Below are positions 1-52,514 of a DNA stretch of 52,514 nt, piece by piece. The stretch is from assembly GCA_030066755.1 (NCBI GenBank), contig JASJAX010000009.1, positions 1 through 52,514 of the forward strand, written 5' to 3'. Source of the stretch: Acidimicrobiia bacterium. Its GTDB lineage: Bacteria > Actinomycetota > Acidimicrobiia > Spongiisociales > UBA5794. The translations under genes and the position numbers were made by a program. Numbering within the stretch: position 1 is the first letter of the stretch; every line of letters starts with the position of its first letter. Under the pieces are notes generated by a model. It had not been told where the DNA came from. It did not search any database and worked only from the letters and a program-made list of their open reading frames with translations.

Positions 1-46
1 GACTGGCTTCGCCAGTCCGTTGGAGTTCAGGCTTCGCCTGAACTCC
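1..46. terminator. Paired perfect hairpins at window start
   Basis: Two perfect inverted repeats lie side by side: GACTGGC-ttc-GCCAGTC (1-17) and an 11-bp stem GGAGTTCAGGC-ttc-GCCTGAACTCC (22-46). The same paired design is found after the molybdoenzyme gene at 20164-20211. They probably form the terminator of a gene left of the window; there is no U-run, so this is inferred. Confidence 0.4.
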
Positions 47-158
47 ACGCGCGCCTCCCGTGGGTGTCCGACAAACCCAGCGACGCGAACTCGAGGCTTT
101 CGGCAGCGTCCCGGTGCGATACGTTTGGGAGAGCATCAGCGCGGGGAAGGGGACCTAA

Positions 159-1301
159 ATGCGCAGACTGATGACCACCCTCGTCGCGGCGGCACTCGTC
201 GTCGGTGTACTCGCACCGAGTGTCGGCGCCGTCGGCTACCCGTGGCATCGACCGATGACCGTGGACAGCATCGAATTCATCGGGGAGGTGACGTTCGACA
301 CGGGCTTCGAATACCGCGGCGTCGAAGTAGGCGGCCTGTCGGCGATCACGTACGACGCCAATGCCGACATCTACTACTCGCTCTCGGATGACCGGAGCCA
401 GTTCGCTCCATCGCGGTTCCACACCCTCACGATCGACGTTGGCGACGGGTCGCTCGACCCGGGTGACGTCACGTTCATCGGAGAAACCACACTTCTCGGC
501 AACGATGGACGGCCATACGCCGAGCTCGCCACGGATCCCGAGGGCATGGTGCTGAACCCACGGGACTACACCCTGTACCTCGCATCCGAGGGTGATGCGG
601 TGGCTCTGGTCGACCCGTTCGTCAACCAGTACACGCTCGGCGGCACGCTCATCGATGAGCTCCGCATTCGCAACAAGTACCTTCCGGTGGCCGACGGGAC
701 GTTCGGAATCCGGCAGAACCTCGCATTCGAGTCGCTGGCGATCACCCCGAACGGCAGGAAGCTGATCACTGCGACGGAAGGTGCCTTGGCTCAGGACGGT
801 CCTGCGGCGAGCCTGACCGAGGGCAGCTATGTCCGTGTCATGGTCTTCAAGCTGCCGTCGGAGCGTCCAGCCGGCGAATGGGTCTACCCGGTCGATCCTG
901 TAGTCGATGAGCCAATCCCGGAGGGCTCGTTCATCGTGAACGGCCTCGTCGAGCTCCTGCCGATCGACAACCGAGGCACGATGCTCGCGCTCGAGCGGTC
1001 CTTCTCCGTGGGAGTGCCCGGCAATGACATCCGGCTCTACGAGACGAGCATCCGCGGCGTGAAGGACGTGACGGCGCTCCAGGCCCTCGACGGCGCAACG
1101 TTCGACGTCATGAAGAAGGAGCTCGTTCTCGACCTCGATGATCTCGGGCTGCTGCTCGACAACGTCGAGGGCATGGTGTTCGGCCCGATGCTGCCCGACG
1201 GCAGACAGAGCCTGATCATGGTGTCGGACAACAACTTCAACCCGAACGGCCAATTCACCCAGTTCCTCGCCTTCGCCGTAGAGCTGGCAAAGACCAAATA
1301 G
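159..1301 (+). CDS. Secreted phytase-like esterase domain protein
   Basis: This 380-residue protein starts with a signal peptide (MRRLMTT, then an Ala/Val-rich core ending near VGAVG), so it is exported. The rest matches the pattern of the phytase-like family (Pfam Phytase-like, often named 'esterase-like activity of phytase'): GGLSAITYD near the start, YSLSDDRS, DPEGMVL, FESLAITP and the closing VEGMVFGP and SDNNF. These motifs belong to a beta-propeller fold. The substrate is unknown; the family name does not prove phytate hydrolysis. The start is supported by an AAGGGGA ribosome site just upstream. It stands alone before a hairpin-rich gap. Confidence 0.8.
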   Translation: MRRLMTTLVAAALVVGVLAPSVGAVGYPWHRPMTVDSIEFIGEVTFDTGFEYRGVEVGGLSAITYDANADIYYSLSDDRSQFAPSRFHTLTIDVGDGSLDPGDVTFIGETTLLGNDGRPYAELATDPEGMVLNPRDYTLYLASEGDAVALVDPFVNQYTLGGTLIDELRIRNKYLPVADGTFGIRQNLAFESLAITPNGRKLITATEGALAQDGPAASLTEGSYVRVMVFKLPSERPAGEWVYPVDPVVDEPIPEGSFIVNGLVELLPIDNRGTMLALERSFSVGVPGNDIRLYETSIRGVKDVTALQALDGATFDVMKKELVLDLDDLGLLLDNVEGMVFGPMLPDGRQSLIMVSDNNFNPNGQFTQFLAFAVELAKTK

Positions 1302-1302
1302 T

Positions 1303-1509
1303 CGTCAGCGATCAGTCATCAGTAGTCAGATCGCAATGACCCGGAGGGGCGGCCTTTGTGCCGCCCCAACCCGGGATCGCAGCGACATGTGCGGTGCGAT
1401 CCCGCAATGAGCGCGGCCGAGAGGCCGCACGGTTACGAGCCGAGCAGAGCGAGGCGAGCACTCGACCCGAGCCTGCTCGGGTCGAAACCGACTGGCTACT
1501 CTCGCGCCT
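1303..1509. other. Hairpin-rich gap before metY
   Basis: This gap holds a short heptamer-like run (cagtcatcagtagtcag), a GGGGCGGC-ctttgt-GCCGCCCC hairpin (about 1343-1364), an 8-bp GGGATCGC/GCGATCCC inverted repeat, GCGGCC-gaga-GGCCGC and a 10-bp stem TCGACCCGAG-cctg-CTCGGGTCGA. The first strong hairpin probably ends the phytase-like transcript. I looked for a SAM or SAH riboswitch ahead of the sulfur gene and found no recognisable core. Confidence 0.4.
1497..1502 (+). promoter_or_regulatory. Leaderless -10 box TACTCT
   Basis: TACTCT ends 7 nt before the ATG at 1510 and no ribosome site is present, as expected for a leaderless transcript beginning at the start codon. Confidence 0.45.
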
Positions 1510-2805
1510 ATGCCCCAGCCCGAGCTTCCTGACTTCGAAACGCTGAGCCTGCACGGTGGGCATCGGCCCGATTCGGACTTTGGGGCGAGGGCGGTGCCGA
1601 TCTACCAGACGACGTCGTACGTGTTCGAGGACGTCGACCACGCGGCCGGCCTGTTCAATCTCGAGCGGCAGGGCCACATCTACTCGCGTATCTCGAACCC
1701 AACCGTGTCGGTCTTGGAGGAACGTGTTGCGGCCCTCGAAGGCGGAGTCGGGTCCGTCGCAACGGCGAGCGGCCAGGCGGCCCTGTGGCTGGCGATCTCG
1801 ACCATTGCCGCAGGCGGCGACCACATCGTGTGCTCGCGCAACGTGTACGGGGGAACGAACAACCTGCTCACGCAGACCCTGCCCCGCTTCGGGATCACCA
1901 CCACCCTGGTCGATCCCCGGGATCCCGACGCGTTCGCCGCAGCGATCCGGCCCGAGACGAAGCTGGTCATCGGCGAAAGTTTGGGGAACCCTGGCCTCGA
2001 GATCATGGACCTCGATCGGGTCGCGGCGATCGCTCACGACGCCGGCGTCGCCGTGCTCGTGGACAACACGTTCGCCACGCCGTACCTCTTCCGGCCGTTC
2101 GATCACGGCGCCGATCTCGTCTACCACTCGGCCACGAAGTTCCTCGGCGGTCACGGGGTCGCAGTCGGCGGAGTGCTCGTCGACGGCGGGACGTTCGACT
2201 GGGAAGCCTCGGATCGTTATCCGACGATGACCGAGCCGTACGAGAGCTACCACGGGTTGCGGTTCGCCGAGGAGTTCGGCGTGGCGGCATTCATCACCCG
2301 GGCCCGCGTCGAGGGTCTGCGCGACTTCGGAGCATCGATGAGCCCGTCCAACGCTTTCTACCTGCTGCAGGGCATCGAGACGCTGCCCGTACGGATGGAG
2401 CGCCACGTCGCCAACGCTCGGAAGGTGGCCGAGTTCCTGGACCAGGCCGACGAGGTGGCCTGGGTGCGCTGGCCTGAACTCCCCTCTCACCCCGACCACG
2501 ACCTCGCCCGTCGACTCTTCCCCAAGGGGCCCGGCGCCATCTTCAGTTTCGGGATCAAGGGCGGTCGTGAGGCAGGCCGCCGCTTCATCGAACGGCTCGA
2601 AGTCTTCTCCCACCTCGCCAACGTCGGCGACGCCAAGTCCCTGGTGATTCACCCGGCGTCGACGACGCACGCGACGATGACCACCGATCAGCTCGATGCG
2701 GCCGGGATCGGCGAGGATCTCGTCCGGCTGTCGATCGGGCTCGAGTCGATCGACGATCTGATCCGCGACCTGAACCGCGCGCTGCGCGCCTCGCAGCGGA
2801 ATTGA
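1510..2805 (+). CDS. metY: O-acetylhomoserine sulfhydrylase-like Cys/Met PLP enzyme
   Basis: This 431-residue protein belongs to the Cys/Met metabolism PLP family (fold type I). Visible marks are QTTSYVFEDVDHAAGLF, YSRISNPT, the cofactor-facing GQAA, DNTFATPYL and the PLP lysine in YHSATKFLGGHG. The long C-terminal part with HPASTTHA and LSIGLE is typical of O-acetylhomoserine sulfhydrylases (about 430 residues) rather than the shorter cystathionine synthases. It would make homocysteine from O-acetylhomoserine and sulfide in the cytosol. It has a leaderless-type start. The next gene begins 1 nt after its stop codon, so the two are probably co-transcribed. Cystathionine gamma-synthase activity cannot be excluded. 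Confidence 0.85.
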   Translation: MPQPELPDFETLSLHGGHRPDSDFGARAVPIYQTTSYVFEDVDHAAGLFNLERQGHIYSRISNPTVSVLEERVAALEGGVGSVATASGQAALWLAISTIAAGGDHIVCSRNVYGGTNNLLTQTLPRFGITTTLVDPRDPDAFAAAIRPETKLVIGESLGNPGLEIMDLDRVAAIAHDAGVAVLVDNTFATPYLFRPFDHGADLVYHSATKFLGGHGVAVGGVLVDGGTFDWEASDRYPTMTEPYESYHGLRFAEEFGVAAFITRARVEGLRDFGASMSPSNAFYLLQGIETLPVRMERHVANARKVAEFLDQADEVAWVRWPELPSHPDHDLARRLFPKGPGAIFSFGIKGGREAGRRFIERLEVFSHLANVGDAKSLVIHPASTTHATMTTDQLDAAGIGEDLVRLSIGLESIDDLIRDLNRALRASQRN

Positions 2806-2806
2806 T

Positions 2807-3601
2807 ATGCGGTTCGAGGTCAACGGCAAGACCGTCAACGCCACCACCGGCGGCGCGCCGCTCGATCCGGCGAAGCCCCTGGTGGTGTTCGTGCACGGGG
2901 CCGGCGGTGATCGCACCATGTGGTCAATGCAGACGCGCTACTTCGCCCATCACGGCTGGTCCGTGCTCGCAGTCGACCTGCCCGGCCACGGGAAGTCCGC
3001 AGGACCGGCTCCCGACAGTGTCGGCGGCCACGCCGACTGGCTGGCTGCAACGATCAACTCCGCGGGGTTCGACCGAGCGGCGCTGGTCGGACACTCACTC
3101 GGAACGTATATCGCCTTCGAAATGGCGGCCGAGAGCCCAGCGATGGTGACCAGAGTCGTCGCCCTCGGTACGGCTGCGACGATGCCGGTCCACCCTGCGC
3201 TGCTATCGGCAGCCAAGGCAGATGAGCAGCTGGCAGTCGATCTCATCACCACGTGGTCGTTCACCAAACGATCCCAACTCGGCGGGCATCCCACCCCCGG
3301 TACGTGGATCACCGGCCGCAACGCGCGGGTCAGCGAACGCACGCTCGACGGCACCCTCGGCATCGACCTCACCGCAGCCGATGCGCACGATCGAGCCGTC
3401 GCCACGGTGCAGCGCCTCGCCTGTCCTGTGCTGTATGTGCTCGGCGATCGGGACTTGATGACCCCGCAACGCAACGCCCAGGCGCTCATCGAGGCGACAC
3501 CCGACGCCACTGTTTCCACGCTCCCCGGAGCCGGACACATGATGTTGTGGGAGCAACCCGACGCAGTGATCGACACGATCGCCGCCTTCCTCACGCCGTG
3601 A
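2807..3601 (+). CDS. Alpha/beta hydrolase
   Basis: This is a 264-residue alpha/beta-hydrolase fold protein. The oxyanion region is FVHGAGGDRTMW, the nucleophile elbow is GHSLGT (Ser near residue 97), the acid residue is in VLGDRDLMTP and the catalytic His is in PGAGHMMLWEQP. The full triad is therefore present. The substrate cannot be read from the sequence. It starts 1 nt after metY and its stop codon overlaps the GTG of the next gene, so it sits in a compact operon. No export signal is visible. Confidence 0.85.
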   Translation: MRFEVNGKTVNATTGGAPLDPAKPLVVFVHGAGGDRTMWSMQTRYFAHHGWSVLAVDLPGHGKSAGPAPDSVGGHADWLAATINSAGFDRAALVGHSLGTYIAFEMAAESPAMVTRVVALGTAATMPVHPALLSAAKADEQLAVDLITTWSFTKRSQLGGHPTPGTWITGRNARVSERTLDGTLGIDLTAADAHDRAVATVQRLACPVLYVLGDRDLMTPQRNAQALIEATPDATVSTLPGAGHMMLWEQPDAVIDTIAAFLTP

Positions 3602-4614
3602 ACATCCGCCGGATTCGCGTCGAAGATTCCAAGGAATTCCGCGAGCTTCGGCTGAGGGCGCTCGCCGCCGATCCCGATGCGTTCGCGTCGTCCTACGAGA
3701 GCGAAGCGAGCCGTCCGATGGACACATGGGAGACCTGGGCTGCGTTGAGTTCAGATGGGCCCGACCAAACGATGTACCTCGCTGAGGTCGACGGCGAGTT
3801 GGTTGCGCTCGCCGGTGCGTTCCGGTTGGAAGACAACCCGCGGCGGATGCACCTCATCTCGATGTGGGTGGATCCGGCGCACCGGCGCTCCGGCATCGGA
3901 CGTGCCCTCACGAACACGGTGGTGGCCTGGGCGCGCCAATCCGATGCCGACGACGTCATGCTCTGGGTCGTCGACGACAACGACGGTGCGCGCCGTCTAT
4001 ACGAGGACGCCGGCTTCGTCGCCACCGGCAATTCGATGCCGCTCCCCTCGAACCCCGGCCTGATCGAACACGAGCTGGTGCAGTCGCTCAACCAACACCT
4101 CCGCATGCCGGACGGGTATGTCGACCTCGAGCCGTTGAAGGCCGGTGAGCGACGTGCGTTCATCGAATGGATCGTGGCGGACCGCACCGCACGCGCCATG
4201 GATGCGGAAGGACGGTCGTTGGTCGATGCGTCGCAAAGGGTGCGATCCAGAGTCAGCGAGCTGATCGACGCTCCGCCCGGCACCTCTCACCACTTCTTCG
4301 CCCTGACCGCCGGCATGGATCGCGAGACCCGCGGCTGGATGTGGATGATCGATCGGCGCCGCGATGGAGCGCGAATCATGAGGATCGAGGAGATCGTCGT
4401 CTTCGAAGACTTCCGCGGCGTCGGACTCGCTGCGGCGGCCGTCGACGCCGCGATCCTTCACACCGAATCGGTCGGGATCACAACGATCGAAGCCTCCGTC
4501 CCGATCGCCAACTCGACTGCGAGGCGCATCGCCGAGAGCTGCGGGTTCGTGGAGATCGAACGGTCCGAGTCAGAAGTCTCTGTCCAACTGGATGTCATCG
4601 CAGGAGCGCATTGA
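3598..4614 (+). CDS. Tandem double-GNAT acetyltransferase
   Basis: The ORF track starts at 3253, inside the hydrolase. The better start is the GTG at 3598, giving 338 residues beginning VNIRRIRVEDS, a normal GNAT N-terminus, and overlapping the hydrolase stop codon (GTGA). Two GNAT domains follow. The first (about 1-155) carries the acetyl-CoA loop HRRSGIG and the LYEDAGF motif. The second (about 165-335) has FRGVGLA and ESCGF. Double GNATs acetylate amines on small molecules or proteins; the substrate is unknown. The next gene begins around the end of this one, consistent with translational coupling. Confidence 0.8.
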   Translation: MNIRRIRVEDSKEFRELRLRALAADPDAFASSYESEASRPMDTWETWAALSSDGPDQTMYLAEVDGELVALAGAFRLEDNPRRMHLISMWVDPAHRRSGIGRALTNTVVAWARQSDADDVMLWVVDDNDGARRLYEDAGFVATGNSMPLPSNPGLIEHELVQSLNQHLRMPDGYVDLEPLKAGERRAFIEWIVADRTARAMDAEGRSLVDASQRVRSRVSELIDAPPGTSHHFFALTAGMDRETRGWMWMIDRRRDGARIMRIEEIVVFEDFRGVGLAAAAVDAAILHTESVGITTIEASVPIANSTARRIAESCGFVEIERSESEVSVQLDVIAGAH

Positions 4615-4618
4615 CCTC

Positions 4619-5518
4619 ATGGCACCGAGCACCCACGCTGCCCTCCCCGACCCGCGTAACGCCGACGTGCTCGTGTACGTCGACGGCGACTTCGTGCATC
4701 GCGCCGAGGCCGCAGTGTCGGTGTTCGACTCGGCGTTCCTCATCGGCGACGGGATCTGGGAAGGACTGCGGTACCACGACGGACGGTTCCTCCACCTCGA
4801 CCGTCATCTGGACCGGCTCTTCGCCACCGCCGATGCGGTCTACCTGGACATCGGCAAGACCAGTGAGGAACTCGCCGACATCTTGCAGGCAACAGTCGAC
4901 CGCAACGGGATGACGAGCGATGCCCACGTGCGGTTGATGGTCTCGCGCGGCACCAAACGGACCGCTCTGCAAGACCCGCGCTTGTCCATCCGACCAACGG
5001 TTGTGGTGATCGCCGAATGGAAGGTCGGTGACCCCGACCTCGCGGCAGCCGGACTCCGCCTCCACACGTCGCAGATACGCCGGCCGCCACCCACGAGCCT
5101 CGACCAGCGGTGGAACAGCCACTCGAAGCTGCATGAGGTGGTGGCGCTCTCGGAGGCGATCGTTGCCGGAGCCGACGAAGCCCTGATGCTGGACATCGAC
5201 GGGAACGTTGCGACGTGCAACTCGACGAACTTCTTCATCGTGCGCGGTGGTGCGCTGTGGACCTCGACCGGCGAGCACTGCCTGAACGGGATCACCCGGG
5301 CCACGGTCCTCGAGCTGGCCGAGGAGGCCGGGATCCCCGCGTACGAGCGCGCCTTCACGGTGGACGACGTGTACGCCGCCGACGAGGCCTTCGTGACGGG
5401 GACGTTTGGCGGACTCACTCCGGTCGCCGCGTTGGATGGGCGGACAATCGGCAGCGGTAGCGTGGGGCCGGTGACACAACGGCTGACGGCGGCTTACCGG
5501 GAGGCGTTGAGCCAATGA
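4619..5518 (+). CDS. Aminotransferase class IV, BCAT/DAAT-like
   Basis: This fold-type IV PLP enzyme of about 299 residues shows VYVDGDFV, DSAFLIGDGIWEGLR, the PLP lysine in NSHSKLHEVVALS, then DEALMLDIDGNVAT and GITRATVLELA, as in branched-chain or D-amino-acid aminotransferases. The track places the start at 4592. I prefer the ATG at 4619 (MAPSTH), just after the GNAT stop and with AGGAG upstream. Its last codons overlap the following sulfotransferase-like gene (ATGA). That pairing mirrors eukaryotic BCAT-like proteins in which a sulfotransferase-like domain is fused to this enzyme, so the two products probably act together. The substrate is unknown. Confidence 0.85.
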   Translation: MAPSTHAALPDPRNADVLVYVDGDFVHRAEAAVSVFDSAFLIGDGIWEGLRYHDGRFLHLDRHLDRLFATADAVYLDIGKTSEELADILQATVDRNGMTSDAHVRLMVSRGTKRTALQDPRLSIRPTVVVIAEWKVGDPDLAAAGLRLHTSQIRRPPPTSLDQRWNSHSKLHEVVALSEAIVAGADEALMLDIDGNVATCNSTNFFIVRGGALWTSTGEHCLNGITRATVLELAEEAGIPAYERAFTVDDVYAADEAFVTGTFGGLTPVAALDGRTIGSGSVGPVTQRLTAAYREALSQ

Positions 5519-6237
5519 CTCGCCTCATCAACATGTGGTCGGGACCACGCAACGTCTCGACGGCGATGATGTACAGCTGGCGGGAGCGCGCCGACACGTC
5601 GGTGTGGGATGAACCGATGTACGGGCATTACCTCGTCGTCACCGGCGTCGACCATCCCGGTCGCGACGAGATCCTTGCGCACGTGCTCACCGACGCCGAC
5701 GAGATCCTCGCCGAGATGGAGTTCGGGATCGTCCCGACCCCGATCCGGTTCTTCAAGAACATGGCGCACCACCTGATTGGCTTCGATCCAACAGTCGTCG
5801 ACCGCTTCGACAACTTCCTACTGACCCGAGATCCCCGCGACATGCTGCCGTCGCTCGCAAAGGGGCTCGGCCGAGCACCGGTGATGCGTGACACCGGGTT
5901 CGACGTCCAGGTCGACATCGTCGAGCGTGACTTGGCCCGTGGCCGCAGACCGATCGTCGTCGATTCGCGCACCTTGCTCGACAACCCGCAATCCGTGCTG
6001 ACGCGGCTGTGCGAGCGCCTCGAGATCCCGTGGGATCCGGCCATGCTCGCGTGGGACTCCGGCCCAAAGCCCGAGGACGGCATCTGGGGCCCCCACTGGT
6101 ACGACCGTCTCCACCAAACCACCGGCTTCGAACCGTACGCCCCCAAGACCGACCCGTTCCCAGAAGACCTCGAGGAGCTCTACGCAGCGTGCGCACCGCT
6201 GTATCGGCGGCTCACGGAGTACGCGATCGAGGGTTGA
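5515..6237 (+). CDS. Sulfotransferase-like P-loop protein
   Basis: The 240-residue protein begins MTRLINMWSGPRNVSTAMMYSW, a P-loop-like element resembling the PAPS-binding loop of sulfotransferases (the SGPRNVST segment). It continues with NFLLTRDPRDMLPSL, the usual RDP element near the second PAPS-binding site. The C-terminus matches the short sulfotransferase-like family found beside or fused to aminotransferase IV proteins. It overlaps the aminotransferase by 4 nt (ATGA), a strong sign of coupled translation. Actual sulfotransfer is unproven; the domain could bind another nucleotide. A GGCGGGG/CCCCGCC hairpin just after the stop is a likely terminator. Confidence 0.7.
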   Translation: MTRLINMWSGPRNVSTAMMYSWRERADTSVWDEPMYGHYLVVTGVDHPGRDEILAHVLTDADEILAEMEFGIVPTPIRFFKNMAHHLIGFDPTVVDRFDNFLLTRDPRDMLPSLAKGLGRAPVMRDTGFDVQVDIVERDLARGRRPIVVDSRTLLDNPQSVLTRLCERLEIPWDPAMLAWDSGPKPEDGIWGPHWYDRLHQTTGFEPYAPKTDPFPEDLEELYAACAPLYRRLTEYAIEG

Positions 6238-6238
6238 G

Positions 6239-6257
6239 GCGGGGCTCCGCCCCGCCG
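6239..6257 (+). terminator. GGCGGGG hairpin after sulfotransferase-like gene
   Basis: GGCGGGG-ctccg-CCCCGCC starts 1 nt after the stop codon. It is a strong stem without a U-run and probably ends the plus-strand operon from metY onward. Confidence 0.4.
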
Positions 6258-6340
6258 TCTCAGGTCTCAGGTCACAGGTCACAGGCCTTCACCTGCGTGC
6301 TCTGACGTGCGACTTGAGACTTGCGACCTGAGACTCGACC
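6257..6340. repeat. Heptamer tandem repeat array (degenerate)
   Basis: The run reads gtctcag-gtctcag-gtcacag-gtcacag followed by gacttgagacttgcgacctgagac. Units are 7 nt with single-base changes and belong to the same intergenic family as the arrays at 17.3, 20.4 and 41.4 kb. Confidence 0.7.
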
Positions 6341-6388
6341 TCAAGTCGCTGAGGTCGCCGGTCTGCCGCGTTCTGCCCCGCCACTCCC

Positions 6389-6961
6389 CTACTGCTCGGG
6401 GTAGCTGATCTTCCAGTGGTCGGCTTCGGCGACGAGGTATTCGCTGACGGCGCGGCACCGTTCGAGGGTCTCGCAGAACTTCTCCTCGCCCAACATGGCG
6501 TCGACGAGCGAGACCTGGATGTGACCGATGATCGACAACCGCACTTCGGGGCTGGTCGACAACACGCCGGTGGACTCGACCCCGGACACTTCGATCGGGA
6601 GCTCCGGCCCGCCGACGCCGGCGAGTTCGGTTGCGAGTACCACCAGGTCGGGCGGATCGGCGAGGGCCGGAAGCGCCCAATTGAATCGCATGGGGAGATC
6701 GAAGTCCCCGTCGGGGCGGACGTCGTCCTCACGGAGTTCGTCGAGCTTCTGCTCGAGTTCGAGCAGAACCCGGGGGTCGACCTCGAGCGCGAGGTTCAGA
6801 TCGAGCGGTCCGTCGCACGCTGAGTCGGGGTGGAGGTCGACCTCCCACGACTGGCGCAGCGAGTACGTCTCGATGAAGTGCCGTTCGTCGTGCACGTGGA
6901 ACCCGTGCTCCACGGCGTGGTCTTTGAGGTAGGTGATGAACCCGGCGATGTCGATGGTCAT
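6389..6961 (-). CDS. Hypothetical protein, acidic, 190 aa
   Basis: I do not recognise the family. The protein is soluble and acidic, with no signal peptide or membrane segment. It starts MTIDIAGFITYLKDHAVEHG (ATG at 6961) or three codons earlier at the GTG at 6970. Mid-protein it has LEVDPRVLLELEQKLDEL, and it ends in AEADHWKISYPEQ. The coherent codon bias supports real coding. The gene lies opposite to the operon on its left and converges with a heptamer array. Confidence 0.6.
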   Translation of the reverse strand: MTIDIAGFITYLKDHAVEHGFHVHDERHFIETYSLRQSWEVDLHPDSACDGPLDLNLALEVDPRVLLELEQKLDELREDDVRPDGDFDLPMRFNWALPALADPPDLVVLATELAGVGGPELPIEVSGVESTGVLSTSPEVRLSIIGHIQVSLVDAMLGEEKFCETLERCRAVSEYLVAEADHWKISYPEQ

Positions 6962-7046
6962 GACGGCCACGATGGTACCGACACCCGGGGACGAGAACTC
7001 CGGTGACTGATCGACTCGACTCGACTCGACTGCGGTGTTCGGTCGT

Positions 7047-7799
7047 TCAGCCGACGGTCACGGCTTCGAGGTCGAGCACGACGACATCGGCGCCACCTGC
7101 AGCAAGCTCGTCGACGTTGTCATCCCTTGCGACGCCGATCACCAAGCCGAACCCTCCGGCGCGACCAGCGGCCACGCCGGACAGCGCGTCCTCGACGACC
7201 ACCGCGGCGGCCGGCTCGGCACCCAACGCGTGCGTGGCTTCGACGAAGACGGCGGGATCCGGTTTCCCGGGCAAGCCTCGTTCTGCGGCGACGTTTCCAT
7301 CGATGATCACTTCGAACAGGTGCTGCACCCCGGCCGCCTCCAGAACCATCGACGCGTTCCGGCTCGACGTGATCAACCCGACCCGCACGTCCGCCGCGCG
7401 GAGGCTGGCAATGAACTCGAGTGTCGTTGTATACGGCTCGACGCCGACGTCTCGCACGTGCGCCCTGAAGTGAACGTTCTTGCGGTTGCCGAGCCCGCAG
7501 ACGGTCTCCTGATCGGGAGCGTCCGACGGATCGCCTTCCGGGAGGATGATGCCTCGTGAGGCGAGGAAGCTCCGCACGCCGTCGTACCTCGGTTTGCCAT
7601 CGACGTACTCCAAGTAGTCGGATCGATCGTCGAAGGGCGGCTCGTCTGGCCCTTTGGCTTCGGCGAGATACTCGTCGAACAAGCGCTTCCAGGCGCCACG
7701 ATGGGCAACGGTCGTCTTGGTGACCACTCCATCCATGTCGAACACCACTGCGTCGAACCGAGCTGGATCGATCACGACGGCAACCTCGTGGGCAGACAT
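7047..7799 (-). CDS. HAD hydrolase, beta-phosphoglucomutase-like
   Basis: The 310-residue track ORF begins too early. The ATG at 7799 (MSAHEVAVV) is preceded by GAGGAGGA and gives 250 residues. HAD motif I is FDMDGVVTKT, the cap domain is helical, motif II is GLITSSRN, motif III is the Lys in LPGKPDPAVF and motif IV is VVEDALSGVAAG. This is the beta-phosphoglucomutase/phosphatase subgroup, often acting on glucose-1-phosphate-type sugars or trehalose-derived phosphates. Whether it is a mutase or a phosphatase is not decided by the sequence. It is divergent from the 7948 gene. Confidence 0.85.
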   Translation of the reverse strand: MSAHEVAVVIDPARFDAVVFDMDGVVTKTTVAHRGAWKRLFDEYLAEAKGPDEPPFDDRSDYLEYVDGKPRYDGVRSFLASRGIILPEGDPSDAPDQETVCGLGNRKNVHFRAHVRDVGVEPYTTTLEFIASLRAADVRVGLITSSRNASMVLEAAGVQHLFEVIIDGNVAAERGLPGKPDPAVFVEATHALGAEPAAAVVVEDALSGVAAGRAGGFGLVIGVARDDNVDELAAGGADVVVLDLEAVTVG

Positions 7800-7947
7800 C
7801 TCGGGTCCTCCTCTCGCCTTCGATGGGCCCTTACTGCCAGCCTGAACCAACCGCTCGCAACACGCAAATACCGGCGGCTGCTTCACCAAAGGACTCTGGT
7901 CGTCACGTGCCGACCCAACCAAGCTGAGGGGCGAGGAGGTGAACGGC

Positions 7948-8433
7948 ATGCCCTTCGTCGCCGACCTGTCGTTCCACATCGTCGATCTGCCGTGCTACTG
8001 CGTGGCCACCGCTCGCGGATTCGGGCCGTCTCCCGAGATGGACGCCTGGACCACCTTGCTCGAGTGGGCCGAGCGCAACGGGCTCGATGCCGTCTCCGGC
8101 GGACACCGGTTCTTCGGCTTCAACGACCCGAGTCCGAGCGCCCAGGATGAGCCCTACGGCTACCAGCAGTGGATGACGATTCCGCCGAACGTCGAGGTGG
8201 ATCCCCATGAGGATGTCACGCTGTTCAAGTTCGGCGGCGGCCGCTACATCACCACACGCTGTGAGGGTCTGGCGACCATCACCGATCGGTGGCATGACCT
8301 GTACGCCTACGCCGAGGAAGCCCACCTCGGCCACGGTGAGGGCCCGGGTCTCGAGGAGCTGTTGACGCTCGGGGCGCAATCACCGGACGAGTACGTCTTC
8401 GACCTGTACCTCCCGATCCCGGCGGAGCCGTAA
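7948..8433 (+). CDS. GyrI-like small-molecule-binding domain protein
   Basis: This stand-alone protein of about 161 residues resembles the GyrI/AraC effector-binding fold: CYCVATARGFGPSPEMDAW at the start, a central FFGFNDPSP, YGYQQWMTIP, and a beta-strand FGGGRYITTRCEG. Such domains bind hydrophobic small molecules, either as part of multidrug regulators or alone. The ATG at 7948 follows GAGGAGGT at a 7-nt spacing and is better than the upstream GTG at 7939. No DNA-binding domain is attached. The ligand is unknown. Confidence 0.7.
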   Translation: MPFVADLSFHIVDLPCYCVATARGFGPSPEMDAWTTLLEWAERNGLDAVSGGHRFFGFNDPSPSAQDEPYGYQQWMTIPPNVEVDPHEDVTLFKFGGGRYITTRCEGLATITDRWHDLYAYAEEAHLGHGEGPGLEELLTLGAQSPDEYVFDLYLPIPAEP

Positions 8434-8485
8434 CGCCGTCCGATCGGCCCTGGTGTCGCTGAACCCAGCGGCGGACGCTGAGTGC

Positions 8486-8857
8486 ATGAGCGCAACACTC
8501 GCCTACGTCGCAGCCGCCGTCATCGCCCTCTGGGGTATCGCCCATGCCATCCCCACCAGGCAGGTGGTTGCCGGGTTTGGTGCGATCTCGACCGACAACC
8601 GTCGCATCATCACGCAGGAGTGGATCGCCGAGGCCCTAACCATGTGGTTTCTTGCGGCCCTCATCGTCCTCGTGACCGCGTTCGGCGACACCGGAACGAT
8701 TGCCCCGTGGATCTACCGGTCGGTTGCGATCATGCTCGTTGCCGTCGGCGCACTGACCGCCGCTACGGGCGGCCGTACCCCGGTGATCTGGTTCAAGATC
8801 TGCCCGGTGTTGCTGACGTCAACGGCGATCCTGCTGATCATCGCCAGCGTCGTCTAG
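8486..8857 (+). CDS. Small four-helix membrane protein
   Basis: The protein has 123 residues from the ATG at 8486 (MSATLAYVAA); the track uses an earlier GTG/ATG at 8453 with no better ribosome site. It has four hydrophobic segments (about 3-20, 45-62, 70-90 and 100-120) joined by short loops, with ALWGIAHAIPTR after the first. It is an integral inner-membrane protein of unknown role. It lies on the same strand and 77 nt before the radical SAM gene, which has its own promoter. Confidence 0.65.
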   Translation: MSATLAYVAAAVIALWGIAHAIPTRQVVAGFGAISTDNRRIITQEWIAEALTMWFLAALIVLVTAFGDTGTIAPWIYRSVAIMLVAVGALTAATGGRTPVIWFKICPVLLTSTAILLIIASVV

Positions 8858-8921
8858 CGGCGACTTCGCCGAGCCTGGAAGATTCGGACCGCCGGCCCTG
8901 GGTGCCGACCTGCGACCTCTG

Positions 8922-8927
8922 TACGTT
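8922..8927 (+). promoter_or_regulatory. Leaderless -10 box TACGTT
   Basis: TACGTT lies 6 nt before the ATG at 8934, with no ribosome site between. Confidence 0.4.
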
Positions 8928-8933
8928 GAGAGT

Positions 8934-10340
8934 ATGGAGTCCAAACGATCGGGCGATGCGCAGCAGCCTCCACGTTCGCGCTCGAGAGGACGACGACCGG
9001 GTGTTCCTGCGAGGACGATTCCGGCCCCTCGGGTGCGACCCGAGCGAAGGGCGGATGCCGACTCGCGGGCAGGCCGCTGCCGGGCCGTCAACCGCGCCAA
9101 CGTGGCCGCGACACCCCAATGGGCGGCCTTGGACTCCAGCTTGCAGCGAGCAATCGAGGTCGTCTCCGTTGTCCTTCCCTTCCGATCGAACCGGTATGTG
9201 ATGGACCAGCTGATCGACTGGGACCGCGTGCCCGACGATCCGATGTTCCAGCTGACGTTTCCGCAGGGAGACATGCTCTACGAGGAGGAGTTCGACGAGG
9301 TCGACCGACTGCTCGAACAGGGCGCTGATCCGAGACGAGTCGCCGAGATTGCCGATCGCATCCGAGCTCGGATGAATCCACAGCCGGGCGGGCAGAAGAC
9401 CCACAACGTACCAACGCTCGATGGGCGGCGCCTCCATGGAATCCAACACAAGTATCGCGAGACCGTGCTCTTCTTCCCGAAGCGGGGACAGACCTGCCAT
9501 GCCTACTGCACATACTGCTTCCGCTGGGCGCAGTTCATCGGAGTGAAGGATCTTCGCTTTGCCGCGATCGGGACCGACGAACTCGTCTCCTACCTGCGTC
9601 GAAACCCGGACGTGACGGATGTGCTGATCACCGGCGGCGACCCGCTGACAATGAAGACGGCCGTTCTCGAGAGGTACGTCGAGCCGTTGCTCCAACTCGG
9701 GCAACTCAGTTCGATCCGAATCGGAACCAAGGCCCCGGCGACGTGGCCCCATCGGTTCACTACCGGATCGGACGCTGACGACGTGTTGCGATTGTTCGAT
9801 CGAGTGGTGTGCAGCGGGAAGCACCTGGCGTTGATGGTGCACTACAGCCACCCGATCGAGCTCTCCACCGACCTCGCCCGACATGCCATCCGGCGGATTC
9901 GCTCGACCGGCGCCACCATTCGGATGCAGAACCCCGTGGCTCGTCGCATCAACGACGACTCCGCGGTGTGGACGGACCTCTGGCGGACGGGAGTGCGGCT
10001 CGGCTGCGTGCCGTATTACATGTTCGTCGCCCGCGACACCGGGCCGCGCAACTATTTCGAGGTGCCGTTGGCGCGCTGCTGGGAGATCTACCAGGGCGCC
10101 TACCGACACCTCAGCGGGCTGGCGCGCACGGTACGAGGACCATCGATGTCGGCCTTCCCGGGCAAGGTGCACATCCTGGGAACGACCTGCATGGATGGCA
10201 TGGAGGTGTTCGTCCTCGAGTATCTCCAAGCCCGCGACGCTGCTCTGGTGCGCCGGCCGTTCTTTGCCCGATTCGATCCCGATGTCACATGGTTCGACCA
10301 GTTGGAGCCGGCCACGGAACGTGATGCGGCCTTCTTCTGA
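8934..10340 (+). CDS. KamA-family radical SAM protein (lysine 2,3-aminomutase-like)
   Basis: This 468-residue protein carries the radical SAM cluster motif CHAYCTYC (CxxxCxxC) around residue 187, preceded by LPFRSNRYV and FQLTFPQGDM, which are typical of the lysine 2,3-aminomutase family. ITGGDPL, RIGTKAP and the C-terminal FPGKVHILG follow; the Lys there sits where the family binds PLP. The first 60 residues are Arg/Pro-rich and atypical, but the leaderless -10 box supports this start. The reaction could be amino-acid 2,3-migration or another KamA-type chemistry. No lysine-fermentation or EF-P genes are adjacent. Confidence 0.8.
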   Translation: MESKRSGDAQQPPRSRSRGRRPGVPARTIPAPRVRPERRADADSRAGRCRAVNRANVAATPQWAALDSSLQRAIEVVSVVLPFRSNRYVMDQLIDWDRVPDDPMFQLTFPQGDMLYEEEFDEVDRLLEQGADPRRVAEIADRIRARMNPQPGGQKTHNVPTLDGRRLHGIQHKYRETVLFFPKRGQTCHAYCTYCFRWAQFIGVKDLRFAAIGTDELVSYLRRNPDVTDVLITGGDPLTMKTAVLERYVEPLLQLGQLSSIRIGTKAPATWPHRFTTGSDADDVLRLFDRVVCSGKHLALMVHYSHPIELSTDLARHAIRRIRSTGATIRMQNPVARRINDDSAVWTDLWRTGVRLGCVPYYMFVARDTGPRNYFEVPLARCWEIYQGAYRHLSGLARTVRGPSMSAFPGKVHILGTTCMDGMEVFVLEYLQARDAALVRRPFFARFDPDVTWFDQLEPATERDAAFF

Positions 10341-10351
10341 GATTGGCCGGC

Positions 10352-12823
10352 TCAGCGACGACCGGGCTCCTCGGCGCGTGGATCCTCCGGCCAGCGGTGT
10401 TTGGGGTAGCGGCCGGCCATGTCCTTGCGGACTTCCTGCCACGACCCGTCCCAGAAGCCTTCGAGGTCGGTCGTGATCTGTACCGGACGATCTGCGGGAG
10501 AGAGCAACATCACCCGCACCGGCCGGCCGGCGATGCGGGGAGCGTCGGTGGTGCCGAAGAACTCCTGGACCCTCGCAGCAATGGTCGGTTGCTCGCCCGA
10601 GTAGTCAACCGCAACACGCCGTCCGCTGGGGATCTCGATTTCGCGCGGCACGAGTTGCTCAACCTCGCTCGCGGCCGGATAGCCGACGTGGTTTCGCAGA
10701 ACCTGGAGGACGTCGAGACGCCGCACGTCGTCGAGCCCCATCGGCTCGCCGAGGTACGGAACGAGCCAGTCGTCGATCGATGCGGCGAGCGCAGGGATCG
10801 AAACGTCCGGCCACGGTGGGCCCGCGTGTCGATGCAGGAACTCGACCCGGCTGCGGAACTCCGATGCAGCGGACGTCCAAGCGAGATCTCGCAGCTCGCC
10901 GTCGACAAGCCTGCGCACGATGGCGTCGGTCGTGGCGGAACTGGAGCTGGGGCGACGCCGGGACGAATCGAGCGCCAGACCGCCGAGCTTGCGTTCGGTG
11001 CGCTCCCAGAGCTCGTCGCCGTCCCACTCCAGAGTCGTTCGTTCCCGGACTTCGTGGGCAAAACGCAACGCAACGTCGTCGGCGTCGATCGGAGCCGCCA
11101 CCCGGATCCGCGCATCCTTGCGCTTTCCGTCGAGATCGGCCGGCACGACAAAGGCTTCCACCGCCAACGGATCACGATCGGATAGCCAGGCCGTTGTCCC
11201 GGTGCGGAGTTGAAACCGACCGGGGCTCCCCCGCCGCACGGCGAGACGGTCCGGGAACGCCAACGCGAGGACGGCTCCCGATCGATCCGCATCGACGGCT
11301 CCATCCGGGATCCCGGCGCGGCGCCGAAGGTCGTCGGCCACCCGGCGGACACGTCGGATCGTCCGGACGGATGCCGCCGGATGGCGGACACTCGGGTCGA
11401 CCACGAGCCGCACCCGCAAGCCCAGGTCCACCGGGAGGTCGTCGGGGTGTCCGTGCAGGACATCGCGCTCGTCGAGCAGCGCCGCGATGACCGCAGCGAG
11501 CGCCCGGTGTTCGCCGGCGTCGACCACCATGCGGGCAAGTCGCGGGTGAAGGGGAAGATCGACCATGGCGCGCCCGGTCTCGGTGAGCCGGCCACGATCG
11601 TCGATGGCGCCGAGCATGCCGAGTAGCTCCACTCCTCCGGCATAGGCCTTGGCCGGCGGCTGGTCGAGGAATCCGAGCGCCGATGGATCCGGCGTGCCCC
11701 AGGCCGCAAGCTCGAGCGCCAGGCCGGCGAGATCGACCTGCGAGATCTCCGGGTCGATGTGCGGGCGGCGTCCCCCGTGCTCGAGTTTCGACCACAGCCG
11801 ATAGGCCACACCGGGCTCGGTTCGGCCCGCCCTGCCGGCTCGCTGCTCTGCCGAGGCCCGCGAAATCGGGATCGTCTGGAGGCGAGTCATCCCGTGGCGA
11901 AGGTCGAGACGGGGTGCCCTCGCCTGTCCGCTATCGATCACGATCCGAACCCCTTCGACGGTGAGCGAGGTCTCGGCGATGTCGGTGGAGAGCACGACCT
12001 TGCGGCGCCCGGCTGCGGAGGGAAGGAGTGCGGCGTCCTGGTCCTCCGGCGGGATGCTCCCGTGGAGGAGCCGAATGTCGGCATCGAGGCCGAGATCGTC
12101 GAGCAGGTCCCGACACCTGACCATCGCACGCATTCCCGGCAGGAACACCAGCACATCGCCCGTGTCATTGCGCAATGCGCCCTGTACGACGGATGCGGCA
12201 TGGTCCTCGACCCACACGCCCCGTGGTGGCCGCTCCCAACGCACATCGATGGGATATGTCCGCGTGTCGGCGGTCACAATCGGTGCCGAATTCTGGCCTC
12301 CGAGGAGGGCCGCAACTCGTTCGGCGTCGATCGTTGCCGACATCGCCACGATCTTCAGGTCGGGACGCAACGACGCCCGGGCATCGAGCGCGAAGGCGAG
12401 CCCGAGGTCGGTCTGGAGGTTGCGCTCGTGGAGCTCGTCGAAGATCAACGCCGCGGTGTTCGGCAGCTCCGGGTCACGCTGGAGTCGCCGGGTCAGGATG
12501 CCTTCGGTGATGACTTCGATCTGCGTCGCCGAGCTCGTGCGCCGCTCGTCTCGGGTGACAAAACCGATCGACTGACCGACGGATTCGCCGGCCAGGTCGG
12601 CCATGCGCCGAGCCGCCGCTCGGGTCGCCAGGCGGCGTGGCTCGAGCATCACGATGCGCCGCCCCTCGGTCCACGGCTCGTCGACGAGCCTGAGCGGTAC
12701 CACCGTCGTCTTCCCCGAGCCCGGCGGCGCCGTGAGCACCACGTGTCCATGGGTGCCCAATGCCGCACGAACCTCGTCGATGCTGGACTCGATCGGCAGC
12801 CCGGTATCGGGAACAGAGATCAT
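10352..12823 (-). CDS. hrpB: ATP-dependent helicase HrpB
   Basis: The track ORF (1046 residues) runs past the true start. The ATG at 12823 (MISVPDTGLP) gives 823 residues, the normal HrpB size. Helicase motifs are LTAPPGSGKTTVVPL (Walker A), DELHERNLQTD (DEAH box), SATID, STDIAETSLTV and QRAGRAGRT. The C-terminal half has the HrpB-specific region. It is a DExH RNA helicase-like protein; its physiological substrate is unknown in most bacteria. A TACGCT box 7 nt before the ATG suggests a leaderless transcript. It converges with the radical SAM gene, with 11 nt between stops. Confidence 0.9.
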   Translation of the reverse strand: MISVPDTGLPIESSIDEVRAALGTHGHVVLTAPPGSGKTTVVPLRLVDEPWTEGRRIVMLEPRRLATRAAARRMADLAGESVGQSIGFVTRDERRTSSATQIEVITEGILTRRLQRDPELPNTAALIFDELHERNLQTDLGLAFALDARASLRPDLKIVAMSATIDAERVAALLGGQNSAPIVTADTRTYPIDVRWERPPRGVWVEDHAASVVQGALRNDTGDVLVFLPGMRAMVRCRDLLDDLGLDADIRLLHGSIPPEDQDAALLPSAAGRRKVVLSTDIAETSLTVEGVRIVIDSGQARAPRLDLRHGMTRLQTIPISRASAEQRAGRAGRTEPGVAYRLWSKLEHGGRRPHIDPEISQVDLAGLALELAAWGTPDPSALGFLDQPPAKAYAGGVELLGMLGAIDDRGRLTETGRAMVDLPLHPRLARMVVDAGEHRALAAVIAALLDERDVLHGHPDDLPVDLGLRVRLVVDPSVRHPAASVRTIRRVRRVADDLRRRAGIPDGAVDADRSGAVLALAFPDRLAVRRGSPGRFQLRTGTTAWLSDRDPLAVEAFVVPADLDGKRKDARIRVAAPIDADDVALRFAHEVRERTTLEWDGDELWERTERKLGGLALDSSRRRPSSSSATTDAIVRRLVDGELRDLAWTSAASEFRSRVEFLHRHAGPPWPDVSIPALAASIDDWLVPYLGEPMGLDDVRRLDVLQVLRNHVGYPAASEVEQLVPREIEIPSGRRVAVDYSGEQPTIAARVQEFFGTTDAPRIAGRPVRVMLLSPADRPVQITTDLEGFWDGSWQEVRKDMAGRYPKHRWPEDPRAEEPGRR

Positions 12824-12830
12824 CGCACGG

Positions 12831-12836
12831 AGCGTA
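12831..12836 (-). promoter_or_regulatory. Leaderless -10 box TACGCT for hrpB
   Basis: On the minus strand TACGCT ends 7 nt before the ATG at 12823. Confidence 0.4.
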
Positions 12837-12858
12837 GGCGACGGTCGGCCAACGGCCA

Positions 12859-12910
12859 CCAGCCCCCAGCCCCCAGCCCTGAGACCTGGGACTTGGGACT
12901 TGGGACTCGG
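12859..12910. repeat. Heptamer tandem repeat array
   Basis: Units are cagcccc (twice) followed by gagacct and three gggactt-type units, all 7 nt. It lies between hrpB and feoA. Confidence 0.65.
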
Positions 12911-13014
12911 CGATCCCACCGCCGCACAACATCTGCACGGCCTCCCGCAATCAGCCAGCCAGAATCCCGGGGGCAAAGGGCCTTTCGTCCCTGGGGCGCC
13001 GCCGAGTTCCGAAG

Positions 13015-13030
13015 TTAAGGTGCGCCTGAA
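13015..13030 (+). promoter_or_regulatory. Probable DtxR/IdeR-type iron operator over the -10
   Basis: TTAAGGTGCGCCTGAA is a 16-bp imperfect palindrome (12 of 16 positions symmetric) 32 nt before feoA. It shares the AGGT..GCCT.A core of the DtxR/IdeR consensus. TAAGGT inside it also reads as a TANNNT -10 box, so a metal-loaded repressor would block RNA polymerase here. Confidence 0.45.
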
Positions 13031-13061
13031 CACCGAACGACGGATTCTTGAAGTGCGCCCT

Positions 13062-13343
13062 ATGAACCAGCCCGTACCCGCCCAGGCACCCGATCGCCCA
13101 CTGTCGGTGACGCTGGCATCGGTCGAGACCGGCACGCGGGTGCGGGTTCTCGATCTCGCCGTGGAGCGGAGCATCGCTCGACGTTTGGCCGACCTCGGCC
13201 TGACGATCGGTTCGCACGCCACCGTGGTGCAGAGCTCGTCGACTGCCGTGATCCTCGCAGCACGCGGAAGCCGCTTGGCGATTGGTCGGCCGCTCGCACG
13301 GGAGATCGTCGTCACCATCGAGCCGGATGGCGGGACTCCATGA
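13062..13343 (+). CDS. feoA: FeoA ferrous iron transport accessory protein
   Basis: The 246-residue track ORF begins far upstream inside the repeat region. The ATG at 13062 (MNQPVP) gives 93 residues. The SH3-like FeoA core is visible: LASVETGTRVRVLDL, RRLADLGLTIGS, and the closing ARGSRLAIGRPLAREIVV. FeoA is a cytosolic partner of the FeoB iron permease. Its stop overlaps the feoB1 start, so it leads the feo operon. The probable iron operator sits directly upstream. Confidence 0.88.
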   Translation: MNQPVPAQAPDRPLSVTLASVETGTRVRVLDLAVERSIARRLADLGLTIGSHATVVQSSSTAVILAARGSRLAIGRPLAREIVVTIEPDGGTP

Positions 13344-13849
13344 ACCCGCCGATTTCGATGGCGCTCGCCGGAAACCCCAACAGCGGGAAGACCACACTGT
13401 TCAATGTGATCACCGGCTCGCGACATCACGTCGGGAACTGGCCGGGCAAGACCGTCGAACGTCGGTCGGGAACCGTGCGGCACGGGACCCACGACATCGA
13501 GATCGTCGACCTACCCGGCGCCTACAGTCTGGCCGCCACCTCTCCGGAGGAGGTTCTGGCCCGCGACTACCTCATCGACGAACGCCCTGATGTCGTGGTC
13601 ATCGTGGTCGACGCCTCCCACCTCGAACGCAACCTCTTCCTGGCGACCCAGATTCTCGAGTTCGGTACGCCGGCCGTGCTCGCTCTCAACATGACCGACG
13701 TCGCTGCAGCCGCCGGTATCGAGCTCGACCTCGCCACACTCGCCGAACGGCTCGGAGTCCCGGTTGTGCCGCTCGCCGCGAGCAAACGAGTCGGCGTCGA
13801 GGCGCTGCTCGATGCCGTCATCGAGGTCGGAACGAGGACCGCAGCGTGA
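13340..13849 (+). CDS. feoB: FeoB GTPase domain as a separate protein
   Basis: This 169-residue ORF holds only the N-terminal G domain of FeoB. G1 is GNPNSGKTTLFN, G2 is in VGNWPGKTVE, G3 is DLPGAYSL, G4 is NMTD and G5 is in AASKRVG. Complete FeoB proteins have about 650-770 residues; this ORF ends where the helical guanine-dissociation-inhibitor domain should begin. The next ORF continues there, with a 4-nt overlap (GTGA). It is either a true split gene or one gene broken by a single-base frameshift. It powers and regulates Fe(II) import. Confidence 0.85.
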   Translation: MNPPISMALAGNPNSGKTTLFNVITGSRHHVGNWPGKTVERRSGTVRHGTHDIEIVDLPGAYSLAATSPEEVLARDYLIDERPDVVVIVVDASHLERNLFLATQILEFGTPAVLALNMTDVAAAAGIELDLATLAERLGVPVVPLAASKRVGVEALLDAVIEVGTRTAA

Positions 13850-15555
13850 GCGACGCCCTCCATGTCGAGTATGCAGCGGAGATCGAAGCCGCCGTCGCCA
13901 CGATCGAGGTCGCCATTGCAGCCAGTCCGGCGGTCGCCAACGAATTCCCGTCACGTTGGCTCGCGCTCGAACTCCTCGAGAACGGCGACGACCTGCGACG
14001 CAGGATCACCGCCCTCGAAGGTGGCCAATCGGTGATTGACGCTGCGGAGGTCGCAATGGCGGATCTCCGGACCCACCACGGCGACCAGGCATCGATCGCC
14101 GTCGCCGGCGGTCGGTATGACTGGGTGCAGGAAGTCGCCATCGAGATCACCCGCGCCGGCCGCAGCGATGCACCGACGAGGTCAGACCGGATCGATCGTG
14201 TCCTGACCCATCCCTTCGCCGGAGTACCGGTATTCATGTTCGCCATGTGGGCGGTCTTCAAGCTGACCGCCGACGTCGCCGCGGTGTTCCTCGACTGGAT
14301 CGACTCCGTGGTCAACGGGCCGGTGGCGCGATGGGTGGCATCGGCGATCGGAGCGATGGGTCTGGGCGACACGTGGTTCGAGGACCTGATGGTCGACGGT
14401 GTTGTTGCCGGCGTTGGCGGGATTCTCGTGTTCCTCCCCGTGTTGATCGCCCTCTACATGGCACTCGCCGTCCTGGAGGACAGCGGCTACATGGCCCGCG
14501 CCGCGCTCGTCATGGACCGGCTGATGCGACGCCTGGGTCTGCCCGCCAAGAGCTTCCTCCCGATGCTCGTCGGCTTCGGTTGCACCGTTCCGGCGATTTA
14601 CGCCACCAGGACCCTCGAACGTCGCCGCGACCGGGTCCTCACCGGCCTGCTCGTCCCGTTCATGAGCTGCGGCGCCCGCCTCCCCGTGTATGTGTTGATG
14701 GCGGCGGCGTTCTTCCCGAACCGACGCGGCACCGTGGTGTTCGGCATGTACCTCCTGGGTGTTGTCGTTGCCTTGATCATCGGCTTCGTGGCGAGCAAAA
14801 CGGTGATGAGCACTTCGGCCGCTCCCCCACTGATGCTCGAACTGCCGTCGTATCGTCGACCGACGCTGCGCGCCGTGTGGTTCCACACTTGGAAACGCAC
14901 CTCGTCGTTCGTCAAAGATGCCGGAACCATCATCCTCGCCACGAGCATCGTGCTGTGGGTCTTGATGGCGATCCCGATCGGCGGCGGATCGTTCGCCGAT
15001 ACCGCCATCGAAGACAGCGCGTTCGGCCGTACGGCCCAAGTCGCCGCACCGGTCTTCGAGCCCGCGGGCTTCGGTTCGTGGGAAGCGACGGGAGCGCTGG
15101 CGACCGGATTCGTCGCCAAGGAGGTCGTGGTCACCTCGATGGCGCAGATCTACGGCACCGACCGAGCCATCGAGGACCTGACGGATCCCTCGTTCGCCGA
15201 CGACCTCGCCGAAGTTGGGAGCGGCTTCGTGGACGCGTTGCGCGACACGGCGCTCGCGGTACCCGGGATCATCGGCATCGACCTCGTGGACGACGACGCC
15301 GAGGCGGCATCTGCCGGCCTGATCGCCGCCGTCACCAGCGGCTTCGACGCTGCGAGTGGCGGGCATGGGGCCCTGGCGGCCCTGGCGTTCTGCGTCTTCG
15401 TCCTCCTCTACACGCCGTGCGTCGCCGCCGTCGCGGCGGCACGTCGTGAGCTCGGATCACGATGGATGTGGACCAGCATCATCGGCCAGACCGCCCTGGC
15501 TTGGTCGATGGCGGTGGTGACCTTCCAGATAGGCAAACTCCTGTCGCTGGGCTAG
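13846..15555 (+). CDS. feoB: FeoB helical and membrane domains (permease half)
   Basis: The 569 residues start at a GTG overlapping the end of the GTPase ORF. The first 130 residues are the FeoB helical domain (HVEYAAEIEAAV, SRWLALELLE). The gate-type membrane core follows: GGILVFLPVLIALYMAL, GFGCTVPAIYATRTLE, LLVPFMSCGARLPVY and later GFVAKEVVVTSMAQ. The conserved Cys residues of the two gate motifs are intact. With the separate G domain the sum is 738 residues, a full FeoB. It sits in the inner membrane as the Fe(II) channel. Confidence 0.88.
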   Translation: MSDALHVEYAAEIEAAVATIEVAIAASPAVANEFPSRWLALELLENGDDLRRRITALEGGQSVIDAAEVAMADLRTHHGDQASIAVAGGRYDWVQEVAIEITRAGRSDAPTRSDRIDRVLTHPFAGVPVFMFAMWAVFKLTADVAAVFLDWIDSVVNGPVARWVASAIGAMGLGDTWFEDLMVDGVVAGVGGILVFLPVLIALYMALAVLEDSGYMARAALVMDRLMRRLGLPAKSFLPMLVGFGCTVPAIYATRTLERRRDRVLTGLLVPFMSCGARLPVYVLMAAAFFPNRRGTVVFGMYLLGVVVALIIGFVASKTVMSTSAAPPLMLELPSYRRPTLRAVWFHTWKRTSSFVKDAGTIILATSIVLWVLMAIPIGGGSFADTAIEDSAFGRTAQVAAPVFEPAGFGSWEATGALATGFVAKEVVVTSMAQIYGTDRAIEDLTDPSFADDLAEVGSGFVDALRDTALAVPGIIGIDLVDDDAEAASAGLIAAVTSGFDAASGGHGALAALAFCVFVLLYTPCVAAVAAARRELGSRWMWTSIIGQTALAWSMAVVTFQIGKLLSLG

Positions 15556-15577
15556 CTGCTGCGCCCAGCCCCGGGCA

Positions 15578-16498
15578 TCACGATGCGCGCTTGTACGCCC
15601 CTGGGCGAACGCCGACCACACGCTGGAAGGCGTTGCTGAACGCCGCCTCGGTGCGGTACCCGACGCGGCTGGCGACAGCGGCAACCGATCGTTGCTCCTC
15701 CTTCAGGAGTCGAGTTGCCAGGTGGATCCGCCAGCGGGTCAGGTAGTCGCCCGGGGTCTCACCGACCGTCGAGCGGAACCGGCCGAAGAAGCTGGAGCGT
15801 GACATGCCGACTGCCGTTGCCAACTCGGTCGCGGTCCACGATCGGTCGGGGTGACGATGGATCAGACCCAGCGCCTCGGCGATGGCCGGATCGCGGAGCC
15901 CGCCGAGCCACCCCACATGGTCGTCCGGGAGGTCGGCGATGTACCGGCGCAACACGTAGACGAGCAGAACGTCGGTCAGGCGTCCGATCACGGCCTCCGA
16001 CCCGGGAGTCGACTCGTCAACCTCCTCGGCGATCAGCTCGACGAGCATCTCGACGACACGGGACACCCGGCCTCGTTGATCTCGCACCACGAGGAGCGGG
16101 GGGATCATCGAGAACACAGGATGCACGTCACTGCGATCGAAATCGACCGTGCCGCAGATGAGCGACGTGTGCGCTCCGCCGCCGGCGACCACGAGGTGGC
16201 CCATGCCGGCGTCGTCGACGGTCGTGGCGTCGCTGATCGGCACGGTCGCTCGCTCCGGGGCGTCGGTCATCAGATGGTTGTCGCCGGCGGGAATCACGAC
16301 GACGTCACCCCTCTGCAACTCGATCGGATCGCCGCCATCGGCCAGCCGTACCCAGGCGTGCCCGCGGACGACGGCGTGGAAGATCCCGCTCGCCGTCCGA
16401 CCGGATTCGATCCCCCACGGCGCATCGAGCGCAGCTCGCGAGAAGATCGATCCCCGCATCTGCACCGAGCGCAGGATATCAGTGAGTGCGTCAGCCAT
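15578..16498 (-). CDS. AraC-family regulator with cupin sensor
   Basis: From the ATG at 16498 (MADALTDILRS) the protein has 306 residues; the track uses a TTG seven codons upstream. The first 190 residues are a cupin domain of the AraC_binding/Cupin_6 kind (AWVRLADGGDPIELQRGDVVVIPAG, AGDNHLM). Two helix-turn-helix units fill the C-terminus (WTATELATAVGMSRSSFFGRFR and SVAAVASRVGYRTEAAFSNAFQ), ending GVRPGAYK. This architecture controls detoxification or oxidoreductase genes in many actinobacteria. It is divergent from a small membrane-protein gene, a plausible target, and converges with feoB. Confidence 0.87.
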   Translation of the reverse strand: MADALTDILRSVQMRGSIFSRAALDAPWGIESGRTASGIFHAVVRGHAWVRLADGGDPIELQRGDVVVIPAGDNHLMTDAPERATVPISDATTVDDAGMGHLVVAGGGAHTSLICGTVDFDRSDVHPVFSMIPPLLVVRDQRGRVSRVVEMLVELIAEEVDESTPGSEAVIGRLTDVLLVYVLRRYIADLPDDHVGWLGGLRDPAIAEALGLIHRHPDRSWTATELATAVGMSRSSFFGRFRSTVGETPGDYLTRWRIHLATRLLKEEQRSVAAVASRVGYRTEAAFSNAFQRVVGVRPGAYKRAS

Positions 16499-16605
16499 CA
16501 GAGATTCCGTACGTATCAATATGAATAGTGGACATTTGCGTATTCACACGTCCCATACCTCACACTACGTTACGTCACGACGGGACGTCAAGACCTGGAG
16601 GGCAC

Positions 16606-16860
16606 ATGAGCAAGGTGTGGATCCCGACCATTGCCAACTTCTTTCTCCCCGGAGCCGGCTACCTGATCCTCGGCGTCAAACGAGCGTTGTCGCTGATGTG
16701 GCTCCCCGGCTTCGTAGCACTCACGATCGTGGAGTTCGGGATCCAGGACTCCGAGCCGAATCTCTACTGGCTCATGTTCGCCGCAGTGTTCGTGATCAAC
16801 CTGGCGTTTGCGATCGACGTGTACCAGCTGGCGCAGGAGAAGGCTGAGCAGGCCGCCTAG
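16606..16860 (+). CDS. Small membrane protein, 84 aa
   Basis: The start is the ATG at 16606 (MSKVWIPTIANF), with TGGAGGG upstream; the track ORF begins earlier. Three hydrophobic stretches are visible: NFFLPGAGYLILGVKRA, LMWLPGFVALTIV and LYWLMFAAVFVINLAFAIDVYQL. The first resembles the opening of TM2-like small membrane proteins, but the family is not certain. It is transcribed away from the AraC gene across a 107-nt spacer with an ACGTC...GACGT inverted repeat, so it may be that regulator's target. Confidence 0.65.
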   Translation: MSKVWIPTIANFFLPGAGYLILGVKRALSLMWLPGFVALTIVEFGIQDSEPNLYWLMFAAVFVINLAFAIDVYQLAQEKAEQAA

Positions 16861-16901
16861 TCGACCTCAAGGGAACCAGCGGCGACACCGACACTCAGAC
16901 C

Positions 16902-17282
16902 ATGAGTCTTCACTTCCTCGCTGGCTACGTGCTCGGTGAGCACGGCCGTCAGTCGGCCCGCCTGGCCGCAGCGGCTGGGGCTGCAGCCGGGTCGGGCGCC
17001 CAACGCGACGACATCTATGAACTCCACGATCGGGTCGATCGCCTGACCCTCGTCGTGGCGGCCATGTGGTCGCTACTCCAAGAGCAGGGACTCGATGAGC
17101 AAGCCCTCGCCGACCGCATCCGCGAGATGGACGAGGCCGACGGTTCCGCCGACGGCAAGATGACCCAGCAGGCTACGGACTGCTCGAGCTGCGGGGCAAA
17201 GATCGGCGCCGGCCTCGACCGCTGCCAGTTCTGCGGGGCCGCCGCAACCGACGGCACCGCCGACCCGTTTGCCAGGGTGTAG
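16902..17282 (+). CDS. Small protein with C-terminal zinc ribbon
   Basis: This 126-residue protein has an N-terminal Gly/Ala-rich helix (FLAGYVLGEHGRQSARLAAAAG), a central amphipathic helix pair and a C-terminal zinc ribbon with two CxxC knuckles (CSSCGAKIG and CQFCGAA). I do not recognise a named family. It is on the same strand 41 nt after the small membrane protein gene and may be co-transcribed. A heptamer array starts right after its stop codon. Confidence 0.6.
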   Translation: MSLHFLAGYVLGEHGRQSARLAAAAGAAAGSGAQRDDIYELHDRVDRLTLVVAAMWSLLQEQGLDEQALADRIREMDEADGSADGKMTQQATDCSSCGAKIGAGLDRCQFCGAAATDGTADPFARV

Positions 17283-17414
17283 TCACAAGTCACAAGTCTC
17301 AAGTCGCAAGTCCAGACCTGAGACACAATGACTTGAGACTTGAGGCACTCTGACCTGAGACTTGAGACCTGAGACCTGAGACCTGAGACCTGAGACCTGA
17401 GACCTGAGACTCTG
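17283..17414 (+). repeat. Heptamer tandem repeat array, GAGACCT type
   Basis: About 130 nt of 7-nt units, first caagtca/caagtct variants, then a clean run of seven gagacct units (17364-17410). It fills the gap between two convergent genes. The unit contains TGA, and because 7 is not a multiple of 3 the array stops all three plus-strand frames. Confidence 0.8.
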
Positions 17415-17441
17415 TAGCGCTGCGACGGTGATCACACACCG

Positions 17442-17873
17442 CTAGATCTGGGCCCCATCCGGTCCGAGGGTGCCGTCGCGACCGGCGTTGCGTAGATGGG
17501 TGACCCAGTCGCCGCTCGACACCATCGTTTCGGGGTCGAGCGGGCGGTGGTGCCGGTATACCCAAGCCGTACCTGCCGGCGTCACGAGATCGAGCTCCTC
17601 ACGAAGGTAGAGCGACGCATCGGAGTCTGCCGGATCGAAGCCTTCGAACGGATCCAGGACGTCTGCAAGGCGATCGTCCGTCACCTCGTAGAGGTCCCCA
17701 ACGACGACCCCTGGCCCTTCGGTCAACGCCGGGTACGCACCGAGATCGTGCAAGGTCCCCCGGACTCGAGCCGACCCGAGGTGGCGAACGAGCGATGCAA
17801 TCCCGATGCGACGTTGAGTGTCGAACGGGGGGCGCAACGAGCCGTAGAAGAAGATGCGATCACCAACCTGCAC
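17442..17873 (-). CDS. Gamma-glutamylcyclotransferase-like protein
   Basis: The 143-residue protein opens with FFYGSLR, the substrate-binding loop of the GGCT fold, and carries the probable catalytic Glu in VLDPFEGFDP, followed by YLREELDLVT and AWVYRH. The size matches small bacterial YtfP/GGCT-like proteins, which act on gamma-glutamyl amines; the exact substrate is unknown. The start at 17873 overlaps no other real gene. It diverges from the molybdoenzyme gene with 65 nt between starts. Confidence 0.8.
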   Translation of the reverse strand: MQVGDRIFFYGSLRPPFDTQRRIGIASLVRHLGSARVRGTLHDLGAYPALTEGPGVVVGDLYEVTDDRLADVLDPFEGFDPADSDASLYLREELDLVTPAGTAWVYRHHRPLDPETMVSSGDWVTHLRNAGRDGTLGPDGAQI

Positions 17874-17938
17874 CGCGTCAACCTACCCGGCAGGCTGCAA
17901 ACTCGATCGGTAGCCTCCGCACCGTCGAAGGGAGCGGC

Positions 17939-20161
17939 GTGACCGAGACGACCCGAACCGAATACCGCACCTGCCCGCTGTGCGAAGCCACCTGTGGTCT
18001 CGAGATCACGCTGCGAGACGGCGCGGTGACTCGAATCCGCGGCGACCGCGACGACGTGTTCAGCCGCGGCTTCATCTGCCCGAAAGGTTCCACACTGAAG
18101 CAGCTCGAGGCCGACCCGAATCGGTTGCGGACGCCACTGGTCCGCCGCAACGGCAAACACGTACCCGCAACCTGGGACGAGGCGTTCGCCGAGATCGAGA
18201 GGCGATTGCGCTCGATCATCGATACGCACGGACCCGACGCGGTTGCGGTCTATCTGGGCAATCCGAACGTCCACTCGATGTCCGGTCCGCTCTACAACCG
18301 GGTGTTCCTCCGGGCGCTGCGGACCAAGAACATCTACAGCGCCAGCACCGTCGACCAGATGCCGAAGCACGTCAGCGCCGGGCTCATGTTCGGCCATCCC
18401 GACCTGATCCCGGTCCCCGATCTCGACCGCACGGACTATCTCCTGATGCTCGGCGCCAACCCGTACGAGTCGAACGGCAGCCTCGCCACGGCTCCGGATT
18501 GGCCGGGCCGCATGGAAGCGATCATGGAGCGTGGCGGGCGGGTCGTCGTCGTCGACCCCCGCCGCACGAGAACGGCCGCCGCCGCATCGGAGCACCTGTT
18601 CATCCGACCCGGGACCGATGCATTGCTCCTGTTCGCCATGGTCAATGTGCTCTTCGCCGACGGTCGTGTCGATCCCGGAAACCTTGCGGATCTCGTCGAC
18701 GGTCTCGACAGGCTGCGCAGCGCGGCGGCCGACTTCTCGCCGGAGGCCGTCGCCGATACGGTCGGCATCGAAGCAGCGACCATCCGCCGCCTTGCTCACG
18801 AACTCGCCAACGCTGAGACCGCCGTCGTCTATGGCCGGATCGGGACGCACACCGCCGAGTTCGGCACCATCGCGAGCTGGCTGGTGGACGCGCTCAACCT
18901 CATGACCGGCAACCTCGATTGTCCGGGCGGGGCGATGTTCCCCCTCGCCGCAACCGAACAGCCGAGGAGCCGGCGTGGCTTCCAACTGGGCCGCTTCACG
19001 AGCCGGGTGCACGGCCTTCCGGAGGTGCGTGGCGAACTGCCCATTGCGACCCTGGCCGACGAGATCATGACCCCCGGCGACGGCCGGGTTCGTGCGCTGG
19101 TCACGATTGCGGGCAATCCGGTGCTGTCGACGCCGCACAGCGATCGTCTCGACGCCGCGCTCGCCGACCTCGACTTCATGGTCAGCCTCGACCTCTATCT
19201 GAACGAAACCAGCCGTCACGCCGATGTGATCCTCCCCGGCACTCCCCCGCTGCAGCGGCCGCACTACGACTTCGCCTTCACCCAGCTATCCATCCGCAAT
19301 GTCGCCAACTTCTCGCCGGCGATCCTCCCTGCCGAGTACGACAACCCAGAGGAGTGGCAAGTCCTCCTCCGGCTGGCGGCCGTCTGTGCCGGACAAGGCG
19401 CAGACGCCGATCTCAACACCTTCGACGACATGGTGTTCGGAACCGTGATCGCTCGTTCAATCGGGAGTCCGGACTCGAGAATCCACGGACGTTCCCCGGA
19501 GGACATCCTGAACGAGTCGACCGGCGAACGCGGCCCGATCCGACTGCTCGAGTTCTTCGTCCGCACCGGCCCCTACGGCGATGCCTATGGGCAGGACCCG
19601 GACGGCCTCACGCTCGCTGCTCTGCGGTCGGCCCCGCACGGCATCGACCTCGGACCACTCCAGCCCCGCCTCCCCGAGGCGCTGGCGACACCCGACGGGC
19701 GGATCGACCTGGCTCCGGCGGAGATCCTGGCTGATGTTCCCCGGCTTGCAGAACGTGCGTCGCAGCACACGAACGGAACGATGACCCTCGTCGGGCGCCG
19801 CGACCTCCGGTCGAACAACTCCTGGATGCACAACCTCGAAGTGCTCATCAAGGGCAAGGAGCGGTGCACGCTGCAGATCCACCCCAGCGACGCGGATCGA
19901 TTCGGGATCGAGTCGGGTGGCATCGCCAAGATCGTCTCCGCCGCCGGCTCCGTGGCTGCCCCGGTCGACATCACGGAGTCGATCATGCCCGGGGTCGTGA
20001 GCCTCCCGCACGGATGGGGCCACGACCTCTCTGGAACTCGCCTCGACGTTGCGGCCACCCGGCCCGGCGTCAACAGCAACAAGCTGGCTCCCGGTGCCAC
20101 CGACCCGCTCTCCGGCAACGCCGTCCTCAACGGCATCCCAGTCGAGGTCATGCCGGGCTGA
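17939..20161 (+). CDS. Molybdopterin oxidoreductase (DMSO reductase family)
   Basis: The track ORF starts inside the opposite gene. The GTG at 17939 (VTETTRTEYRTC), after GGGAG, gives 740 residues. The N-terminus has a [4Fe-4S] motif, CPLCEATCGL...FICPKG. Bis-MGD-binding segments follow: LGNPNVHS, LMLGANPYESNGS, VVVDPRRTRTA and FIRPGTDALLLF. The C-terminal cap (about 610-740) includes NNSWMHN and VSLPHGWGHD. No Sec or Cys is present at the usual Mo-ligand site; by ungapped comparison with NapA the residue is Asp (TVDQMP). It has no Tat signal and so should be cytosolic. The electron donor/acceptor and substrate are unknown. Confidence 0.85.
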   Translation: MTETTRTEYRTCPLCEATCGLEITLRDGAVTRIRGDRDDVFSRGFICPKGSTLKQLEADPNRLRTPLVRRNGKHVPATWDEAFAEIERRLRSIIDTHGPDAVAVYLGNPNVHSMSGPLYNRVFLRALRTKNIYSASTVDQMPKHVSAGLMFGHPDLIPVPDLDRTDYLLMLGANPYESNGSLATAPDWPGRMEAIMERGGRVVVVDPRRTRTAAAASEHLFIRPGTDALLLFAMVNVLFADGRVDPGNLADLVDGLDRLRSAAADFSPEAVADTVGIEAATIRRLAHELANAETAVVYGRIGTHTAEFGTIASWLVDALNLMTGNLDCPGGAMFPLAATEQPRSRRGFQLGRFTSRVHGLPEVRGELPIATLADEIMTPGDGRVRALVTIAGNPVLSTPHSDRLDAALADLDFMVSLDLYLNETSRHADVILPGTPPLQRPHYDFAFTQLSIRNVANFSPAILPAEYDNPEEWQVLLRLAAVCAGQGADADLNTFDDMVFGTVIARSIGSPDSRIHGRSPEDILNESTGERGPIRLLEFFVRTGPYGDAYGQDPDGLTLAALRSAPHGIDLGPLQPRLPEALATPDGRIDLAPAEILADVPRLAERASQHTNGTMTLVGRRDLRSNNSWMHNLEVLIKGKERCTLQIHPSDADRFGIESGGIAKIVSAAGSVAAPVDITESIMPGVVSLPHGWGHDLSGTRLDVAATRPGVNSNKLAPGATDPLSGNAVLNGIPVEVMPG

Positions 20162-20163
20162 GG

Positions 20164-20211
20164 CCTGACGCCTTCGGCGTCAGGTTCGAGTTTGAGCTTT
20201 GCTCAAACTCG
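20164..20211 (+). terminator. Double hairpin after molybdoenzyme gene
   Basis: CCTGACGCC-ttc-GGCGTCAGG is followed two bases later by CGAGTTTGAGC-ttt-GCTCAAACTCG. Both stems are perfect (9 and 11 bp) and begin 3 nt after the stop codon. The design is the same as at 1-46. Confidence 0.5.
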
Positions 20212-20220
20212 GCCTTGGTG

Positions 20221-20288
20221 GGCAGTCGTCAGTCGTCAGTCACGAGCCACGAGCCACGAGCCACGAGCCACGAGCCACGAGCCACGAG
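20221..20288 (+). repeat. Heptamer arrays GTCGTCA and GAGCCAC
   Basis: Two or three gtcgtca-type units are followed by seven exact units of acgagcc/gagccac. The unit length is 7 nt as in the other arrays, but the sequence differs. Confidence 0.8.
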
Positions 20289-20407
20289 AGCAAACGCGCA
20301 CCTGGCGATCACGTCAACCTCGTCTCGAAGCTCGACGCTTGACCCGGATGTCGCGCCGGGACCGAGCTGCCGCGTCCGAGGCCGCACGTTGATAGCGTTC
20401 GGGCTCA
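20289..20407. other. Spacer between two heptamer arrays
   Basis: I see no gene, terminator or recognisable motif in this 119-nt stretch. A 61-to-83-residue shadow ORF crosses it but runs into repeats and lacks a ribosome site. Confidence 0.4.
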
Positions 20408-20512
20408 GGGCTCGACCTGAGACCTGAGACCTGAGACCTGAGACCTGAGACCTGAGACTTGGGACCTGAGACCTGCGACTTGGGACTTGGGACTTGGGAC
20501 TCGGCCTCAACT
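20408..20512 (+). repeat. Heptamer tandem repeat array, GAGACCT/GGGACTT
   Basis: Six gagacct units pass into gggacct, gcgactt and three gggactt units. It ends 20 nt before the -10 box of the DUF885 gene. Confidence 0.8.
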
Positions 20513-20532
20513 CGCTGAGGCCGACCGCCCGA

Positions 20533-20538
20533 TAACCT
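20533..20538 (+). promoter_or_regulatory. Leaderless -10 box TAACCT
   Basis: TAACCT ends 7 nt before the ATG at 20546. The -35 region falls at the edge of the heptamer array. Confidence 0.4.
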
Positions 20539-20545
20539 GGCGACC

Positions 20546-22222
20546 ATGTCGCAGCAGCACCCCATCTACGCCCTCTCCGATGCCATCGTCGATGAGCTGG
20601 CCTCGCATTACCCGACGGCCGCCACCTACCTCGGTATCGATGGTCACGACCACCGGATGCCGGACTTGAGCCCGGACGGGGCACAAGCAGCCCTCGAGGC
20701 GGTGCGATCACTCCGGCGCCAAGTGTCCGAGCTCACCCCGACGGCGAACCGTTGGGATCGACTCGCCGTGCTCGTCGCCGAAGCCGCTCTCGACGAGGAG
20801 ATCGAGCACATCGAGCACGGCGATCACCTCATCGACCTCAACTCGATGGCGTCGCCGATGCAGGATCTCCGCGAGGTCTTCGACCACATGGGACGTGACT
20901 CGAGCGACCACTGGGCCAACATCATCGCTCGTCTCAAGGCGATGGACCCGGCGCTCGACGGATACCGCCGGACGCTCAACGAGGGCCGCGCCATGGGAAT
21001 GGTCGTCGCAAAGCGGCAGGCCGAAGCTACGGCGGAACAGGCCGGAGTGCATGCCTCCGAGGACGACTCCGCATTCGTTGCGCTGATGCGGGAGTTCGAG
21101 GCCTCAGACCATTCCCCTGCGATGAAGACCGCCATGGCCGAGGCCGTTTCGGCCGCTCGAGCCGCGTTCGGACGCTTCAGCGAGTACCTCCGAGAGGACT
21201 ACCTCCCCGCAGCGCGACCCGAAGATGGCGTCGGCGCCGAGGCGTACGCCCGATACGCCCGTCGTTTCCTGGGCATGGACATCGACCCGATCGAGACCTA
21301 TGCGTGGGGTTGGAGCGAAGTCATGTCGTTGCGTGCGGCGATGGAGACCGTTGCCGATCAGATCAAACCGGACGCCACCATCGCCGAAGCGCTCGAAGTC
21401 CTGAAGACCGATCCAGAGCGAGGAGCACCCAGCGCAGAGGTGTTCCGCGAAATGATGCAAGAGCGCACCGAAGACGCACTCGGGAAACTCGCCGGGACCC
21501 ACTTCGATCTCCCCGACGAGATCCGGCGATGCGACGTGAAGATCGCGCCGCCTGGGGGCGCGCTCGGCGCGTACTACGTGGGGCCTTCGGAGGACTTCAC
21601 GCGGCCGGGCACCGTGTGGTGGGCGCTCGACGGCGATGGTCCGGTCCCGCTGTATGACCAGATCACGACGGCCTATCACGAGGGATTCCCCGGACACCAC
21701 CTCCAGGTGGGCGTTCAGGTCTCGCTCGCCGAGAAGCTGTCCCGACTCCACCGTCTGTGGATGTGGAAGTCTGGATCGGGCGAGGGTTGGGCGCTCTACG
21801 CCGAGCGCCTCATGCACGAGCTCGGGTTCCTGGACAAACCCGATTACGTATTCGGCCTGTTGGCGGCGCAGATGCTGCGAGCGTGTCGCGTCGTGATCGA
21901 CATCGGCGCTCACCTCGATCTGACGATCCCCGCAGACCAGCCGTTCCACCCCGGCGAGCCCTGGCGATTCGAGACGGCAACCGAGATGCTGCAGGACTAC
22001 GCCACGCTCGACGCTCCTTACGCAGCGAGCGAAGTCACCCGGTATTACGGCTGGCCGGCCCAGGCGATCTCCTACAAGATCGGAGAACGGACCATCCTCG
22101 ACATCCGTGACGAGGTGGAGCAGCAGCGTGGCGATGACTTCGACCTGAAGGCGTTCCATCGGGAGTTGCTCGAGGTGGGTCCGGTCGGACTCGACCTGCT
22201 GCGCGAGATGCTCCTCGCCTGA
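20546..22222 (+). CDS. DUF885 family putative metallopeptidase
   Basis: The 558-residue protein matches the DUF885 family. It has the long helical N-terminal domain (SDAIVDELASHYPTAATYLG) and the diagnostic zinc-site segment TAYHEGFPGHHLQ, a variant of HExxH followed by a downstream Glu in GSGEGWALYAERLMHELG. Related proteins are zinc-dependent peptidases or carboxypeptidases. Here there is no signal peptide, so it is cytosolic. It has a leaderless-type start. The following sigma-factor gene begins 79 nt later with its own ribosome site. Confidence 0.82.
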   Translation: MSQQHPIYALSDAIVDELASHYPTAATYLGIDGHDHRMPDLSPDGAQAALEAVRSLRRQVSELTPTANRWDRLAVLVAEAALDEEIEHIEHGDHLIDLNSMASPMQDLREVFDHMGRDSSDHWANIIARLKAMDPALDGYRRTLNEGRAMGMVVAKRQAEATAEQAGVHASEDDSAFVALMREFEASDHSPAMKTAMAEAVSAARAAFGRFSEYLREDYLPAARPEDGVGAEAYARYARRFLGMDIDPIETYAWGWSEVMSLRAAMETVADQIKPDATIAEALEVLKTDPERGAPSAEVFREMMQERTEDALGKLAGTHFDLPDEIRRCDVKIAPPGGALGAYYVGPSEDFTRPGTVWWALDGDGPVPLYDQITTAYHEGFPGHHLQVGVQVSLAEKLSRLHRLWMWKSGSGEGWALYAERLMHELGFLDKPDYVFGLLAAQMLRACRVVIDIGAHLDLTIPADQPFHPGEPWRFETATEMLQDYATLDAPYAASEVTRYYGWPAQAISYKIGERTILDIRDEVEQQRGDDFDLKAFHRELLEVGPVGLDLLREMLLA

Positions 22223-22301
22223 ACGACGGCGCTGCAACCAAACGGTCGGCACCGGGGTTCTTGTCGATGAAGCTATTCGACACCAGAGGAGGTAGTGCAC
22301 G

Positions 22302-22877
22302 GTGACGACGAGGGCCGCACCGCGCCGGCTGAACGCCCGACTCGCCCGCGATCTGGACGACGCGTTCCCTACGCTCGTCGAGGAGTTCGCCGACGGGCTG
22401 TACTCCGGCGTCCGCCGGCTCGCGCCCGGCCGCGCCGACGCCGAGGATCTCGTTCAGGAGACCTTCCTACGGGCGTACCGTGCCCTGGGCTCCTACGGGC
22501 CGGAGCGGATCCGCTCGCTCAAGCTGAGCCCGTGGCTGTGGACCATTGCGCTGAACCTCTGCCGATCCGCCGCACGTCGCAGGGCTCGGCGCGTGACAGA
22601 GGTCGCTCTCGAGGCTGCATCCGGCACGGCGACGTCGCCGGACGACACTGCAGCGGACGCGGTGACGGCCTCGATGGAAGCAGTGTGGCGGCGTCGCCTC
22701 GACGCCCTCAGCACTGCGCAACGGACCGCTGTCGTCCTCCGCCATGTCGTTGACCTGCCGTACGCCGACATCGCTGAGGTGACCGGACGCCCCGTCGGCA
22801 CGACGAAAGCCGATGTCCACCGCGGTATCGAACAGCTCCGCCGACTGATGGCCGACGAGCACACGGACCAGGAGTGA
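22302..22877 (+). CDS. ECF-type RNA polymerase sigma factor
   Basis: The protein has 191 residues from the GTG at 22302, which follows a strong AGAGGAGG. Region 2 is AEDLVQETFLRAYRALGSY and the linker is Arg-rich. Region 4 is LSTAQRTAVVLRHVVDLPYADIAEVTGRPVG with the expected helix-turn-helix. It would direct RNA polymerase to a small regulon. No anti-sigma gene follows. Instead the next gene, 6 nt away, encodes an Ogt-Ada fusion, so this sigma factor probably serves DNA-alkylation repair. Confidence 0.85.
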   Translation: MTTRAAPRRLNARLARDLDDAFPTLVEEFADGLYSGVRRLAPGRADAEDLVQETFLRAYRALGSYGPERIRSLKLSPWLWTIALNLCRSAARRRARRVTEVALEAASGTATSPDDTAADAVTASMEAVWRRRLDALSTAQRTAVVLRHVVDLPYADIAEVTGRPVGTTKADVHRGIEQLRRLMADEHTDQE

Positions 22878-22883
22878 CCGATC

Positions 22884-23654
22884 ATGACGAACAACGATGT
22901 CATCACTGCATTGAACGAACTCGCAACGAGCGCGCCGGACGCCCTGATCGATCGCACTTTGGCAGCGACCGGTCACATCGACCACTACGCCATCCTCGAC
23001 GGCCCGGCCGGATCATGGGCCGTTGCCTTCAACGACCACGGCGTCTCCGGTGTGGTCCCCGCCGGGAGCGACGACGCCGGTGCGCTGGAAGCACGCACCG
23101 GTCGGCGGGCTGTACATGGCGCACTGCCGACCCGTCTCGCTCGCTCGCTCGAACGCGCCCTGCGAACCGGCAGGCTCGGAGCGCTGCCGATCGACACCAG
23201 ATCAATGAGTGCATTCCAGGTGCAAGTGCTCGAGAAGGCGGCGGAGATCCCGCCGGGAGAGTTGCGGTCCTACGGCTGGGTGGCACGTGAGATCGACCGG
23301 CCGGAGGCCAGCCGGGCGGTGGGTACTGCGCTGGCTCGCAACCCGATCCCGGTACTGCTCCCGTGCCACCGGGTGAGCCGCAGCGACGGTTCGATCGGCA
23401 ACTACGCCTTCGGCTCGGACATGAAACGAGCACTCCTCGAGGCCGAAGGCCTCGACGCCACCCGCCACCTCGACGAGGTGCAGCGCGGCGTTCGCTACCT
23501 CGGGACGGACACGACGAACGTCTACTGCCTGCCTACCTGCCGCCACGCCAGGCGGATCACCGCCCACCACCGCCAGGAGTTCCGCACCATCCAGGCTGCT
23601 GAGTCTGCCGGCAAACGCCCCTGTCAGGCATGTCGGCCGGCGGTAGCCGCCTGA
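22884..23654 (+). CDS. O6-methylguanine methyltransferase fused to C-terminal Ada metal domain
   Basis: The 256 residues hold an unusual domain order. An N-terminal segment of about 100 residues, weakly like the Ogt N-domain, is followed by the Ogt catalytic domain (about 108-190) with PCHRV; Cys161 is the methyl acceptor. The Ada zinc/phosphotriester domain is at the C-terminus: C215 and C219 (CLPTC), then C247 and C250 (CQAC). In E. coli Ada this domain is first and is joined to an AraC-type DNA-binding part, absent here. The gene follows the sigma gene by 6 nt and is clearly co-transcribed with it. Confidence 0.85.
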   Translation: MTNNDVITALNELATSAPDALIDRTLAATGHIDHYAILDGPAGSWAVAFNDHGVSGVVPAGSDDAGALEARTGRRAVHGALPTRLARSLERALRTGRLGALPIDTRSMSAFQVQVLEKAAEIPPGELRSYGWVAREIDRPEASRAVGTALARNPIPVLLPCHRVSRSDGSIGNYAFGSDMKRALLEAEGLDATRHLDEVQRGVRYLGTDTTNVYCLPTCRHARRITAHHRQEFRTIQAAESAGKRPCQACRPAVAA

Positions 23655-23712
23655 GGTCGAGGTCCCAGGTCCCAGGTCCCAGGTCCCAGGTCTCAAGTTC
23701 GAGGTTCGAGGG
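23654..23712 (-). repeat. Heptamer tandem repeat array, AGGTCCC type
   Basis: Five tcccagg units and related ctcaagt/tcgaggt units start right at the stop codon of the Ogt-Ada gene. The orientation is reversed compared with the arrays at 17.3 and 20.4 kb. Confidence 0.75.
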
Positions 23713-23746
23713 CCGCACCTCTGCGAGAACGGGGCTGACGAGCGGA

Positions 23747-23932
23747 TCCCCCGCCCTTGTAGGGCGGGGACAGGCTGCGGAGCAGCCAGGGGAGGGTCTC
23801 TACGGTTCGGTACGACAGCGGTGAGCAGGGAGCGGCGTTAGGAGACAGGACCCACCGTGATCCCGATCTCTGTGGAAACCCTCCCCGACCTCCACTTCGT
23901 GGAGGCCACCCCTCCCTGAAAGGGAGGGGGAT
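23747..23932. repeat. Symmetric inverted-repeat element, MITE-like
   Basis: Four hairpins are arranged symmetrically. The left arm has CCCCGCCC-ttgta-GGGCGGGG and GGCTGC-gga-GCAGCC. The inner sequence GGGGAGGGT is matched by ACCCTCCCC on the right. The right arm has CCTCCA-cttcg-TGGAGG and CCCTCCC-tgaaa-GGGAGGG. There is no ORF inside. This fits a small non-autonomous mobile element or a REP-like cluster, though no target duplication was found by eye. Confidence 0.45.
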
Positions 23933-23949
23933 GGCTCGCCCAACTCGCC

Positions 23950-24339
23950 CTAAAACGCCGTGTTCTCGATCCATGGGATCAGCTTGGCGAGCACGATTCC
24001 TGCGTTGGCGAGTAACGCCATCACGCTGACGACGCCGACCGGATTCCACCACGACGTTGCAACGAGGCTCGACAGCACGACGCCGGCCAATGCCGGACCA
24101 AACCAGCCGACGGACGATGCGAACACCCCGAACGAGGCCACGACGAACAGCCCACCGGCGACGATGCCGGCGATGGCGATCACCTTCGCCGTCGGACTCC
24201 TGGAATCGGCGAGACCGCCGAGCACACGATCGGAGACCGGGCCGTCCTGCGAGGCCGGAAAGAAGGCGGCGAGCATCCACGCCAGGTGTCCGACTCCGTG
24301 CGCAAAGACGAAGAGCCCGAGGACGATGCGTACGGCCAT
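23950..24339 (-). CDS. Four-helix membrane protein, 129 aa
   Basis: Only the last part of the 333-residue track ORF looks real. From the ATG at 24339 (MAVRIVLGLFVFAHGVGHL) there are four clear transmembrane segments: about 3-22, 48-70, 75-95 and 102-122. The segment ends LIPWIENTAF. An alternative start at 24360 adds MLRHGRY. It resembles uncharacterised DoxX-size membrane proteins of actinobacteria; the function is unknown. It is divergent from the class V aminotransferase gene. Confidence 0.65.
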   Translation of the reverse strand: MAVRIVLGLFVFAHGVGHLAWMLAAFFPASQDGPVSDRVLGGLADSRSPTAKVIAIAGIVAGGLFVVASFGVFASSVGWFGPALAGVVLSSLVATSWWNPVGVVSVMALLANAGIVLAKLIPWIENTAF

Positions 24340-24416
24340 GTATCGACCATGCCGCAACATGGGCCCGCGAGGTAGAGCCATCCGGCGCTGGTCGTACCGA
24401 GTGTCGACGCGTCTCC

Positions 24417-24422
24417 TAGCAT
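24417..24422 (+). promoter_or_regulatory. Leaderless -10 box TAGCAT
   Basis: TAGCAT ends 7 nt before the ATG at 24430, with no ribosome site. Confidence 0.45.
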
Positions 24423-24429
24423 CTGCGCC

Positions 24430-26124
24430 ATGAGCGCCGCAGAGCTGATCGAGACCATCCGGAAATCGGTGATCGGAAGCGACGAGGTGGTGGGCGGCCC
24501 GTTTGGTCCGCGTCGTGTGATCTATGCCGACTACACCGCATCGGGCCGTTCGCTGTCGTTCATCGAGGACTACCTCCGCGAAGCCGTCCTCCCGCTGTAC
24601 GCGAACACCCACACCGAGTCGTCCGGGACGGGACTCCAAACGACCCGCTTCCGGGAGGATGCGCGGAACATCATCCGACGCTGCGTCGGGGCCGACGACT
24701 CCCATGCGGTGCTCTTCACCGGATCGGGTTCGACCGGCGCCATCGATCGGATGGTCCGGGTCCTCGGCCTGCGTATTCCTTGCGCGCTCGAAGAGCGGTA
24801 CGAATTGTCCTCCGACATCCCGGCCGCCGACCGTCCCGTCGTGTTCATTGGGCCGTTCGAGCATCACTCCAACGAGCTCCCGTGGAGGGAGTCGATTGCC
24901 GACGTCGTCACGATCGACGAGGACCACGACGGCCACATCGACCTCGAACACCTCGAACGCGAACTCATTCGATTCGCCGACCGCAAGCTCAAGATCGGCT
25001 CGTTCTCGGCGGCGTCCAATGTGACCGGCATCATCTCCGACACCCGGGCGATCGCCGAGCTACTGCATCGCCACGGCGCGCTGTCGTTCTGGGACTTTGC
25101 GGCGGCAGCACCGTACGTCGAGATCGAGATGACGCCGGACGGCAATGAGGCCTACGCCAAGGATGCAGTCTTCATCTCACCGCACAAGATGATCGGTGGA
25201 CCGGGCACGCCCGGCGTGCTCATCGCCCGTAAGGCGCTGTTCAAGAACCGGGTACCAGCAGTGCCGGGAGGTGGAACCGTTGCGTATGTCAACCCACTCG
25301 AACATCGCTACCTCGACGATGTCGAACATCGGGAGGAAGGTGGGACGCCGGCAATCGTGGAGTCGATTCGCGCCGGACTCGTGTTCCAGCTGAAGGAGGC
25401 GGTCGGTACCGACGTCATTCGGGACCTCGAGGAATCCTTCATCCGGCGAGCCATCGAGTCGTGGGAACAGAACCCGAACATCGACATCCTCGGCAACCAC
25501 GAAGCCGACCGTCTCTCGATCGTCTCGTTCGTCGTACGCCACGGAGATCGATACCTCCACCACAACTACGTCGTGGCTCTCCTCAACGACCTGTTCGGAA
25601 TCCAATCGAGAGGCGGCTGTTCGTGCGCCGGCCCGTACGGTCACCGGCTGCTGGGTATCGACATCGATCGTTCACACGAGTTCGAGCGAGAGATCACCCG
25701 CGGCTGCGAGGGCATCAAACCCGGCTGGGTTCGGGTCAACTTCAACTACTTCATCTCCGAGGCGGTCTTCGAGTTCATCCTCGACGCCGTCCACTTCGTC
25801 GCCAACGAAGGGTGGGCGATGCTCCCGCAGTACCGCCTCGATGCCGTGAGCGGACTGTGGCGCCATCGCGACGGACTCGCCGAACCTCCGATGAGCCTGG
25901 ACGACATCGACTACACGACGGGCTCGATGGATTACCGCCATCGGCGCGAGACGGCTCCCGATTCCAATCTGTCTGCCTACCTCGACGAGGCAGCTCGGAT
26001 CGTGTCCGCCGCTCGCGGTGCGCTCCCAGAGCCGCTCGGCAACCCCGACGTGACCGCCGATTTCGAGCATCTGCGGTGGTTCCCTCTTCCTGACGAGATC
26101 CGGGATGAGCTGATCGGCACGTGA
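24430..26124 (+). CDS. Class V PLP aminotransferase / cysteine desulfurase-like
   Basis: This 564-residue fold-type I enzyme carries the class V marks YADYTASGRSL, ANTHTESSG, TGSGSTGAIDRM, EHHSNELPWRE (the stacking His), FDFAAAAP-type WDFAAAAPY and the PLP lysine in ISPHKMIGGPGTPG. RGGCSCAGPYGH gives a Cys in the position expected for desulfurase-like chemistry. It is longer than IscS/SufS by a 130-residue C-terminal extension of unknown role. It lies just before the CstR-rhodanese genes, so a part in sulfur metabolism is plausible. The operator of cstR lies 4 nt after its stop. Confidence 0.82.
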   Translation: MSAAELIETIRKSVIGSDEVVGGPFGPRRVIYADYTASGRSLSFIEDYLREAVLPLYANTHTESSGTGLQTTRFREDARNIIRRCVGADDSHAVLFTGSGSTGAIDRMVRVLGLRIPCALEERYELSSDIPAADRPVVFIGPFEHHSNELPWRESIADVVTIDEDHDGHIDLEHLERELIRFADRKLKIGSFSAASNVTGIISDTRAIAELLHRHGALSFWDFAAAAPYVEIEMTPDGNEAYAKDAVFISPHKMIGGPGTPGVLIARKALFKNRVPAVPGGGTVAYVNPLEHRYLDDVEHREEGGTPAIVESIRAGLVFQLKEAVGTDVIRDLEESFIRRAIESWEQNPNIDILGNHEADRLSIVSFVVRHGDRYLHHNYVVALLNDLFGIQSRGGCSCAGPYGHRLLGIDIDRSHEFEREITRGCEGIKPGWVRVNFNYFISEAVFEFILDAVHFVANEGWAMLPQYRLDAVSGLWRHRDGLAEPPMSLDDIDYTTGSMDYRHRRETAPDSNLSAYLDEAARIVSAARGALPEPLGNPDVTADFEHLRWFPLPDEIRDELIGT

Positions 26125-26128
26125 CGAC

Positions 26129-26148
26129 CTATACCCCCTAGGGTATAG
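26129..26148 (+). promoter_or_regulatory. CsoR/CstR-type operator 1
   Basis: CTATACCCCCTAGGGTATAG is a perfect 8-bp inverted repeat with a 4-bp centre, the textbook DUF156-family site. It overlaps the TATAGT -10 box (26144-26149) of the leaderless cstR transcript, so binding should directly block its own promoter. Confidence 0.85.
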
Positions 26149-26155
26149 TGGCGAG

Positions 26156-26425
26156 ATGGAACTCGACCAAACAACCCTCTCCGACCTCCTCCGTCGCCTG
26201 CGACGCGTTGAAGGACAGATCCGCGGGATTCAGGGCATGATCGAGGACGACCGTGAGTGCACCGACGTCGTCACCCAGTTCGCCGCAGCGATGCGGGCGC
26301 TGGAGCAGGCCGGCTTCAAGTACTTCTCGGCGACCCTGACCCAATGCGCCCTCGACCCCGACCGGGCCGCCGCCAACGGCTACACCGCCGACAAGCTCGA
26401 GAAACTGTTCATGCAGCTTGCGTAG
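26156..26425 (+). CDS. cstR: CstR-like persulfide-sensing repressor (CsoR/DUF156 family)
   Basis: The 89-residue protein is an all-helical DUF156 repressor (LLRRLRRVEGQIRGIQGMIE). Of the CsoR copper ligands Cys-His-Cys, it keeps the two Cys residues (Cys35 and Cys64, 29 apart), but the His position is Thr60. That pattern fits CstR, which senses reactive sulfur species by Cys-Cys linkage, not copper. Two rhodanese genes follow directly, and matching operators lie before this gene and before the first rhodanese. It has a leaderless start 6 nt after TATAGT. A nickel or other metal sensor is less likely. Confidence 0.85.
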   Translation: MELDQTTLSDLLRRLRRVEGQIRGIQGMIEDDRECTDVVTQFAAAMRALEQAGFKYFSATLTQCALDPDRAAANGYTADKLEKLFMQLA

Positions 26426-26441
26426 ATACCCCCCCGGGTAT
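26426..26441 (+). promoter_or_regulatory. CsoR/CstR-type operator 2
   Basis: ATACCCCCCCGGGTAT, with 6-bp perfect arms, begins 1 nt after the cstR stop codon and 39 nt before the rhodanese GTG. The adjacent TATGCT (26441-26446) may be the -10 of a second regulated promoter. Confidence 0.8.
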
Positions 26442-26480
26442 ATGCTCCCCGCCACATACCCACGACACCCAGAGGACACC

Positions 26481-26792
26481 GTGTTCACCAAGACGAAGAT
26501 CGAACAAGTACCGGCCCGGCAGTGGAAGGCCTGGAAGGACGAACACGATGCCGTCGTGCTCGATGTCCGCGAACCCGCCGAGTGGGCGAATGGCCTTCTC
26601 CCCGATGCCGTGACCATGGCAATGAGCCGTGTCGCAACCGAATGGCAGCAGCTCGACCCCACCACTCCCGTGCTCGTGGTCTGCCGCTCGGGTAATCGCA
26701 GCAACTCAGTGGCGCGCGCCCTCGCCAAGGCCGGATTCTCCAAGGTCGCCAACATGTCCGGTGGCATGGTCGCCCTGGGGCTCGCCCGATGA
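26481..26792 (+). CDS. Cytosolic single-domain rhodanese
   Basis: From the GTG at 26481 (VFTKTKIEQV), after AGAGGA, the protein has 103 residues; the track ORF starts inside the operator. It is one rhodanese domain with VLDVREPAEWANG and the active loop VCRSGNRSNS (catalytic Cys near residue 75). CRxGNR-type loops are common in sulfur-carrier rhodaneses. It has no signal peptide. Its stop overlaps the start of the lipoprotein rhodanese (ATGA), so both are made together. Its role is probably persulfide transfer or sulfide detoxification under CstR control. Confidence 0.85.
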   Translation: MFTKTKIEQVPARQWKAWKDEHDAVVLDVREPAEWANGLLPDAVTMAMSRVATEWQQLDPTTPVLVVCRSGNRSNSVARALAKAGFSKVANMSGGMVALGLAR

Positions 26793-27196
26793 TCCGAGGG
26801 CGTTCCCGGTCCATCGCTGCGCTGGCGATCGCGGCATTCGTCGGGCTCGGTGCGTGCGGCGGCGACACCGTCGTCTTCGAGCTGACGGACGCCGTCGAGT
26901 CACAGGAGCTCCTGACCGAGCCCCCGGCCGGTCTCGTCGTCCTGGATATCCGCACACCGGACGAGTTCGCCGAAGGCCACATCGGTGGATCGAGCAACCT
27001 CGACTTCTACGAGCCGGATTTCGCCGCCTCGCTGGATGCGCTCGACAAGGACCTGCCGTACTTCGTGTATTGCCGGTCCGGGAACCGGTCATCTCAGGCC
27101 CTCGAGACGATGAAGGATCTCGGGTTCACCGAGGTGTACGAACTCGACGGCGGCATCATCACGTGGGCAGAGGCAGGGCTACCGATCGACCAGTAG
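26789..27196 (+). CDS. Rhodanese-domain lipoprotein
   Basis: The 135-residue protein begins with a lipoprotein signal (RGRSRSIAALAIAAFVG, lipobox GLGAC with Cys near residue 23), so it is anchored outside the membrane. The rhodanese domain has VLDIRTPDEFAEGHIGGS and the active loop YCRSGNRSSQA with an intact Cys. It forms a cytosol/outside pair with the preceding rhodanese. The last codons, CAG TAG, are the first unit of a CAGTAGC heptamer array, so the repeat supplies the stop codon. Confidence 0.85.
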   Translation: MIRGRSRSIAALAIAAFVGLGACGGDTVVFELTDAVESQELLTEPPAGLVVLDIRTPDEFAEGHIGGSSNLDFYEPDFAASLDALDKDLPYFVYCRSGNRSSQALETMKDLGFTEVYELDGGIITWAEAGLPIDQ

Positions 27197-27236
27197 CCAG
27201 TAGCCAGTAGCCAGTAGCCAGTAGCCAGTAGCCAGA
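27191..27236 (+). repeat. Heptamer tandem repeat array, CAGTAGC
   Basis: Six perfect cagtagc units plus a partial one. The TAG in the first unit is the stop codon of the rhodanese lipoprotein gene. Confidence 0.85.
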
Positions 27237-27247
27237 CCGTACTCGGC

Positions 27248-27308
27248 TGAGACCTGAGACCTGAGACCTGGGACCTGCGACTTGCGACTTGAGACTTGGG
27301 ACTTGTGA
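27248..27308 (+). repeat. Heptamer tandem repeat array, GAGACCT/GCGACTT
   Basis: Units gagacct, gagacct, gggacct, gcgactt, gcgactt, gagactt and gggactt. It is directly after the CAGTAGC array. Confidence 0.8.
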
Positions 27309-27339
27309 CACCCAGGGGACGGTGCAGCTGTCGACCGGG

Positions 27340-27345
27340 TACCCT
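27340..27345 (+). promoter_or_regulatory. Possible leaderless -10 box TACCCT
   Basis: TACCCT ends 8 nt before the ATG at 27354 and there is no ribosome site. Confidence 0.35.
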
Positions 27346-27353
27346 CCCCTCCC

Positions 27354-28262
27354 ATGTGGACCTCGCAGACACCGGACTGGTTCACGCGTGCGCTCGACCG
27401 CATGCCCAACGAGCGGATCGTCGAAGTCGACGGCACCGACATCCACTACCTCGAATGGGCGCAGGTCGGAGCGCCCGGCCTCGTGTTCGTCCACGGTGGA
27501 GCCGCCCATTCACGATGGTGGACCTTCCTCGCCCCCTTCTTCGCCGACGACTGGCATGTCGCGGCACTCGACATCTCCGGTCACGGCGACAGCGGGCGCC
27601 GGCCCGAGTACTCGCATGAGCAGTGGGCCTGCGAAGTGCTCGCAGTCGCGGAAGATGCAGACTTCCCCGGACCACCGGTGGTGGTCGGGCACAGCCTCGG
27701 CGGCATGGTCACGATTCAGACCGCTTCGACGCACGGTGACCGCCTCGCGGGTGCGGTGATCGTCGACTCACCGGTCCGGCGGCCGGACCCTGAGTCCGAG
27801 GAAGGCGCCAGCGGCCGGAGCTTCCGGTCGCCCGGCGTGTACCCAACGCTCGACGAGGCAATGAGCCACTTCCGGCTCATCCCCCCACAGCCGGCCGAGC
27901 ACGACTTCATCGTCGACTACATCGCCCGGAACTCGCTCCACGAGACCGATGCCGGATGGACGTGGAAGTTCGATCCAAAGGTGTTCCAGCACACGCTGCG
28001 ACCACTGCGAGATCAGCTGGCCACCGTCAGTTGCCGGGTTGCCTTGATTCGCGGCGACCTCAGCGTCGTCGTTCCGCCGGACACCGCCGACTACATGTAC
28101 GACCTGATGGGTCGCAGCGCCCCCGTGATCTCGATCCCGGAGGCCCACCATCATCTGATCCTCGATCAACCGCTTGCGTTCGTGTCGGCGCTGCGGACAC
28201 TCCTGGCGGACTGGCAACACTCGATCCCGCGCCGCCTGCGGACAAAACCACACGGGACTTGA
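27354..28262 (+). CDS. Alpha/beta hydrolase
   Basis: The 302-residue alpha/beta hydrolase has the oxyanion region FVHGGAAHSRWW, a strand followed by LDISGHGDS, the nucleophile elbow VVGHSLGGM (Ser near residue 114), an acid residue in LIRGDLSVVVP and His in IPEAHHHLILDQP. It lies in the same broad family as epoxide hydrolases, lipases and haloalkane dehalogenases; the substrate is not determined by visible residues. It probably has its own leaderless transcript because a repeat array separates it from the rhodanese gene. Confidence 0.85.
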   Translation: MWTSQTPDWFTRALDRMPNERIVEVDGTDIHYLEWAQVGAPGLVFVHGGAAHSRWWTFLAPFFADDWHVAALDISGHGDSGRRPEYSHEQWACEVLAVAEDADFPGPPVVVGHSLGGMVTIQTASTHGDRLAGAVIVDSPVRRPDPESEEGASGRSFRSPGVYPTLDEAMSHFRLIPPQPAEHDFIVDYIARNSLHETDAGWTWKFDPKVFQHTLRPLRDQLATVSCRVALIRGDLSVVVPPDTADYMYDLMGRSAPVISIPEAHHHLILDQPLAFVSALRTLLADWQHSIPRRLRTKPHGT

Positions 28263-28322
28263 GGCAACCCCGAACCGGACCGATAGAGTGCAGGACACGG
28301 GCAGAACGCCGAGGAGGAGTAG

Positions 28323-29039
28323 ATGACCAGCGGGCTTCAGAGCCCCCGCCTCAGTCTGGCTGAGGCGTATCTCGTAGCGCAGAGCTTCCTGGGCCACATC
28401 CGCGCCGTTCCCTCACGGGTCGAAGAACCCGTGGATGGAGTCGTGGAGCTCGAAGGCGCCGGGATGATGAGCCGCGTGAAGTACCAGCGCAACCCCATCG
28501 GTCAGGGTGCGATCATCGCCCTGCTCAAAGCCGCCGACAGCGCCGACCTCGACCTCGCCATGTTCTCGGTGACCGGATTCTCCGATTCGGCCATCTCGTT
28601 CGCCGCGAGCCGAGCCATCGCACTGTTCGACCTCACCGCCGACGGAGACGTCGTCCCGGTCACCACGGCCGCACGGGCCATGATGATCGAGGATCCGTTC
28701 GTGTCACCGCTCGATCCGGCGGCGTATACCTACACCGAGCCGGATTTCGAACCTTCGCCTGACGAGGGTGCCGACTTCTTCATCTTCGAGCCCGCTACCA
28801 AGCAGCCGAGTGCAGCCCCGCCGACGTCGTGGCGTGAGTGCCCACGCTGCGGAACGAAGCACCATCAGAGCGCCCAATTCTGTGCCGCATGTGGAACCGA
28901 CCTGACGAAACGTTCCTCGGCGCTACTCCCTGCTGATTCCCCGCCGGCAAAGCCCATCCCGCGGGCCGCACCGGGCGCTCCCACCCTTCGCTGCAAGACC
29001 TGCGGTTCCCACGACATCGAGCTCGTCCCGGGATCGTGA
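28323..29039 (+). CDS. Zinc-ribbon protein with restriction-endonuclease-like N-terminus
   Basis: The 238-residue protein starts after a strong GAGGAGGAG ribosome site. The first 115 residues contain FSVTGFSDSAISFAASRAIALFDL, a pattern I associate loosely with Mrr-type restriction-endonuclease folds, but clear catalytic D-ExK residues are not obvious. After an acidic Pro-rich linker there is a zinc ribbon (CPRCGTKHH...CAACG) and a second CxxC near the end (CKTCG). This layout is seen in uncharacterised actinobacterial proteins. Its stop is 1 nt before the methyltransferase start, so the two are co-transcribed. Confidence 0.6.
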   Translation: MTSGLQSPRLSLAEAYLVAQSFLGHIRAVPSRVEEPVDGVVELEGAGMMSRVKYQRNPIGQGAIIALLKAADSADLDLAMFSVTGFSDSAISFAASRAIALFDLTADGDVVPVTTAARAMMIEDPFVSPLDPAAYTYTEPDFEPSPDEGADFFIFEPATKQPSAAPPTSWRECPRCGTKHHQSAQFCAACGTDLTKRSSALLPADSPPAKPIPRAAPGAPTLRCKTCGSHDIELVPGS

Positions 29040-29040
29040 C

Positions 29041-29835
29041 GTGAATGAACCGTGCGGCTGGGACCCGTCCCAGTACGCGCAGTTCGACGCACCTCGCCTG
29101 CGCCCGGCCATTGAACTCCTGAACCGAGTCGTCCATCCCGGCCCTGCGATCGTCCACGATCTCGGAACCGGGCGCGGCGAGATGGCGCGTGCCATGGCCG
29201 ACCGATGGCCCAGTGCGGAGGTGACCGGATCGGACCTGTCGCCGGAGATGCTCACCGAAGCGGCCACCGTTCCCAGTCGGGTGTCGTGGGAGATCGGCGA
29301 TGTCCGCAATTGGCAACCGGACAGGGGCCACGACGTCATCTACTCCAACGCCGTGCTGCATTGGGTCGACGACCACGCCGAGCTCTTGCCCCGCTTGGTC
29401 TCCTACCTGAATCCGGGCGGCGTACTCGCGATCCAGATGCCGCTCAGCTGGCACGAGCCTTCCCACCAGCTCATGCGAGCGACCCTTGCGACCGGAGGAC
29501 CTGGGGGATCGCCGCTCGGTGATCCGGCTCTGCGGCAGCGCTACGAACGCCCACCCGTCGAGTCGCCGGGCTGGTATCACACAATCCTCGAACCCCACGT
29601 CACCGAGCTCGACATCTGGGAGACCCGGTACTTCCAGATCCTCGACGGCCCGGAGCCCGTGTACGAATGGGTCTCAGGAACGGCACTGCGACCGATTCTC
29701 GAGAGCCTTCAGGGAAGCGAACTGGGCCGGTTCGTCGAGGTCTACCGATCGGCACTCCAGGAGGCGTACCCGTCACGGCCTGACGAGACCACGATCTACC
29801 CATTCGCTCGCTTGTTCATCGTGGCCACACGCTGA
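29041..29835 (+). CDS. tam: Trans-aconitate 2-methyltransferase-like SAM enzyme
   Basis: The 264-residue class I methyltransferase opens WDPSQYAQFDAPRLRPAIELL, the typical Tam N-terminus. It binds SAM through VHDLGTGRGEMA, and has the Tam-specific IYSNAVLHWVDDHAELLPRL and PGGVLAIQMP. Tam methylates trans-aconitate, relieving inhibition of aconitase. The match is by motif only, so another small-acid methyltransferase is possible. The GTG start at 29041 lies 1 nt after the preceding stop. Confidence 0.82.
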   Translation: MNEPCGWDPSQYAQFDAPRLRPAIELLNRVVHPGPAIVHDLGTGRGEMARAMADRWPSAEVTGSDLSPEMLTEAATVPSRVSWEIGDVRNWQPDRGHDVIYSNAVLHWVDDHAELLPRLVSYLNPGGVLAIQMPLSWHEPSHQLMRATLATGGPGGSPLGDPALRQRYERPPVESPGWYHTILEPHVTELDIWETRYFQILDGPEPVYEWVSGTALRPILESLQGSELGRFVEVYRSALQEAYPSRPDETTIYPFARLFIVATR

Positions 29836-29885
29836 CCCGACCACGGACATGGAATCTCCCCGCTGCGCTGCCGGTTGACCCACCC

Positions 29886-30740
29886 ATGGATCCGCCGATT
29901 CACTATCGACTGCGCGGCACCAACTTCGCCGTCTCCCGCATCGCCGATCTCCCCCGACTGATTACCGGTTCGGCCTTGCTCGTCGGCTCGGCGGCACGGG
30001 TGGTTGTCGCCGCCGGCCGACGGGGACGATCCCGGCCGGCAGAGCGGCGCTGGGCACGCTGGGCGGCTCGCTTCCTCGGAGTGCGTCTCGCTATTCGCGG
30101 GATCGAGCACATCGATCAGCGGAGCAGCTACGTCGTGGCCCCGCTCCACGAGGGGTTCGCCGATGTGATCGCCCTCCTCCACCTTCCGCTCGACCTCCGA
30201 TTCGCCGCTCGAGACGAGCTGGCGACGTGGCCTGCGCTCGGCGCCGGGTTGCGCGCCGGCCGCCACGTGCTGATCAACCCGGAGGAGCCGCGAGCAGCTC
30301 TCCGCCGGTTGCTGCGCACGGCTCCGGGAGCCCGTGAGGCCGGTGAGAGCCTCGTGATCTTCCCCCAGGGCTCGCTTCTCGGCATCGAGACCGCGTTCGG
30401 CCGAGGTGCGTTCGCCGTGGCCGAACGGATGAATCTGCCGGTGTTGCCCGTGGTGATCACCGGATCACATCGTGTGTGGGAGCACCCGTTCTCCCCCTTG
30501 GTCCGCTTCGGCGAGCAGATCCATCTCGAGGTGCTTCCACCGGTCGAACCTCCGTTCCCCGGCGCCGACGTCCGTGCCTTGGAACGACAGATGAAACGAC
30601 GTGCGCTGAATTCGGCGGTGCCGGCACGCCGCTACCGACCCGAGAGCGACGGGTACTGGGACGGCTACCGCTTCACCATCGACCCGGACTACCCCGCCGT
30701 GTACGACGCAGTTGCACGCCACCGCAACGCGGTTGGGTGA
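29886..30740 (+). CDS. PlsC-like 1-acyl-glycerol-3-phosphate acyltransferase
   Basis: This 284-residue protein has the acyltransferase HX4D motif as HEGFAD (residues about 83-88), although the usual preceding Asn is Leu (PLHEGFAD). The glycerol-binding motif FPEG appears as FPQGSL, followed by FGRGAFAVAERMNLPVLPVVI. An N-terminal hydrophobic segment (LITGSALLVGSAARVVVAA) would anchor it in the membrane. It probably acylates a lysophospholipid or related acceptor. It ends 4 nt before the glgB stop codon, so the genes converge tightly. Confidence 0.8.
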   Translation: MDPPIHYRLRGTNFAVSRIADLPRLITGSALLVGSAARVVVAAGRRGRSRPAERRWARWAARFLGVRLAIRGIEHIDQRSSYVVAPLHEGFADVIALLHLPLDLRFAARDELATWPALGAGLRAGRHVLINPEEPRAALRRLLRTAPGAREAGESLVIFPQGSLLGIETAFGRGAFAVAERMNLPVLPVVITGSHRVWEHPFSPLVRFGEQIHLEVLPPVEPPFPGADVRALERQMKRRALNSAVPARRYRPESDGYWDGYRFTIDPDYPAVYDAVARHRNAVG

Positions 30741-30744
30741 GCCG

Positions 30745-32631
30745 TCAGGCGTCTCCGCCCGTCGCACCCGAGGAACGTCTCAGGAACAACACGCCGAGCG
30801 GCGGGATACCCAGCTTGAGCGAGTGGGACCGGCCATGCATCGGCACGGCTTCGGGCACCGACGTGCCCCGCGATCCCTTGCCGGTGCCCCAGAAGGCTTC
30901 GTCGTCGGTGTTGAGCACGACCTGCCAGTCGTGATCTCCATCAACGCCGACGCGGTAGTCGTCACGCACCACGGGAGTGAAGTTCGCCACGACCAGGACG
31001 TCCCCATCCGGTCCGTGCCGCATGAACGACAGCACGCTCGAATCAGCGTCGCCGGCGTCGACCCAGGACATGCCGTCCTGGTTGAAGTCGCGGGCATAGA
31101 GCGCCGATTCGGACCGGTAGATCGCGTTCAACGCCTTGGTGAACTCGGCCATGCCCGCATGGTTCGGATGATCGAGCACCCACCAGTCGAGGCCGCGATC
31201 GACACTCCACTCTGAGCGCTGGCCGAACTCGCTCCCCATGAAGAGCAGCTTCTTGCCCGGCAGGGCGTACATGTACGCATACAGGGCCCGCAGATTGGCG
31301 AACTGCTGCCATTCGTCGCCGGGCATCTTGTTGACCATCGAGCCCTTGCCGTGGACCACCTCATCGTGCGACAGCGACAGCACGAAGTTCTCGTCGTATT
31401 GGTACAGCCCGCGGAACGTCAGGTCGTTCTGGTGGTACTTGCGATGGATCGGTTCGCGCTGGAAGTACGCCAGCGTGTCGTGCATCCAACCCATGTCCCA
31501 CTTGAATCCGAACCCGAGCCCGCCGAAGTCGACCGGCTTCGACACTCCCGGCCATGCCGTCGATTCCTCCGCAACGGTGACCGTGCCGGGCATCGCACCG
31601 TAGGCGTCACGATTCAACGTCTGGAGGAACGAGATCGCCTCGAGGTTCTCGTTCCCGCCGTGAACGTTCGGTTCCCACTCCCCTTCCTTGCGGCTGTAAT
31701 CGAGGTACAGCATGGAAGCGACCGCATCGACGCGAAGGCCGTCGATGTGGTACTTGTCGAGCCAGAACATCGCGCTCGACAGGAGGAACGACCGAACCTC
31801 GTTGCGCCCGTAGTTGAAGATCGCGGAGTTCCAATCCGGATGCCAACCCTTGCGCGGATCCGCGTGCTCGTACAGGTGAGTGCCGTCGAAGAACTCGAGA
31901 CCGTGCGGGTCCGTCGCGAAGTGCGACGGGACCCAGTCCAGGATCACACCGATGCCGGACCGGTGGAGCGCATCGACGAGGAACATGAAGTCCTGCGGAG
32001 TGCCGAAGCGGCTCGTCGGGGCGAAGTAGCCCGTCGCCTGGTACCCCCAGGAGGGAAAGAACGGGTGCTCGGTCACCGGCAACATCTCGACGTGGGTGTA
32101 GCCCATATCGACGAGATACCGGGCGAGGATCGGCGCGAGCTCGCGATAGGAGAAGGACTCGGCGCGGCTCTTCTTCCGCCACGATCCAACGTGCAGCTCG
32201 TAGATGCTCATCGGTGCATCGTGGGCGTTGTGGGCTCCGCGGGTGGACATCCACTCCTCGTCGTTCCACTCGTAATCGAGGCCCCAGACGACCGACGCGG
32301 TCTTCGGCGGCACTTCGGCATGGAAGGCGTATGGGTCGGCCTTCTCACGAACGCCACCGGCCGCCGTTTCGATGCGGTACTTGTAGGTGTTGCCCTCTTG
32401 GGCTTCGGGGATGTGACCGCGCCAGATCCCCGATTCGCTGGGGAACAGCTCGTTGGCGTCGGGTCGCCAGCCGTTGAAGTCACCGATGACGCTGACACGT
32501 CGTGCGTTCGGCGCCCACAGGGCAAAATGGGCACCCTCCCCAACGAGATGCGCACCGAGGTGCTCGTACATCCGGTTGTTGGTGCCCTCGGCAAACAAGT
32601 AGATGTCTTGGTCGGAGAGGAAATCGGGCAT
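30745..32631 (-). CDS. glgB: 1,4-alpha-glucan branching enzyme GlgB
   Basis: The 628-residue protein is a GH13 branching enzyme. It has an N-terminal CBM48 module (HFALWAPNARRVSVIGDFNGW), then the barrel with the catalytic nucleophile in GLRVDAVASMLYLDYS, the acid in TVAEESTAW and the third carboxylate in LSHDEVVHGKGSM. The short N-terminus, without the extra first module of E. coli GlgB, is common. It makes alpha-1,6 branches in glycogen in the cytosol. GAAGGA precedes the ATG, and TAGCCT may be its -10. The LacI gene upstream may control it. Confidence 0.93.
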   Translation of the reverse strand: MPDFLSDQDIYLFAEGTNNRMYEHLGAHLVGEGAHFALWAPNARRVSVIGDFNGWRPDANELFPSESGIWRGHIPEAQEGNTYKYRIETAAGGVREKADPYAFHAEVPPKTASVVWGLDYEWNDEEWMSTRGAHNAHDAPMSIYELHVGSWRKKSRAESFSYRELAPILARYLVDMGYTHVEMLPVTEHPFFPSWGYQATGYFAPTSRFGTPQDFMFLVDALHRSGIGVILDWVPSHFATDPHGLEFFDGTHLYEHADPRKGWHPDWNSAIFNYGRNEVRSFLLSSAMFWLDKYHIDGLRVDAVASMLYLDYSRKEGEWEPNVHGGNENLEAISFLQTLNRDAYGAMPGTVTVAEESTAWPGVSKPVDFGGLGFGFKWDMGWMHDTLAYFQREPIHRKYHQNDLTFRGLYQYDENFVLSLSHDEVVHGKGSMVNKMPGDEWQQFANLRALYAYMYALPGKKLLFMGSEFGQRSEWSVDRGLDWWVLDHPNHAGMAEFTKALNAIYRSESALYARDFNQDGMSWVDAGDADSSVLSFMRHGPDGDVLVVANFTPVVRDDYRVGVDGDHDWQVVLNTDDEAFWGTGKGSRGTSVPEAVPMHGRSHSLKLGIPPLGVLFLRRSSGATGGDA

Positions 32632-32704
32632 CGTCGGCGTTCCTTCGCTGATCTCGTGGTGCGTCGTTCAGGCTAACGGGCCACGGCCGCCGGTCCCACT
32701 GCGG

Positions 32705-33142
32705 TCAGTTGATCGTGCGGTAGTAGACGTGCGACGTCTTGATGCGATCGAAACCCAGACCCGGGTAGAAGCCGTGAGCTTCCGGTCGCTCAACCCTCGA
32801 GTGCAGCCACATACCGTGATAGCCGCCTGCCCGTGCCCACTCATCCACTGCATCCACCAACACGGTGCCGATGCCACTCCCACGCTCGCCTTCCGCAACC
32901 ACGAGGCCCCCGATCTCGACGTGCAGCGGCTCCTGGAGCAACGGCCGTTCGAGCGCATGTACCCAGCCGACGATCTCACCGTCGCGTTCCGCCACGAGCA
33001 GGAGGTGACCATCGGTCCCTCCGTATCGCTCCAGCCGCCGAGCGATCCCCGCCTCGTCGACGGGATACCCGAGCTGAATCCCCAACTCGGTGACCACGGC
33101 AACGTCGGCCGCCGACATCGGCCGGATCGTCAGGTCAGCCAA
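32705..33142 (-). CDS. GNAT acetyltransferase
   Basis: The track ORF starts too early inside the lacI gene. Family comparison favours a start just before LTIRPMSAADVAVV: the TTG at 33142 gives 145 residues and overlaps the LacI stop codon by 8 nt. The acetyl-CoA motif is in EGERGSGIGTVLVDAVDEWAR, and HGFYPGLGF follows. It is a small single-domain GNAT of unknown substrate, translationally coupled to the LacI gene. GTG at 33154 and ATG at 33118 are alternative starts. Confidence 0.75.
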   Translation of the reverse strand: MADLTIRPMSAADVAVVTELGIQLGYPVDEAGIARRLERYGGTDGHLLLVAERDGEIVGWVHALERPLLQEPLHVEIGGLVVAEGERGSGIGTVLVDAVDEWARAGGYHGMWLHSRVERPEAHGFYPGLGFDRIKTSHVYYRTIN

Positions 33143-34142
33143 GGCCGGCGCCACAGGAGGAACGCACGACGAGCTCCGACGGGAGAATGATCCGTCGGCC
33201 GGATTCCGACGGGTTGTCGATGAGGTCGAGCAGCAGGGCCACCGCCGCCGCACCGAGTTGCTCAGCGTTCTGGCGCACCGTCGTCAAGGGAGGTTCCATC
33301 TGTTGAGCGAGCGGGATGTCGTCGAAACCAACGAGGGCGACATCATCGGGAACCGCAACCAAAGCAGCACGCAGCTCATTGAGCGCTCCCGCCGCCATCC
33401 GATCGCTGGCGGCGAAGACGGCATCGGGCCGATGCTCCAGGAGTCGGCGCATCCCGACCCGACCTCCTGCCTCGGTGAAGTCGGATTCGAAGACGAGTTC
33501 CTCGTCGTAGCGGACGCCGAACTGCTCCAACGCCTCCCGATACCCGGTCAACCGATCCTGCGACACCGTCGCAAACAGCGGTCCGGTGATCGTGGCTACT
33601 CGCCTGCGTCCGAGGCGCAGGAGGTGGGCCGTAGCTTGGCGAGCACTCGAGACGTTGTCGTTGTCGACATACGAAACCTGCGGGTTGTCGCTCCTCCCCA
33701 CATTGACGAAGATCGTGCCGGACTCGACGAGCCGATCTGCGAACGGGTCCGACGCATGCGATCCCGAGAACACCACACCGTCGACCATGCCTCGGCGCGC
33801 CACCTCGTCGATCCGATGGATGAACCCCGCCTCTGCGAGCGACAACATCACAAACTGGTCACGACCATCCGCCTCGCGGGCAATGCCGTGCAACAACCGA
33901 GAGAAGTAGGGATCGGCGAGCACGCCGTCGGCCGCCATGGGGATCACCACGCCCAGCACGTTCGACCGGCCCGATGCCAGGCTCTGAGCCGTTCGGTTCG
34001 GGCGGTATCCCTCACGTTCAACGATTGCGGCGACCCGCTCCCGGGTTGCCGCCGCCACCCGCACATCACCGTTGATCACGCGCGACACGGTCGAGCGGGA
34101 TACCCCACTCAGTCGGGCGATCTCCTCCAACGTGTGCGCCAC
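33135..34142 (-). CDS. LacI-family transcriptional regulator
   Basis: The 335-residue repressor begins with a classic LacI helix-turn-helix (TLEEIARLSGVSRSTVSRVINGD) and hinge, followed by a periplasmic-binding-protein-like sensor (NVLGVVIPMAADG, VDGVVFSGSHASD, VALVGFDDIPLAQQMEPPLTT). The GTG at 34142 has GGGAGGAGG 6 nt before it. LacI proteins usually answer to sugars. The neighbouring glgB makes glycogen control a reasonable guess, but no operator could be identified by eye. Confidence 0.9.
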   Translation of the reverse strand: MAHTLEEIARLSGVSRSTVSRVINGDVRVAAATRERVAAIVEREGYRPNRTAQSLASGRSNVLGVVIPMAADGVLADPYFSRLLHGIAREADGRDQFVMLSLAEAGFIHRIDEVARRGMVDGVVFSGSHASDPFADRLVESGTIFVNVGRSDNPQVSYVDNDNVSSARQATAHLLRLGRRRVATITGPLFATVSQDRLTGYREALEQFGVRYDEELVFESDFTEAGGRVGMRRLLEHRPDAVFAASDRMAAGALNELRAALVAVPDDVALVGFDDIPLAQQMEPPLTTVRQNAEQLGAAAVALLLDLIDNPSESGRRIILPSELVVRSSCGAGLG

Positions 34143-34195
34143 CTACGGCCTCCTCCCAGAACGCGGGGGTGAGCCCGCGCGGCCAAACCTATCAG

Positions 34196-35896
34196 CTACA
34201 GCTTCGCCCGCTCCGACTCGGGGACCGCCATGCGGGCCAGTCGCTTCGAGAAGTAGTAGATCCGCTTGAGGTGAGCGATCACGTCGATCTCGAACCGGTA
34301 GTTGGCGATCCGGTTGGGCGCATCGATCACCAACCGTTCGGCTTGGTGTTGTGAGGCCTCGCGTTCCATCGAGTTGATCTGATCCTTCATCTTGCCGACC
34401 TTGCGAGCTGCGGTCGCGTTCTTCTGGGTCAGCGCCATCATGGCCAATCCCAGCGCGGTCTCGACCTCGCTGTGGAAGGCACCGAGCACGTCCCTCGTTT
34501 CGTCGCTGATGATCAGCCCCTGCTCGACGCGCTGGAGCCCGAGCTGGACGAGATTCGTTTCGATGATGTCACCGATCGCTTCGAGATCGTTCGTCGCCTC
34601 CATGAGGCCCACGAGCTCGTCCGACGAATCCTCGCTGAGCTTGGTCTGTCCGATCGCACCGAGATACGAGATGATCTGGCCATGGAGATCGTCGACTTCG
34701 TCGTCGAGAGCTTCGATGTCGGAGAGGTCGCTGCGAGTTCCGTCCATGAGGGCAGGGAGGATTCGCGTGAGCATGGTCCGCACCCGGTCGGCGGCTCGCA
34801 GGAGCTCCAGCCGCGCCCGGTCGAGGGCCAGCGGAGGTGTCCGGAGGAGCTCACGATCCAGGTAGCGAGCCCGCACCCGCCGATCCTCGTCTGGCCGCGG
34901 CGGGAGCAGCCGTTCAACCAGCCGCGCCAACGCATCGGCGAACCAGATGAAGATCACGAGGTTGGCGACGTTGAAGACGGTGTGGGCGTTCGCCAGCTGC
35001 CGGGCGAGTCCGCCCCCGGCCCCTTCCACCGTGCTCGTGAGGAACCCGATCAGGGGAATCCAGATGACGACCCCGATCACGTTGAACAGCGTGTGCACCA
35101 TGGCCGCCTGCTGCGCCTCGCGGGGTTTGCCGAGGGCCGCGAGCTGCGCCGTCACCGACGTGCCGACGTTCGCCCCGAAGATCAGCGCGATGCCGGCCTC
35201 GAGGGTGATCAGCCCTTGACCGGCGAGCACGATCACGACCCCGGTGGTCGCCGACGAGGACTGGACGAGCGCAGTGAACGCCGCGGCGGCGCCGATACCG
35301 AGGATCGGATTCTCCATCCGGGCCATGAAGTCGATGAACGGGTCGTACGTACGCAGCGGCTGCATCGCATCCGCCATGAGTCCCATGCCGAAGAACACGA
35401 GCCCGAGACCCATGACGAGGGCACCCCACGTTTGGCGGTCGTCCCTCTTGGAGAAGAAGCTGACGCCGAACCCGGCGGCAACGATGCCGAGCGCCCAACG
35501 CGATACGTCGAACGCAATGATCTGTGCGGTGATCGTCGTCCCGACGTTCGCTCCCATGATGACGCCGATCGATTGGCTGAGCGTCATGAGCCCGGACGTG
35601 ATGAAACCGACGACGAGCACCGTCGTGACCGACGACGACTGGATGATCGCCGTGACCCCAGCCCCGGTGATCGCTCCGAGGTACTTGTTGGCGGTGAGCC
35701 GGCGGAGGACGGCCCGAAGCCGGGTCCCGGCGATGAGCCGCAGTGATTCGGTGAGGCGATCGAGTCCGAGCAGGAAGATGGCCAGCCCGCCGGTCAGCGT
35801 GACGAGCAGGAGCACCGTGTCGATGTCGCCGTCCGACACCGTCGCCGATTCGGCGGCGGCGATCACCATCGGCGATCCGATTACCGCACCCGTCAC
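34196..35896 (-). CDS. Na+/Pi cotransporter (NptA/PNaS family) with PhoU-like tail
   Basis: The 566-residue membrane protein has two inverted Na/Pi repeats, each with the QSSS signature (TAIIQSSSVTTVL and TALVQSSSATTGV) and GANVGTT/GANVGTS. About eight to ten membrane segments fill residues 25-325. The C-terminal 200 residues are helical and PhoU-like (LTRILPALMDGTRSDLSDIEALDDEVD). It imports phosphate with sodium. The GTG start follows GAGGAGT. It is followed by lacI on the same strand after 53 nt. Confidence 0.88.
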   Translation of the reverse strand: MTGAVIGSPMVIAAAESATVSDGDIDTVLLLVTLTGGLAIFLLGLDRLTESLRLIAGTRLRAVLRRLTANKYLGAITGAGVTAIIQSSSVTTVLVVGFITSGLMTLSQSIGVIMGANVGTTITAQIIAFDVSRWALGIVAAGFGVSFFSKRDDRQTWGALVMGLGLVFFGMGLMADAMQPLRTYDPFIDFMARMENPILGIGAAAAFTALVQSSSATTGVVIVLAGQGLITLEAGIALIFGANVGTSVTAQLAALGKPREAQQAAMVHTLFNVIGVVIWIPLIGFLTSTVEGAGGGLARQLANAHTVFNVANLVIFIWFADALARLVERLLPPRPDEDRRVRARYLDRELLRTPPLALDRARLELLRAADRVRTMLTRILPALMDGTRSDLSDIEALDDEVDDLHGQIISYLGAIGQTKLSEDSSDELVGLMEATNDLEAIGDIIETNLVQLGLQRVEQGLIISDETRDVLGAFHSEVETALGLAMMALTQKNATAARKVGKMKDQINSMEREASQHQAERLVIDAPNRIANYRFEIDVIAHLKRIYYFSKRLARMAVPESERAKL

Positions 35897-36002
35897 GTTG
35901 TCGTCACTCCTCGTTCAGTGCGGGCAGGGTACATGGCGGACCCTTCCGGGTGCTTCCATGCCAGACTCAGGGTGGCCCGATCACCGACCTGGGAGTGGAG
36001 AG

Positions 36003-37379
36003 ATGCCGTATCGCACGATCATCGAGCCGTTTCGGATCCACAGTGTCGAAGCCATCGACTTCCCCGACCTGCCCCAGCGTCAGGCGGCCCTCGATCGTGC
36101 CGGGTACAACCTGTTCGGCCTGCACGCCGACGAGGTCATCATCGACCTCTTGACGGACTCGGGAACCGGCGCGATGTCGTCGGAGCAGTGGGCCGGCATG
36201 ATGCGAGGAGATGAGTCGTACGCCGGAAGCCGCTCGTTCTATCGCTTCGAGGCGGCGATCCAGAAGATCACCGGGTACTCGGAGATCATCCCCACTCACC
36301 AGGGCCGTGCCGCCGAGCGGATCCTCTTTGCCGCAATCGTGTCCGCCGGCGACGTCGTCCCGAACAACACCCACTTCGATACCACCCGGGCCAATGTCGA
36401 GTACCAGGACGCCGAAGCCCGCGATCTCGTCATCGCCGAGGGCAGGGATCCGTCGGTCCTGCATCCCTTCAAGGGCAACATGGACATCGACGCCCTCGAG
36501 GCAACGATCGCCGAGGTCGGCGTCGATCGCATCCCGTTCGTCATGGTCACGGTCACCAACAACTCCGGAGGGGGTCAGCCGGTCTCGATGGAGAACCTGC
36601 GCGCGGTGCGGGCGGTGTGCGATCGGCACGATCTGCCGCTGATCCTCGACGCCTGTCGGTTTGCGGAGAACGCGTGGTTCATCAACCAGCGTGAACCCGG
36701 GTACGAGGACGTGTCACCGCTCGAGATCGCACAGGAGATGTTCTCACTCGCCCACGGGTGCACGATGTCGGCCAAGAAGGACGGGCTCGCCAACATCGGC
36801 GGGTTCGTTGCGATGAACAACCCCGAGGTCGCCCAGCAGTGCCGGAACCTCCTGATCCTGACCGAAGGCTTCCCGACATACGGCGGCCTCGCCGGCTACG
36901 ACCTCGAGGCGATCGCCCAAGGTCTCGAGGAGGTACTCCATCCCGAGTATCTGCGCTACCGGATCCGCTCGACGGCGTACCTGGCGGACAAGGTACACGC
37001 CGCGGGCGTCCCCGTGATGCGCCCGCCCGGTGGCCACGCGGTCTACCTCGATGCCAAAGGCCTGCTCCCCCACATTCCCGCTCATGCGTACCCGGCGCAG
37101 GCCCTCGCCGTCGAGCTCTACCGCAACGGCGGTGTCCGCGGTGTGGAGATCGGGACGGTGATGTTCGGTAAACCCGTCGCCGACGGTCCGGACGAGCCGG
37201 CGCCGATGGAACTGGTCCGGCTTGCGATTCCGCGACGCACGTACACCCAAAGCCACATCGACTACGTCGCCGAGGTCGTGATCGATGTCGCCGCGGAGGC
37301 CGAGAGCATCGGCGGATACCGGATCGTGGAGCAGCCACCTTGGCTGCGGCATTTCACCGCACGCTTCGAACCGATCTAG
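36003..37379 (+). CDS. tnaA: Tryptophanase
   Basis: The track ORF is over-extended. The ATG at 36003 (MPYRTIIEPFRI) gives 458 residues. It belongs to the beta-eliminating lyases: LTDSGTGAMSSEQWAGMMRGDE, THQGRAAERI, the PLP lysine in TMSAKKDG, EGFPTYGGLAGYD and PRRTYTQSH. The C-terminal LRHFTARF has His where tyrosine phenol-lyases have Phe (LRFFTARF), and LLPHIPA...VEIGT also follows tryptophanases. It would split tryptophan to indole, pyruvate and ammonia. Potassium and PLP dependence is expected. It stands alone, divergent from the Na/Pi gene. Confidence 0.87.
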   Translation: MPYRTIIEPFRIHSVEAIDFPDLPQRQAALDRAGYNLFGLHADEVIIDLLTDSGTGAMSSEQWAGMMRGDESYAGSRSFYRFEAAIQKITGYSEIIPTHQGRAAERILFAAIVSAGDVVPNNTHFDTTRANVEYQDAEARDLVIAEGRDPSVLHPFKGNMDIDALEATIAEVGVDRIPFVMVTVTNNSGGGQPVSMENLRAVRAVCDRHDLPLILDACRFAENAWFINQREPGYEDVSPLEIAQEMFSLAHGCTMSAKKDGLANIGGFVAMNNPEVAQQCRNLLILTEGFPTYGGLAGYDLEAIAQGLEEVLHPEYLRYRIRSTAYLADKVHAAGVPVMRPPGGHAVYLDAKGLLPHIPAHAYPAQALAVELYRNGGVRGVEIGTVMFGKPVADGPDEPAPMELVRLAIPRRTYTQSHIDYVAEVVIDVAAEAESIGGYRIVEQPPWLRHFTARFEPI

Positions 37380-37399
37380 GCGGCCGCGCGGCGGCCGCG

Positions 37400-37475
37400 G
37401 TCTCAAGTCCCAGGTCCCACGTCCCAGGTCTCAGGTCTCAGGTCCCAGGTCTCAAGTCCGAGGTCTCGGGTCCTC
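37400..37475 (-). repeat. Heptamer tandem repeat array, AGGTCTC/AGGTCCC
   Basis: About ten 7-nt units (caagtcc, caggtcc, cacgtcc, caggtct and so on) fill the whole gap between the convergent tnaA and hrpA genes. The orientation is reversed, so TGA triplets fall on the minus strand. Confidence 0.8.
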
Positions 37476-40400
37476 ACATCAGCAACGCGTCGAGGGCGGC
37501 TCTCACTCGCTTCTCGCTGATCGGGCCCTTGGCGCCGACGGTCTGGGCAAACACGCTGACCCGGAGTTCCTGCAGCATCCATACGATCTCGATCAGCTCG
37601 GGCGACCACGACAGCACCTCGGCGAGCCGGTCGTGCTCCGCTTCGAGCGCATTGACTCGCGCCATCGCTTCGCGGTCCCGGTCGGGATGCTCGGGCACCT
37701 TGCGAAGACGCCATGCGGCCGCCTCCAGATAGCGGCGGAGATCGTCGAGCCGCTCGGCTCCAATCGCAGTGATGAAACCCGGAAAGACCAAGCGGTCGAT
37801 CTGTTCCTCAACGTCGGCCATCACGTCGCCGAAGGCGTCGGCGGCGGTTTCGTCGAGCGCGAGATTCACCTGCTGGAGCGCAGCAAGCACGCCGACCGCA
37901 TCGACTCCGACTTGCTCGAGTGTGGTGGCCAGATCTGAACGCACTCGGTCGACGAGCCGATCGAACCCGGCGGAATCCCACACGCTGCCTCCGGCGTCAG
38001 CGAGGATGGCATCGACCGCACACCGCAGGCAGTCGTCCATCCACTCGGACATCGACGTGTAGGGACTGCCGACGATCGCCAGGCCGCTCTGGCCGTCGAG
38101 GACGGCGCTCAGCAGCCGATGTGGCGACGGCAGGTTGAGGAGTACCAGTCTGCGGAGGCCGCCCCACATGGCATCGAGCTGCTCATCCTCCGTCGCCATG
38201 AGCCGGATGGACACGGCGTCCCCGTCGTCGACGAGCGCGGGATAGGCGGATACCGAGCGATCCGGTCCGGCGATGTCGACTCGCGACGGCAAATCGCCGA
38301 AGTCCCATTCGGTGATTCCCTCACGTTCGATCGGGTGCTTCGAATCGGCCAGGGTGGCGCGGGCGGCGTCGCGCAGCTGACTCCGGAGCACGATCAGATC
38401 ATCGCCTTTGGCAACGACCCGGCCCGACGGATCGACGACGCGGTACCTCGGACGTACGTGGATCGGGATACGAGTCTGATCGAAGTCATCAGGGCCGATG
38501 ATGACGCCCGACCGACGGGTCAGCTCGCGGGCGAGTGCTTCGAGCAGACGGCCTGAGGTCGGGTCGAGCGCAGCTGCGACATCGGCAGCCGTGTCCGGTA
38601 CCGGCGCAAACGACTTGCGGATCTGCTTGGGGAGCGACCGCATCAGGGCGGTGATCAGCTCCGACCGAAGACCCGGAATGTTCCACTCGAACACCACCGG
38701 ATCGATGCGGTCGAGCTCTGCGAGTGGCACGTCGATCGTGACGCCGTCATTCGGACTGGCCGGATCGAACTCGTACTCCAACGCCAATGCGAGATCGCCG
38801 TAGTGCCATTCGGGCGGGAAGGCCGCTTCGTCGACGGCGTCGGCCTCCGGTTCGATCAGATCGGCGGGAGACAGATCGAGCAGGTGCGGGTGGCGCCCAC
38901 GTTCCCGCTTCCACCAGTTGTCGAAGTGTCGGACCGAGGTCACGTCGTCGGGTATCCGGGCGTCGAAGAACGTAACGATCATGTCGTCGGACACGAGCAA
39001 GTCGGCCCGCCGTTCTCGTGCCTCGACCTCGAGCACCGCATCGATCTGATCGGCGTTGTGGTCGACAAACCGGTGGGGTGCGTCCCATTCGCCGGCCACG
39101 AGTGCGTGGCGGATGAAGAGGTCACGGGCCACGGCGGGGTCATAGCGGCCGTACTGCACGATCCGGTCGCTCGACAATGCGAGGCCGAACAAGGTCGCGG
39201 TCTCGCGCGCCACGGCGGATCCACGATCGGCATCCCACCATGGGTCGGAGACCGAACGCCGCACGAGTGGTCCCGCAACCCGCTCGACCGTTTCCGGATC
39301 CACCGCCACGACCCCAGTTGCCCAGGTTCGTGTGGTCTCGATCAGCTCGGCGGCCATCACCCACTCCGGGGCACGTTTGAAGAGCACCGAGCCGGGACGA
39401 ATCGCAAACCGGGCACCGCGGGCCCCGCGATACTCCCAGCCGTCGGGATCCTTCTTCCCGACGTGCGACAGCAGGCCGGCGAGCAGCGACTCGTGCACCA
39501 AGGCCGGGTCGGCGGGGTCCCGGTTGGGTCGCATCCCCAGATCGTCCATCACCCGACGCAACTGAGCCCGTAAGTCCTGCCACTCCCTGACCCGACGCCA
39601 ATTGAGGTACTCGTCACGGCACATCCGACGGAACTGGTTCGAGGTCCGCGCCGTACGTTCACGAGCGATGTGCGTCCACAGGTTCAGCCAACTCAGGAAG
39701 TCGGAGTCGGGGTCGGCGAAACGGCGATGCTTCTCATCGGCTGCCTGTTCCTTGCCGAGCGGGCGTTCGCGAGGATCGATGATGGAGAGGGCGCTGACGA
39801 CCGTGAGCACCTCGCTGAGGCAGGCGTTGCGGTCGGCGGCGAGGAGCATCCGGCCCAAACGAGGATCGACCGGGATCCGCGCCAGCGCTCGCCCAACATC
39901 GGTCAGCCAGGCGCGGGTCCCGACGGGGTCGCCGGCAACCGCACCGAGTTCGTCGAGAAGTGCCACGCCGTCCTTGATCGCGCGAGTATCGGGAGCATCG
40001 ATGAACGGGAACGACTCGACGTCGCCCAGCCCGATCGCCGCCATCTGGAGCATGACGGATGCCAGGTTCGTTCGGAGGATCTCTGGATCCGTGTATTCCG
40101 GCCGGCCGGCGAAGTCCTCTTCGTCGTATAGCCGGATCGCAATGCCGGGACCGAGGCGGCCGCATCGGCCGGAGCGCTGGCGTGCCGACGCCTGTGAGAT
40201 CGGTTCGATCGGGAGCTGCTGAACCTTCGTGCGCCGGGAATAGCGAGAGATTCGGGCCAGGCCGGCATCGACAACGTATCGGATCCCGGGCACCGTCAGC
40301 GATGTCTCGGCAACGTTGGTGGCGACCACGATCCTGCGACCGGTGTGTGAGGCGAAGACACGATGCTGCTCGGCTGCTGACAGCCGCCCGAACAGCGGCA

Positions 40401-41361
40401 GGATCTCGGTGTGCCGCAGGCGCAGGTCCTCGAGGGTATCGACCGCGTCGCGGATCTCCCGCTCCCCGGAGCAGAACACCAGGATGTCGCCCGGGCCTGC
40501 CGCGCTGAGCTCGACCACGGCGTCGGCGATTGCCTGGCTCTGGTCACGGGGCTCGCTCAGGCTGGGATCGATCAACGGCCGGTACCGGACCTCGACTGGG
40601 TACGTTCGGCCCGCGACCTCGACCACCGGTGCGTCCGAGAAGTGGTCTGCAAACCGTGCGGTGTCGATGGTCGCCGAGGTGATGATGAGCTTGAGGTCGA
40701 GACGCTTCGGGAGGAGTCGCTTGAGGAATCCGAGCAGGAAGTCCACGTTGAGCGACCGCTCATGGGCTTCGTCCACGATGATCGTGTCGTATCGGTTGAG
40801 GAATCGATCTCGTTGGATCTCGTTGAGCAGGATGCCGTCGGTCATCACCTTGACGAGGGTGTGTTCGGTCACTTCATCGGTGAACCGCACGGTGTAGCCG
40901 ACCACCCCGCCGACTTCAGTGCCGACCTCATCGGCGATCCGCTCTGCGATCGATCGAGCGGCGATCCGCCGTGGCTGCGTGTGCCCGATCATCCCCGAGA
41001 CACCGCGTCCCAACTCGAGACAGAGCTTGGGCAGTTGAGTGCTCTTCCCGGACCCCGTCTCGCCGGCGACGATGACGACCTGATGATCCCGGATGGTGTC
41101 GAGCAGCTCGTCCCGCCACGCCGTGATCGGGAGGTCCTCGGGATACTGGAGCGTCGACGGAGCTGCGGAGCGACGGGTAGCGATTCGCATTTCGGCCGCA
41201 TCGAGCTCGGCGGCGATGAGCCCGAGGATCTCTCGAGCTCGCGTCGGCGCCGTCACCCGTTCCACCCCTCGCAACCGCCGCCGCAGCTCGACCCGGTCGG
41301 CCGTCATCAAGCCCTGCAATCGAGCGCGCAGATCGGCGACGGAAGGAGATGGGGCGGACAT
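37474..41361 (-). CDS. hrpA: ATP-dependent helicase HrpA
   Basis: The track ORF (1582 residues) includes translated repeats. The ATG at 41361 (MSAPSPSVADL) gives 1295 residues, the normal HrpA length. It has VIVAGETGSGKSTQLPKL (Walker A), VDEAHERSLNVDFLLGFL, SATIDTARFA, ATNVAETSLTVPGIR and QRSGRCGRLGPG, then the long HrpA C-terminal domain (DUF3418). E. coli HrpA acts on mRNA and stalled ribosomes. The start is leaderless (TAGCAT 7 nt upstream). A very long heptamer array lies just before it. Confidence 0.92.
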   Translation of the reverse strand: MSAPSPSVADLRARLQGLMTADRVELRRRLRGVERVTAPTRAREILGLIAAELDAAEMRIATRRSAAPSTLQYPEDLPITAWRDELLDTIRDHQVVIVAGETGSGKSTQLPKLCLELGRGVSGMIGHTQPRRIAARSIAERIADEVGTEVGGVVGYTVRFTDEVTEHTLVKVMTDGILLNEIQRDRFLNRYDTIIVDEAHERSLNVDFLLGFLKRLLPKRLDLKLIITSATIDTARFADHFSDAPVVEVAGRTYPVEVRYRPLIDPSLSEPRDQSQAIADAVVELSAAGPGDILVFCSGEREIRDAVDTLEDLRLRHTEILPLFGRLSAAEQHRVFASHTGRRIVVATNVAETSLTVPGIRYVVDAGLARISRYSRRTKVQQLPIEPISQASARQRSGRCGRLGPGIAIRLYDEEDFAGRPEYTDPEILRTNLASVMLQMAAIGLGDVESFPFIDAPDTRAIKDGVALLDELGAVAGDPVGTRAWLTDVGRALARIPVDPRLGRMLLAADRNACLSEVLTVVSALSIIDPRERPLGKEQAADEKHRRFADPDSDFLSWLNLWTHIARERTARTSNQFRRMCRDEYLNWRRVREWQDLRAQLRRVMDDLGMRPNRDPADPALVHESLLAGLLSHVGKKDPDGWEYRGARGARFAIRPGSVLFKRAPEWVMAAELIETTRTWATGVVAVDPETVERVAGPLVRRSVSDPWWDADRGSAVARETATLFGLALSSDRIVQYGRYDPAVARDLFIRHALVAGEWDAPHRFVDHNADQIDAVLEVEARERRADLLVSDDMIVTFFDARIPDDVTSVRHFDNWWKRERGRHPHLLDLSPADLIEPEADAVDEAAFPPEWHYGDLALALEYEFDPASPNDGVTIDVPLAELDRIDPVVFEWNIPGLRSELITALMRSLPKQIRKSFAPVPDTAADVAAALDPTSGRLLEALARELTRRSGVIIGPDDFDQTRIPIHVRPRYRVVDPSGRVVAKGDDLIVLRSQLRDAARATLADSKHPIEREGITEWDFGDLPSRVDIAGPDRSVSAYPALVDDGDAVSIRLMATEDEQLDAMWGGLRRLVLLNLPSPHRLLSAVLDGQSGLAIVGSPYTSMSEWMDDCLRCAVDAILADAGGSVWDSAGFDRLVDRVRSDLATTLEQVGVDAVGVLAALQQVNLALDETAADAFGDVMADVEEQIDRLVFPGFITAIGAERLDDLRRYLEAAAWRLRKVPEHPDRDREAMARVNALEAEHDRLAEVLSWSPELIEIVWMLQELRVSVFAQTVGAKGPISEKRVRAALDALLM

Positions 41362-41368
41362 CGGAGGA

Positions 41369-41374
41369 ATGCTA
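41369..41374 (-). promoter_or_regulatory. Leaderless -10 box TAGCAT for hrpA
   Basis: On the minus strand TAGCAT ends 7 nt before the ATG at 41361. Confidence 0.45.
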
Positions 41375-41383
41375 CGGGAGGTA

Positions 41384-41526
41384 CTTGGAACTTGGAACTT
41401 GGAACTTGGAACTTGGAACTTGGAACTTGGAACTTGGAACTTGGAACCCGGGACCTGGGACCTGGGACCTGAGACCTGAGACCTGAGACCTGCGACCTGC
41501 GACCCGCGGCCTGCGACCTGAGACTG
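41384..41526 (+). repeat. Heptamer tandem repeat array, ACTTGGA then GAGACCT
   Basis: The longest array: eight acttgga units, then ggacctg, gagacct and gcgacct units, about 140 nt. It fills the gap between the divergent hrpA and LLM genes and so lies upstream of both starts. Confidence 0.85.
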
Positions 41527-41556
41527 CGGCCGCATCGACCGCCTCCTCCCCCTCCC

Positions 41557-41562
41557 TATCCT
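41557..41562 (+). promoter_or_regulatory. Leaderless -10 box TATCCT
   Basis: TATCCT ends 6 nt before the ATG at 41569, without a ribosome site. Confidence 0.45.
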
Positions 41563-41568
41563 CATCCC

Positions 41569-42411
41569 ATGCACTACGCCGTTGATATCCCGAACTTCGG
41601 GTTGTGGTCGGATCCCCGGGAGGTGGCGACCTTCGCCCGCCAGCTCGAGGATGCGGGCTGGGACGGCCTCAGCGTGTGGGACCACATCGTGTTCATGGAT
41701 GGGGCTGAGGTTGCCGATCCGTGGATCCTCCTGGCCGCAGCTGCGACGGCGACCAGCGATCTGACGCTGATGAACATGGTGGCACCGCTCCCCCGACGTC
41801 ATCCGTGGAAGCTCGCCCGAGAGACCGTGAGCCTCGACCTCCTCTCCAGCGGGCGGTTCATCCTCGGCGTCGGCATCGGTTGGCCGACCGATCCCGAGTT
41901 CGCCCGATTCCATCAGGAAGAGGACCTGAGAACGCGCGGCGACATGCTCGACGAGGGGCTCGACGTCCTGCTCGGCCTCTGGAGCGGCGAGCCGTTCAAC
42001 TACGCCGGCGACCACTACCAGATCGACGAGGTGGCGTTTCTGCCGAGACCGCTCCAGGAGCCCCGGATCCCGATCTGGGTTGCCGGCATGTGGCCCGGGG
42101 GCAGGCCGTTCCGGCGTGCGGCACGATTTGACGGTGTCGTCCCGATCGGGTTCGACGGCGAGAACTTCACTGAGATCGGCCCGGATGAAGTCACCGCGAT
42201 CCTCGGAGTCATCACTGAACATCGTGACGACACAGGTCCGTACGACTTCTCACTTTCGATCGACTGGATCCAGGACCGGCCGAGCGCCCGAGAGAAGATC
42301 GCCGCCCTCGAGATAGCCGGCGTGACGTGGGTGCGGGAACAATGGAATCCCTGGTCCGGGTTTGAGTTCGACGACTGGCGCAGAGCCGCGCTCGAAGGGC
42401 CACCGAGATGA
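41569..42411 (+). CDS. LLM-class F420/flavin-dependent oxidoreductase
   Basis: The 280-residue protein is a luciferase-like monooxygenase-fold (TIM-barrel) enzyme: YAVDIPNFGLWSDPREVATFARQLEDAGWDG, WDHIVF, then APLPRRHPWKLARETVSLD, SSGRFILGVGIGWP and PIWVAGMWPGGRPFRRAARFDG. Actinobacterial members mostly use F420, but FMN cannot be excluded. It is cytosolic with an unknown substrate. It overlaps the next gene by 4 nt (ATGA), so the two products are made together. Confidence 0.85.
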   Translation: MHYAVDIPNFGLWSDPREVATFARQLEDAGWDGLSVWDHIVFMDGAEVADPWILLAAAATATSDLTLMNMVAPLPRRHPWKLARETVSLDLLSSGRFILGVGIGWPTDPEFARFHQEEDLRTRGDMLDEGLDVLLGLWSGEPFNYAGDHYQIDEVAFLPRPLQEPRIPIWVAGMWPGGRPFRRAARFDGVVPIGFDGENFTEIGPDEVTAILGVITEHRDDTGPYDFSLSIDWIQDRPSAREKIAALEIAGVTWVREQWNPWSGFEFDDWRRAALEGPPR

Positions 42412-42827
42412 GCGAGGTGACATTGCACATCACCGGACTCGGCGAGGCCGAGTTGCGCTGGCAGGACCTCGTCGCCCTTCCCGGCAGCGTCGCCGACGCC
42501 GGCACCGTCGCCGCCGGGGCCGTCGGTCTGGCCGTGCCGGTTGCTGCGATTCTCGACTCCGTCGCCGTCGCCGATGCCGCGACCCACGGCACGGTCATCT
42601 CGGCAGACGGCGAATACACCGCCTCCATCCCGATCGAAACGCTGCGCAGTGGCGGTTGGCTCGCAGTCGGCCTCGATGGCGGTCCGTTGCCGCGGGACCG
42701 AGGTGGTCCTCTTCGGTTGACCGTCGCCGACGGCACAACGCTGTGTTGGAACGTGAAGGACGTTGGTTCGATCCGCCTGACCGATGCGCCCGAGCCCGAC
42801 TCGGTACCGGAGAATCCGCCGCATTGA
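42408..42827 (+). CDS. Small sulfite-oxidase-fold (molybdopterin-like) domain protein
   Basis: This 139-residue protein resembles the C-terminal part of the oxidoreductase molybdopterin-binding (sulfite oxidase) fold: ITGLGEAELRWQDLVAL, DGEYTASIPIETLRSGGWLAVGLDGGPLPRDRGGPLRL and KDVGSIRL. The conserved Mo-ligand Cys region is absent; the only Cys is in TLCWNV. It may therefore not bind molybdenum. It is coupled to the LLM oxidoreductase by a 4-nt overlap. The family assignment is by pattern only. Confidence 0.6.
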   Translation: MSEVTLHITGLGEAELRWQDLVALPGSVADAGTVAAGAVGLAVPVAAILDSVAVADAATHGTVISADGEYTASIPIETLRSGGWLAVGLDGGPLPRDRGGPLRLTVADGTTLCWNVKDVGSIRLTDAPEPDSVPENPPH

Positions 42828-42831
42828 GGCT

Positions 42832-42926
42832 GAAGTCTCAAGTCTCAGGTCTCAAGTCTCAAGCCCGAAGTCCGCGGGCTCAGGCCCCAAGTCCCAGGTG
42901 TCACGTCTCCGGTCTCAGGTTCAGGG
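42832..42926 (-). repeat. Heptamer tandem repeat array, AAGTCTC/AGGTCTC
   Basis: Around twelve 7-nt units (aagtctc, aggtctc, aagcccg, aagtccc and others) fill the gap between convergent genes. Confidence 0.75.
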
Positions 42927-42932
42927 ATCGCC

Positions 42933-43325
42933 TCAAGGCTTTCGGCGGAGTTCGCGGATTTGGAGGATGGCGAAGTCGAGGACTGCGAGGCTGAGGATGC
43001 CGAGTGCCCACTTGCCTCCGGCACTCATCGTGTTGGGGATCACGAGCAGCACGATGGCGCCGAGCACCCACGCCAGGTCGCCGACCGTCGCGACCACCGC
43101 AATCCGACGATCGAATGCTGGAGTCGCCGCATTGGATCGGAGGATGAGCCCGTACGGGACGAGGGCAAACCCGACGACGGCAATCACCCAGACAGGGAGA
43201 TCGAACCAGTCACCGATGACCACCGAACCGACCAGGAGGATGGAGCCGGAGACAATGCAGAACCAACCGTTGCCGGAGATGATCCTGGCGAGCCGATCAT
43301 CCGTCTGGTTGGTCGATGCCGTCAT
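42933..43325 (-). CDS. Four-helix membrane protein, 130 aa
   Basis: The protein has 130 residues with a start preceded by AGGAGG. A short charged N-terminus (STNQTDDRLARIISGNG) is followed by four transmembrane segments: FCIVSGSILLVGSVVIG, VWVIAVVGFALVPYGLI, VATVGDLAWVLGAIVLLVI and WALGILSLAVLDFAILQI. I do not recognise a named family. It is divergent from an XRE regulator 105 nt away and is a plausible target of it. Confidence 0.65.
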   Translation of the reverse strand: MTASTNQTDDRLARIISGNGWFCIVSGSILLVGSVVIGDWFDLPVWVIAVVGFALVPYGLILRSNAATPAFDRRIAVVATVGDLAWVLGAIVLLVIPNTMSAGGKWALGILSLAVLDFAILQIRELRRKP

Positions 43326-43418
43326 GAGCGCCTCCTGTGTCGGGAATCATCACCGTGCCGCGGCAGTCGCGGCAAATCAATTACCTGCCACGTCATTCCG
43401 CTCATACGGGACACGTTC

Positions 43419-43424
43419 TACGCT
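43419..43424 (+). promoter_or_regulatory. Leaderless -10 box TACGCT
   Basis: TACGCT ends 6 nt before the ATG at 43431, with no ribosome site. Confidence 0.45.
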
Positions 43425-43430
43425 CAGGAC

Positions 43431-44237
43431 ATGGCGACGACCGCAGCACCGACCTTCGGCGAAGTTCTCCGCCTGTGGCGTACCACCCGGCGGATGTCCC
43501 AACTCGGGTTGGCCGCCGAGGCCGAGGTCTCGCAGCGCCATTTGAGTTTCCTCGAAACCGGCCGGGCGAAGCCGAGCCGCGAGATGGTCACCCACCTTGC
43601 GGCGATTCTCGACCTCCCACTTCGTGCGAGGAACGACATGCTCTTGTCTGCCGGTTTCGCACCGGCCTTCCCCGAGACGGCGCTCGATGAGCCGGCGATG
43701 GACCAAGTGCGGCACGTGCTCGAGTTCCTCCTGGAGGCGCATGAGCCCTTCCCCGCGATCGTCGTGGACCGGCGGTGGAACTCCGTGATGACCAACGAAG
43801 CGGCCGGGCGTTTCCTCGCAGGCTTCATCGACCTTGCGTCGGCCGCTGCGATCGGACCCAACCTCGCTCGGCTCACCTTTCACCCCGGTGGACTCCGGTC
43901 GACGATCGTGAATTGGGACGAGGCGGCCGGGATGGTCCTGCAGCGACTCGAGCGCGAGGTGGCCGACCGCGCCGGCGATCTCGAACTCGCAGCGCTCCTC
44001 GACGAGGTGCTCGAGTACCCGGGGGTCGCCGATCTGCAACGAGCCCCCGAGCTGCCGAGCGGCCGGGACCTCCTCGTCCCCGTCCACTACCGCGCCGACA
44101 ATCGGGACGTGCGCATGTTCTCGACCATTGCGACGATCGGCGCCGCCTACGACGTCACGCTGGAGGAACTCCGCCTCGAAACGTTCTTCCCGGCCGACCC
44201 GGACAGCGAGGCGGTGCTGCGAGCCATGGCGGGCTGA
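43431..44237 (+). CDS. XRE regulator with MmyB-like ligand domain
   Basis: The ATG at 43431 (MATTAAPTFGEVL) gives 268 residues; the track ORF starts too early. The N-terminal helix-turn-helix (GEVLRLWRTTRRMSQLGLAAEAEVSQRHLSFLETGRAKPSREM) is XRE type. Residues about 100-265 match the MmyB-like ligand-binding domain (FPAIVVDRRWNSVMTNEAAGRFL, LFHP-type RLTFHPGGLR, MFSTIATIGAAYDVTLEELRLETFFP). Such regulators often control short-chain dehydrogenase or membrane-protein genes beside them. Its TGA abuts the TCA of the opposite gene. Confidence 0.88.
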   Translation: MATTAAPTFGEVLRLWRTTRRMSQLGLAAEAEVSQRHLSFLETGRAKPSREMVTHLAAILDLPLRARNDMLLSAGFAPAFPETALDEPAMDQVRHVLEFLLEAHEPFPAIVVDRRWNSVMTNEAAGRFLAGFIDLASAAAIGPNLARLTFHPGGLRSTIVNWDEAAGMVLQRLEREVADRAGDLELAALLDEVLEYPGVADLQRAPELPSGRDLLVPVHYRADNRDVRMFSTIATIGAAYDVTLEELRLETFFPADPDSEAVLRAMAG

Positions 44238-45716
44238 TCACCGCCGATGAGCCCAACGCCGCACGAGGTCGTCGCGATACTCGTCGAACACTGCGAGGGC
44301 GCCCGCGAGATCGGCGCTCGTCGCGTCCCGAGGCACCTCGAACCGCTCGGCGATCCGCTCGAGCAGCTCGCCTGCGGCGTCGTCGATCTTCGCGGTGGCA
44401 TGGCTCGCGGCTGCCCCGACACCGAGTGAGAGCCCGACCGGGATGAGCACCTCAACTGCCCGGACTGCTCTGCTCACGGCCGGCATCAGGATCTCTGCCG
44501 TTGTTGCTGCGGAAGCCAAGAGACCGATCTCGTGTTGGGCGTCCCCGGCTTCGTGGATGACGGCGATGGACAGGCTCGTGGCCAGGTACGCCGCCGTTGC
44601 TGCATTGGCGAAGGTGTGGTCTTCACCAGGGTCGGAAAACCATGCCGCGTCCATTCGGTCCGGGCCCAGGACCCCGTCGACCACGGCAGCCAGGTGGTCC
44701 GGCCCGTCGTCGGCGGTGATGAGGTGCCGCATCCAGGCGACCGACGCGTGCGCCTCCCGATCCGCCACCATCGCGAGTTGCGCAACCACGGCGCGGGGCT
44801 CGATGCCGATGAGGGAAACGATGGCACGGTCGAGGGCCTCGGGATCCGGTCCTTTGATCCGGTCGTTCTGGGCAGCGACGAGTTCGACGACGAGCGCAGC
44901 GATCTGCTCCACGTCGTCGAGTTGACCAAGCAGCCGAACTACCCCGTCCACGGTCTGCGCCGATCCGTCGACCACGTCGGCTCGGATCAGCGATCCACGG
45001 ATCGTCGCGGCAGTTCGACCGGTGCCCTTCGCCAGCCACGAAGCAACGAGATGTGAGTCTTCCCCTGTCGTGGCGCCGGCAAGGTGACCAACGAAGGTGA
45101 TCGCAACGAGATCACCGGAGACGACTCGCGCTGCGAAGGCGTCCAGGATGGCGTTCGAAACGGATCCCTTGGTCGCGCCGACGGCGCGACCGACTTCGGC
45201 GATCGCCCGAAGATCGTGACCGCCGGCGATGAGGGCGTCGACCAGCGTGACGACGTGCCCGGCGTCCAAGTCGGTGATCGCAGCATTGATGGTGCGTCTT
45301 CGGCTCGCCGCGGACACATCGGGATCGAGCAGGAGCGCGTCCAGGCACCGATAGGCGGCCGCAATGCCGGTCCCCGGTTGATGAGTCGTTCCGTCATGAC
45401 GGATGGCCTCGGACACCGCCGCTTGGACCGCACGACTCAGCCCGTTGACGATCTCGACAGCGGCCTGCTCGAGACGTTCGACGGCCGCAGCGCGGGCGTG
45501 GAGATCAGCTGCCCACTCGGCGAGTCGACGAGCTCGACACTCGAGCCGCTTGGTGACCTGCGGGAGCGGAGGCCAAGGATGGCGATTCGACACCGCAGCG
45601 ATGTTGGCTGCGGCCGAGTCGAGTGTGGCGGCGTGCGCAGCGCACGCTGCGGCGATGCCGTGGAGGTCCCGCGGTGCGACCGCCCGGTCAAACCGACCGG
45701 AAATGCCGAGAGTCAT
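44238..45716 (-). CDS. Large orphan protein, 492 aa
   Basis: I do not recognise this protein. From the ATG at 45716 (MTLGISGRFD), leaderless after GATAGT, it has 492 residues. The first 100 are Ala-rich helices (AAACAAHAATLDSAAANIAAV, ECRARRLAEWAADLHARAAAVERLEQ), somewhat like the helical N-terminal domains of secreted WXG100-type substrates, though no WXG is present. The middle (SYN-type helices with GHVVTLVDALIAGGHDL) and the end are also helical. A hydrophobic segment EVLIPVGLSLGVGAAASHA lies near residue 430. It could be a secretion substrate or an effector. Confidence 0.55.
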   Translation of the reverse strand: MTLGISGRFDRAVAPRDLHGIAAACAAHAATLDSAAANIAAVSNRHPWPPLPQVTKRLECRARRLAEWAADLHARAAAVERLEQAAVEIVNGLSRAVQAAVSEAIRHDGTTHQPGTGIAAAYRCLDALLLDPDVSAASRRRTINAAITDLDAGHVVTLVDALIAGGHDLRAIAEVGRAVGATKGSVSNAILDAFAARVVSGDLVAITFVGHLAGATTGEDSHLVASWLAKGTGRTAATIRGSLIRADVVDGSAQTVDGVVRLLGQLDDVEQIAALVVELVAAQNDRIKGPDPEALDRAIVSLIGIEPRAVVAQLAMVADREAHASVAWMRHLITADDGPDHLAAVVDGVLGPDRMDAAWFSDPGEDHTFANAATAAYLATSLSIAVIHEAGDAQHEIGLLASAATTAEILMPAVSRAVRAVEVLIPVGLSLGVGAAASHATAKIDDAAGELLERIAERFEVPRDATSADLAGALAVFDEYRDDLVRRWAHRR

Positions 45717-45870
45717 GATGCGACTATCCAGAACCCACCCGGCCGAAACAAGGGGTGCGTCGGCGTCAGTCCGGACGCGCCGAGAGGTCGGGATCGAACG
45801 ACCCCGACCTATCGACGATTGATTCGCCACCGACTCGAGTCCCGAACGGGAATCGACGTTGTCGTCGCAC

Positions 45871-45924
45871 GAAGCGATCTCATCGCAAGCAGCGACCTGA
45901 TCGCACGAGGCAATCTCATCGCAC
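45871..45924 (+). repeat. Three tandem 18-bp palindromic repeats
   Basis: The units are GAAGCGATCTCATCGCAA, GCAGCGACCTGATCGCAC and GAGGCAATCTCATCGCAC, each containing an imperfect GCGAT-n-ATCGC palindrome. They overlap the 3' end of the 48-residue ORF and lie upstream of the 492-residue gene, so they could be repressor sites or a hairpin set. Confidence 0.6.
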
Positions 45925-46062
45925 GGTGTGCGTGCTGGTGGCCCGCTCGTAGTCGACGAGACGCCCGGATTGGGCTTCTTCGACCCAGCGTGGTGCCCGA
46001 CGTTCGGCGAGGCCGAGACGGTTCAGCACGCCGGCGAGACGGCTCTGATTGTGGAGCTGCAC
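45916..46062 (-). CDS. Small protein, 48 aa, strong ribosome site
   Basis: This gene is below the length cut of the ORF track. The GTG at 46062 follows AAAGGAGG at a good distance, and 48 codons with high GC at third positions end at TGA (45916). The product starts VQLHNQSRLAGVLNRLGLAE and is basic and mostly helical, without a signal or membrane segment. It has one Trp (RRAPRWVEE). I do not recognise it. It is preceded by a long structured leader and followed by 18-bp repeats. It may be a regulatory or nucleic-acid-binding small protein. Confidence 0.55.
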   Translation of the reverse strand: MQLHNQSRLAGVLNRLGLAERRAPRWVEEAQSGRLVDYERATSTHTVR

Positions 46063-46091
46063 GATTCCCCTCCTTTCCTCGAGTCGTGGGG

Positions 46092-46194
46092 CCGTCGCCT
46101 CTCATTGCGACGGTCCGTGCAGGTGCGGTGAGCCCGACCCACCGCCCCGGTACCGTCTCGGCGAGAAAAGGCCGTATATGTGGCCGAGACGGTG
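46092..46194 (-). ncRNA. Structured leader: 11-bp hairpin before the 48-aa gene
   Basis: ACCGTCTCGGC and GCCGAGACGGT (about 46151-46194) form an 11-bp perfect stem around a 22-nt loop. A second small hairpin GTCGC...GCGAC lies at 46092-46109. Both precede the ribosome site of the small-protein gene on the minus strand. They could be a cis-acting leader or a terminator for upstream transcription. Confidence 0.4.
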
Positions 46195-46221
46195 CGGCGG
46201 CGGCGGGTAGGACCACCGACG

Positions 46222-46301
46222 TGGGCGAGCGGAGACTCGAACTCCTTGCTGAGCGTGTCGGAGGCACGAACCGGCTCAGGATCCCCCGGATGGGCTCGCC
46301 C
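46222..46301 (-). ncRNA. tRNA-like cloverleaf fold (non-canonical)
   Basis: On the minus strand, GGGCGAGC pairs with GCTCGCCC (8 bp, followed by A), and directly next to it is a T-arm-like hairpin GGAG-TTCGAGT-CTCC with a perfect T-loop. Between them are a small ATCC-GGG-GGAT hairpin and a CTGAGC/GCTCAG arm with a 19-nt loop. The total length is 80 nt. The acceptor/T helix is 8+4, as in unusual tRNAs, but there is no regular anticodon arm or D-loop. It may be a tRNA mimic, a decayed tRNA or an attachment-site remnant. Confidence 0.35.
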
Positions 46302-46339
46302 GCTTTCGTCTGTCAGGGTGCGGTCGGGGGCGGCCAATG

Positions 46340-46361
46340 AAAAAGCCGCCCGGTGGGCGGC
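46340..46361 (-). terminator. Rho-independent terminator for the 39-aa gene
   Basis: On the minus strand GCCGCCC-acc-GGGCGGC is followed by TTTTT. This is the clearest intrinsic terminator in the window and lies 24 nt after the stop of the 39-residue ORF. Confidence 0.75.
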
Positions 46362-46384
46362 TCCTCAGCTGGGTCGATGTCCCG

Positions 46385-46504
46385 CTAGCGCAGGACGGAG
46401 AACCGGCAGGGAGCCGTGGGTGAAGCGTCGACCTCGGCGACGCAGCCGCCGCGACCGAGGGCGGAGACGCCGAACCAACGCTTGGTGATCGGATGCGTGA
46501 TCAT
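46385..46504 (-). CDS. Small peptide gene, 39 aa, two Cys
   Basis: This gene is too short for the track. The ATG at 46504 follows GGAGAAAGGA, and 39 codons with strong third-position GC end at TAG. The peptide starts MITHPITKRWFGVSALG and ends with two Cys 12 residues apart in a small-residue-rich tail (GGC...APC). It has its own promoter (TTGACG, 17 nt, CAACCT), a structured 5' leader and an intrinsic terminator, so it is an independent transcription unit. It could be a secreted or modified peptide, a leader peptide or a metal-binding peptide. The family is not recognised. Confidence 0.6.
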   Translation of the reverse strand: MITHPITKRWFGVSALGRGGCVAEVDASPTAPCRFSVLR

Positions 46505-46566
46505 TCGGACCGTCCTTTCTCCTCGGACCGGAGGGCGGAACCTCACGGTGTGCCGGAAACACAAAT

Positions 46567-46598
46567 GGCCGCGTCGCCCCAAGCGGGGTTTCACGGCC
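46567..46598 (-). promoter_or_regulatory. Hairpin in the 5' leader of the 39-aa gene
   Basis: GGCCG...CGGCC with an inner CCCC-aagc-GGGG stem lies between the promoter and the ribosome site. A direct repeat CGGTCCGA flanks the Shine-Dalgarno sequence further down. Confidence 0.35.
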
Positions 46599-46606
46599 TC
46601 GCCCGT

Positions 46607-46635
46607 AGGTTGGCACGGCATCGCCAATGCGTCAA
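46607..46635 (-). promoter_or_regulatory. Promoter TTGACG-17-CAACCT
   Basis: On the minus strand a -35 TTGACG is separated by exactly 17 nt from CAACCT, which fits the actinobacterial NANNNT -10. The expected transcript start is about 96 nt before the 39-residue ORF. Confidence 0.5.
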
Positions 46636-46653
46636 GGCCCTTTGTTGAGAAGT

Positions 46654-46905
46654 AGCCAGTAGCCAGTAGCCAGATGAAAGCCGACCGCGGACGCACGCGC
46701 TCGAACCGTGACTCCGAGCTGGCGACTGGAAGCGAGCGCAGCGAGCGGACTGGCGACTGGCGACCCGGCGGCGAAGCCGCCGCACTGGCGACTGGAAGCG
46801 AGCGCAGCGAGCGTACTGGCGACTGGCGACTCGGCGGCGAAGCCGCCGCACCGGCTACCGGAAGTGAGCGCCAGCGAACGTACTGGCGACTGGCTACTTT
46901 CCGTG
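46654..46905. repeat. CAGTAGC heptamers and three 66-bp tandem repeats
   Basis: Three cagtagc units (46654-46676) are followed by three 66-bp copies starting at 46724, 46790 and 46856 (the last partial). Each copy has a GAAGCGAGCGCAGCGAGCG block, two ggcgact heptamers and a GGCGGC-gaa-GCCGCC hairpin. Because 66 is a multiple of 3, several long shadow ORFs cross the array; none looks genuine. Confidence 0.8.
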
Positions 46906-47592
46906 CGGTACGACGACGGCGTCTGCCACGTCGCTTGCGTCGGGGAACAGGAAGCGGATCAATGGGATGACCAGCGCAACGCCGACGAGCTCGGCGACCA
47001 AGAAGGCGGGGGCCGACGCCGGCTCGATCCCGGCGAACGTGTCGGAGAACATTCGGCCGATCGTCACCGCCGGGTTGGCAAAGCTCGTCGACGAGGTGAA
47101 GAAGAACGCGGCCGCGATGTACGCCCCGACCACATACGGCGCGGAGTGTGCGCGACCGGAGCGCACGACCCCGAAGATCACGAGAACGAGACCGAGTGTG
47201 GCAATCACCTCGGCGAACCACAGGTGGGAACCGGATCGAGCAGTGGTACTCAGAGAGATGACGTCGATGTCGAACATGAGGTTGGCCGCAGCAACGCCGA
47301 CCAACCCACCGGCCACCTGACCTGCGACGTAGCCGGCAGCATCACGGCTGGTCAACCCACCGAACCACCGGTCGACCAGCGTGACGGCCGGGTTGAGGTG
47401 AGCGCCGCTGATGGGACCAATCGACAGGATGATCGCCACCAGGATCGACGCCGTGGCGACGGCGTTGATCAACAGCTGGAGACCGACGTCGGCGGTGAGC
47501 CTCGTCGCCATGATCCCCGAACCGACGATGCCGGCGAGGAGGAACCCGGTTCCAACCGCCTCCGCAGCGACGCGCCGACCCAGCGGTGCCAT
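46894..47592 (-). CDS. aqpZ-like: Aquaporin-family channel (arsenite-associated)
   Basis: The 232-residue channel has six membrane segments and the two half-helix NPA motifs, AHLNPAVT (about residue 68) and SFANPAVTIGRM (about 180). It starts 6 nt after the arsenate reductase stop on the same strand, so the two are one operon. In Sinorhizobium an aquaglyceroporin next to arsC lets arsenite leave the cell. The position suggests that role here. Water or glycerol transport is the alternative. The 3' end runs into the repeat region at its last codons. Confidence 0.85.
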   Translation of the reverse strand: MAPLGRRVAAEAVGTGFLLAGIVGSGIMATRLTADVGLQLLINAVATASILVAIILSIGPISGAHLNPAVTLVDRWFGGLTSRDAAGYVAGQVAGGLVGVAAANLMFDIDVISLSTTARSGSHLWFAEVIATLGLVLVIFGVVRSGRAHSAPYVVGAYIAAAFFFTSSTSFANPAVTIGRMFSDTFAGIEPASAPAFLVAELVGVALVIPLIRFLFPDASDVADAVVVPHGK

Positions 47593-47598
47593 GGCTCG

Positions 47599-48012
47599 CT
47601 ACCGGCGGGCCGGGACGGCGAGATCCTCGAGCAGACCGCGGATACGTTGTTCGATCTCGTCACGGATCGGTCGCACGGCGTCGACCCCCTGGCCGTGGGG
47701 GTCGTCCAACTCCCAGTCGAGGTATTGCTTGCCGGGATAGAACGGGCACGTATCGCCGCAACCCATGGTGATGACGACGTCGGCAGTGCGCACCATGTCG
47801 TCCGTCCACTTCTGCGGTTGGTAGCCGGCGATGTCGATGTCCACCTCGGCCATCGCCTCAACCGCAGCCGGATTGACGGCGTCTCCAGGGTTCGACCCTG
47901 CGGAGTACACGTCGACACCGTTGCCTGCCAACTCGCGCAACCATCCGGCCGCCATCTGAGAACGGCCGGCGTTGTGGGTACAGAGGAAGAGAACGGCAGG
48001 TCGTTCGGTCAA
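47599..48012 (-). CDS. arsC: Arsenate reductase ArsC, low-molecular-weight phosphatase type
   Basis: The 187-residue track ORF is too long. The TTG at 48012, with GGAG 9 nt upstream, gives 137 residues, the family size. The P-loop is VLFLCTHNAGRSQMA (nucleophile Cys), the second redox Cys pair is in TMGCGDTCPFYPGK, and the acid is in LDDPHGQ. It reduces arsenate to arsenite with thioredoxin- or mycothiol-type donors. It is followed 6 nt later by an aquaporin. No arsR or arsB is in the window. A strong palindrome overlaps its ribosome site. Confidence 0.87.
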   Translation of the reverse strand: MTERPAVLFLCTHNAGRSQMAAGWLRELAGNGVDVYSAGSNPGDAVNPAAVEAMAEVDIDIAGYQPQKWTDDMVRTADVVITMGCGDTCPFYPGKQYLDWELDDPHGQGVDAVRPIRDEIEQRIRGLLEDLAVPARR

Positions 48013-48019
48013 GGGTTTC

Positions 48020-48045
48020 AGCTCCGGGTGTGCGTGCCCGGAGCT
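48020..48045 (-). promoter_or_regulatory. 9-bp palindrome over the arsC ribosome site
   Basis: AGCTCCGGG-8 nt-CCCGGAGCT forms a perfect stem. The 3' arm contains the GGAG of arsC, so folding would hide the ribosome site; as DNA it could be a repressor operator. TAAGCT just upstream may be the -10. Confidence 0.5.
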
Positions 48046-48088
48046 TACCGATGCCGAAGTGAACCGAAGGTGGCTGCTGAGTGACGAC

Positions 48089-48283
48089 TCAGGTCGGCGT
48101 GTCGTCCTTCTCGATCCGGGACGCCGCCTCCTCCTCCCGCTTCCGCTCCAACTCTCGCTCACGGAACCGGTCGGCGAGATGCTTCTGGTAGTTGCGCGAG
48201 GCGTGGTCGTGCTTCGACCGCTTCATGTCGCGCGAGTGCGGCACGTCGCGGCCGGGGGGACGGAATCCGGAGGTGTGCTCCAC
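48089..48283 (-). CDS. Small highly charged protein, 64 aa
   Basis: A GTG at 48283 follows AAAGGAG closely, supporting this 64-residue gene. The N-terminal half is basic with HSRDMKRSKHDHASRNYQKHL, and the C-terminal half is a Glu/Arg-rich helix (RFRERELERKREEEAASRIEKDD) that may form a coiled coil. There is no Cys and no membrane segment. Similar tiny charged proteins are common in actinobacteria but unnamed. It lies upstream of arsC on the same strand; co-transcription is possible. Confidence 0.6.
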   Translation of the reverse strand: MEHTSGFRPPGRDVPHSRDMKRSKHDHASRNYQKHLADRFRERELERKREEEAASRIEKDDTPT

Positions 48284-48466
48284 GAATCACTCCTTTCCTT
48301 CCGACCATCGTTGCAGACGCAAATTCGGGCAAAAAGGTGCAGAGGTCATCTCTTGGGCACGGCTCCGACGACTCCGGCCCCAACCGACGCTCCGCCAAAA
48401 CCCGGCGCCAGAGGATCCGTCGGAAGGCCCCTATGCCTCGTCGGCTGTCGAGGCGACAGTGAGGGC

Positions 48467-49345
48467 ATGTACACCATCCTCGAGGCACACGATGTCGCGC
48501 CGGACGTGCGCCGGATTCGCGTCGACGCCCCGCGCGTCGCAACCCACCATCGGGCCGGCCAGTTCGTCATCTTGCGCGTGACCCCTGACGGCGAGCGCAT
48601 TCCGCTGACCATCGCCGACTCAAACCCGGATGACGGTTCGATCACCCTCTACGTGCAAGCCGTCGGAAGGACAACGAAGCTGCTGAATCGCCTCGAAACC
48701 GGCGACGTCATCAACGACATCGCCGGTCCGCTCGGTCGGGCAACCGACATCGAGGACTACGGGCGGGCCGTCGTCGTCGGGGGCGGGCTCGGCATCGCTA
48801 TCGCCTACCCGGTCGCCATCGCACTGCTCCGGGCCGGAAATGGCGTTGACGCGATCCTCGGCGCACGCTCTCGAACCCACCTCTTTCTCGAGGATGAGCT
48901 CCGATCCGCCGGTGCAGACGTCAAGCCGTGCACCGACGACGGGTCTCACGGCCGGCACGGGTTTGTCACCGATGAACTCGCAGCCATGCTCGACGCCGGC
49001 GCCGAGCCGGGAGTCGTCTTCGCCGCCGGCCCGGTCGTCATGATGAAAGCGGTCGCCGACGTGACGCGTCCTCGTGGGATCCACACGATCGCGAGCCTCA
49101 ATCCGATCATGGTCGATGGCACCGGGATGTGCGGTGGGTGCCGCGTATCGGTCGGCGGACGCACCCGGTTCGCGTGCGTCGACGGCCCCGAGTTCGATGC
49201 CCACCAGGTCGACTTCGGTCTGCTCCAGCGACGCAATGACGCGTATCGAGATTTCGAGTCGACGCGCGATCAGCAACTCGACGCCTTAGATGACTGCGAA
49301 ATCGCAGGGATCCTCGCCCCGGTGCACAGGGAGCCGCAGGCATGA
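48467..49345 (+). CDS. NfnA-like FAD/NAD(P)-binding iron-sulfur subunit
   Basis: From the ATG at 48467 (MYTILEAHDVAPD) the protein has 292 residues; the track ORF begins too early. It belongs to the ferredoxin-NADP reductase-like family: FAD-binding AGQFVILR and RIPLTIAD, NAD-binding VVVGGGLGIAIAYPVA, and a C-terminal [2Fe-2S] site MCGGCRVSVGG...FACVDGPEF. This matches NfnA, the small subunit of NADH-dependent reduced ferredoxin:NADP+ oxidoreductase, or the equivalent partner of a glutamate-synthase-like protein. It overlaps the next gene by 4 nt. Confidence 0.82.
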   Translation: MYTILEAHDVAPDVRRIRVDAPRVATHHRAGQFVILRVTPDGERIPLTIADSNPDDGSITLYVQAVGRTTKLLNRLETGDVINDIAGPLGRATDIEDYGRAVVVGGGLGIAIAYPVAIALLRAGNGVDAILGARSRTHLFLEDELRSAGADVKPCTDDGSHGRHGFVTDELAAMLDAGAEPGVVFAAGPVVMMKAVADVTRPRGIHTIASLNPIMVDGTGMCGGCRVSVGGRTRFACVDGPEFDAHQVDFGLLQRRNDAYRDFESTRDQQLDALDDCEIAGILAPVHREPQA

Positions 49346-50784
49346 GCGAGCCGCTCACCCGGAAAGAGCGAATGGCGATGGCTCGCGTCGACATGCCCGA
49401 GCACGACGCCGAGGCACGGGCGACGAGCTTCACGGAGGTGAACCTCGGGCTGACCGCCCAAATGGCCCGGCTCGAAGCGATGCGGTGTCTCGAATGCCGC
49501 AGGCCGACGTGTATTGCGGGCTGCCCGGTCGGCATCCGGATTGACGACTTCATCGTCCGCGTTGCGCAGGGTGATTTTGCGGGTGCCGGAGAAGTGATTC
49601 GCAACGACAACCTGCTCCCGGCTATCTGCGGCCGCGTCTGCCCCCAGGAGCACCAGTGTGAAGGTGCCTGCGTCCTCGCCCGCAAGGACCGGCCGATCGC
49701 AATCGGTCACCTCGAACGATTCGTCGCCGACATCACTGCAGCCGACACGATCGTCGACGTCACGACCCTGCCGCCGCCGACGGGCCATCGTGTTGCCGTC
49801 ATCGGCAGCGGACCTGCCGGGCTCGCAGCCGCCGCAGACCTCATCCGGCACGGCCATGAGGTGACGGTGTTTGAGGCGCTCCACGAGCCGGGCGGCGTCC
49901 TCATCTACGGGATTCCTGAGTTCCGTCTGCCCAAGGACATTGTGGCGTCTGAGATCGAAAGTCTGAAGCGCCTCGGGGTCGTGTTCGAGATGAACACGCT
50001 CGTCGGTGCGTCGGTCTCGCTCGAAGAGCTCCGCACCGTTGAGGGCTTCGACGCCGTGTTCCTCGGTGTCGGCGCCGGACTCCCCCGGTTCCTCGATGTT
50101 CCTGGCGAGCATCTCGTCGGCGTGTACTCGGCGAACGAGTTCCTGACCCGGGTCAACTTGATGAAGGCCTGGCTCGCCGACGCCGAGACGCCTGTGCTCG
50201 ATGTGCGGGACAAGCGGGTTGCGGTGTTCGGAGGCGGGAACACTGCGATGGACGCCGTCCGCACGGCGCTCCGGCTCGGTGCTGCCGAAGCACGCATCGT
50301 GTATCGACGCTCCGCCGAAGAGATGCCCGCACGCATCGAGGAAGTCCGCCACGCCGAGGAGGAAGGCATCGTCTTCGACTTCCTCGCGGCGCCGCTCGAG
50401 TTCCTTGGAGACGATCACGGACGGATCACGCGAATGCGACTCCAGCAAATGGAACTCGGCGAACCGGACGACGCTGGTCGCCGCCGCCCGGTGCCGATCG
50501 ATGGCGCCACGTCGATCCACCCCATCGACCTCGCCATCGTCGCCATCGGGAACGCACCCAACCCGTTGTTACTCGCCGCAGTGCCCGAGCTCGAGCACAC
50601 GGGATGGGGAACCCTCATCGTCGATGAGGAGACGGGGATGACGTCGATGGACGGCGTGTTCGCCGGCGGCGACATCGTCACCGGCGGCGCCACCGTGATC
50701 CTCGCCATGGGCGCCGGCCGGAAGGCGGCCGCCGGGATTCACGAGTGGCTGGGTCAACGGGAAAGCGCCGATACGCCCGGCTGA
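49342..50784 (+). CDS. gltA: NfnB / GltD-like FAD-iron-sulfur oxidoreductase
   Basis: The 480-residue protein has an N-terminal dicluster domain with CLECRRPTCIAGCPV and CGRVCPQEHQCEGAC (two [4Fe-4S] sites). Two FAD/NADPH domains follow: VAVIGSGPAGLAAAADL, EALHEPGGVLIYGIPEFRLPK, VAVFGGGNTAMDAVRTA and VFAGGDIVTGGATV. It is called gltA/NfnB in pairs with NfnA and gltD when paired with GltB. As its partner here is NfnA-like, an NAD(P)H-ferredoxin transhydrogenase is more likely than glutamate synthase. Cytosolic. Confidence 0.87.
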   Translation: MSEPLTRKERMAMARVDMPEHDAEARATSFTEVNLGLTAQMARLEAMRCLECRRPTCIAGCPVGIRIDDFIVRVAQGDFAGAGEVIRNDNLLPAICGRVCPQEHQCEGACVLARKDRPIAIGHLERFVADITAADTIVDVTTLPPPTGHRVAVIGSGPAGLAAAADLIRHGHEVTVFEALHEPGGVLIYGIPEFRLPKDIVASEIESLKRLGVVFEMNTLVGASVSLEELRTVEGFDAVFLGVGAGLPRFLDVPGEHLVGVYSANEFLTRVNLMKAWLADAETPVLDVRDKRVAVFGGGNTAMDAVRTALRLGAAEARIVYRRSAEEMPARIEEVRHAEEEGIVFDFLAAPLEFLGDDHGRITRMRLQQMELGEPDDAGRRRPVPIDGATSIHPIDLAIVAIGNAPNPLLLAAVPELEHTGWGTLIVDEETGMTSMDGVFAGGDIVTGGATVILAMGAGRKAAAGIHEWLGQRESADTPG

Positions 50785-50809
50785 AGGTGGCCAGTTGGTG
50801 GCCGCGCTC

Positions 50810-51388
50810 TCAGCGCATGCTCACCGGGTCGGCGTCCAACGCACTCGCCACAGCCCCGGCCCCACGCAGGTCACCTCGATAGATCGAAACGGCCCATCCC
50901 GATACCGCACGAGCCAACTGCACGCGCTCATCGTCATCGAGCCCCACGGTGAGCGCCTCGAGCTCCCCCAGTACGTCCTCGACGTTGTCCATGTGATTGG
51001 AGAGAATCTCGTGACGCCGCTCCCCCGAAACGACGTGGCCAAAGAACAGGCGGAGTGCTGCCGGGTGTTTGATGACCGGAGGATCGATTGGCGACGACTC
51101 GATCCAACGAACCAACTCGGATCGCCCTGAGGCGGTCAGTCGGTACACCGTCTTGTCCGGACGATCCTGTTGCTCAACTCGTTGCGGGGCGACGAACCCC
51201 TGCGCTTCGAGCCGTCGTAACTCCCGGTAGATCTGGCTCTGAGCCGGACTCCAGTAGAAGAACCGGAGACTGCCGAGCGCGCGCTGGCGCAACTCATAGC
51301 CGGACAATCCCTCGCCGAACGACAAGAGACCGAGGACGGCATACGCCGTCGTCGGAAGAAACTCGGTGGTCTCGTTGACATCGCCCAC
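50810..51388 (-). CDS. PadR-family regulator
   Basis: The 192-residue protein has the PadR winged helix (TTAYAVLGLLSFGEGLSGYELRQRALGSL, FFYWSPAQSQIYRELRRLEAQGFV, KTVYRLTASGRSEL) and a C-terminal helical VirAC-like part (LEALTVGLDDDERVQLARAVSG). It lies next to an AT-rich palindrome between itself and the divergent DUF6958 gene, which should be its operator. It probably represses itself and that gene until an aromatic or toxic ligand binds. Confidence 0.87.
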   Translation of the reverse strand: MGDVNETTEFLPTTAYAVLGLLSFGEGLSGYELRQRALGSLRFFYWSPAQSQIYRELRRLEAQGFVAPQRVEQQDRPDKTVYRLTASGRSELVRWIESSPIDPPVIKHPAALRLFFGHVVSGERRHEILSNHMDNVEDVLGELEALTVGLDDDERVQLARAVSGWAVSIYRGDLRGAGAVASALDADPVSMR

Positions 51389-51398
51389 GAGACTGGAC

Positions 51399-51434
51399 TA
51401 TAACTAATCGTCATATATATGACAAACAGTTATA
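51399..51434. promoter_or_regulatory. Probable PadR operator
   Basis: TATAAC...TCATATATATGA...GTTATA is a 36-bp nested palindrome, strikingly AT-rich in this GC-rich genome. It lies just outside the PadR start and before the DUF6958 gene. The minus-strand TATAGT at its edge is the probable padR -10. Confidence 0.65.
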
Positions 51435-51483
51435 AGAGCACCGTCGATGGAACCACCACGACCGAACGGCCTCGGGAGGACAG

Positions 51484-51786
51484 ATGAGCGACACGGACGA
51501 CCGGATCACGATGAAGAACCCGAACACCGGCCGCGACGACACCCGGATCCGCCGGGTGATGTACGAACCGGTACGCGCAGCGATCCTGGCGGCCGTGGCC
51601 GAGGCCGGAGAGTTGGAGTTCCAGGACCTGCGCAACGAGGTCGAACGCCGTACGCCCGCCGGCCTGTGGGACAACGCCAGCGTTGGCTGGTACACGACCA
51701 CCGTCAAGCTCGACCTCGAGGCCCGCGGCGAGATCGAACGAGTCCCCCGATCGAGCCCCCAACGGCTCCGTCTGCCGGCCGGCTGA
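51484..51786 (+). CDS. DUF6958 family protein
   Basis: The 100-residue protein follows GGGAGGACAG. It matches the small DUF6958 family by its whole middle, MKNPNTGRDDTRIRRVMYEPVRAAIL, ELEFQDLRNEVERRTP, WDNASVGWYTTTVKLDLEARG and RVPRSSPQRLRLP. The family resembles winged-helix proteins, so a DNA-binding role is possible but unproven. It is divergent from padR across a palindrome and should be regulated with it. Confidence 0.78.
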   Translation: MSDTDDRITMKNPNTGRDDTRIRRVMYEPVRAAILAAVAEAGELEFQDLRNEVERRTPAGLWDNASVGWYTTTVKLDLEARGEIERVPRSSPQRLRLPAG

Positions 51787-51853
51787 TCGGGCACCGAGCC
51801 GGATTCGCACGGCATTTGGTGGTTCCGGGAAGTGGTGCCACTATCCCGGCGCA

Positions 51854-52375
51854 ATGGAGGGGTTCGCCGCACCGTTCTTCGTCGCATCTGCACTGCTCGC
51901 GCTCGCCGGCGGTGCCAAACTGGCCCGTCCCGAACCCGCGATGGGAGCACTTCGGTCGGTTGGGCTCCCGTCGAGCCGGCTCGTGGCCCAAGTGCTGGGA
52001 ACGGGCGAGGTCCTTGTCGGGAGCGTCGCCCTCATCGTCGGTGGTGCCCCGGTCGCATGGCTGGTTGCCGCGTCCTATCTCGGGTTCGCCGGGTTCGTTG
52101 TCGTTGCGCTCCGCAAGGGTGGTGCGGTCGCCTCGTGCGGCTGCTTCGGAACGGACGACAGTCCCCCGACGACCGTCCACCTCGTGTTGAACCTCCTCGC
52201 CGCGATGACCGCGTCCGGTGCTGCCGTCGCCGGTCTCGGCGGGATCCCCGATGTGATCGGCGATCAGCCGGCGTTCGGCCTGCCATTCGTTGGATTCGTG
52301 GTGTTGGGAACCTGGTTCGCTTACCTCGCTTTGTCGGTCCTTCCCACATTGATCCCGGCGGAGCCCAGCCGATGA
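51854..52375 (+). CDS. MauE-like / DoxX-type membrane protein
   Basis: From the ATG at 51854 the protein has 173 residues and four or five membrane segments: FFVASALLALAGGAKLARP, VLVGSVALIVGGAPVAWLVAASYLGFAGFVVVAL, VLNLLAAMTASGAAVAGL and FVGFVVLGTWFAYLAL. The loop motif SCGCFG is typical of MauE, which helps form disulfides in methylamine dehydrogenase, or of related vitamin K-linked oxidase-like proteins. Its stop overlaps the start of a Tat-exported protein (ATGA), which fits a maturation role for that protein. Confidence 0.7.
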   Translation: MEGFAAPFFVASALLALAGGAKLARPEPAMGALRSVGLPSSRLVAQVLGTGEVLVGSVALIVGGAPVAWLVAASYLGFAGFVVVALRKGGAVASCGCFGTDDSPPTTVHLVLNLLAAMTASGAAVAGLGGIPDVIGDQPAFGLPFVGFVVLGTWFAYLALSVLPTLIPAEPSR

Positions 52376-52514
52376 GCCAGGCACTCGTGGAGCGGGCGAG
52401 CCGACTCCTCGGCAAGGACGTGTCTCGGCGTCGGTTCCTGCAACGCGTTGCCATCGTTGGTTCGGCCCTGCTGACTGCGCCCCTCGACTTCATCCTTCGA
52501 CCCAACACGGCGTA
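52372..52514 (+). CDS. Tat-exported protein, partial (methylamine dehydrogenase light-chain-like N-terminus)
   Basis: Only the first 47 codons are present before the window ends. MSQALVERASRLLGKDVSRRRFLQRVAIVGS carries a twin-arginine signal (SRRRFLQ) and a hydrophobic core ending ALLTAP. Together with the overlapping MauE-like gene this resembles a methylamine dehydrogenase light chain, but the catalytic part is outside the window, so the identity is an inference from context. Confidence 0.6.
   Translation, partial: MSQALVERASRLLGKDVSRRRFLQRVAIVGSALLTAPLDFILRPNTA

Follow-up and report, generated by a model that had tools for sequence, protein, structure and literature searches.

An invariant aspartate at the metal-ligand position of a widespread family of formate dehydrogenase-like molybdoenzymes

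The 52,514-nucleotide stretch of Acidimicrobiia DNA analyzed here (the window) contains a gene whose product is probably a cytoplasmic, soluble oxidoreductase with molybdenum (or tungsten) held by bis-MGD and a single [4Fe-4S] cluster. The protein belongs to the DMSO-reductase (MopB) superfamily, in a large, unnamed clade on the formate dehydrogenase (FDH)/Nap side, in which an invariant aspartate, Asp139, replaces the thiolate or selenolate ligand of the metal. The extent of this Asp family over several phyla and its nearest sister group, which bears glutamate, go beyond what an earlier note on this DNA had described. The frame, strand and coordinates of the gene are all correct, and its features are as follows.

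17930..17934, + strand, GGGAG, likely ribosome-binding site 5' of GTG17939 (from the sequence)
17939..20161, + strand, Asp-family MopB oxidoreductase gene, 740 aa, GTG start, TAA stop at 20159-20161
residues 11-55, Molybdop_Fe4S4 domain PF04879 (Pfam)
17972..18079, + strand, [4Fe-4S] motif C12-x2-C15-x3-C19-x27-C47 (four Cys invariant in the family)
18083..18085, + strand, Lys49, between the Fe-S cluster and the pterin (Lys in 99% of the family)
18122..19246, + strand, residues 62-436, molybdopterin oxidoreductase domain PF00384 (Pfam)
18329..18382, + strand, residues 131-148, ligand loop NIYSASTVDQMPKHVSAG (the peptide quoted in the earlier note)
18353..18355, + strand, codon of Asp139, the residue aligned with the Cys/Sec ligand; the next residue is Gln140, where FDH has His
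19784..20131, + strand, residues 616-731, Molydop_binding (molybdopterin dinucleotide binding) domain PF01568 (Pfam)

Gene, domains and fold

An alternative in-frame start, ATG17795, would add 48 residues. GTG17939 is the likelier start because this extension runs into a divergent gene at 17442-17873 that encodes a gamma-glutamyl-cyclotransferase-like protein (GGACT). Only 11 residues then precede the first cysteine (C12), which leaves no space for a signal peptide. The gene is solitary in the window rather than part of an operon with electron-transfer subunits, and none of its flanking genes there is an iron-sulfur (including beta subunit), cytochrome or chaperone gene. With neither space for a signal peptide nor a membrane partner gene, the soluble character proposed in the earlier note stands. 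No conserved neighbor gene was found across 80 genome contigs and 40 loci from two other groups. The neighbors that recur in some Acidimicrobiia (NrdR, class II ribonucleotide reductase and LexA) and in some Pseudomonadota (an ABC ATPase and PhzF) reflect lineage synteny.

Many intergenic gaps of the window, including both flanks of the molybdoenzyme gene, are occupied by 7-base tandem repeats (AGACCTG, CACGAGC, CCAGTAG, ACTTGGA and others), at the sites listed below. A tandem array with a 66-base unit (2.7 copies, 92% match) lies at 46719-46894, and FeoB is apparently split into two adjoining genes, one for the GTPase domain (13340-13849) and one for the membrane part (13846-15555).

6304-6335, 17281-17410, 20241-20288, 20414-20501 and 23657-23705, 7-base repeat sites
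27190-27309, 37399-37473, 41383-41524 and 42833-42863, further 7-base repeat sites

All three Pfam domains score above cut-off. The iron-sulfur motif is complete, as the earlier note had read it, with C12, C15, C19 and C47 present and PF04879 above its cut-off. Residue 49 is a lysine as in FDH and Nap, whereas NarG and DmsA have an arginine. An AlphaFold2 model made from a 100-row alignment (mean pLDDT 96.1, pTM 0.95) predicts the full NapA/FDH fold, and its best PDB matches, over the full length, are NapA 2v45, FDH-H and polysulfide reductase (fold match E 6.7e-41). NapA 2v45 is the best of these by E-value (TM 0.73) and shares the single [4Fe-4S] cluster and the loop spacing, but the protein differs from NapA in having Asp for Cys, no signal peptide and no nap partner genes, and the two are only 20% identical. 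Of the leading matches, the polysulfide reductase PsrA (2vpw), a Cys-ligated, exported part of a membrane complex, has the highest TM-score (0.78).

A Moco-free, non-catalytic protein of the NuoG, ActB or QrcB kind is a very improbable reading. The MopB superfamily does have cofactor-less members (PMC10100899), and the QrcB model ranks third among the NCBIfam matches, but the protein has the full domain set over 740 residues with invariant cluster cysteines. Many residues in both pterin-binding domains are also invariant across phyla, and the several paralogs per genome resemble enzymes.

Asp139 and the metal-ligand position

A phmmer search of all PDB sequences returned formate dehydrogenases as its first matches (9t1s at 9e-45, 7bkb, 7qv7 and 1aa6), and the nearest solved sequences are FdhF/FdhA enzymes. 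In all five of the alignments that phmmer printed for solved formate dehydrogenases, the loop is free of gaps and D139 falls on the Cys/Sec ligand, including Sec140 of 1aa6. The same column holds C or U for E. coli FdhF, FdnG and NapA in a MAFFT alignment. The spacing within the loop agrees as well: the ligand of FDH-H lies eight residues past the N of NVDCCARVU, D139 lies eight past the N of NIYSASTVD, and the NapA loop NIDPNARHC is spaced identically. Single-sequence hhalign is inconsistent here and alone would not decide the ligand column, since it places D139 on NarG D223 (Asp222 without Met1) and on FdnG Sec196 but displaces the loop by a gap for FdhF, NapA, DmsA and BisC. The multi-family MAFFT alignment and phmmer were therefore used for this assignment, and both uphold, without gaps, the earlier placement of an aspartate on the molybdenum-ligand position. 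From these alignments we infer that the Asp139 carboxylate is a ligand of the metal.

The protein shares with FDHs (FDH-H 1aa6 and the F420- and NAD-linked enzymes) its domain order, one N-terminal [4Fe-4S] cluster, Lys49, the ligand-loop spacing and a cytoplasmic location. It differs from them in having Asp for Cys/Sec, Gln140 for His141 and, in the phmmer alignment with 1aa6, Ala at Arg333, and it belongs to a separate clade. Neither His141 nor Arg333 (in VRGQNN) is conserved in the Asp family, and by these residues the protein is not a formate dehydrogenase. Nor does it have the Cys ligand of the NapA/Nas nitrate reductases. It is exceedingly improbable that the protein is simply a formate dehydrogenase or assimilatory nitrate reductase of the usual kind in which the substitution is neutral. 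Its nearest solved relatives are formate dehydrogenases and TIGR01591 tops its NCBIfam matches, but that match scores just 218 bits where the cut-off is 666, the ligand, His141 and Arg333 are all substituted, and the clade is separate at 98/93. The sulfurtransferase that serves formate dehydrogenases, FdhD, was also not found in the source genome, which is about 92% complete. Catechol dehydroxylases are reported to be closest to acetylene hydratase (PMC7028382); they were rejected as functional relatives because the protein matches FDH far better than it matches acetylene hydratase.

Asp139 might instead occupy the ligand position without binding molybdenum, so that the metal would have no protein ligand and the aspartate would act in acid-base chemistry or substrate binding. 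A strictly invariant Asp beside the metal would also suit a catalytic base, and the superfamily tolerates loss of its protein ligand, as in arsenite oxidase (PMC10100899); iodate reductase offers a second precedent. We regard this arrangement as unlikely, however, given that NarG and its kin have a carboxylate at the same metal site (PMC10100899) and that hhalign equates D139 with NarG Asp222.

A different loop residue, with Thr/Ser137 the likeliest candidate, could be the ligand and create a Ser-type center like that of DMSO reductase. Of the 198 non-redundant sequences that were compared, 196 have Thr or Ser at position 137, and DmsA-type enzymes use Ser as their ligand (PMC10100899). The position lies two residues ahead of the ligand in the ungapped FDH and NapA alignment, though, and the other two sequences have Ala there. 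Thr is not known as a molybdenum ligand in the MopB superfamily, and we consider this choice of ligand quite improbable beside Asp139.

Family extent and ancestry

Relatives were gathered with a profile on whole genomes, with a pattern on genome contigs, and from plasmids. At 469 bits or more, the family profile yielded 261 ORF matches that represent 214 distinct homologous sequences, and the homologues are spread over Actinomycetota, Pseudomonadota, Deinococcus plasmids and a third phylum. Among the genomes sampled, strong matches occur in at least 62 of 397 from Actinomycetota and at least 23 of 299 from Pseudomonadota. The earlier note had proposed a family tree as a check on whether the aspartate is invariant; with the tree now made, Asp139 is found in all 198 non-redundant sequences that cover the position, down to about 28% identity, and its alignment on the ligand thus goes beyond chance. 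All profile matches of at least 469 bits carry Asp, and the best match that does not scores 433 bits. Gln140 is less strictly kept (177/198), and the motif around the aspartate varies freely (TVDQMPK, SLDQLPH, SQDVNNRF, TIDQPAK and SIDTPAK). In each of two Deltaproteobacteria MAGs the profile has 9 or 10 matches, which suggests expansion toward different substrates. Databases already list the family with generic labels like molybdopterin-dependent oxidoreductase; no characterized or described member was found in the open-licence literature or among solved structures.

Two trees were built, a quick one with 64 proteins and a careful one with 41; both are unrooted and sample the superfamily thinly, without AioA, ArrA or acetylene hydratase. 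The Asp family forms a single clade in both (98/93 in the careful tree). It clusters together with a Glu-bearing group among FDH, Nap and Nas, and NarG and the other type II enzymes lie opposite with DmsA. A common clade of the Asp family and type II is rejected (p-AU 5.6e-5), as is one that also includes the Glu group (p-AU 6.6e-4). Type II is represented in these trees by one sub-cut-off TIGR03479 sequence and by Pseudomonadota sequences, as no Actinomycetota sequence passed the TIGR03479 cut-off. Clade placement and the AU rejection thus agree with the earlier view of the protein as FDH/Nap-like and not NarG-like. The type II enzymes (NarG, PcrA, EbdA, SerA and DdhA) likewise have a carboxylate at the ligand site, but they occupy the other half of the tree, and some of their loops read x-G-D with a different spacing. 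The first cluster ligand is a Cys where NarG has His, and the protein is smaller and has no beta or gamma subunit genes.

The sister of the Asp family in the careful tree (100/100) is an unnamed Glu-motif MopB group, NALAQEKTGEFW, which has the same domain architecture but Glu instead of Asp in the ligand column. The source genome itself holds two members of this group, and all of its sequences that we have seen contain AQEKTGE. Glutamate is not among the molybdenum ligands reported in published surveys (PMC10100899, PMC7331816). A Cys-ligated group (AGSHCH/VGSQCH), represented by three sequences, branches beside the Asp and Glu clade, and the one member scanned falls below every NCBIfam cut-off. 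The natural reading is that the switch went from Cys to Asp, although this direction is unproven in unrooted trees. We propose tentatively, at somewhat less than even chances, that the Asp branch and its Glu (or Gln) sister together make up a superclade with carboxylate ligands, which lies on the FDH/Nap side and is independent of the NarG type.

Proposed chemistry and significance

The Asp139 carboxylate is predicted to bind molybdenum, and electrons would travel between this metal and a diffusible carrier (ferredoxin, for example) by way of the pterin, Lys49 and the [4Fe-4S] cluster. A diffusible carrier is proposed since no gene nearby encodes a partner subunit. The protein would be a stand-alone cytoplasmic enzyme that hydroxylates a small substrate, or carries out oxo-transfer with it, at an Asp-ligated center, chemistry that we favor over formate oxidation because the aspartate oxygen is a hard ligand. 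The earlier note had assigned no reaction, and this still holds; no member with known activity was found. Divergent members on Sphingomonad plasmids lie among cytochrome P450, flavoprotein and amidohydrolase genes, and a Mycobacterium branderi member lies among CoA-pathway genes. These neighborhoods, whose arrangement is not conserved, hint at a role in catabolism.

Published surveys place Asp ligands only on the NarG/SerA/EbdA/PcrA/haloarchaeal DmsA side of the superfamily (PMC10100899, PMC7331816; also PMC6650914). The switch of the metal ligand from Cys/Sec to Asp therefore seems to have occurred at least twice in nature, and an Asp lineage that arose separately in the FDH/Nap half would offer a natural experiment in the role of the protein ligand in molybdenum chemistry. 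The Asp family is common, yet no assigned reaction was found for it. With this finding, the identity of the ligand and the function can both be tested directly in ordinary hosts such as Streptomyces. If the carboxylate-ligated superclade is real, then Glu would be a new protein ligand of molybdenum in this superfamily, and carboxylate ligation would have a second origin, separate from that of the NarG type, that probably served new chemistry in aerobic bacteria.
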